The notes below the pieces were generated by a model that ran no database searches, was not told where the DNA came from, and saw nothing but the letters and a program-made list of their open reading frames with translations. The position numbers and the translations under genes are program-made. From an uncultured Bacilli bacterium (lineage in GTDB: Bacteria > Bacillota_I > Bacilli_A > RF39 > UBA660), in assembly GCA_947598395.1 (NCBI GenBank), contig CANQFG010000006.1, forward strand, positions 1 to 33,629: 33,629 nt of DNA, given 5' to 3'. Of the stretch, positions 1 through 33,629 are shown piece after piece (position 1 is the stretch's first letter; the number at the start of each line of letters is the position of its first letter).

Positions 1-1356
1 GATGTTGATACGGTAAGTGATGCTTTAAATGACTTATATAGAAATAAGAACACTAGTGATTCATGTAATAATGTAGCCGAACCTAATTTGGGAGATGGAT
101 CAAAATTAATACCTGTAATAATAAGTGATAATGGGAAAGTAACAAAAATAAATAAAAATGATCCGAATTGGTACGATTATTGTGAAAAGAAATGGGCGAA
201 TGCGGTAATCTTAAATGATGAGGTCGATGCACAAAAATATCAAGTAGGTTCTGAAATAGAAGAAGATGATATTGAAAGTTATTTTGTGTGGATACCAAAA
301 TATAAATATCGGTTATGGAATGTCAATGTAAGTGGTTTAAATTCAACTGGTTCATTAGAACAAAAGCATACTATCGATATTATCTTTGATACGATAAATA
401 CTGTGGATAAAGAAGGGGAATCGTGTAAAACCCCAATGAATGAAGACAATACTCAGGGATTATCGGGAGATAAAAAAGAGTGCAATAATGGCGAGTATAT
501 GACGCATCCGGCCTTTATAAGTTTTGGAGTCGATGGCTTTTGGGTGGGCAAATTTGAAACAGGACATAGAACAGCAACCTCAACGGCATTAGCTCAAGCT
601 AGCAAAGCTGACTCCAATTTAATAGTAGTAAAACCAAATGTTTACTCATGGCGGTATAATACGGTCAAAAATATATTTGAAGCAGCATATAACTACGAAC
701 GAGAATTAGATTCCCACATGATGAAAAATACGGAATGGGGAGCCGTAGCCTATCTATCTCATTCGATTTATGGAATCAATAATGAAGTAAATATCAATAA
801 TAATAGTTCGTATAAAACCGGATATAGTGCTATACCTGATAATTATCAAGGAACTCATCCCGGTACAGCTGGAGATGGCGATGGTTTTAATACAGCATGG
901 AATACAAAAAATGGTTATCGAGCAAGTACAACCGGAAATATAACAGGAGTATATGATATGAGTGGAGGAGCATGGGAGTATGTAGCCGCATATCGATCAG
1001 GGACTTATGGTGATAGTAACTTTAATAATACAACACTAGAGAATACATATAATAGTAAATATTACGATTCCTATAATGCAGTAAGTGCCGTAACAACCAA
1101 TCAATACATGATTCTTGGTGATGCCACCGGAGAGATGGGACCATTTAAATATTTTAAAGATAGTGATAATGCCGAGCAATACCACAATAGTTGGTACGGT
1201 GACGATTCGTACTTCGTCGAGTCCTCGGGCCCTTGGTTTCCTCGAGGCGGCGGTTCCACAGAAGGAGTCCTTGCAGGCCAATTCGCCTTCGGTAGAAACA
1301 CTGGTGGTGTGAACGCCTATATTGGTTCCCGTCTCGTCCTATCTCCCTTAAACTAG
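1..1356 (+). CDS. Surface-type protein with FGE/C-type-lectin-like domain (5' end cut by window)
   Basis: The frame is open from base 1, so the track start at TTG 88 is internal; the true start lies left of the window. The visible part aligns throughout with the paralog at 15620: both share a 'DALNDLY' segment, 'DPNWY.YCEKKWAN', 'YMTHPAFISFGVDGFWVGKFETG', 'DSHMMKNTEWGAVAYLSHS' and 'STTGNITGVYDMSGGAWE'. The last block is the core motif of formylglycine-generating-enzyme/sulfatase-modifying-factor folds, a C-type-lectin-like fold. The C-terminus ('WFPRGG ... AGQFAF ... GSRLVL') matches the layout of variable regions in DGR target proteins; the usual G-F-R is G-S-R here. GC content jumps in the last ~150 bp (84 of 150 bases in 1201-1350, against 13 of 60 in 1021-1080). 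I infer an exported binding or adhesion protein, not an enzyme, because the paralog has a signal peptide. The ligand is unknown. Confidence 0.75.
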   Translation, partial: DVDTVSDALNDLYRNKNTSDSCNNVAEPNLGDGSKLIPVIISDNGKVTKINKNDPNWYDYCEKKWANAVILNDEVDAQKYQVGSEIEEDDIESYFVWIPKYKYRLWNVNVSGLNSTGSLEQKHTIDIIFDTINTVDKEGESCKTPMNEDNTQGLSGDKKECNNGEYMTHPAFISFGVDGFWVGKFETGHRTATSTALAQASKADSNLIVVKPNVYSWRYNTVKNIFEAAYNYERELDSHMMKNTEWGAVAYLSHSIYGINNEVNINNNSSYKTGYSAIPDNYQGTHPGTAGDGDGFNTAWNTKNGYRASTTGNITGVYDMSGGAWEYVAAYRSGTYGDSNFNNTTLENTYNSKYYDSYNAVSAVTTNQYMILGDATGEMGPFKYFKDSDNAEQYHNSWYGDDSYFVESSGPWFPRGGGSTEGVLAGQFAFGRNTGGVNAYIGSRLVLSPLN

Positions 1357-1376
1357 CTTTTACAGTCTAGTTTTTT
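1350..1376 (+). terminator. Rho-independent terminator of the first surface gene
   Basis: AAACTAG (1350-1356) pairs with CTAGTTT (1367-1373) around a 10-nt loop, followed by a T run. The TAG stop codon lies inside the left arm, so the gene ends within its own terminator. Confidence 0.75.
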
Positions 1377-1408
1377 CGTTTGACGAAAAATATGCAACAA
1401 ATTGCATA
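1372..1408. other. Two adjacent perfect inverted repeats between terminator and S10 promoter
   Basis: TTTTTCGT/ACGAAAAA (1372-1379 and 1383-1390) is followed at once by TATGCAA/TTGCATA (1391-1397 and 1402-1408). Read on the minus strand, the second hairpin is followed by a T run and could stop antisense transcription. They could also be operator-like sites just upstream of the -35 at 1417. Function is inference. Confidence 0.4.
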
Positions 1409-1416
1409 AAAAGTAC

Positions 1417-1445
1417 TTGCATTTAATAGAATTCTAATGTATAAT
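1417..1445 (+). promoter_or_regulatory. Promoter of the S10-spc-alpha superoperon
   Basis: TTGCAT (1417-1422), a 17-bp spacer and TATAAT (1440-1445). This is a near-consensus vegetative sigma-factor promoter predicting a start near 1452. It is the only good promoter seen before rpsJ. Confidence 0.8.
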
Positions 1446-1450
1446 CATTT

Positions 1451-1571
1451 CTAGTTTAACTGGCTGTGATGTGCGAGGTTGCTGATACACTAGGAAGAGT
1501 TGTATATAAACTGGTGAAATCAGGTAATTTGCTACGGAGCTATGTTTATACAAGATATAGACGAAGGGAGG
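1451..1571 (+). promoter_or_regulatory. Structured 5' leader of the S10 operon and rpsJ ribosome binding site
   Basis: About 130 nt lie between the predicted start and rpsJ with no ORF. CTAGT (1451-1455) can pair with ACTAG (1489-1493). TTGTATATAAAC can pair, with a 2-nt bulge, with GTTTATACAA near 1542-1551. The stretch 'GCGAGGTTGCTGATACAC' looks like the conserved S10 leader I recall from other Firmicutes, where L4 is thought to regulate the operon; that match is from memory. The leader ends in a strong GGGAGG at 1566-1571, 9 nt before the ATG. Confidence 0.5.
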
Positions 1572-1580
1572 ACATTTTAA

Positions 1581-1886
1581 ATGTCAAAAGTTAGAATTAG
1601 ATTGAAAGCTTATGATCACCGCGTATTGGATACGGCTGTCGTAAAGATTATCGAAACTGTAAAGAGAACGGGTGGCGTTGTTTCTGGTCCAGTACCACTA
1701 CCAACGGAAATCCAAAAGATTACGGTTTTAAAGGCCGTTCACAAATACAAAGATTCACGTGAACAATTTGAAATGCGGACACATAAGAGATTAATCGATA
1801 TCAAAGATCCTAGCAAAGAGACGATGGATGCTTTAACGCATTTGGATTTACCAAGTGGTGTCGAAATTGACGTAAAAACAATTTAA
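1581..1886 (+). CDS. rpsJ: 30S ribosomal protein S10
   Basis: At 101 residues it matches the family length of about 102. The N-terminus '[12 protein letters not shown]' and the block '[20 protein letters not shown]' are family hallmarks; '[12 protein letters not shown]' follows in the second half. S10 sits in the 30S head and, as NusE, pairs with NusB in rRNA antitermination. It is first in the superoperon, behind the structured leader. The ATG follows GGGAGG with 9-nt spacing, so the start is secure. Upstream is a surface-protein gene, so the fusA/tuf genes that precede S10 in many bacteria are not adjacent here. Confidence 0.97.
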
Positions 1887-1905
1887 TTAAATGGAGGAAA
1901 ATAAA

Positions 1906-2697
1906 ATGACGAAAGGAATCTTAGGACGTAAAATCGGGATGACCGAAAAATTTACGAAAGATGGAAAAGTAATTCCTGTTACAGTAGTTGAAGTTGAACC
2001 TAATGTTATTACCCAAATAAAGACTGTCGAAACTGATGGTTACAACGCTTTACAATTAGCTATTGTCGACAAGAAGGAAAAAAATACTAGCAAGGCCGAA
2101 ATTGGTCATGCTAAAAAAGCAGGTATTGCTCCTAAGCGCTTCTTAAAAGAAATTAGAGTTGATTCGGTTGATGGATACACTCTTGGAAGTACCATAGCAG
2201 CTGATACCTTCGAAGTTGGAGAGAAAGTTGATGTAACTGGAACTTCAAAAGGAAAAGGTTACCAAGGTGTTATTAAACGCCATGGCCAATCACGTGGACC
2301 AGAAACTCATGGTTCAAGATATCATAGAAGACCAGGTTCTTTAGGAACGATGCGACCAATGCGCGTCTTAAAGGGCAAGAAATTAGCTGGACATATGGGT
2401 AATGAAACCGTTACCATTCAAAATCTTGAGATTATTGAAGTATGTGTAGCCGATAATTATATTTTAGTAAGTGGTAATATTCCAGGACCAAAGAATTCAT
2501 TAGTTTTGATTAAATCAGCAGTAAAGGGTGGAAAAGTAAACCCTAAAGAAATCATTTATACTGCCGAAGAAACAGTTGTCGATGAGATCGAAGAACCAGT
2601 TGTAACGGAAACAACGGAGGAAGCTCCAGTTGAACCAGAAACCGACGAAGAAAAGACAGCTGAAGAAACTAAAGTCGAGGAAACTACTGAAGAATAA
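1906..2697 (+). CDS. rplC: 50S ribosomal protein L3 with acidic C-terminal tail
   Basis: The track start at 1891 is rejected: GGAGG at 1893-1897 is the ribosome binding site for ATG 1906, giving the usual L3 beginning '[14 protein letters not shown]'. The protein is 263 residues, against about 209 for typical L3. The core is normal, with '[19 protein letters not shown]' and '[10 protein letters not shown]' in the extension that reaches the peptidyl-transferase centre. From about residue 212 a tail of roughly 50 residues is very rich in Glu, Thr and Val, for example '[11 protein letters not shown]'. Most bacterial L3 lacks such a tail. It probably projects from the subunit, but its role is unknown. 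Confidence 0.96.
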
Positions 2698-2723
2698 AAT
2701 TCAGTTGAAAGGAGATTTATAAA

Positions 2724-3347
2724 ATGGCAAAAATTCAAATTGTTGACTTAAAAGGGTCAAAGATTAAAGATTTACAAATTAATGATGAAATATGGAATAT
2801 TGAAGGTAATAACCTTGTACTAAAAAAAGCAATTCGCTTACAACTTGATTCAATGCGTCAAGGAACGGCTGATACCAAGGGTCGTAGCGAAGTAAGTGGT
2901 GGTGGACGCAAGCCATACCGTCAAAAGGGAACTGGTAATGCGCGTCAAGGATCTATTAGAGCTCCACATTATCGTGGTGGTGGAATCGTCTTTGGACCAA
3001 CGCCTCGGAAATATGATTTTAAAGTCAATCGCAAGGAAGGACGTCTTGCTTTAAAGACGGCTTTATCCCAAAAATTTGCCGAAAAGAAATTGATGGTTGT
3101 CGATACTTTAGAATTGAGTTCAATGAAGACGAAAGATGCTCGTCAATTACTCGATACTTTAAAATTAACGGGCAAAGTATTATTCGTCAGTACCCATGAT
3201 GCTGAAAATTTATATTTAGCAACGCGTAATATGGGTAATATTGCCGTATTAATGGCAGATGAAATTAATGTTTATGATATCGTCAATGCAGATATGTTAG
3301 TCTGTGATGAAGATACGATGAACTATATTGAGGAGGTACTTAAATAA
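2724..3347 (+). CDS. rplD: 50S ribosomal protein L4
   Basis: At 207 residues it has the family length. The long tunnel loop is visible at about residues 62-85 as 'GGGRKPYRQKGTGNARQGS', followed by 'GGGIVFGPTPRKYDFKVN'. L4 helps form the exit-tunnel constriction and in several bacteria represses its own operon through the leader; the structured leader here would fit. Against the common 'KPWRQKGTGRARQGS', two loop residues differ (W to Y, R to N). AAGGAG precedes the ATG. The stop codon overlaps the rplW start by one base. Confidence 0.97.
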   Translation: MAKIQIVDLKGSKIKDLQINDEIWNIEGNNLVLKKAIRLQLDSMRQGTADTKGRSEVSGGGRKPYRQKGTGNARQGSIRAPHYRGGGIVFGPTPRKYDFKVNRKEGRLALKTALSQKFAEKKLMVVDTLELSSMKTKDARQLLDTLKLTGKVLFVSTHDAENLYLATRNMGNIAVLMADEINVYDIVNADMLVCDEDTMNYIEEVLK

Positions 3348-3616
3348 TGAAAGATATTATCATTGCTCCAGTTATAACTGAAAAGGCTAGTCGTTTAACT
3401 AGTGATAGTAATACTTACGTCTTTAAAGTTAATAAAGATGCCAATAAAATTGAAATCAAAAAAGCTATTGAAAGTACCTTTAATGTAAAAGTTGCTAGTG
3501 TCAATACATTGATCACGAAGCCAAAAGATAAAAGAGTTGGCAAATACACTGGTAAGACAAAAACTTATAAGAAAGCAATCGTTACTTTAGAGAACGGTTA
3601 TGCTATAGAAATATAG
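3347..3616 (+). CDS. rplW: 50S ribosomal protein L23
   Basis: It has 89 residues, slightly short of the usual 95-100. The start 'DIIIAPVITEKAS' and 'YVFKVNKDANKIEIKKAIE' are typical. L23 lies at the tunnel exit and is the docking site for trigger factor and SRP. Its ATG shares one base with the rplD stop, and its binding site GAGGAGG (3330-3336) lies inside rplD, so the two are probably translationally coupled. The basic loop 'KPKDKRVGKYTGKTKTYKKA' reaches toward 23S rRNA. Confidence 0.96.
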   Translation: MKDIIIAPVITEKASRLTSDSNTYVFKVNKDANKIEIKKAIESTFNVKVASVNTLITKPKDKRVGKYTGKTKTYKKAIVTLENGYAIEI

Positions 3617-3631
3617 TAGGAGGTTTTAGCT

Positions 3632-4459
3632 ATGGGTATTAGAAAATATAAGCCTACAACTAATGGACGTCGGGGTATGTCGACTTTGACCAATGAAGAA
3701 CTTACGACCAATAAGCCGGAAAAAAGCCTTTTGAGAAGTGCTTCTAAAACAGGTGGTCGCAATAATCAAGGTAAGATGACCGTTCGTCACATTGGTGGCG
3801 GAGCCAAAAGAAAATATCGTGTAATCGATTTCAAAAGAGATAAATTTGGGGTTACGGGTCGGGTAACGAGTATTGAATACGATCCAAACCGGAGTGCTAA
3901 TATTGCCTTAATCACTTATCGTGATGGTGAGAAACGCTATATCATTGCTCCAAAAGATTTGACAGTCGGAAGTATTATTGAAGCTGGCGTTAGCTGTGAT
4001 ATTAAAATCGGTAATGCAATGCAAATTCAAAATATTCCGGTTGGTACATTAATTCATAATTTGGAATTGCGTCCTGGTAATGGTGCTGAACTTGCTCGTT
4101 CAGCTGGACAAAGTGCTCAAATATTGGGTCGCGATGGCAAATATGTCATTGTCCGTTTACAAAGTGGTGAAACGCGAAAAATTCTTGGAACTTGTATGGC
4201 TACTGTTGGTGTCGTTGGCAATGAAGACTATGAACTTGTCAATTTAGGAAAAGCCGGACGGAAACGTCATATGGGTATTCGTCCTACTAACCGTGGTTCA
4301 GTTATGAACCCTAACGATCACCCTCATGGTGGTGGTGAAGGACGTGCACCAATTGGTAGAAAAGGGCCTGTTACTCCTTGGGGTAAACCTGCTCTTGGAT
4401 ATAAAACTCGTAAAGGAAAGAAAGCTTCTGACAAATTGATAGTCAGTAAGAAGAAATAG
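3632..4459 (+). CDS. rplB: 50S ribosomal protein L2
   Basis: It has 275 residues, the standard length. Recognisable are '[17 protein letters not shown]', '[15 protein letters not shown]' and the C-terminal '[19 protein letters not shown]', which holds the highly conserved histidine near the peptidyl-transferase centre. L2 is a primary 23S rRNA binder needed for subunit association. AGGAGG precedes the ATG by a normal distance. Nothing unusual is seen. Confidence 0.98.
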
Positions 4460-4467
4460 GTGATTAT

Positions 4468-4731
4468 ATGGCAAGAAGTTTAAAAAAAGGACCTTTTGTT
4501 GATCAAAGTTTGATGAAAAAAGTTGAAAACTTAAATGCAGCAAATAAAAAAGAAGTCATTAAGACTTGGTCACGTCGTTCGACAATTTTCCCTAATTTTG
4601 TTGGACATACCTTTGCTGTACACAATGGTAAAGATTTTATACCAGTATATATTACGGAAGACATGGTTGGACACAAACTTGGTGAATTCGCTTTAACTCG
4701 TAAGTTTGGTGGCCATGCTGGACAAAAGTAG
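4468..4731 (+). CDS. rpsS: 30S ribosomal protein S19
   Basis: It has 87 residues, a few fewer than the usual ~92. '[18 protein letters not shown]' and '[22 protein letters not shown]' are diagnostic, and it ends '[16 protein letters not shown]'. S19 forms the head tip with S13 and contacts the inter-subunit bridge and tRNA. Only 8 bases separate it from rplB, and the binding site (AGGTGA) overlaps the rplB stop region. Confidence 0.97.
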
Positions 4732-4742
4732 GAGGTTTATAG

Positions 4743-5084
4743 ATGGAAACGTATGCAATACATAAAAATGCTTTAGTAGCGCCTCGTAAAGCTCGAATGA
4801 CTATGGATTTAATTCGTGGCAAGAAAGCAACTGTCGCTATGGGTATTTTGGAAAATACTAATACTAAATCGAGCCGACTAATCAAAAAAGTTCTAGCATC
4901 GGCAATGGCTAACGCTACGAATAATTATGGAGCTAAAGTTGAAGATTTAGTAATATCAGAATGCTTTGTCAATCCCGGACCTGTCTATAAACGTGTTAAG
5001 ATTGGTTCGCGGACCAAAGTTGATCGAAGAGATAAAAGAACAAGTCATATAACTGTCAAAGTTAGTGATGGTAAGGAGGCTTAA
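4743..5084 (+). CDS. rplV: 50S ribosomal protein L22 with divergent tunnel hairpin
   Basis: It has 113 residues. The body is normal: '[16 protein letters not shown]', '[14 protein letters not shown]', and the C-terminal '[14 protein letters not shown]'. L22 lines the exit tunnel with a long beta-hairpin. Here the normally near-invariant tip 'PRAxGRA' is replaced without any length change: the segment reads '[17 protein letters not shown]'. The DNA is clean and in frame, so this is a true substitution rather than a frameshift. Known changes in this tip in E. coli alter macrolide response and nascent-chain stalling. AGGAGG precedes the ATG. Confidence 0.96.
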
Positions 5085-5086
5085 TT

Positions 5087-5767
5087 ATGGGACAAAAAGT
5101 AGATCCTCGTGGATTAAGACTTGGAGTAAATAAAGACTGGCAATCAAAATGGTATGCTGAAAAAAGCGATTATGTCAAAGCTCTCAATAGCGATATCAAA
5201 ATTCGTGAATTCTTACAAAAAGAATTAAAAGATGCAGCTGTATCCGAAATCGTCATCGAACGGAAAAAAGATCGTGTCGATGTCAAGATTGCTACTGCTA
5301 AACCAGGTGTCATTATTGGCCGTGGTGGTGAAGATATCGAAAAATTGCGTGCTAAGATTAAAAAAGCTTGTCATGAAGATGTCTTTGTTACAATTAATGA
5401 AGTTAAAAATGTCGACTTAAATGCTGAATTAGTTGCCCAATCAATTGCCAAACAAATCGAAAATCGTGGCAATTTCCGCAACGTTCAAAAGAAAGCTATT
5501 AAGAATACGATGAAAGCTGGAGCAAAAGGTATTAAGACCAGCGTATCTGGCCGTTTAGGTGGTGCCGAAATGGCGCGGACGGAAGGTTATACGGAGGGTA
5601 CTGTTCCTCTTCAAACCATTCGTGCCGATGTCGATTATGCTACAGCTGAAGCCCATACTACTTATGGAAAAATTGGAGTTAAAGTATGGATCTATAAGGG
5701 AGAAATCCTAAATAAGAAAGTCAATCGTGAAGGAGGTAATGACGATGTTAATGCCAAAAAGAACTAA
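5087..5767 (+). CDS. rpsC: 30S ribosomal protein S3
   Basis: It has 226 residues, near the family length. '[23 protein letters not shown]' opens the protein. The type-II KH domain carries '[20 protein letters not shown]', with the GxxG loop as GRGG. S3 sits at the mRNA entry site with helicase function. It starts two bases after the rplV stop and its last 23 bases overlap rplP in another frame, which supports translational coupling. AAGGAGG lies inside the end of rplV. Confidence 0.97.
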
Positions 5768-6173
5768 ATATCGTAAACCTCACCGTTTAACTTATGAAGG
5801 AAAAGCCAAGGGAAACTTAACTCTCAATAATGGCGAATATGGTTTACAAGCTAAAGAAGGTGGCTATGTAACCGCTCGCCAAATTGAAGCTGCTCGTATC
5901 GCGATGACGCGTTATATGAAGCGTGGTGGTGATGTTTGGATCAACATCTTCCCCCATTTAGCTCGGACGATGAAACCTTTAGAAACTCGTCAAGGTAAAG
6001 GTAAAGGTGACGTCAAAGAATGGGCTGCAGTCGTTAAAGAAGGCAAGATCATGTTTGAAATTGGTGGTGTCAGCGAAGACATCGCGCGTGAAGCCTTAAG
6101 ACTTGCATCTCACAAATTGAGTGTTAAGACGAAATTTGTCAAAAAAGAAAGTGGTGAAGTTCATGAAAGCTAG
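5745..6173 (+). CDS. rplP: 50S ribosomal protein L16
   Basis: The track start at 5727 is too early: AGGAGG at 5731-5736 serves ATG 5745, which gives the conserved start '[14 protein letters not shown]'. The resulting 142-residue protein is standard. '[28 protein letters not shown]' is the diagnostic block near the A-site tRNA. The first 23 bases overlap the end of rpsC. The 3' end overlaps rpmC by 11 bases. Confidence 0.97.
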
Positions 6174-6372
6174 TGAAATAAGAAAAATGTCCACTGAAGA
6201 AATCAATGATAAAATCAAGACTCTAAAGAGCGAATTATTTGATTATCGCATGAAGAATGCCACCGCTTCTTTAGAAAAAACACATAAAATTAACGAAGCA
6301 CGCAAAGACATTGCTCGTTTAAAAACTATCTTAACTGAAAGAGAAGGAGGAAATAATGATGAAGGAAAGTAA
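6163..6372 (+). CDS. rpmC: 50S ribosomal protein L29
   Basis: The track begins at 6121 inside rplP; ATG 6163 gives the typical start '[18 protein letters not shown]' and 69 residues, against a usual ~66. '[13 protein letters not shown]' is the family motif of this two-helix protein next to L23 at the tunnel exit. It overlaps rplP by 11 bases and rpsQ by 14-17 bases, so all three are probably coupled. The C-terminus '[11 protein letters not shown]' is the read-through of the next gene's binding site. Confidence 0.94.
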
Positions 6373-6619
6373 GAGAACTGAATTAATTGGTAAAGTCGTC
6401 AGTGCATCTAATGATAAGACGATTACCGTATTAGTTGAAACTTATAAGAATCATCCTCTTTATAAGAAGAGAGTTAAGAGCTCTAAGAAATACGCTGCTC
6501 ATGATGAAAAAAATATTGCAAAAGTTGGCGATACAGTAAGACTATTATCGACACGACCATTATCTAAAACTAAAAGATATGAACTCGTCGAAGTATTAGT
6601 TAAAGCTGTAGAAGTCTAA
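6356..6619 (+). CDS. rpsQ: 30S ribosomal protein S17
   Basis: It has 87 residues with an OB fold: '[22 protein letters not shown]' and '[19 protein letters not shown]' are typical. S17 is an early 16S rRNA assembly protein. Two adjacent ATGs exist (6356 and 6359). GGAGG at 6346-6350 gives 5-nt spacing to the first and 8 nt to the second, so 'MKESKRTEL' from 6359 is at least as likely. The start lies inside rpmC. Confidence 0.96.
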
Positions 6620-6630
6620 GGAGGGTTATT

Positions 6631-6999
6631 ATGTTACAACAACAAACGAGATTAAAAGTTGCCGATAACTCTGGAGCACGGGAAATATTAGTCATTAGAG
6701 TACTTGGCGGAAGCAAAGTTAAATATGGAAATATTGGTGATGTTGTCGTCGGTACAGTTAAAAAAGCTATACCAAATTCCAATATTAAAAAAGGTAAAGT
6801 TGTCAAAGCAGTTATCGTTCGCAGTGTTCAAGGTGTAAGACGGGAAGATGGCTCTCTAATCAAATTTGATGACAATGCTTGTGTCTTAATCAGAGATGAT
6901 AAGAGTCCAATCGGAACGCGGGTTCTTGGACCAGTTGCTAGAGAATTACGGGATAAGGATTTCATGAAGATCGTATCTTTAGCAAGCGAAGTATTATAG
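6631..6999 (+). CDS. rplN: 50S ribosomal protein L14
   Basis: At 122 residues it has exactly the family length. '[19 protein letters not shown]', 'RVLGGSK' and '[28 protein letters not shown]' are diagnostic. L14 forms inter-subunit bridges with the 30S and is a docking site for RsfS. A strong AAGGAGG overlaps the end of the rpsQ stop region. No oddities are seen. Confidence 0.98.
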
Positions 7000-7008
7000 G
7001 AGGATTAC

Positions 7009-7329
7009 ATGAAAGTTAAAGTTGGAGATAAAGTAAAAATTCTTGCTGGTAAAGATAAAGGCAAGGAAGGTATCGTTGCTACGACCTTAAAGAAAAAAGA
7101 TCAAGTCGTCGTCAATGGTATCAACATTGTCAAAAAGCATGTTAAACCCAATGCTCAAAATGAAACGGGTGGCATTATCAGTGTTGAAGCCCCAATTCAT
7201 GTATCAAATGTTCGTGTAATTGAAAGTGCTAAAAAAGAAGTAAAAACTGCTAAAGTAGAAGAAAAGAAGACAACAACAAAAAAGACGACAAAGAAAGCCC
7301 CTAAAGAAGTAGGTGAAGAAAATGAGTAG
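7009..7329 (+). CDS. rplX: 50S ribosomal protein L24 with mixed-charge C-terminal tail
   Basis: The KOW motif is clear at the start ('[17 protein letters not shown]'), followed by '[10 protein letters not shown]' and '[15 protein letters not shown]'. L24 begins 50S assembly. Length is 106 residues. The core ends near residue 76 and is followed by about 30 residues dominated by Lys, Thr and Glu ('[17 protein letters not shown]'-like). The 3' end overlaps rplE by 8 bases, and the AGGTGA that serves rplE is part of this tail's coding sequence. Confidence 0.96.
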
Positions 7330-7861
7330 TTTAAAGGAAAAATACGATAACGAAATTAAGAATGACTTAATGACGAAATTTAATTACTCTTCGATAATGC
7401 AAGTTCCTAAACTTGAAAAAATTGTCATCAATATTGGCGTCGGTGAAGGAAGCCATGATGATAAATATATTGAAGCTGCTTTAAAGGAATTAGCTGCTAT
7501 TACTGGTCAAGCACCAGTCGTAACGAAAGCTAAAAAATCGATCGCTGGTTTCAAATTACGTGAAGGACAAAGCATTGGAACAAAAGTTACATTACGTGGT
7601 GAAAAGATGTATAACTTTATGGAAAAGCTCATTCGTGTAGCTTTACCACGTGTTCGTGATTTCCGGGGTATTTCACCTAAATCATTCGATGGTTTTGGCA
7701 ATTATACTTTAGGTATTAAAGAACAATTGATTTTCCCAGAAATCGTCTATGATGATGTATTAAAAATTAGAGGAATGGATATTGTTTTTGTAACAAGTGC
7801 AAAAACAAATGAAGAAGCCTTAGAATTATTAAAAGGTTTCGGAATGCCATTTAGAAAGTAG
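7322..7861 (+). CDS. rplE: 50S ribosomal protein L5
   Basis: The track start at GTG 7313 lies within the binding site AGGTGA (7311-7316); ATG 7322 gives '[17 protein letters not shown]' and 179 residues, the standard length. '[22 protein letters not shown]', '[24 protein letters not shown]' and '[20 protein letters not shown]' are diagnostic. L5 binds 5S rRNA and contacts P-site tRNA. It overlaps rplX by 8 bases. Confidence 0.97.
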
Positions 7862-7870
7862 GGACTATAT

Positions 7871-8056
7871 ATGGCAAAGAAAAGTATGGTTATAAGGGCA
7901 AATCGTCCTCAAAAATATAAAGTAAGAGAATATACTCGTTGCCAAAGATGTGGACGTCCTCATGGTGTCTTACGGAAATTTGGTCTATGCCGGATTTGTT
8001 TCAGAGAACTTGCAAATAAGGGACAAATTCCTGGTGTAAAAAAATCAAGCTGGTAG
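7871..8056 (+). CDS. rpsN: 30S ribosomal protein S14, zinc-binding (type Z)
   Basis: It has 61 residues, the length of the zinc form, with two CxxC pairs in '[20 protein letters not shown]' (Cys24, 27, 40, 43). The C-terminus 'IPGVKKSSW' is canonical. S14 is a late-assembling 30S head protein. The zinc form is normal for Gram-positive bacteria; a zinc-free copy may exist elsewhere under zinc control but is not in this window. The ATG follows a weak binding site, GGGAC, 10 bases after rplE. Confidence 0.97.
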
Positions 8057-8070
8057 AAAGGAAGTTAATT

Positions 8071-8469
8071 ATGGTAGAAGATAGAATAACTGATATGCTT
8101 ACAAGAATTCGTAATGCCAATCAAATGAAATATGATACGGTTACCGTTCTTGGATCAAAGATTACTCGCGAAATAGCAAGAATCTTAAAAGAAGAAGGAT
8201 ATATTAACGATTATAAAGTAACTGAAGCTTCAAATGGCGATACGATTACCATCGAATTAAAATATACTGAAGGTAAGAAGACGCGCGTTATTACCGGCTT
8301 AAAGCGTATTTCTAAATCAGGCTTAAGAGTTTATGCTAAAGTAGATGAACTTCCTCGAGTATTAAATGGTTTAGGAATAGCTATTATCTCGACTTCTGAA
8401 GGTATTATGACTGATAGAGATGCTAGAAATAAAAAACTAGGAGGAGAAGTACTTGCTTATATTTGGTAA
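8071..8469 (+). CDS. rpsH: 30S ribosomal protein S8
   Basis: It has 132 residues, the standard length. '[21 protein letters not shown]' opens it. The 16S-binding C-terminus has '[26 protein letters not shown]'. S8 is a primary 16S binder and, in E. coli, the translational repressor of the spc operon. AAAGGAAG precedes the ATG. The stop is separated from rplF by only 18 bases. Confidence 0.97.
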
Positions 8470-8487
8470 GTGAGGAAAATATTAGTT

Positions 8488-9027
8488 ATGAGTAGAATAG
8501 GAAATAGAGTACTTAGTATTCCCACAGGTGTAACTGTCAATATTGTCGATAATACAATTACAGTTAAAGGACCTAAAGGTGAACTTAATTATACGTTTGA
8601 TAAGACGATCAGTGTTACCAATGAAGATAATAAGTTAGTCATCAAACGGGAAAATGATACTAAGCAAGTAAAATCATTACATGGAACGACTAATGCTTTA
8701 ATTGCTAATATGATTAAAGGGGTTTCCCAAGGTTTTGAAAAGGGCCTCGAAGCAGTTGGTGTTGGATATCGTTTTAATGTATCTGGTAAGAAAGTCATCA
8801 TCAATGCTGGATATTCCCATCCTGTTGAACTAGTAGTTCCTGAAGGATTGAGTGTTGAAGGAGTATCGAATACGGAAATAACCGTTAAAGGTATTGATAA
8901 ACAAAAAGTATCCGAATTTGCGGCTAATATTCGTAAAGTAAGAGAACCAGAACCTTATAAAGGTAAAGGTATACGTTACAAAGGCGAATATGTCAGACGT
9001 AAAGAAGGAAAGAAAGCGGCTAAATAG
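8488..9027 (+). CDS. rplF: 50S ribosomal protein L6
   Basis: ATG 8488 is chosen over the track start at 8470, because it gives the conserved 'MSRIGNRVLSIPTGVTVNI' and because GAGG (8472-8475) lies downstream of 8470. The 179-residue length is standard. The two alpha/beta repeats end in 'GYSHPVELVVPEGLSVE' and 'ANIRKVREPEPYKGKGIRY'. L6 lies near the GTPase-associated centre. Confidence 0.96.
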   Translation: MSRIGNRVLSIPTGVTVNIVDNTITVKGPKGELNYTFDKTISVTNEDNKLVIKRENDTKQVKSLHGTTNALIANMIKGVSQGFEKGLEAVGVGYRFNVSGKKVIINAGYSHPVELVVPEGLSVEGVSNTEITVKGIDKQKVSEFAANIRKVREPEPYKGKGIRYKGEYVRRKEGKKAAK

Positions 9028-9043
9028 GTAGGAGGATTAGAAA

Positions 9044-9400
9044 ATGATTAAAAAAGAAGCAAAAACAGTTGCACGTAAGAGAAGACATGAACGTGTTCGC
9101 AATCGTGTATCCGGAACTGCTAGTGTTCCAAGATTAAATGTCTTTCGTTCAAATTCCCATATCTTTGCCCAAATAATTGACGATGAAGTCGGCAATACCT
9201 TAGTTAGTTCATCAAGTGTTGAATTAAAGATCAAAAATGGTGGCAATGTCGAAGGAGCTAAAGTCGTCGGTGCTGATATCGCGAAAAAAGCTTTGAAAGC
9301 CGGAATTAAAAAAGTTGTCTTCGATCGTGGTGGATATCAATATCATGGTCGAATTGAAGCGTTAGCTGATGCAGCTCGTGAAAATGGATTGGAATTCTAG
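9044..9400 (+). CDS. rplR: 50S ribosomal protein L18
   Basis: It has 118 residues. '[15 protein letters not shown]' followed by '[19 protein letters not shown]' and the C-terminal '[20 protein letters not shown]' identify it. With L5 it carries 5S rRNA into the 50S subunit. AGGAGG lies 8 bases before the ATG. The overlapping minus-strand ORFs at this position are shadows. Confidence 0.97.
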
Positions 9401-9410
9401 GAGGTAAAGT

Positions 9411-9920
9411 ATGGCAAGACAAGAAAAAACAATGGATGCAAAGAAAAAACTTTTAGACGAAAAAGTTGTCAGTATCTCCAGAGTAACAAAAGTTACAAAG
9501 GGTGGACGGCATTTTCGGTTTTCAGCTACGATGGTTGTCGGCGACGGCAAAGGACTCGTAGGTATTGGAACTGGTAAAGCTAACGAAGTACCAGAAGCTA
9601 TTAAAAAGGGCTTACAAGCTGCTAATAAGAATTTAGTTAGAGTATCTTTAGTTGATAATCGTACGATTTCTCATGAAGCTATTGGTTCTTGTGGTCGAGC
9701 TCGCGTTTTGATTAAACCGGCTCCTGAAGGTACAGGAATTATCGCTGGTGGTGCTGCTCGGGCTGTCCTTGAATTAGCTGGCGTTAAAGATATCGTTTCT
9801 AAATCTTTAGGATCTAATACGAAAGTCAATGTTGCCAAGGCAACTCTTGAAGCTTTGACATCGGTTCGTACCGCTGAACAAATTGCTGAATTACGTGGTA
9901 AGAAAGTTGAGGAGTTATAA
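9411..9920 (+). CDS. rpsE: 30S ribosomal protein S5
   Basis: It has 169 residues. '[21 protein letters not shown]', '[14 protein letters not shown]' and '[18 protein letters not shown]' are diagnostic. S5 acts at the mRNA entry site and in decoding fidelity. The notable point is downstream: rplO begins one base after the stop, where rpmD (L30) sits in most Bacilli, so L30 is missing from this operon. Confidence 0.97.
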
Positions 9921-9921
9921 T

Positions 9922-10362
9922 ATGAAGTTAGAAAATTTAGTAGCATCTCCCGAAACTAAAAAACGTAAGAGAGTAGGTCGTGGTCCAGGATCGGGAATGG
10001 GTAAGACCGCGACTCGTGGTGAAAATGGTCAAAAATCGAGAAGTGGTGCAAGCATCTCTCCTTGGTTCGAAGGTGGTCAATCACCATTATATCGTCGTAT
10101 TCCAAAACGTGGTTTCAATAATGCTCGTTTTAGAAAAGAATATGCCACGATTAACTTATCCGATTTAAACCGTTTTAATGATGGTGATGTCGTTACTCCC
10201 GAAGTATTATATGAACGGGGTATCGTCAAAAAACAATTAGCTGGTATCAAAGTATTAGCCGGCGGAGAATTGACGAAAAAAGTTACAGTTAAAGCGCATC
10301 GTTTCTCAACGAAAGCGGTTAGTAAGATTGAGGAGCAAGGCGGAACAGCAGAGGTGATTTAA
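9922..10362 (+). CDS. rplO: 50S ribosomal protein L15
   Basis: The track start at 9883 lies inside rpsE. GAGGAG (9909-9914) places the start at ATG 9922, giving '[19 protein letters not shown]' and 146 residues. The N-terminal Gly/Arg arm '[19 protein letters not shown]' threads into 23S rRNA; '[13 protein letters not shown]' is also typical. It follows rpsE by a single base and precedes secY by two, so it is tightly coupled on both sides. Confidence 0.96.
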
Positions 10363-10364
10363 AG

Positions 10365-11633
10365 ATGTTCAAGAGTCTTAAAGGGTTATTTTCAGCCAAA
10401 AATAAAGATTTGCGAAAGAGAATTTACTTCACCTTGCTCATCTTAGCGGTCTTTGCTTTTGGAACTAATATCATGGTTCCCGGAGCAAAGAGTATAACGC
10501 AAAATTTAGGATTTCTCGATTTGTTAAACCTAATGAGTGGTGGTAGTTTAAAGACTTTTTCCATCTTTGCGTTAGGCGTTATGCCATATATTACGGCATC
10601 GATTTTGACGCAATTGTTGCAAATGGATATTATTCCTTATTTTAAAGAATTGAAAGAACAAGGGGCGACTGGTCGGCAAAAGATCAATCGTATCAATCGC
10701 TATTTAGGTATATTATTTGCCTTTATTCAAGGTTATATCTATTCCATTGCTTTTATGGGTGGAACGACGAGTGAAGTCTTAAAGACGACGATTATCTTGA
10801 CGGCTGGTACCGCACTCTTATTATGGTTAGCCGATCAAATTACCAATAAGGGATTGGGCAATGGCGTATCCTTATTTATCATGGCTGGTATTGTCAATAC
10901 TTTGCCATCGACATTTATTTCGGCCTTCAATGATTTGATCGTTGCCGATACTTTTACAAAAGTTTTAGGAATCGTTCTCTTTATTGCCTTTATCATTGCC
11001 TATTTATTGATCTTAGTAGGCGTTGTCTATATGCAAATTAGTGAACGGAGAATTCCTATTCAACATACGACACGGACGGATAGTTCTTATGCCAAAGAAC
11101 AATCGTATATTCCGCTTAAATTGAATTCAGCGAGTGTTATGCCAGTTATTTTTGCCAGTGCTATTACTAGTGTTCCATCTTTAATAGCTCAATTTATCAA
11201 AAATAGCCAATTTACCTATATCGTTGAAAACTATATTGCCTATACAACCTTAACCGGTTATATCCTCTATGTCGTCTTAATATTTGTCTTTGGATATTTC
11301 TATACCCTTATGGAATTAAATCCCAAAGAAATGAGTGAAAATCTCGATAAGAATCGTTCCTTTATTCCGGGTATTACCCCCGGGGAAAAGACGGAAATGT
11401 ATTTAAAGGGAACGATATCACGTCTAAGTGTTGCCGGAAGTATTTTCCTCATCATTATCGCCTCAATACCATTGATCTTCAGTCGTATCTCGAGTTTATC
11501 CAGTGCGGTAACGCTAGGAGGTACAGGACTCTTAATTGTCGTTGGCGTTGCTTTAGAGACTTATAAACAACTCGAAAGTAGTATCGTCAGTCGCAGTTAT
11601 GAAGGAAGTAGAAAGAGAAGAAGACGGCGATGA
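10365..11633 (+). CDS. secY: Preprotein translocase channel SecY
   Basis: It has 422 residues with about ten hydrophobic segments, the normal SecY layout. Landmarks are 'NIMVPGAKSI' near the first segment, 'ALGVMPYITASILTQLLQ', 'NKGLGNGVSLFIMAGI', the cytosolic loop 'QISERRIPIQHTTRT' and 'GYFYTLMELNPKEMSENL'. The very basic C-terminus 'EGSRKRRRRR' faces the cytosol and ribosome. SecY forms the membrane channel for signal-peptide proteins, including the surface proteins encoded on both sides of this operon. The TGA stop overlaps the adk start (ATGA). Confidence 0.97.
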   Translation: MFKSLKGLFSAKNKDLRKRIYFTLLILAVFAFGTNIMVPGAKSITQNLGFLDLLNLMSGGSLKTFSIFALGVMPYITASILTQLLQMDIIPYFKELKEQGATGRQKINRINRYLGILFAFIQGYIYSIAFMGGTTSEVLKTTIILTAGTALLLWLADQITNKGLGNGVSLFIMAGIVNTLPSTFISAFNDLIVADTFTKVLGIVLFIAFIIAYLLILVGVVYMQISERRIPIQHTTRTDSSYAKEQSYIPLKLNSASVMPVIFASAITSVPSLIAQFIKNSQFTYIVENYIAYTTLTGYILYVVLIFVFGYFYTLMELNPKEMSENLDKNRSFIPGITPGEKTEMYLKGTISRLSVAGSIFLIIIASIPLIFSRISSLSSAVTLGGTGLLIVVGVALETYKQLESSIVSRSYEGSRKRRRRR

Positions 11634-12280
11634 AAAATATTATCTTTATTGCCCCACCAGCGGCTGGTAAGGGGACGCAAAGTGATTTATTAGTTTCCCA
11701 ATATGGATTTGTCCATATTTCAACCGGAGATCTCTTACGGGCGGAAGTTGCCAAGGGAACTGAATTAGGTAATCGTATCAAAGATACTATGGCCCAAGGT
11801 GGTCTTGTCGATGATGATACCGTAACGACGTTACTCAAGAGTTATCTTAAAAATATGGATCATGAACGGGGCTTTATCCTCGATGGTTATCCCCGAACTT
11901 TAGAACAAGCGGAAAAGCTAACGGATTTACTTGCCGAGTTAAATGTCAAAATTGACTATGTTCTCTTCTTAGCACTCGATATCGAAACGTCTATGCATCG
12001 AGCTTTGGGAAGAATTACTTGTCCCAATTGTGGACGGGGCTATAATAAATATGAAGAAGGTCTAAAACCTTTCGAAGATAATATTTGTGATGATTGTCAT
12101 TGTGAACTTATGGCGCGCAATGATGATACGGAAGAAAAATTCCGTACACGCTTCTTAGCATATGAAGAAAAAACAAAACCATTATTAGATTATTATGCTA
12201 ATCTTGGCATTTTATATCATATTGATAGTTCTAAAACACCAGAGGAGACATTCAAGCAAATTGAAAGTGTGATTAAATGA
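11630..12280 (+). CDS. adk: Adenylate kinase, zinc-lid type, with altered P-loop
   Basis: This 216-residue long-lid adenylate kinase interconverts ATP + AMP and 2 ADP in the cytosol. 'HISTGDLLRAE' (AMP site), 'GFILDGYPRTLEQAE' and the zinc lid 'CPNCGRGYNKYEEG ... CDDCHC' are clear, as are the catalytic arginines in 'LGRITC' and 'ARNDDTEEKFRTR'. The P-loop reads 'APPAAGKGTQ' instead of the usual 'GxPGAGKGTQ'; the Lys and Thr remain, so activity is expected. ATGA overlaps at both ends couple it to secY and map. Confidence 0.95.
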   Translation: MKNIIFIAPPAAGKGTQSDLLVSQYGFVHISTGDLLRAEVAKGTELGNRIKDTMAQGGLVDDDTVTTLLKSYLKNMDHERGFILDGYPRTLEQAEKLTDLLAELNVKIDYVLFLALDIETSMHRALGRITCPNCGRGYNKYEEGLKPFEDNICDDCHCELMARNDDTEEKFRTRFLAYEEKTKPLLDYYANLGILYHIDSSKTPEETFKQIESVIK

Positions 12281-13026
12281 TAACGATTTATCGTGAAGAT
12301 GAGATTGCCAAAGTCAAAGCTTCGGGACATATTACTTATTTGACCCATCAACACATGAAAGAATTTATCAAACCCGGCGTATCGACAAAATTTTTAGATG
12401 AAGAAGCTGGAAGATTTATTCGCAGTATGGGTGGCATTCCCAGTTGTTTAAATTATGAGGGATTTCCTGCCAATATATGTGTTTCGGTCAATGAAGAAGT
12501 CGTCCATGGCATCGGAAGAGATGATCATTACTTAAAAGAAGGCGATATCGTCACTTTGGATATCTGTACTCTATATGAGGGATATCATTCCGATTCGGCT
12601 TGGACTTATCCCGTCGGCAAGATCAATAAAGAAAAAGAGCATCTTTTACATCATACGGAAAAAGCCCTATATGTTGGCTTAAAGGAAATCAAAGATGGTG
12701 CTCCTCTCGGTAATTTAGGAGCTCGCATCCAACAATATGCGGAAAGCCATGGTTTAGGTGTTATTCGCGAACTTGTTGGACATGGAGTGGGACATAATTT
12801 ACATGAAGATCCTGATGTTCCAAATTTTGGAAAATACAATAGTGGACCCGTCTTAAAAGCGGGAATGATAATTGCTGTCGAACCAATGTTGACAGCGGGA
12901 AAAAGATACGTTAACATCTTAGATGATGACTGGACAATCGTTACGGATGATAATCGTCCCAGTGCCCATTTTGAACATACTGTTGTCGTCTTAGAAGATG
13001 GATACGAAATACTTACAGGAGAGTGA
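12277..13026 (+). CDS. map: Methionine aminopeptidase, type I
   Basis: The 249-residue cytosolic metalloprotease removes N-terminal Met from nascent proteins. Metal and substrate residues are visible: His77 in 'EVVHGIG', Asp95 and Asp106 eleven apart in '[13 protein letters not shown]', the His in '[19 protein letters not shown]', and the Glu residues in 'IAVEPML' and near '[16 protein letters not shown]'. There is no SH3-binding or zinc-finger extension. The ATG overlaps the adk stop, and its last bases contain the infA binding site. Confidence 0.97.
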
Positions 13027-13034
13027 AATTAAAA

Positions 13035-13247
13035 GTGGCTAAAGAGCAAAAAATCGAAGTCGAAGGAAAAGTAATCGATGTTACACATGATATTTATCGT
13101 GTCGAACTCGATAATAAAATTATTGTAGCTGCCCGTGTTTCTGGTAAAATACGTATGAATACGATTCGTATCTTACCAGGTGATAGAGTTACAGTAGAAA
13201 TGTCCCCAACCGATTTAACACATGGGATTATAAAATATAGAAAATAA
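13035..13247 (+). CDS. infA: Translation initiation factor IF-1
   Basis: The track start at GTG 13023 overlaps the binding site AGGAGAG (13017-13023). GTG 13035 gives the conserved '[16 protein letters not shown]' and 70 residues, against the usual 72. The OB fold shows '[20 protein letters not shown]' and 'THGIIKYR', which occupies the A site during initiation. A GTG start is unusual here, as most genes of the operon use ATG. Confidence 0.93.
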
Positions 13248-13262
13248 ATTGGAGGTTTTTAA

Positions 13263-13376
13263 ATGAAAGTAAGAGCATCGGTAAAGAAAATTTGCCCAAA
13301 ATGTAGAATTATTCGTAGAAAAGGTAAAGTTATGGTTATCTGTGATAATCCAAAACATAAACAAAGACAAGGTTAA
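13263..13376 (+). CDS. rpmJ: 50S ribosomal protein L36 (not in ORF track)
   Basis: It is too short for the track. ATG 13263 to TAA 13376 encodes 37 residues, '[20 protein letters not shown]' onward, ending '[11 protein letters not shown]'. Zinc ligands are the Cys pair in 'CPKC', one further Cys and the His in 'NPKHKQRQG'. Length and motif fit the zinc form of L36. GGAGG (13251-13255) is correctly spaced, and the position between infA and rpsM is the standard one. Confidence 0.97.
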
Positions 13377-13388
13377 GGAGGAATATAA

Positions 13389-13763
13389 ATGGCACGTATT
13401 AAAAACATCGAATTACCAAAGGAAAAGGCCTTATTTATTGGTTTAACAGCAATTTATGGTGTTGGTCAAAGTTTGGCAAAACGCATCTGTCTTGATGCCG
13501 GAGTTGATCCTGATATGAAAGTTAAAGATTTGACAAATGAACAAGAAAATAAGATAAGAACGGAAATCGATAAATATACGGTTGAAGGTGATCTACGTCG
13601 TGAAGTTCAAATGAATATCAAAAATAAGATGGAAATTAATTCTTATCAAGGTATTCGTCATAAAAAAGGTTTACCAGTTCGTGGTCAAAGAACTAACCGC
13701 AATGCCCATACCCGTAAAGGTAAAGGTAAAGTTATTGCTAATAAGAAGAAAGCTACTAAGTAG
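13389..13763 (+). CDS. rpsM: 30S ribosomal protein S13
   Basis: It has 124 residues. '[25 protein letters not shown]' and the C-terminal '[24 protein letters not shown]' are diagnostic; the basic tail contacts the P-site tRNA. It forms the 30S head with S19 and bridges to L5. AAGGAGG lies 8 bases before the ATG. Confidence 0.98.
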
Positions 13764-13783
13764 TTAATAAAGGAGGTTAAACT

Positions 13784-14167
13784 ATGGCTTATAATAGAAG
13801 AAAAAGAAAAGTAAAGAAGAATATTCCGGAAGCTCAAGCTCATATTTCATCATCATATAATAATACTTTAGTTACCATAACGGATAAAGATGGTAATACC
13901 ATTAGTTGGGCTTCAAGTGGTACAATAGGTTATAAGGGATCAAAGAAGAAAACCCCTTATGCTGCTGGTCTTGCTGCTGAAAGTGCTGGTCGGGCAGCAA
14001 TGGATTCCGGTGTTGTCAAAGTCGAAGTTCATGTTAAAGGTTTAGGTGGTGGAAGAGAAACGGCTATCCGTTCCCTACAAGCTGTTGGACTAGAAATTAC
14101 GGCAATCATCGATGAAACACCTGTTCCACATAATGGATGTCGTCCACCAAAACGTCCAAGAAACTAA
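13784..14167 (+). CDS. rpsK: 30S ribosomal protein S11
   Basis: It has 127 residues. '[24 protein letters not shown]', '[18 protein letters not shown]' and the C-terminal '[18 protein letters not shown]' are family hallmarks. S11 lies on the platform near the E-site codon and the Shine-Dalgarno helix. AAGGAGG precedes the ATG. The 33-base gap to rpoA shows no promoter or terminator. Confidence 0.98.
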
Positions 14168-14200
14168 ATTTATGGTAATTGAAGAAAAGAGGATTGAAAG

Positions 14201-15139
14201 ATGAATTTTGAAAAACCAGATTATAAAATTACTGAATATGTTGAAAGCAAACATTATGGTAAATTTGAACTAGAACCTTTAGAAAGAGGATTTGGTACAA
14301 CAATTGGTAATGCGTTAAGAAGAGTAATGTTATCAAGCCTTCCCGGAAGTGCTGTTACGAGCGTTAAAATTGATGGTGTCATGCATGAATTCCAAAAGAT
14401 CGATGGTATTCGTGAAGATGTCATGAATATTATCTTAAATATTAAGAGCTTAGTCGTTAAGAATTACTCTAAAGATAGAAAAATTATGCGTTTATCAGCT
14501 AATGCGGAAGGACCTGTTACGGCTGGTCAAATCGATCATGATGCTGATATTGAAATCGTAAATCCTGATTTAGTTATTTGTAATTTAGTTAAGGGTGGAA
14601 AAATCGATATTGAAATGACTGTCGATAATGGTCGTGGTTATGTCGATGCTAAAGAAAACAAAAAGATTATGGGCGAAACTGTTGGTTTAATTCCAATTGA
14701 CTCCCTTTATTCACCAATTGAAAAGGTCGCCTTTGAAGTAGAAGATGCCCGAGTTGGACATAATGAAAATTATGATAAATTGATCATGTATGTCTATACC
14801 AATGGTTCAATTACACCAGAAGAGGCAATGGCTTTATCAAGTCGTATCTTAATCGAACATTTAAATATCGTTGCTGATTTAAATCAAATTGCCGATATTA
14901 CTGGTATTATTGCTGAAAAGAAAGTCGATACAATTACCAAGACTTTAGAAACCCCAATTGAAGAAATTGAATTCTCAGTTCGGGCTTATAATTGCTTAAA
15001 ACGAGCTGGTATTCATACAATGCAAGATTTAATTGATAAAAAAGAAGTCGAAGTTACGAAGATTCGTAATTTAGGTAAAAAATCATTAAAAGAAGTTATT
15101 GATAAAGTAAATGAAATGGGATTAAAATTCCGTGATTAG
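14201..15139 (+). CDS. rpoA: RNA polymerase alpha subunit
   Basis: It has 312 residues, typical for Firmicutes. The N-terminal assembly domain shows 'PLERGFGTTIGNALRRVMLSSLPG'. The C-terminal DNA-binding domain shows 'EFSVRAYNCLKRAGIHTMQDL' and 'KIRNLGKKSLKEVIDKV', the helix-hairpin-helix that binds UP elements and activators. An AGAGGATTGAAAG site precedes the ATG. It is co-transcribed with rpsK and rplQ. Confidence 0.98.
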   Translation: MNFEKPDYKITEYVESKHYGKFELEPLERGFGTTIGNALRRVMLSSLPGSAVTSVKIDGVMHEFQKIDGIREDVMNIILNIKSLVVKNYSKDRKIMRLSANAEGPVTAGQIDHDADIEIVNPDLVICNLVKGGKIDIEMTVDNGRGYVDAKENKKIMGETVGLIPIDSLYSPIEKVAFEVEDARVGHNENYDKLIMYVYTNGSITPEEAMALSSRILIEHLNIVADLNQIADITGIIAEKKVDTITKTLETPIEEIEFSVRAYNCLKRAGIHTMQDLIDKKEVEVTKIRNLGKKSLKEVIDKVNEMGLKFRD

Positions 15140-15160
15140 TTAGTAAGGAGGTAAAGACTA

Positions 15161-15502
15161 ATGTATAGAAAATTAGGTAGAGAAACAAGAATTAGAAGAA
15201 GTATATTAGCCGGTATTACTAAAGATGTCATTATGAATGGTTCAGTAGTTACTACAGAAGCTCGGGCTAAAGAAGTAAGAAAATTTGTCGATAAGATGAT
15301 TACTTATGGAAAAGATGGATCTTTAGTTGCTCGTCGTAAAGCTTTAGCTTTCTTACATAACGATAATACGGTTGTTAAAAAAATATTTAATGAATTAGCA
15401 CCACGTTATGCTGAGAGAAAAGGCGGATATACGCGAATTATTAAATTAAAAGAAAGAATAGGCGACGATGCCTTAATGGTAAGACTTGAATTAGTTGACT
15501 AA
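15161..15502 (+). CDS. rplQ: 50S ribosomal protein L17
   Basis: It has 113 residues of the short bacterial form. 'MYRKLGRETRIRRSILAGITKDVI' and 'RYAERKGGYTRIIKL' are typical; the C-terminus 'DDALMVRLELVD' closes it. L17 sits near the tunnel exit. TAAGGAGG precedes the ATG. It is the last gene of the superoperon, and its final codons form the left arm of the terminator. Confidence 0.97.
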   Translation: MYRKLGRETRIRRSILAGITKDVIMNGSVVTTEARAKEVRKFVDKMITYGKDGSLVARRKALAFLHNDNTVVKKIFNELAPRYAERKGGYTRIIKLKERIGDDALMVRLELVD

Positions 15503-15518
15503 TCAAGTCTTTTTTTTG
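15481..15518 (+). terminator. Main terminator of the ribosomal superoperon
   Basis: AAGACTTGA pairs with TCAAGTCTT, with an inner TTAG/CTAA stem and a TTGA loop, then a long T run. The left arm is the 3' end of rplQ. Confidence 0.9.
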
Positions 15519-15537
15519 CAAAAAGAAAATTATTATG

Positions 15538-15559
15538 CACCGAAAACTCGGTGTTTTTT
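15538..15559 (+). terminator. Second, tandem terminator
   Basis: CACCGA (15538-15543) pairs with TCGGTG (15548-15553) around AAAC, then TTTTTT. With the previous hairpin it isolates the following surface gene from ribosomal-operon read-through. It ends just before the G9 promoter element. Confidence 0.85.
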
Positions 15560-15595
15560 CGTGCGACTGGGGGGGGGTGCAATACAATAGAGAAA
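15560..15595 (+). promoter_or_regulatory. Candidate phase-variable promoter with G9 tract (copy A)
   Basis: A run of nine G (15569-15577) sits upstream of a -10-like TACAAT (15583-15588). At G9 a weak -35-like GTGCGA (15561-15566) has a 16-bp spacer; one more G would make it 17. The predicted start is near 15595, about 20-25 nt before the gene. Because terminators end at 15559, this is the only room for a promoter. The core ACT-G9-TGCAATACAATA is repeated exactly at 18431-18454. Variation of the tract is inference by analogy to spacer poly-G promoters such as Neisseria porA. Confidence 0.6.
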
Positions 15596-15619
15596 ATGAA
15601 AAATAGGAGCAAAATGAAC

Positions 15620-17083
15620 ATGAAGAAAGTGTTTTTAATCTTATTAATCATCTTCTCAATAAGTTCAGTAAGTGTTATAGCTTTAAGTTTATGTAATGCG
15701 AAAGACATCGAATATAATGCCAATGATAATAGTTGGGATGTCGATACAGTTGAAGATGCTCTAAATGATTTATACCAAAGCAATGGAAGTAATATTAATG
15801 ATTCATGTAATAATGTAGCAAAGCCAAAAATAGATGCAGAAGGTAAATTAATTCCCGTTATTTTATCGGATGATGGAAAGGCGACAGTCGTAAGTGAAAG
15901 TGATCCAAATTGGTATAACTATTGTGAAAAGAAATGGGCGAATGTCATAATCTTAAATGATGGAGTAGATAAACAAAAATATCAAGTTGGATATCAATTA
16001 ACCGAAGAAGATGAAGATGAAATAGAAAGTTATTTTGTCTGGATACCCAAGTATAAATATAAATTATGGAATGTTTATTCAAATGGAAAAGATGCAATTC
16101 AGCAAGTTCACTCGATAGATATTGTTTTTGATACAACCAATACAACCGATATTCCTGGAGAATCATGTGTGACTCCTATGGAAAGTGGAAAAATTGGAGA
16201 TTGTAATAATGAGGAATATATGACGCATCCGGCTTTTATATCATTTGGAGTCGATGGTTTCTGGGTTGGCAAATTTGAGACAGGGTATGATGGTACGACA
16301 AATAATTATAATGTTAAAGATGCCAGTAAGGTCATCATTAAGCCAAATGTCTTGTCTTGGCGCAATATAAATGTTAAAAACATGTTTGAAACAGCCTATG
16401 AATATGAACGAGATTTAGATTCGCATATGATGAAGAATACGGAATGGGGAGCAGTTGCCTATTTATCGCATTCAAAGTATGGAATAGATAGAGAAATAAA
16501 TCTTAACAATAATAATTTGTATAAAACAGGTTATTCTTCATCACCAACAGTGAATCAAAAATGGTATCAAGGTACATCAGGTGATGGTGGAATATATAAT
16601 CAACTGTGGAATACGGATGTTGGATATTTAGCTAGTACGACGGGAAATATCACGGGTGTCTATGATATGTCTGGTGGAGCATGGGAAAACATGGCAAGCT
16701 ATCGTTCAGGGACTTATTTAAATAGTGGTTTTAACAGTGAGACTTTTGAAAATGCCTATGATGATGCTTATTATGACTTATATAATTCTAATAGTACCCT
16801 TAATTCTTTTCAAAACATGATATTAGGTGATGCAACGGGGGAAATGGGACCTTTTAATTTATATGTCGTTGGAACTAGTGGTAATGATTATCATAATAGT
16901 TGGTATGGTGATCCTGCAAATTTTATTAATTCGCCTGGTTCATGGTTTGAACGAGGTGGCGATTGTACTGACGGTGTATTAACTGGCCAATTTCGCTTTC
17001 ATGCTGTAAATGGCGGGGCTTCAAATCGTATGGGCTTCCGTCTTGTCCTTGTCGGAGAAAATAAGCATCCAACTAGTCCGTAA
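15620..17083 (+). CDS. Secreted FGE/C-type-lectin-like surface protein, full-length paralog
   Basis: The track start at GTG 15551 would run through the terminator and the G tract. AGGAG (15605-15609) favours ATG 15620 (10 nt) or 15614 (4 nt). The ~487-residue protein begins 'MKKVFLILLIIFSISS', a signal peptide or N-terminal anchor; no canonical lipobox is present ('LSLC'). A 'DTVEDALNDLY' segment follows, then a unique middle part and an FGE-like fold with 'STTGNITGVYDMSGGAWE'. It ends 'WFERGGDCTDGVLTGQFRF ... GFRLVL', the arrangement of DGR variable regions. Differences from the paralog at 1-1356 cluster in this last part. It is probably a surface binding protein; the ligand is unknown. Confidence 0.75.
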   Translation: MKKVFLILLIIFSISSVSVIALSLCNAKDIEYNANDNSWDVDTVEDALNDLYQSNGSNINDSCNNVAKPKIDAEGKLIPVILSDDGKATVVSESDPNWYNYCEKKWANVIILNDGVDKQKYQVGYQLTEEDEDEIESYFVWIPKYKYKLWNVYSNGKDAIQQVHSIDIVFDTTNTTDIPGESCVTPMESGKIGDCNNEEYMTHPAFISFGVDGFWVGKFETGYDGTTNNYNVKDASKVIIKPNVLSWRNINVKNMFETAYEYERDLDSHMMKNTEWGAVAYLSHSKYGIDREINLNNNNLYKTGYSSSPTVNQKWYQGTSGDGGIYNQLWNTDVGYLASTTGNITGVYDMSGGAWENMASYRSGTYLNSGFNSETFENAYDDAYYDLYNSNSTLNSFQNMILGDATGEMGPFNLYVVGTSGNDYHNSWYGDPANFINSPGSWFERGGDCTDGVLTGQFRFHAVNGGASNRMGFRLVLVGENKHPTSP

Positions 17084-17108
17084 TTAATCATAATAGTAAA
17101 ATAGTTTC

Positions 17109-17157
17109 ATTTCGCAAAAAGCAAAAAAATTGACTTTTGCGAAATAGATAGTATAAT
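17109..17157 (+). promoter_or_regulatory. Promoter and overlapping 11-bp inverted repeat before the ATPase gene
   Basis: TTGACT (17130-17135), a 16-bp spacer and TATAAT (17152-17157) form a good promoter. A perfect inverted repeat, ATTTCGCAAAA (17109-17119) and TTTTGCGAAAT (17135-17145), flanks the -35; its right arm fills most of the spacer. This is a plausible operator for a dimeric repressor. No regulator gene is adjacent, so the binding protein is unknown. Confidence 0.65.
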
Positions 17158-17182
17158 CTTAATTGAGGAGGCTATCTATATT

Positions 17183-18379
17183 ATGAAAATAATTGAAAGA
17201 AAATATTTAAAAGATATCATTGATGTTATGGGAACCCCTGATATAAAAGTGATTACCGGTGTTAGACGTAGTGGAAAGTCTGAATTACTTAATATGTTTA
17301 TTGATTATGTTAAAGAAAATGATCGTAAAGCCAATATTATTTATATTGATTATAATCTCGATAAATTTGACTATTTAAAAGATTATAAAGAATTAATTAA
17401 ATATGTATCTGAAAGATATGATTCTAAAAAGAATAACTTTATTATGATTGATGAAGTTCAAATGTGCAATGATTTTGAGAAAGCAATAAATAATTTTCAT
17501 GCTGAAAATAAGTATGACATTTATATAACGGGATCTAATGCTTTCCTTTTATCGAGTGATTTAGCAACATTATTTACTGGTAGAACATATAGTATAGAAG
17601 TTTATCCTTTTTCGTATAAAGAATTTTTGGAATATTATGATTTGACAAATAATTATGAAAATTTTGATAGATATGTTTTAGAAGGAGGATATGCTGGATC
17701 ATATTTATATAAAGATTTAGATAAAAAATATAATTATATATCTGATGTATATAAGACGATGATTGTAAGAGATATTGTTCAAAGAAATAAAATTCAAAAT
17801 GTATCTTTATTAGATAGTATAAGTGATTTTTTAATAGATAATATAGCAAGAATTACATCGTATAGAAATATTACTGATACATTAAATTATAATAAACTAA
17901 ATACTAATGATAAGACAGTTGGGGCATATATTAAATATCTATGTGAGGCTTTTGCTTTTTATAAAGTTAGAAGATATGATATTCAAGGTAAAAGATATTT
18001 ATCTTCTCAAGACAAATATTACTTATCAGATCATGCTGTAAAATATGCTATTCAAGGTACAAAGAATATGAATTATGGCAATATCTATGAAAATATTATT
18101 GCTATGGAATTAATTCGTAGAGGTTATGAAATATATGTTGGTATTTTATATGAAAAAGAAATAGATTTTGTTGCTATGAAAAGAGATGAAAAAATTTATA
18201 TTCAAGTAGCTGATGATATTGGAAATGATTTTGAAAATAATACATTTAAACGTGAAGTAGATCCGTTATTAAAGATAAAAGATGCATATCCTAAAATGCT
18301 TATAGCAAGAACTAGACACGATAATTATCAATATGAAGGTATCCAAATAATTGATATAGCAAATTGGTTAGCTGAATAA
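17183..18379 (+). CDS. AAA_14 / DUF4143-type ATPase
   Basis: The 398-residue protein has a Walker A 'GVRRSGKS' near residue 27, a Walker B 'FIMIDEVQ' and a sensor segment 'DIYITGSNAFLLSSDLATLFTGR', then 'PFSYKEFLEYYDL', the usual layout of the AAA_14 family. The C-terminal DUF4143-like half carries 'EKEIDFVAMKRDEKIYIQV', which resembles a PD-(D/E)xK nuclease-like core. The biochemical role of the family is not established. Codon use is very AT-rich (about 22-27% GC in sampled blocks), suggesting later acquisition. It has its own promoter, and GAGGAGG at 17165-17171 serves ATG 17183. Confidence 0.8.
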   Translation: MKIIERKYLKDIIDVMGTPDIKVITGVRRSGKSELLNMFIDYVKENDRKANIIYIDYNLDKFDYLKDYKELIKYVSERYDSKKNNFIMIDEVQMCNDFEKAINNFHAENKYDIYITGSNAFLLSSDLATLFTGRTYSIEVYPFSYKEFLEYYDLTNNYENFDRYVLEGGYAGSYLYKDLDKKYNYISDVYKTMIVRDIVQRNKIQNVSLLDSISDFLIDNIARITSYRNITDTLNYNKLNTNDKTVGAYIKYLCEAFAFYKVRRYDIQGKRYLSSQDKYYLSDHAVKYAIQGTKNMNYGNIYENIIAMELIRRGYEIYVGILYEKEIDFVAMKRDEKIYIQVADDIGNDFENNTFKREVDPLLKIKDAYPKMLIARTRHDNYQYEGIQIIDIANWLAE

Positions 18380-18383
18380 TATA

Positions 18384-18416
18384 GAAAATATATTCGATAA
18401 GAGTATATTTTTTTAT
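18384..18416 (+). terminator. Weak AT-only terminator after the ATPase gene
   Basis: AAATATA can pair with TATATTT around 'TTCGATAAGAG', followed by a T run. The stem is AT-only, so termination is probably partial. Confidence 0.45.
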
Positions 18417-18426
18417 TTTGAAAAAA

Positions 18427-18480
18427 TGCAACTGGGGGGGGGTGCAATACAATAAGAATAATGGAAAATAGTGACAAAAA
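18427..18480 (+). repeat. Second G9 promoter-like element (copy B)
   Basis: It aligns without gaps to 15562-15615. The 24-bp core (18431-18454) is identical, including exactly nine G and TACAAT; overall 44 of 53 compared bases match. The base matching ATG 15596 is also an ATG (18461), but the aligned AGGAG is AGTGA and the small frame stops after about 16 codons. It is either an extra upstream promoter for the next gene or the remnant of a duplicated surface-gene 5' end. Confidence 0.8.
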
Positions 18481-18505
18481 CAAACAACATATGACAATAT
18501 ATGTA

Positions 18506-18534
18506 TTGTAAATAAAAATTAATTAAATTATAAT
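18506..18534 (+). promoter_or_regulatory. Promoter of the beta-helix surface gene
   Basis: TTGTAA (18506-18511), a 17-bp spacer and TATAAT (18529-18534). This is a conventional promoter, about 60 bases before the gene, independent of the G9 element upstream. Confidence 0.65.
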
Positions 18535-18598
18535 AATAAATAGAATAATATGTTCTAAACTTTCGGGTAAGATAAATAATAAAGGGAGCATTTTTTAA

Positions 18599-20794
18599 AT
18601 GAAAAGAAAAGGAATAATCATAGCTTTAACATTGATGAGTATTGGCTTTGCCTTAGTAACAGCAACTCTAACAATTAATGGAGTAATAAATCTTGGATTT
18701 GATGCCGAAGACTTTGATGTCTATTTTTCGGATGCTTATTTAAATGAAGAGCAACATAAAGAATTTATAACTCAAGATGGCAAAAATATAACTTTTCAAA
18801 CAACTCTAAAAAGTATAAATGAACGTAGTATCTTAAAATATGAAGTTATGAATAATAGCAAACAATATGATGCCGAAGTAACAATAAGCTGTACTCCTGA
18901 AAATGATGAATTGTTAACTATAACAAATAATATAGATAGTACAACTATTACAGCTCAAAGTAAAAAAGAAGGAAACTTAACGATAACTTTAAAGAAAAGT
19001 GTTGTCGAGGATATCAGTAAAGATATAAATTGTCAATTAACTATCAATGCCATTGAGAGGACAAGTAAAGAAGAACAACAAGAGGCGAGTACATATAGTT
19101 TTGGTGGTATTTTAATGAATAGTGATGAAACGCCAATTGCCAATAGTAAGGTAATTGTCTATTCCAAAGTACCTCATGAAGTAACAACTGATGAAAATGG
19201 ATACTTATATGTCGAAGGATTAGATCGGGGAAGTCATGAGATATATTATGTAAATGGCGAGGTAGATGCTAGTGATAAAGAAGCCGTAAAAGAAGCAGCC
19301 TTAGCTAGCGGAAATATAACGACAAGTTATACTTCTACTGAAATAAAATTAAATAATGGATATGAGATAAAAGATGTAAGTGTTGGAAAAACCAGTGAAC
19401 TAATAATCGCTAGTTTAGAAACTGATGTGATAGATAAAAAGATAGTAAATGGTAATACTGTAACATTTCCAATAAGTGGGGAATATAGCAATATCTTATG
19501 TGAGAGTGAAGAATTGCCAATCGAAGTAAATGAAGAACAAGTAACGATAGATAATGTAAATAAAAGTACCAAATGTTACTTAAGTAATGATATCTATCAA
19601 ACAGCTAATAAATTAAAAGATGAATATGAACGTGGGTTTATAAAAGTACTTAAAAATATCAGTGGAACAAACGCTTTGCGTTTTCATAAAGAGACGACGA
19701 TGGATATCGATGGTCATGAAGTAAAAATTAATTATGCAGTAGACGCAGGCATTGCTTCATATGCCAATTTAACACTTAAGGATAGCAGAGGAACAGGTAA
19801 AATTATAAATGAAACGATGGATGCCATAGCTATAGGTTCTCCTAACATAACGATAAATACCAGTGTCAATATTGAAGCGGAAAGAAGTGCCTTAAGAATT
19901 TATACTGGTGGTATTAATAGTGTCATCAATGTCAATGGCGGTAATTTAAAGTGTACTAATGTAAAAAATGGAGAAGAAGGGTGTGTTTTTGCATCTAAAA
20001 CTAATGAAGAAATAATTTTAAATAATGTCTCCATTGATGCTCAAAATTATTTTGGCTCTGCGAATGGCGGTGGAAAAATAACTTTAAATTCGGGTACAAT
20101 CAAGTGTAATTATGGCATTTCCGTTGAAAAAAATAGTGTATTCAACATGAATGGGGGCAAAATCGAAGCTCAAGAAACGGCAATAAAAACATATGGAACG
20201 ACAACGATAACAAATGGAGAACTTTCGTCAATAAATAATTATACAATTGAGAATATTGGTACATTAAATCTAAATGGTCAAAATGCCACTTTTAGTGAAA
20301 ATGGTGAATATCAAAATGGCATTTATTTATATGGTGAAGGACCAAATCATGCAACTATTCATAGCCATGTTGGTAACGTGATAATTAATGGTGGAACGAT
20401 TATCCATGGCGATTCAAAAGCTTCAGAAGTTACTTGGCGACAACATTCTTTACGCTTAGATAAAGGTTCAGCAACTATCAATGGCGGATATTTTGAAAGT
20501 AAAGCTAAACTTGTAGAGGATGTAAAAAGTGGTAGTATCTATTTAAATGAACAAGTTGGTACGGTCAATATTAAAAATGTTGAAGTTAAGAATAAATTAT
20601 TTATCAATCATAATTCCGCAAATCAAACGGGTCCAATCGTAAATATATGTAGTGGTAATATTGACATTATTAGAATAACGCAGTATGCAAAGCTTATTTA
20701 TCGGCAAAATGATCTACAGCTTGGGCAAATAATATCTCATGATGGCACTGATTATCATAATGTTCTTATTTCAGATGACTTAACTTGTGAATAA
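18599..20794 (+). CDS. Large secreted beta-helix surface protein
   Basis: The 731-residue protein begins 'MKRKGIIIALTLMSIGFALV', an export signal, followed by a beta-rich N-terminal part. At about residues 164-222 a carboxypeptidase-regulatory-like or SpaA-like module is visible ('GGILMNSDETPIANSKVIVY', 'TTDENGYLYVEGLDRGSHEI'). From about residue 420 to 700, irregular repeats such as 'INVNGGNLKC', 'ITLNSGTIKC' and 'FNMNGGKIEA' indicate a right-handed parallel beta-helix of the pectate-lyase-like or adhesin class. No LPXTG sorting signal or C-terminal membrane helix is visible, so it may stay attached through its N-terminus or be released. GGGAG lies 10 nt before the ATG. Substrate and catalytic activity are unknown. 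Confidence 0.7.
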   Translation: MKRKGIIIALTLMSIGFALVTATLTINGVINLGFDAEDFDVYFSDAYLNEEQHKEFITQDGKNITFQTTLKSINERSILKYEVMNNSKQYDAEVTISCTPENDELLTITNNIDSTTITAQSKKEGNLTITLKKSVVEDISKDINCQLTINAIERTSKEEQQEASTYSFGGILMNSDETPIANSKVIVYSKVPHEVTTDENGYLYVEGLDRGSHEIYYVNGEVDASDKEAVKEAALASGNITTSYTSTEIKLNNGYEIKDVSVGKTSELIIASLETDVIDKKIVNGNTVTFPISGEYSNILCESEELPIEVNEEQVTIDNVNKSTKCYLSNDIYQTANKLKDEYERGFIKVLKNISGTNALRFHKETTMDIDGHEVKINYAVDAGIASYANLTLKDSRGTGKIINETMDAIAIGSPNITINTSVNIEAERSALRIYTGGINSVINVNGGNLKCTNVKNGEEGCVFASKTNEEIILNNVSIDAQNYFGSANGGGKITLNSGTIKCNYGISVEKNSVFNMNGGKIEAQETAIKTYGTTTITNGELSSINNYTIENIGTLNLNGQNATFSENGEYQNGIYLYGEGPNHATIHSHVGNVIINGGTIIHGDSKASEVTWRQHSLRLDKGSATINGGYFESKAKLVEDVKSGSIYLNEQVGTVNIKNVEVKNKLFINHNSANQTGPIVNICSGNIDIIRITQYAKLIYRQNDLQLGQIISHDGTDYHNVLISDDLTCE

Positions 20795-20865
20795 TAAACG
20801 TAAATAATAATGAATGACTAATTTTAATTTCCTTTACTATATAGTACAATATAATTGGTGATGAA

Positions 20866-21615
20866 ATGAAAAAGGTTGTATTGATAACGGGTGCTTATGG
20901 CGGAATTGGTTTAGGTATTTCGGAAGCCTTTTTAAAGAACGATTATAATTTAGTGGCTACGGGAAGAAGTGCTGATAAATTAGCCCACTTTAAAGAAGAA
21001 CTTGATAAAAAATATCATACGAATATATTGACTATTGTTGCAGATGGTGGAATTGAATCCGACGTTCGAAATGTTATTGAAAAAATTCAAAATGAATTTG
21101 GTCGCTTGGATTGTCTAATTAATAATGCTCAAACTTCGAAGTCGGGACTTATGTTAGTCGAACATACTAAAGAAGACTTTGATCTCGCCATCAATTCAGG
21201 ATTATATGCCACTTTCTTCTATATGAAATATGCCTATCCACTTTTAAAGGCTAGTCAAGGTTCGGTAATTAACTTTGCCAGTGGAGCCGGTCTTTTTGGT
21301 AAAGTTGCCCAATCGAGTTATGCCGCTAGTAAAGAAGGCATTCGTGGCCTTTCGCGGGTTGCGGCTACCGAATGGGGTCCCGATAATATACGCGTCAATG
21401 TCATATGTCCATTAGTAATGACTCCGAAACTTGCCACATGGAAGGAAGAATATCCCGATGCCTATGCTAAAACCATTAAAGATATCCCCTTGGGAAGATT
21501 TGCCGATCCCGAAGAGGATATCGGTGAACTGAGTCTCTTTTTAGCCAGTGATAAGGCCAAATATATAACCGGTGAGACGATTACTATGCAAGGTGGTTCG
21601 GGTTTACGTCCTTAA
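20866..21615 (+). CDS. Short-chain dehydrogenase/reductase family oxidoreductase
   Basis: The 249-residue classical SDR has the NAD(P) motif 'TGAYGGIG' at the N-terminus, 'NNAQ' at the strand-4 position (usually NNAG), a Ser in 'NFASGAGLFG', and catalytic Tyr-x3-Lys in 'SSYAASKEG'. The C-terminus 'YITGETITMQGGSG' is the usual tetramer-forming end. An Asn/Arg-rich turn after strand 2 ('TGRSADK') hints at NADPH, weakly. The substrate cannot be assigned. It stands alone, with a hairpin terminator at 21648 and the next gene's promoter overlapping its 3' flank. Confidence 0.9.
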   Translation: MKKVVLITGAYGGIGLGISEAFLKNDYNLVATGRSADKLAHFKEELDKKYHTNILTIVADGGIESDVRNVIEKIQNEFGRLDCLINNAQTSKSGLMLVEHTKEDFDLAINSGLYATFFYMKYAYPLLKASQGSVINFASGAGLFGKVAQSSYAASKEGIRGLSRVAATEWGPDNIRVNVICPLVMTPKLATWKEEYPDAYAKTIKDIPLGRFADPEEDIGELSLFLASDKAKYITGETITMQGGSGLRP

Positions 21616-21617
21616 AT

Positions 21618-21645
21618 TTGCATTTTTAGAAAAATGTAGTATAAT
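21618..21645 (+). promoter_or_regulatory. Promoter of the unknown two-gene operon
   Basis: TTGCAT (21618-21623), a 16-bp spacer and TATAAT (21640-21645), directly after the SDR stop codon. The predicted start is near 21652. Confidence 0.7.
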
Positions 21646-21647
21646 AT

Positions 21648-21674
21648 AACCCCAGTTAGAAAAGGGGTTTTTAT
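21648..21674 (+). terminator. Hairpin that is both SDR terminator and ribosome-site mask
   Basis: AACCCC (21648-21653) pairs with GGGGTT (21664-21669), followed by TTTTA. The right arm contains AAGGGG, the only ribosome binding site for ATG 21675. Transcripts starting at ~21652 lack most of the left arm and cannot form it. Confidence 0.55.
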
Positions 21675-23234
21675 ATGGCCATAAAAAGTATTAATGAATT
21701 ATTGAGTTTTGAAGATATCAAACGCATGGGACCACACTTTAATGATGATGTCCTCGTTCATGAAGAATTTCTTCGCAATTTCTTTGAAGAAAAATCTGAA
21801 TATCGTATTTTTATGAATAGTTATAAAAATGAACATCTTCGTCGTTTGGAAGCTAATTTTCCCGAATTAAAGGAATTAATTGAATTAATGAGTGAATATT
21901 TTCCTCAATTGGTAATTCGTAAGAAACAAAATGGTTTAGGTTTTGTCCCTCTATATGATGGTTCATTTATTGGAGCACTTGTCCTATACTTTAAATATTC
22001 TTATCCGCAATTATTTGATGATATTGATAAGGATGTCAAAGATCAAATGGAAGATGAAGTCGCTTTTTCCGATGATGATTTTAAGGATATCTTTAGAACT
22101 ATTTATCGAACATTAAATGATAAGAAGAGAAATCTTTATTGTTTTACATTCTCTCCGATTATAGGTACTAAAAATGCTGGTGTACCCCAATTGATGAGCA
22201 TCAATCATGATCGCGAAAATCAAGTCAATAAAGATGTCAAATATGCCTTATATATCTATAAAAATATCACTCGTATCTTTGAAATCTTTCAACATCCAGT
22301 AGAAATTCCGGAATTTGAATTGGTTAATTATGATCGTTTCCTTCTCTTAATGGTTGCTAAAGCTCTATATATGTTAGATGATTTAGCCAATAGTAATGAT
22401 ACGGAAAATGCCGAATATAACGAAGAGAAGATGGCTGCTTTAACCGAATTTGTCGAAAGATATCTCGTATTAACTGACTATATTGCTCGGGAAAATAATG
22501 GTGAATATCATTGTACTGTCAAAGTAATCGATACGGAATTTACTTATGAAGCTATTCGCAAAGATATTATGGAATGTCTAAATGATCCAAAAGTTATGAA
22601 ATATCGCACGAATATCGATATTGCCAAATTATTCCGTAAATATTTAATTGATGCTCGTAAAAAGAGCGATAAACAAAAAGTCGTTCAAGCCGTTCAAGTT
22701 GGTTGGGAAGTCTATAAAAAAGGTAAAGGCGAAAAATTGGGCATTAAGATTAATCGCCCACTTGTCGTCGATGAAGAACGCAGCCAAGCTCTAAGGGAAA
22801 AAGATGAACAATTATTGGAAGAAAAATTAGCTTTTTATCCGGAAACGGATTATATCTATCAATTAGATGGCCAAGATAGTTATCTCGATTATTATGGCTA
22901 TGTCTATCCCAATGGTCGCGTCGTCTTAGATAAATACTATCGTGCTTTAAAACATGGCTATGCTCCAGCTCGAGCTGAAGGTATTGTCGTCATGGATATT
23001 CATGATTTCTATGAGATGACCAAATATACCAAAGTTGAACTCATGGAACTCATCAGAGATAATGAAGCGGGAAGTGCGATTCGTAAAAACCATGCCGATG
23101 GCTGGCAAGATCGAATCAACACTTTAATTACCGAAGAACGCGATTATGACCTCGAACGCATCGATGCCGAAGTTCAAAAAATTGTCATCAATCAAGAAAA
23201 AAATAAGACGAAAAAGTTAGTTGAGGAACAATAA
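21675..23234 (+). CDS. Unrecognised cytosolic protein, 519 residues
   Basis: I do not recognise this protein. It has no signal peptide or membrane segment and is rich in charged residues and Tyr. An N-terminal part of about 140 residues holds helical segments ('LRRLEANFPELKELIELM'). A central part includes 'FTFSPIIGTKNAGVPQLMS' and 'INHDRENQVNKDVKYALYIY'. The final part has Tyr-rich 'YQLDGQDSYLDYYGYVYPNGR' and 'YYRALKHGYAPARAEG', then a long charged helix that may be a coiled coil. Codon use matches the core genome, suggesting a resident gene. Its stop overlaps the next start (TAATG), so the two are coupled. Confidence 0.75.
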   Translation: MAIKSINELLSFEDIKRMGPHFNDDVLVHEEFLRNFFEEKSEYRIFMNSYKNEHLRRLEANFPELKELIELMSEYFPQLVIRKKQNGLGFVPLYDGSFIGALVLYFKYSYPQLFDDIDKDVKDQMEDEVAFSDDDFKDIFRTIYRTLNDKKRNLYCFTFSPIIGTKNAGVPQLMSINHDRENQVNKDVKYALYIYKNITRIFEIFQHPVEIPEFELVNYDRFLLLMVAKALYMLDDLANSNDTENAEYNEEKMAALTEFVERYLVLTDYIARENNGEYHCTVKVIDTEFTYEAIRKDIMECLNDPKVMKYRTNIDIAKLFRKYLIDARKKSDKQKVVQAVQVGWEVYKKGKGEKLGIKINRPLVVDEERSQALREKDEQLLEEKLAFYPETDYIYQLDGQDSYLDYYGYVYPNGRVVLDKYYRALKHGYAPARAEGIVVMDIHDFYEMTKYTKVELMELIRDNEAGSAIRKNHADGWQDRINTLITEERDYDLERIDAEVQKIVINQEKNKTKKLVEEQ

Positions 23235-23689
23235 TGAATCAATTATTTATCGATAATTTAATGAGCAATAAAGAAGTTTTAAAAAAAGTTATCGAAATCG
23301 ATAATGAAACGATGAAGACTGATATGACGATCGATGATATTATGAAATCTATCGAATATCTTTATTTAGAAGATAATCAAGTAATTGCTATTAACGATGA
23401 GAGTTTAATAATTACGAGTAATAGTCTATTTTCGATATTAAAACTCTTTGCTCATATTGATAATACTAAAAAATTTATCTTATTTCCTAATTATGAATTC
23501 TTAGGAATATATTCCCTATTTGTAAAAATATATAATGAGGTATATGGTTCTAAATGTCTTTTGGATACCAATCGTACTTATGCACATTATAAGAAGATTT
23601 TTGAACATTCCAATGATGTCTATGTCATTGGCTCTAAAGAATTTTACTTAGAAGTTTTAAAAGATTTTCCAAATGCAATATGCTTATAA
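23234..23689 (+). CDS. Unrecognised small protein, 151 residues
   Basis: No family is recognised. It is a soluble alpha/beta-looking protein: an N-terminal helical part ('TMKTDMTIDDIMKSIEYLYL') is followed by alternating hydrophobic strands ('KFILFPNYEFLGIYSLFVKI', 'DVYVIGSKEFYLEVL'). The second half is weakly reminiscent of a piece of an aldehyde-dehydrogenase-like fold, too weak to claim. The ATG overlaps the preceding TAA by one base, so the two are probably made together and may interact. A strong terminator follows. Confidence 0.7.
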   Translation: MNQLFIDNLMSNKEVLKKVIEIDNETMKTDMTIDDIMKSIEYLYLEDNQVIAINDESLIITSNSLFSILKLFAHIDNTKKFILFPNYEFLGIYSLFVKIYNEVYGSKCLLDTNRTYAHYKKIFEHSNDVYVIGSKEFYLEVLKDFPNAICL

Positions 23690-23693
23690 AATG

Positions 23694-23719
23694 CAAGAGC
23701 TTTAAACTCTTGTTTTTTT
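23694..23719 (+). terminator. Terminator of the unknown two-gene operon
   Basis: CAAGAG (23694-23699) and CTCTTG (23707-23712) form a perfect stem with a 7-nt loop, followed by seven T. Confidence 0.9.
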
Positions 23720-23747
23720 ATTCGATCTTTTTCCATAAGATAATCCC

Positions 23748-23776
23748 TTTACTTCAATTAATAAGTGATGTATCAT
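23748..23776 (+). promoter_or_regulatory. Candidate promoter of the XRE-ABC module
   Basis: TTTACT (23748-23753), a 17-bp spacer and TATCAT (23771-23776). Four and five bases match consensus, so strength is probably modest. AGGGA precedes the gene start by 6 nt. Confidence 0.5.
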
Positions 23777-23793
23777 TTCTTTAGGGATGACGT

Positions 23794-24843
23794 ATGAATA
23801 CTGAAAAAACTGGAAAATTTATCAAAGAATTAAGAGAAGAAAAAAAATTAAGTCAAAATCAATTAGCTGAAAAATTATTTGTAAGTAGAACTTTAGTTAA
23901 TAAATGGGAAAGTGGAAAAATAACTATAACTTCCTCAAATTTAAAGTTATTAAGCGAATTTTTTAATGTTAGTGCCGATGAAATATTAGTTGGGGAAAGA
24001 AAAAATGACCAAAACAAAGAGATGATTCACAATATCGAATATAAAATATATGATGAAAATACAAAATTAAGATCTAAAATAAAAATTGTCTTGTATATCA
24101 GTGTATTCATTGCAATGATATTTCTCTTATACTTTTTTGTAACATTTTATAATTCCGTTAGTATATATACGATTAGTACAAAGTCTAAGGACGTTACGAT
24201 AATTAATGGTTTGCTAATCAAAACTCGTGATAAAATTTATCTTCGATTAGAACCCAATTTTTCCAATGAAGAGGAAATTAAAACCATTAGTTTATACTAT
24301 AAAATAAATCAAAAAAAGGAAATTTATAGAAGCAGTCAAGTAACAACTATTTCAATAAACGATTTTTATGATCTTCAAGAGTATTTTGATTTCAATAAAT
24401 TTCGGGAAATTAAAAATAATTTATATTTAGAAATCGAATTTATAAATAATCCGCCAATTGAAGTTAAATTAGATTTTAAGAAAGACTATATTAATTCTAA
24501 TATTTTTATAAATTATCAAAAAAGTACCAATGAAAATAATGATATAAAGTTCGATGATAAGTATGAAGAAATATTTAAAAAATATAATGAGCAATTTATA
24601 AATGTAAAATATAATAATCGCACATATGAAGTAGTAGTATTAGAAAACAATATAATAATAAATTATGATAATACTAGAATTATATATAATAATATCAATT
24701 CAGAAAAGCTACAAAAAGAAGAATTTGAGGAAGAAATATACTTATATGACATTAGTAATAATATTTGTATCTCTGGCGATTGTGAATATTTTGATAATGA
24801 CTATGACTTGTTTAAAAAGGTAATTGAAAATTTGGTAGGGTAA
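23794..24843 (+). CDS. Membrane-anchored XRE-family regulator with external sensor domain
   Basis: Residues 6-65 form a clear XRE helix-turn-helix ('LREEKKLSQNQLAEKLFVSR', 'VNKWESGK'). A short linker leads to one membrane helix at about residues 98-120 ('IVLYISVFIAMIFLLYFFVT'). The remaining ~230 residues would then lie outside the cell and match no family I know; near the C-terminus two Cys in 'CISGDC' could form a disulfide. The layout is that of a one-component membrane regulator sensing an external ligand. Its position before an ABC exporter suggests it controls the transporter. The gene is very AT-rich. Confidence 0.75.
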   Translation: MNTEKTGKFIKELREEKKLSQNQLAEKLFVSRTLVNKWESGKITITSSNLKLLSEFFNVSADEILVGERKNDQNKEMIHNIEYKIYDENTKLRSKIKIVLYISVFIAMIFLLYFFVTFYNSVSIYTISTKSKDVTIINGLLIKTRDKIYLRLEPNFSNEEEIKTISLYYKINQKKEIYRSSQVTTISINDFYDLQEYFDFNKFREIKNNLYLEIEFINNPPIEVKLDFKKDYINSNIFINYQKSTNENNDIKFDDKYEEIFKKYNEQFINVKYNNRTYEVVVLENNIIINYDNTRIIYNNINSEKLQKEEFEEEIYLYDISNNICISGDCEYFDNDYDLFKKVIENLVG

Positions 24844-24929
24844 AATTATTGGCTTACAAAAAGCAGTGTGAGTATAAATCACTATCATTTAATTAATTAT
24901 TTGTGGTAAATTTAGAGTGAGTGAAAGAT

Positions 24930-26162
24930 ATGATTAAACTACTAGTAATGAAGAACATAAGAGATAAAAAGAATCGCTTTATCTTAATTATTTTTTCTTT
25001 ATGTTCGCTTTTATTAATGAGCGTCTTAATTTTTAAAGCCAATTTTATCCAAATGCAAAATGATGATTTTGCCAATAATATTGCGGGCCGAACCTTGGTT
25101 GTAACACCCGCGGTTGAATTGATCGAGTCATTAAGTGAAGAAGAATTTTATAATTTTGAATATGATTTTGCTAAAATACTTTCAATTGAACATGTTCAAG
25201 AAGCATATTCTTCATTTTTAGAAACGTCTTTAGATACATCTTTTAAAAGCGATAAATATGATGGTGTAGTTTATTTTAAATATGGTACTGAGAATACTTT
25301 GCCAAACAATATAGTAGGCCAAAAATTTACAAATAATGATACCGGTGTCGTTATATGTCCCTTTAATTTTTATCCCGATAGCAATATTTTATATCGTGAT
25401 TCTTTTGATAATTATCTATCGGGTAATAGTATCCTAGATTCTAATTTTGATGTGACATATGAAATTCCAAATGATAATGGTAAAAAAGAGATAAAAAAGC
25501 GAACATTTAAAGTAATTGGTTTATACGATAATACAATGGTAAATCAAGAAGCTAACACTTGTTTTATGTCAGCTAAAGACCTATATAATATTTATGAGGA
25601 AACATTGGCAATATCCAATGAAGGTGTACTTACAAGTGTTGATGTCGTAGTAGATAATTTAAATAATTTGTCTTCCGTCATAAATGAATTAAATAAATTA
25701 AACTATAATTCAATACCAAAATTAGAAATTAATGTTGAAGAAACCAACAATTTGAAAATGATTTCCTATATATGTATTTGCTTTATTTTGATAGTTATCA
25801 TCAGTGTAACTATCGTCTATGTAAAAAAGAGAAATGTAATGAATATTAAAGAAATCGGCTTATTATCGGCTTTAGGATTTTCCAATAATCAGATTCAACT
25901 TATATATTTTATCGATATGTTGTTTGTCGTAATTATTGCAATAGCCATATCGACGATACTATCCATTATTGTATATTTTATTGTATTGGCGATTTTTAAA
26001 AATAATTTTATAAGAATGATGTACCGACCAAAATTATTTTTTTCCAGTTACATAATAAATTATTTGATGATGATATTGATCCCATCTTTGATTAATTATT
26101 GGTTGATTAAATTGTTATTACATAAAAATATCAATTCTTTAATAAAGGAGGACGAGCAATGA
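24930..26162 (+). CDS. ABC transporter permease, FtsX/MacB type (first)
   Basis: ATG 24930 is preferred over the track GTG at 24921, though the binding site is weak. The ~410-residue protein has one N-terminal membrane helix ('FILIIFSLCSLLLMSVLIF'), a large external domain of about 240 residues, and three C-terminal helices starting at 'YICICFILIVIISVTIVYV'. That is the four-helix FtsX/MacB layout. 'MNIKEIGLLSALGFSNNQI' is the typical cytosolic coupling segment. Such permeases usually act mechanically on substrates at the outer face rather than importing nutrients. The 3' end overlaps the ATPase start (ATGA). Confidence 0.8.
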   Translation: MIKLLVMKNIRDKKNRFILIIFSLCSLLLMSVLIFKANFIQMQNDDFANNIAGRTLVVTPAVELIESLSEEEFYNFEYDFAKILSIEHVQEAYSSFLETSLDTSFKSDKYDGVVYFKYGTENTLPNNIVGQKFTNNDTGVVICPFNFYPDSNILYRDSFDNYLSGNSILDSNFDVTYEIPNDNGKKEIKKRTFKVIGLYDNTMVNQEANTCFMSAKDLYNIYEETLAISNEGVLTSVDVVVDNLNNLSSVINELNKLNYNSIPKLEINVEETNNLKMISYICICFILIVIISVTIVYVKKRNVMNIKEIGLLSALGFSNNQIQLIYFIDMLFVVIIAIAISTILSIIVYFIVLAIFKNNFIRMMYRPKLFFSSYIINYLMMILIPSLINYWLIKLLLHKNINSLIKEDEQ

Positions 26163-26830
26163 GTGTTGTAAAACTACAAAATGTCGAAAAAACATATATA
26201 TTAAAAAACGAATATATTCCCGTATTAAAAAGAGTAAACGCCGAATTTGAATGTGGAAAACTATATGCTATTATGGGACATTCTGGTGCTGGAAAGACGA
26301 CCCTAATTAATATAATTGATGGAATCGAATCATTTAATTCCGGTCATATTATAATTAATGGTAAAGATATATCCAACATGACAAAATTTGAAAAAGCATT
26401 AGTTAGAAATAACGATATAGGTATGATATTTCAAGATTTTTTATTAGATGATTATTTAACGGCATATGAAAATGTCATGTTACCGATGACCATAAATAAA
26501 AAATTTAAAAAAAGGGCCAAGGAAAGAGCTTGGGAATTATTAAAAGAAGTCAATCTATCCAATCGAGTTAATCATTTTCCCAAGGAATTAAGTGGTGGTG
26601 AAAAACAACGGGTATCGATAGCTCGAGCACTTGCCAATGATCCGAAGATTCTTATTTGTGACGAACCTACGGGAAACTTAGATGAAAAAAATGAAAATAA
26701 AATATTTGAAATTCTTAAAAACTTAAGTCAAATGGGAAAATGTGTAATTATCGTCTCACATAGTAATGAAGTATTAAAATATGCTGATATTGCTTACGAA
26801 TTAAAAGAAGGAAAATTGATTGAAAAATAA
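26159..26830 (+). CDS. ABC transporter ATP-binding protein, MacB/LolD-like
   Basis: This 223-residue ATPase is complete: Walker A 'GHSGAGKTT', Q-loop in 'IGMIFQDFLLDDYLTAYENV', signature 'ELSGGEKQRVSIARAL', Walker B 'ILICDEPTGNLD' and switch His in 'VIIVSHSNE'. 'DEPTGNLD' and the short size are typical of the MacB/LolD/FtsE class that pairs with FtsX-like permeases. It overlaps both permease genes, which implies balanced production of one complex. Confidence 0.93.
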   Translation: MSVVKLQNVEKTYILKNEYIPVLKRVNAEFECGKLYAIMGHSGAGKTTLINIIDGIESFNSGHIIINGKDISNMTKFEKALVRNNDIGMIFQDFLLDDYLTAYENVMLPMTINKKFKKRAKERAWELLKEVNLSNRVNHFPKELSGGEKQRVSIARALANDPKILICDEPTGNLDEKNENKIFEILKNLSQMGKCVIIVSHSNEVLKYADIAYELKEGKLIEK

Positions 26831-27836
26831 ATTAATTATCAAAAGTTTTATAAGAAGAAAAATATTTATTTTATATTTTATTTTGTCAATAATTATATAT
26901 TCTACACTCCTTGTAATTAATGTTACTTTGACCAATTTGCAAGAAAACCGAAAAAAGAATATCTATCATAACTCGTTAGCTTCATTACATGAATCAAATG
27001 ACTATTATGATCAATTAAATAGTAATAAATTAATTGGAGATGTAAAGAGAGTAGTGTACTTTGATAATCTTGAAGATAAAACGGGACGATATTATTTCCT
27101 TTTAGATCCCAAAATAGATAATCGGGTATTGGTATATGAGGATCGTTCTTTAAAAGACGATTTTATTGATATATATCTATGTAAAAAGGATTATAGTAAC
27201 ATTGAGAATACCCCTTACCAAGAAGATACATTAAGTTTTTCTTTTAATGATACAGAAGAAGAATTTTCCTTTAATATCAACAAGCTATATAAATCTAAGC
27301 ATGTCAATAGCATTGCCGTTTCATCGAAAATATTTGCAAAGCTACTTAAACTTAATGATGGTTATGATTATACTTTTAAATTGTATGAATCGGAAACTAA
27401 CATAAAGAAAAATATTAAAAATGTTCGGATATTAACTTCATATACCGAAGATGAGATGTTAATTTCTCATAGAATAAATCAATATATAACCGTATTAATT
27501 ATTTTTGATGTAATGATGTTTATTATTTTTATAATTATAATATTTATAATATCCAACAATTTAATAAATGATTTGAATAAAAACATAAATTTAGAATATT
27601 TACTGGGTTTTAATAATTTACAAATATCAAATAATATATTGGTGAGATTAGTCTTGTTAAATATATCTTCAATAATAATAGCAATTATAGGCTCATTTAT
27701 AATATTGTCTCTTTTTAAAATATTTATTAAAATTGATTATTTTTTAATTAATTACTATTTGCTAGGAATTATGATTATCATATTAATTATTGAGAATATG
27801 TATGTAGTCATAAAAAGTTTTCGAAGACTTAGATAA
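26820..27836 (+). CDS. ABC transporter permease, FtsX-like (second)
   Basis: The start is TTG 26820 inside the end of the ATPase gene (11-base overlap), with AAGGA upstream. The 338-residue protein repeats the four-helix plan: one helix near residues 14-36 ('ILYFILSIIIYSTLLVIN'), an external domain of about 190 residues, then three helices beginning at 'TVLIIFDVMMFIIFIIIIF'. It is divergent and shares little visible sequence with the first permease; the two would form a heterodimer around an ATPase dimer. Sampled GC is only 12% (27541-27600), the lowest seen in the window. Confidence 0.7.
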   Translation: MKNKLIIKSFIRRKIFILYFILSIIIYSTLLVINVTLTNLQENRKKNIYHNSLASLHESNDYYDQLNSNKLIGDVKRVVYFDNLEDKTGRYYFLLDPKIDNRVLVYEDRSLKDDFIDIYLCKKDYSNIENTPYQEDTLSFSFNDTEEEFSFNINKLYKSKHVNSIAVSSKIFAKLLKLNDGYDYTFKLYESETNIKKNIKNVRILTSYTEDEMLISHRINQYITVLIIFDVMMFIIFIIIIFIISNNLINDLNKNINLEYLLGFNNLQISNNILVRLVLLNISSIIIAIIGSFIILSLFKIFIKIDYFLINYYLLGIMIIILIIENMYVVIKSFRRLR

Positions 27837-27867
27837 AAAGTTTACTTAATAGTTATAATTTTGCTCA

Positions 27868-27910
27868 TAAAAAAGGATAATAATAATGTCAAATAAGTTA
27901 TCTTTTTTTT
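27868..27910 (+). terminator. Terminator after the ABC operon
   Basis: AAAAAGGATAA pairs with TTATCTTTTT with one bulged G, around a 17-nt loop, then a T run. Confidence 0.5.
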
Positions 27911-27922
27911 GACGATAATTAG

Positions 27923-27931
27923 TGGTAAAAT
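27923..27931 (+). promoter_or_regulatory. Extended -10 promoter of uvrB
   Basis: TGG directly followed by TAAAAT (27926-27931) is an extended -10 element; the -35 region is only a T run. No Gram-positive LexA box (CGAAC-N4-GTTCG type) is seen between here and the gene. Confidence 0.5.
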
Positions 27932-27967
27932 AGAGGCGATATTACCTGAGATTTTTTGGAGGTGCGT

Positions 27968-29920
27968 ATGTTTAAGTTAGTTTCAAAATATACTCCGAGT
28001 GGGGATCAACCCAAGGCTATCGATGAATTAGTTAGCGGTGTTCAAAGTGGCAAAAAGCATCAAGTATTATTGGGAGCAACGGGAACGGGTAAGACTTTTA
28101 CGATTGCCAATGTCATTGCGCGCGTCAATAAGCCGACTTTAGTTTTGGCCCATAATAAGACTTTAGCTGGGCAACTTTATGGGGAATTAAAGGAACTATT
28201 TCCGGAAAATCGCGTCGAATATTTTGTATCATATTACGATTATTATCAACCGGAAGCTTATGTGCCTTCGAGTGATACGTATATCGAAAAAGATGCTTCG
28301 ATCAATGATGAAATCGATGAACTTCGCCATGCGGCTACATCCAGTCTTTTGACGCGGCCAGATACCATCGTCGTCTCGAGTGTCTCGTGTATTTATGGCA
28401 TCGGCGATCCGGAAGATTATGAAGAGCATATGCTCATCTTAAATCTCGGCGATCATGTCGAACGCGAGAGTATTTTGACGCGCTTAATCGACATGAATTA
28501 TGAGCGAAATCAAATCGATTTTCATCGTGGGACATTTCGCGTCAATGGCGATGTCATCGATATCGTACCCATTGCCGAAAAGAAAAATGGCATTCGCATT
28601 GAATTATTTGGTGATGAAGTCGATCGCTTATGTGAATTCGATATCCTAACGGGAACGATTATTCAAAGTAAAAAGAGCATTACGATCTTTCCTGCGACGC
28701 ACTTCGTTACGAATAAGGATAAATTGGCCGAAGCTTGTAATCGCATCGAAAAGGAATTATACGAACGCCTTGAGGTATTAAAGCAAAATAATAAACTCAT
28801 CGAAGAACAACGGCTGCGCGAGCGGACTTTATATGACTTGGAGATGCTTCGTGAAACGGGTTTCTGTCATGGCGTTGAAAACTATTCGCGTCACCTCGCC
28901 TTGCGGGGAGAAGGGGAGACACCTTCGACACTCATCGATTTCTTTCCCGATGATTTTCTAATGGTCATCGACGAATCCCACGTTACCATTCCGCAAGTTC
29001 GGGGAATGTATAATGGCGACCGCATGCGGAAGCAAACCCTCGTCGATTATGGCTTTCGCCTTCCGAGTGCCATGGATAACCGACCCTTAAAATTCGATGA
29101 ATTCAATCGCAAGATCAACCAAGTCATCTACGTTTCGGCAACTCCGGGGGATTATGAACTCGAACTCGTAAATCACCATACGATCGAACAAATAATTCGG
29201 CCAACGGGCTTACTCGATCCGACGATTGAGGTTAAAAAGACGGAAGGCCAAATCGATGATTTAATCGAAGAAATTCGCGTTCGCATGGAGAAAAATGAAC
29301 GCGTTTTGGTAACGACTCTGACGATTCGCATGGCCGAAGAATTGACGAATTACCTTAAGAATATGGGTATCAAAGTCGCCTATTTGCATAGTGAGGTCAA
29401 GACGCTCGAACGGATGAAGATCATTCGCGAGCTCCGGTTGGGCAAATACGATGTCTTAGTCGGCATCAACCTCTTGCGCGAAGGCATCGACTTACCCGAA
29501 GTATCCCTCATTGCCATAATGGATGCCGATAAACAAGGTTTTTTGCGCAGCGATCGGTCCCTCATTCAAATTATTGGACGCTGTGCACGCAACGCTTCGG
29601 GACACGTCATTATGTATGCCGATACGATGAGCGAATCGATGGCTTTGGCGATCAAAGAGACCAAGCGCAGAAGACAAATTCAAGAGGAATATAATCAAGA
29701 ACATGGCATCGTTCCGAAGACGATTATCAAAGAAATTCACGAAGTAATCTCGAATGAAGAGGAAGAAAAGATCGAGCATAAGGAAAAGATGAGCAAAAAA
29801 GATCGCCAAGAGATCATGGTTCATATCGAAAATGAGATGAAAGAGGCAGCCAAGAATCTCGATTTTGAACGCGCTATGGAATTGAGAGATATCTTATTCG
29901 AAATGAAAGTACAAGATTAA
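27968..29920 (+). CDS. uvrB: UvrABC excision nuclease subunit B
   Basis: ATG 27968 follows TTGGAGG (27956-27962); the track start at 27956 is the binding site itself. The protein has about 650 residues, near full length. It shows Walker A 'GATGTGKT' (36-43), the beta-hairpin '[21 protein letters not shown]' that clamps DNA, helicase motif III 'VIYVSATPG', '[16 protein letters not shown]', motif VI 'QIIGRCARN' (often QTIGRAARN), and the C-terminal UVR domain '[15 protein letters not shown]', which recruits UvrC. UvrB verifies damage in nucleotide-excision repair. uvrA, its usual neighbour, does not follow. GC is about 45% in a sampled block, well above the upstream ABC genes. Confidence 0.97.
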
Positions 29921-29990
29921 ATAATTTTAGGATTTAAAAAAGATTCCTTCTATGATATGATATTGATATAGAATATGGAGGGAATTATTC

Positions 29991-30695
29991 ATGAATGAAA
30001 GTATTTTTGAAGAGAAAAAAATTGTCAGCTTAATTATCAAATTCTTATTATATCTATTTAAATGGTTTAGCTTGATCGTCTTTGTCTTAACGGCTGGTTT
30101 GACGGTATGCCTCCTTCTTTCGTATATCGTTCAAGGCGCTAATCTATCGAGTACGATAATAAGTTCGATGTTTTCGTATTTGACGGATTATACGGAAGTC
30201 GAAGCGCAAGCGGCGATTGAAGCCGTTGGCAAACTTAAGGTTGTCGTTGCAGGGTGTGGCTTTGGTTTTGCCCAATCGTTGACATACTGTTTGATTTATG
30301 TCGTAATGATGCGCCTCATTATGGTCTTCGATAATATTACAGTAGAAAAGATCTTTACGCGCGAAAACGTCAAATTGATCAACCAATCCTTGCCATTGAC
30401 TTTCTTTATTGCCTTTACGACGCCGATAATTATCATCTGCATTAAAGCTTCGACGACTCTTTTGTCGACGAATAATATCGATCTTTCAGGTGTCATCTAT
30501 ATTGCCGTTTTCTATATCCTAAAACTTTTAATCAATGAGGGCTATGACCTCGAAAAGAAGAGCAAGCGCCAAGAGAAAAAGATCAGCGACTATAATATTC
30601 AAGTGACGGAAGAAAAGATGGCGAGTATTAAAAAGGCCGAAGAGCCAAAAAATGTCAAAGCGAAGAAAAATAATAAGAAAGATAGGGAAAAATAA
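29991..30695 (+). CDS. DUF2975-like membrane protein
   Basis: The 234-residue protein has about four membrane helices (near residues 15-48, 85-108, 135-155 and 165-185). 'FDNITVEKIFTRENVKLINQ' and 'ILKLLINEGYDLEKK' resemble the 'PFTEEN' and final-helix signatures of DUF2975 membrane proteins, so the assignment is tentative. The C-terminal ~45 residues are strongly basic and Lys-rich, probably cytosolic. GGAGGG precedes ATG 29991. A terminator follows. Function is unknown; DUF2975 genes often sit next to small HTH regulators, and one is found nearby at 32432. Confidence 0.55.
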   Translation: MNESIFEEKKIVSLIIKFLLYLFKWFSLIVFVLTAGLTVCLLLSYIVQGANLSSTIISSMFSYLTDYTEVEAQAAIEAVGKLKVVVAGCGFGFAQSLTYCLIYVVMMRLIMVFDNITVEKIFTRENVKLINQSLPLTFFIAFTTPIIIICIKASTTLLSTNNIDLSGVIYIAVFYILKLLINEGYDLEKKSKRQEKKISDYNIQVTEEKMASIKKAEEPKNVKAKKNNKKDREK

Positions 30696-30719
30696 AAGAG
30701 TGGTTAGCATCACTTTTTT
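30694..30719 (+). terminator. Terminator between the membrane protein and the pyrophosphatase
   Basis: AAAAGAGTG pairs with CACTTTTTT (one G-T pair) around GTTAGCAT, with the right arm doubling as the T run. Confidence 0.7.
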
Positions 30720-30742
30720 AACTTTCTTAAAGGGGTGAAGAT

Positions 30743-32365
30743 GTGGATAAGGTCTATATTTTTGGCCATAAGAATCCCGATACGGACTCAGTATGTGGAG
30801 CCATAGTATTATCATATTTAAAAAATCAATTGGGAATGGATACGGAACCGCGCATATTAAGTCCCATTAATGAAGAGACGCGCTATGTATTAGATAAATT
30901 TAAAATACCGGTACCCAATTATTTAAATGATGTCAAAGTTCAAATTAAAGATGTCAATTTTCATAAAAATTATATGATTAATGAAAATAAGACGATATTC
31001 GAAGCTTTCAATTATATGAATGCTAATGGGATAACGGGTTTGCCATTGGTCGATGATGCAAAAAAATTTAAAGGGTATGTCTCTTTAAAGGAAATAGCTG
31101 CCGATATGATATATAATGAAAACTTGTTAGTGAGTACGTCTTTTGAAAATATCTTAAATGTCTTAGAGGCTACCGATTATTTGCAATTTGATGAGCATAT
31201 TTCGGGCTATGCGCATGCGGCCACGTTTAATGATGAGACGTTTATCAATAATATTCCCATCGATGAAGAGACGATTTTAATCGTTGGAGATCGGGAAAAG
31301 ATTATTAGGTATGCCATTAGTAAAAAAGTTAAGATGATCATCTTAGTCAAGGGGCAAAAATTATCGGCTGAATTGAAAAAATTAGCTAAAGAGGCCCATA
31401 TTAATGTCATATTTACGAATAAGAGTTCGTTTAAAATTGCCAGGGTTTTATGCCTTGCCAATCCGATTAAGACGATAAAACGCAATCAAATGACGATAAC
31501 CTTTAATGCCAATGCATATTTGACGGATTTCGAAGAGGAGACGAGTCATTTAAAGCATACGAATTATCCCATTATCGATAATCGGAATCGGTGTTTGGGG
31601 ATGCTTCGGACGATCGATGCCCATGAAGTAAAACGCAAAAAGTTAATATTGGTCGATCATAATATGTTTGGCCAATCGATCGATGGCCTATACGAAGCTG
31701 AAATTTTAGAAATCATCGATCACCATAATATCGGCGATATCAATACCAATCATCCGATCAATTTCCGGAATATGGCGGTCGGTTCGGTCTGTACCATTAT
31801 CTATTATCTCTATCAAGAGAGCAATATCAAGATTCCAAAAAAAATGGCCGGTCTCATGCTATCGGGCATCGTTTCCGATACGCTTATGCTTCAAAGTCCC
31901 ACGACGACGCCTAAAGATCGCTTAGTAGCTGAAAAACTTACGAAGATGTTAAATATCGATTTTCGCAAATTTGCCTTAGAGATATTGAGCAGTGGCGTAA
32001 GTATTGAAAACATGAGTGCCAATGAGATCCTATTCCGCGATTTTAAAACCTATAAAGCCGGCGAATATGAAATGGCGATTGGCCAAGTATTTACGGTCGA
32101 CTTCAACGTCTTTAAACCACGGTTAGAAGAATTGATCGAAGAATTAAATCGAACGGCTATGAACCATGAATATAAATGTTGTTGTCTCTTCGTTACCAAT
32201 TTTTTGACAAATAATTCGTATGTTCTCTTTTCCGAAAATTCGCAAAAGATCTTGGAAAATGCCTATGGCATCAATGACTTAGAAGAGGGACACCTCATGC
32301 GGGGCATCGTCTCCCGAAAACAACAGATGGTTCCTCATATTATGAATATTGTCGAACATATGTAA
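30743..32365 (+). CDS. Manganese-dependent inorganic pyrophosphatase with CBS regulatory insert
   Basis: The 540-residue family II (DHH/DHHA2) pyrophosphatase hydrolyses PPi to phosphate in the cytosol. Metal-site motifs are 'FGHKNPDTDSVCGA' (His, Asp, Asp), 'ILVDHN' and the DHH signature in 'IIDHHNIGD', then 'SGIVSDT'. Between about residues 70 and 300 lie two CBS domains ('MNANGITGLPLVDDAKKFKG', 'HTNYPIIDNRNRCLGML') with a DRTGG-type segment between them, so activity is probably adjusted by adenine nucleotides. Translation begins at GTG 30743 behind AGGGGTG; no in-frame ATG fits better. The DHHA2 domain fills the C-terminus. Confidence 0.93.
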   Translation: MDKVYIFGHKNPDTDSVCGAIVLSYLKNQLGMDTEPRILSPINEETRYVLDKFKIPVPNYLNDVKVQIKDVNFHKNYMINENKTIFEAFNYMNANGITGLPLVDDAKKFKGYVSLKEIAADMIYNENLLVSTSFENILNVLEATDYLQFDEHISGYAHAATFNDETFINNIPIDEETILIVGDREKIIRYAISKKVKMIILVKGQKLSAELKKLAKEAHINVIFTNKSSFKIARVLCLANPIKTIKRNQMTITFNANAYLTDFEEETSHLKHTNYPIIDNRNRCLGMLRTIDAHEVKRKKLILVDHNMFGQSIDGLYEAEILEIIDHHNIGDINTNHPINFRNMAVGSVCTIIYYLYQESNIKIPKKMAGLMLSGIVSDTLMLQSPTTTPKDRLVAEKLTKMLNIDFRKFALEILSSGVSIENMSANEILFRDFKTYKAGEYEMAIGQVFTVDFNVFKPRLEELIEELNRTAMNHEYKCCCLFVTNFLTNNSYVLFSENSQKILENAYGINDLEEGHLMRGIVSRKQQMVPHIMNIVEHM

Positions 32366-32402
32366 ATATTTTTCCGTAAAAAAGCTTTTAAAAAATTATA
32401 CG

Positions 32403-32411
32403 TGATATAAT
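32403..32411 (+). promoter_or_regulatory. Extended -10 promoter before the XRE/membrane protein
   Basis: TGA directly followed by TATAAT (32406-32411); the -35 region is not clear. It lies about 20 bases before the gene. Confidence 0.55.
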
Positions 32412-32431
32412 TTAAGCGGGGAAGTGGTTAT

Positions 32432-33100
32432 ATGGTCGATAAGGAAAAATTAAAATACTATCGCGAACTCAATAATTATACGCCGGCATCTTTAGCTAAA
32501 AAGATCAAGATTTCTAAAAAAATGATTATGGCTTGGGAAAGTGGCGAAGCGGAACCGACGGCTAATGATATCATCAAATTGGCTGCAACTTACAATATCT
32601 CTTCCGATGATTTAATGTACGATATTATTTATGAGAATGCCAAACATATTCCTTGGTCTATCATAGTAGCTTTCATTTGGGGAATAGTAATCTATATTCT
32701 TGAACGTAACTATGGGTATAGTATTATGGGCATTGGCGCCTTAGGAATTTTCCTCAATTGTCTTCTTAAAATAAAAGATTTGTTAAAAGATAAAACTATT
32801 ACTAACAATAAATCACTTTTTGGCGTATCATTAGATACGGATAAAAAAGCTCGGTTAAAAATTTATCTTACGGAATCCCTTTTAATAGCTAGCTTTTTTA
32901 TTACGGTTGTCATAGTTTTTAAATTAGTGCATCTAAATGCCTTTTTAGCTTCTTATACGATATTGCCTAATAAACATCTAAATGTCATCTTGATATATGC
33001 AATTTATTTTACTATCATTACATTGTTTACTTTTATTATTAATTTTCTCTTTGGCGAAATAATCGTCAAACAAAGTTTAAAGGAAGGATCACATGAATAG
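32432..33100 (+). CDS. XRE-type HTH protein with four membrane helices
   Basis: In this 222-residue protein, residues 5-62 form an XRE domain ('YRELNNYTPASLAKKIKISK', 'MAWESGEAEPTANDI'). Four hydrophobic helices follow: two at about 70-105 ('IPWSIIVAFIWGIVIYILE', 'SIMGIGALGIFLNCLL') and two at about 148-215. No soluble sensor is present, so signals would come through the membrane part or the next gene product. GGGGAAG precedes the ATG. It overlaps the next gene by 8 bases. Confidence 0.75.
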   Translation: MVDKEKLKYYRELNNYTPASLAKKIKISKKMIMAWESGEAEPTANDIIKLAATYNISSDDLMYDIIYENAKHIPWSIIVAFIWGIVIYILERNYGYSIMGIGALGIFLNCLLKIKDLLKDKTITNNKSLFGVSLDTDKKARLKIYLTESLLIASFFITVVIVFKLVHLNAFLASYTILPNKHLNVILIYAIYFTIITLFTFIINFLFGEIIVKQSLKEGSHE

Positions 33101-33404
33101 AGATCTCAATGATTTTGGCAATAAAAAATCTTCGCCCATCAATGTCAGTAAAGAGGAAGCTATGAAGGTTTTAAATCGCCAAAATAGTGGTCTAAATGAC
33201 CGCGTTCAAGAAAATAATTTTGCCGAAATATTGGATGCCAAAGAAAATGAATATCTCAATTATGAACAAGTCAATAAAGTCAATGACTTAGTTAAAATTG
33301 TCGAAGTCAAACATTCGAAAAAGACGATTATTATCATGGCTCTTATCCTGCTTATCTTGATCATCATCATTATCTTAGAATTGCCAATGTTAAAGAATTT
33401 ATAA
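33093..33404 (+). CDS. Small tail-anchored protein of unknown function
   Basis: This 103-residue protein has a polar, Asn/Glu/Lys-rich N-terminal ~78 residues and a single C-terminal membrane helix ('TIIIMALILLILIIIIILEL'), leaving almost nothing beyond it. The bulk should face the cytosol. AAGGA lies inside the preceding gene, which overlaps by 8 bases, so it is probably made with the XRE/4-TM protein and may regulate it. No family is recognised. No terminator is visible after it. Confidence 0.65.
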   Translation: MNRDLNDFGNKKSSPINVSKEEAMKVLNRQNSGLNDRVQENNFAEILDAKENEYLNYEQVNKVNDLVKIVEVKHSKKTIIIMALILLILIIIIILELPMLKNL

Positions 33405-33409
33405 AATAA

Positions 33410-33526
33410 GTTGGGGAATTAGGCATAAAGAATTGCGTTGATAAAATCGAATTGATCGTTATGAGTGATGGCGATTTAAATAATTATCACAAGGAATATC
33501 GGAATAAAAAATTTGAAAATTATTGA
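33410..33526 (+). other. Short open frame, possible gene remnant
   Basis: An open frame of 38 codons (from after TAA 33407-33409 to TGA 33526) reads like protein ('GIKNCVDKIELIVMSDGDLN') but has no convincing start or ribosome binding site; ATG 33461 would give only 21 residues. It may be a decayed fragment or chance. The rest of 33405-33629 holds only the promoter at the right edge. Confidence 0.25.
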
Positions 33527-33568
33527 TGAAAGAGCATATATTATAATAGGCAATTTGACCTGATCGAT

Positions 33569-33597
33569 TTGCAAAAATAGGTGAAATATGCTATAAT
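33569..33597 (+). promoter_or_regulatory. Promoter pointing out of the window
   Basis: TTGCAA (33569-33574), a 17-bp spacer and TATAAT (33592-33597). Its gene begins at or beyond the right edge; no start codon can be fixed in the remaining 32 bases. Confidence 0.7.
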
Positions 33598-33629
33598 TTT
33601 ATTCGTGTGGTGCATTATGCTAGTCATTA

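Follow-up and report, generated by a model that had tools for sequence, protein, structure and literature searches.

Putative surface-protein genes in a small bacterial genome are preceded by a repeated promoter-like element marked by a run of G residues. The element keeps a fixed distance of 5 nt between the tract and the -10 box, shows a spread of tract lengths, and is found at one locus in two lengths; the same architecture, with consensus boxes, is featured by relatives. In all likelihood the tracts support slippage-driven phase variation of the promoters, with slippage in living cells, the precise -35 and the consequences for transcription being inferences. The stretch of DNA analyzed (33,629 nt, hereafter the window) corresponds to contig C6 of a 1.30 Mb genome assembled in 84 contigs. 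Gene order, and the genome sizes of relatives, suggest a small-genome relative of the Bacilli.

Tracts of nine G are located in the window at 15569–15577 and 18434–18442. Further runs of 7 or more G are missing, and none of 100 shuffled sequences reached this count. The first tract lies 3' of rplQ, just downstream of two T-run hairpins, the second of which ends at about 15559 (fold z = -3.8). The initial annotation had set two terminators before the element, the second ending at this position. Both are borne out by folding, and the second was recovered also by a terminator scan; it corresponds to the intrinsic terminator of the upstream ribosomal-protein operon (15537–15559, plus strand), and adjoins the element. 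Terminators are followed by GTGCGACT, nine G, TGCAATACAATA, a short leader containing AGGAG, and a gene encoding a 489-aa protein. All modules are on the plus strand. The probable -35, GTGCGA (15561–15566), was assigned from the sequence, the conservation of the GCAACT columns, and the 16-bp spacer obtained with G9. The tract within the spacer is followed by the conserved block TGCAATACAATA (15578–15589), which includes the -10 box TACAAT (15583–15588), and by the ribosome binding site AGGAG (15605–15609), recognized by sequence and kept in most copies of the element. No sequence resembling a -10 other than TACAAT (or TACATT) is found from the terminator to the ribosome binding site, and this box lies 5 nt 3' of the tract; box and ribosome binding site were found where they had been annotated, at 15583 and 15605. 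GTGCGA and TACAAT are spaced 15 bp with G8, 16 bp with G9 and 17 bp with G10, and the location of the nine G in a spacer of 16 bp, or 17 bp with ten G, agrees with the coordinates in the annotation.

The second element (18426–18454) is the same block, connected to its gene by a longer leader. It includes, on the plus strand, a probable -35, ATGCAA (18426–18431, assigned from sequence and column conservation), the G9 tract (18434–18442), and TGCAATACAATA (18443–18454) with the -10 box TACAAT at 18448–18453. A homopolymer separating the -35 from the -10 is a defining trait of phase-variable promoters of the porA/fetA/vlp type, and both elements have it (G9 between GTGCGA or ATGCAA and TACAAT, 16 bp). 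A consensus sigma-70 scan called no promoter at the first element because the -35 is weak, and in this species the -35 is inferred from conservation and spacing, without a match to the consensus. The region at 18455–18598 is a leader of about 140 nt (gtgacaaaaataaacaacatatgacaatatatgtattg...) preceding the start codon, conserved in a subset of elements and with no match in Rfam. No Rfam match was found in a scan of the window. The DUF4143 ATPase gene residing between both elements has a promoter-like sequence of its own, TTGACT...TATAAT (17113–17160), overlapped by an inverted repeat (TTTCGCAAAA...TTTTGCGAAA).

Elements similar to those in the window mark the whole genome, where 57 assembled copies of GCAACT-Gn-TGC[A/G]ATACA[A/T]T[A/G] were identified, corresponding to 56 loci, as contigs C18 and C32 are one locus assembled twice. 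The tract measures nine G in 33 copies, eight in 22, seven in one and ten in one; one further copy carries G5. Tracts, tabulated from searches and fetched stretches, are pure in all 57 copies. Residues G, C, A and T at positions -6, -5, -3 and -1 relative to the tract are invariant, as are most bases up to +11. TGCAA flanks the tract on both sides in most copies. The consensus of the probable -35 across the 57 copies is (A/C)TGCAA, with spacers of 15, 16 and 17 bp for G8, G9 and G10, respectively. Sequences located further 5' differ between sites, and often correspond to the terminator of the preceding gene. The genome holds 38 tracts of at least 9 G (39 overlapping matches, one G10 being counted twice), 34 of which reside in the element, the tract being shorter in 23 copies. 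The run at 18434 had been taken as the only other one of its kind, which is correct for the window and not for the genome. Similarly, G9 is exceptional by chance, as had been held, since less than one such run is expected per genome (0.26 for independent bases, 0.66 in a first-order Markov model), but not within this genome, where the element is one of 57 copies. The element was found in none of the 39 relatives searched, and therefore looks specific to this species, as far as sequence comparisons tell. Exact matches in genomes of all other species, in a search which excluded records of this genome, are scattered among unrelated phyla, one per contig, and were read as chance.

Almost always, the elements precede genes of one modular set of putatively secreted proteins. 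In the window, the first drives a gene at 15614–17083 (plus strand, alternative start at 15620) for a putative secreted or surface protein of 489 aa, which matches no Pfam or NCBIfam family, and has a C-terminal domain homologous to retroelement target proteins. The second drives a putative surface protein gene for 731 aa (18599–20794, plus strand), with a leader of about 145 nt. A third member of the family (1–1356, plus strand) has its 5' end beyond the window; here the contig start and contig C78, which includes a G9 element, have exactly 77 nt in common. Tract-driven genes are mosaics, in that their N-termini fall into two types, combined in varied ways with C-termini of at least two types. 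One type of C-terminal domain features a variable stretch and ends with GFR(L/I)xLAP. Hydrophobic N-terminal segments were noticed by inspection, and on this ground the products are putatively secreted or surface-exposed. Structure prediction of the C-terminal domain from the two window sequences alone gave no usable model (mean pLDDT 27). A profile search of solved structures gave a weak match (E 0.58) to 5vf4, which we take to be a Thermus retroelement variable protein, and which is a lead only.

One locus is found in two lengths. Contigs C18 (G8) and C32 (G9) share 69 nt 5' and 69 nt 3' of the tract, and are otherwise identical over the overlap. C18 terminates 69 nt 3' of the G8 tract, C32 69 nt 5' of the G9 tract, and the two ends overlap by exactly 77 nt. 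Exactly 77 nt are shared with another sequence at 7 of the 74 contig ends examined, which indicates that the assembler used k=77. In a graph of this type (69+8=77), C18 and C32 are the two branches of the bubble expected of a mixture of G8 and G9. Contigs C28, C31 and C35 break off exactly eight G into a tract, the point at which a fork of this kind is expected. Assemblers usually discard rare variants. The bubble could in principle reflect slippage during PCR or sequencing. Both mutS and mutL are present in this genome, as in nearly all relatives; instability is therefore not raised by their loss, and the idea that long tracts stem from defective mismatch repair was rejected.

The four G9 tracts not included in the element family all reside in coding sequences. 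Two interrupt acyltransferase-like genes, the frame being broken exactly at the tract (L016:1164 and L016:10471, contig C7); one is found in an acyltransferase-like gene which stays open (L010:2557, contig C1), and one near the N-terminus of a putative surface gene. The term acyltransferase-like rests on inspection of the translation. By analogy, the coexistence of frame-broken and open G9 genes is the usual look of classical contingency loci. In the relative G022 (L091, L220-L232), promoter tracts coexist with tracts located a few codons past the start (ATGATGAAAAAAAGAGTCT-G9-TCAG), and both types precede similar secreted proteins.

Of 40 genomes searched, 19 carry tracts of at least 9 G, and most of these belong to the same family. 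The comparison is between related species, not among strains of one species. Flanks of the tracts vary with the lineage, and many tracts are framed by consensus boxes. Promoters conform to TTGACA-N7-G9..14-TATCCT in G020, TTGACA-N6-G11..13-TAAAAT in G018, TTGACT-N1-G9-N7-TATAAT in G017, and TTGACA-N-G9..11-TATAAT in both G112 and G340. In the congener G005, TTGCAA lies 3 nt 5' of the tract. One G020 promoter is found with G9, 10, 11, 13 and 14, corresponding to spacers of 16–21. Genes located behind the tracts of relatives encode camelysin/TasA-like and DUF285 proteins and, by weak matches, FGE-like and DUF6273-like domains. In G003, tracts of G12 and G22 at contig ends were set aside as likely sequencing artefacts.

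A TTGACA-like box (at least 5 of 6 residues) is located 0–12 nt upstream of 20 of 50 unselected tracts from 13 genomes of the family, and is exact in 18. At random positions, used as control, the figures are 8% and 0.5% (p = 4.5e-10); boxes are about 5 times, and exact ones about 70 times, commoner at the tracts. The p value overstates independence, since several tracts per genome are copies of one promoter. TTGAC-N-G9-N-TAAAAT was found in 10 of 117 genomes of the family, and TTGACA-N-G9-N-TA[A/T]AAT in 16 of 296 genomes of the class, in at least 7 families; the reversed patterns, searched as controls, gave no match in either set. The spacer measures 16–20 in 47 of 55 matches, and the tract lies at most 2 nt from the -10 in 37 of 55. 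Clustering of the spacers is partly imposed by the search pattern, as allowed lengths centre on 19.

The near-invariant flanks, with TGCAA on both sides of the tract in most copies, and the non-canonical -35 suit also a different function, in which tract and TGCAA form the binding site of a regulator of the whole surface-gene set, and length is irrelevant. However, relatives retain the tract within very different flanks and consensus -35/-10 boxes, so that the common feature is a G-run plus a promoter, not one site, and lengths vary from 5 to 10 here and from 9 to 14 in relatives; a regulator site seems unlikely. Still less favored is the view of a dispersed repeat, propagated as whole gene cassettes through duplication and gene conversion, in which the G run is carried along passively and drifts. 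Downstream genes are indeed paralogues found at many scattered sites, with near-identical leaders, but the tract is uninterrupted in every copy although adjacent bases vary, and the design recurs in other families with unrelated flanks and unrelated proteins. There is very little room for the hypothesis that G runs are artefacts of sequencing or assembly, as poly-G calls in two-colour chemistry. The G003 tracts at contig ends have this appearance, but most tracts are internal to contigs, are bordered by conserved flanks on both sides in 57 places, and recur across many independent assemblies.

Phase variation at the promoter, proposed in the initial annotation, is backed by a repeated element with lengths of 5–10 in one genome, by one locus in two lengths, by the consensus -35 and -10 boxes which surround G9–G14 in relatives, and by frame-interrupting tracts in the same genome. 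A poly-G spacer on which expression of surface proteins depends through its length is equally supported, though the transcription start, switching among strains and the dose response have not been shown. The G tract would serve as the spacer of a sigma-70-type promoter, and replication slippage, by adding or removing G residues, would shift distance and angle between -35 and -10. The changed spacer would alter the expression of the surface-protein gene downstream. Because a modular family of putatively secreted proteins is placed under the 57 promoter copies, cells of one population would mix many on, low and off combinations.

One tract-driven gene is associated with a diversity-generating retroelement, located at 3–4208 of contig C11 (L242, minus strand; template repeat at 1986–2143). 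The locus includes a G9 element, the target gene, which has a C-terminal domain of the type ending with GFR(L/I)xLAP, then the template repeat, a MutS-N-like gene, Avd (NF033474, 1e-22, above the cut-off) and a reverse transcriptase (PF00078, 1.7e-16), whose gene continues past the contig end. Of the 34 A of the template, 9 are mismatched in the gene, against none of 44 C, 40 G and 40 T (0 of 124 non-A positions). Judged by its sequence, the locus is a diversity-generating retroelement, as reverse transcriptase, Avd and adenine-only mismatches are all found. Diverged, template-like 3' ends are found in roughly half of the remaining genes behind tracts. The surface antigen had been described as potentially hypervariable, which gains support from a sister gene, itself a retroelement target. 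The window gene at 15614–17083 matches the C11 template only over 50 nt (68%), with mismatches at all bases; the match being weak, this gene counts as related to the targets, without being demonstrated as one. In G009, which belongs to another genus, a G10 tract is found 5' of a gene in which 8 of 8 mismatches to a nearby repeat fall on adenines of the repeat. The locus (G009:C8, L239, 413–4712) is retroelement-like, in the order target, MutS-N-like, Avd-like, reverse transcriptase-like, template; reverse transcriptase and Avd were assigned from order and size only. A third retroelement-like locus of the family is at 2394–4107 of G017:C114 (L240), where all but one of 10 mismatches fall on adenines of the template, and the promoter of its target falls outside the contig. 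Diversity may be organized in two layers, in which about 57 poly-G promoters would pick the surface proteins to be expressed, and the retroelement would rewrite the variable stretch that closes at least one of these proteins; arguments for and against this organization are, to us, evenly balanced. Judging by titles and abstracts, no paper among those examined on retroelements together with phase variation describes such a pairing, and a literature search on the lineage of the window gave nothing relevant.

Control of promoters by tract length is not new, having precedents in porA, fetA and vlp. In Neisseria, taking 11G as the reference, surface PorA drops 2.2-fold when the tract is 10G and 13-fold when it is 9G (PMC3639595), and the length of a poly-C tract between -35 and -10 sets the expression of fetA (PMC5320596). 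The homopolymer in the spacer, poly-G in porA and poly-C in fetA, and surface-protein expression set by its length are features in common; in contrast, one or few genes per genome are concerned in Neisseria, about 57 promoter copies here, in a lineage of Gram-positive type and with switching inferred. In Mycoplasma hyorhinis, poly-A in the promoter of every vlp family member switches each gene on or off (PMC10502178). A promoter homopolymer across a surface-protein family is found in both systems, but vlp is a small family with poly-A, whereas poly-G precedes here numerous genes, scattered over the genome, in which N- and C-terminal modules are variously combined. In the gut commensal Bifidobacterium breve, slippage at G runs of pilus genes was measured by error-corrected sequencing (PMC9187656); slippage is inferred here, and the B. 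breve switch is intragenic, whereas tracts are here mainly in promoters, with four in coding sequences. The C11 locus resembles known diversity-generating retroelements in reverse transcriptase, Avd, template repeat and adenine-only mismatches, but differs because its target is driven by a poly-G promoter, and because template-like 3' ends recur in roughly half of the remaining tract genes. Copy number, taxonomic setting and pairing with a retroelement appear new, as far as the literature examined shows.

If the interpretation is correct, this small genome, outside the classical pathogens, would host a very large set of contingency loci of the promoter type, tied to a retroelement which hypermutates an expressed protein. 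This would explain how a variable surface, faced with phages or host immunity, could be kept with few regulators. With a similar pairing seen in another genus, and promoters of this kind spread over several families of the class, the strategy would be a common one among these small-genome, mostly uncultured bacteria.
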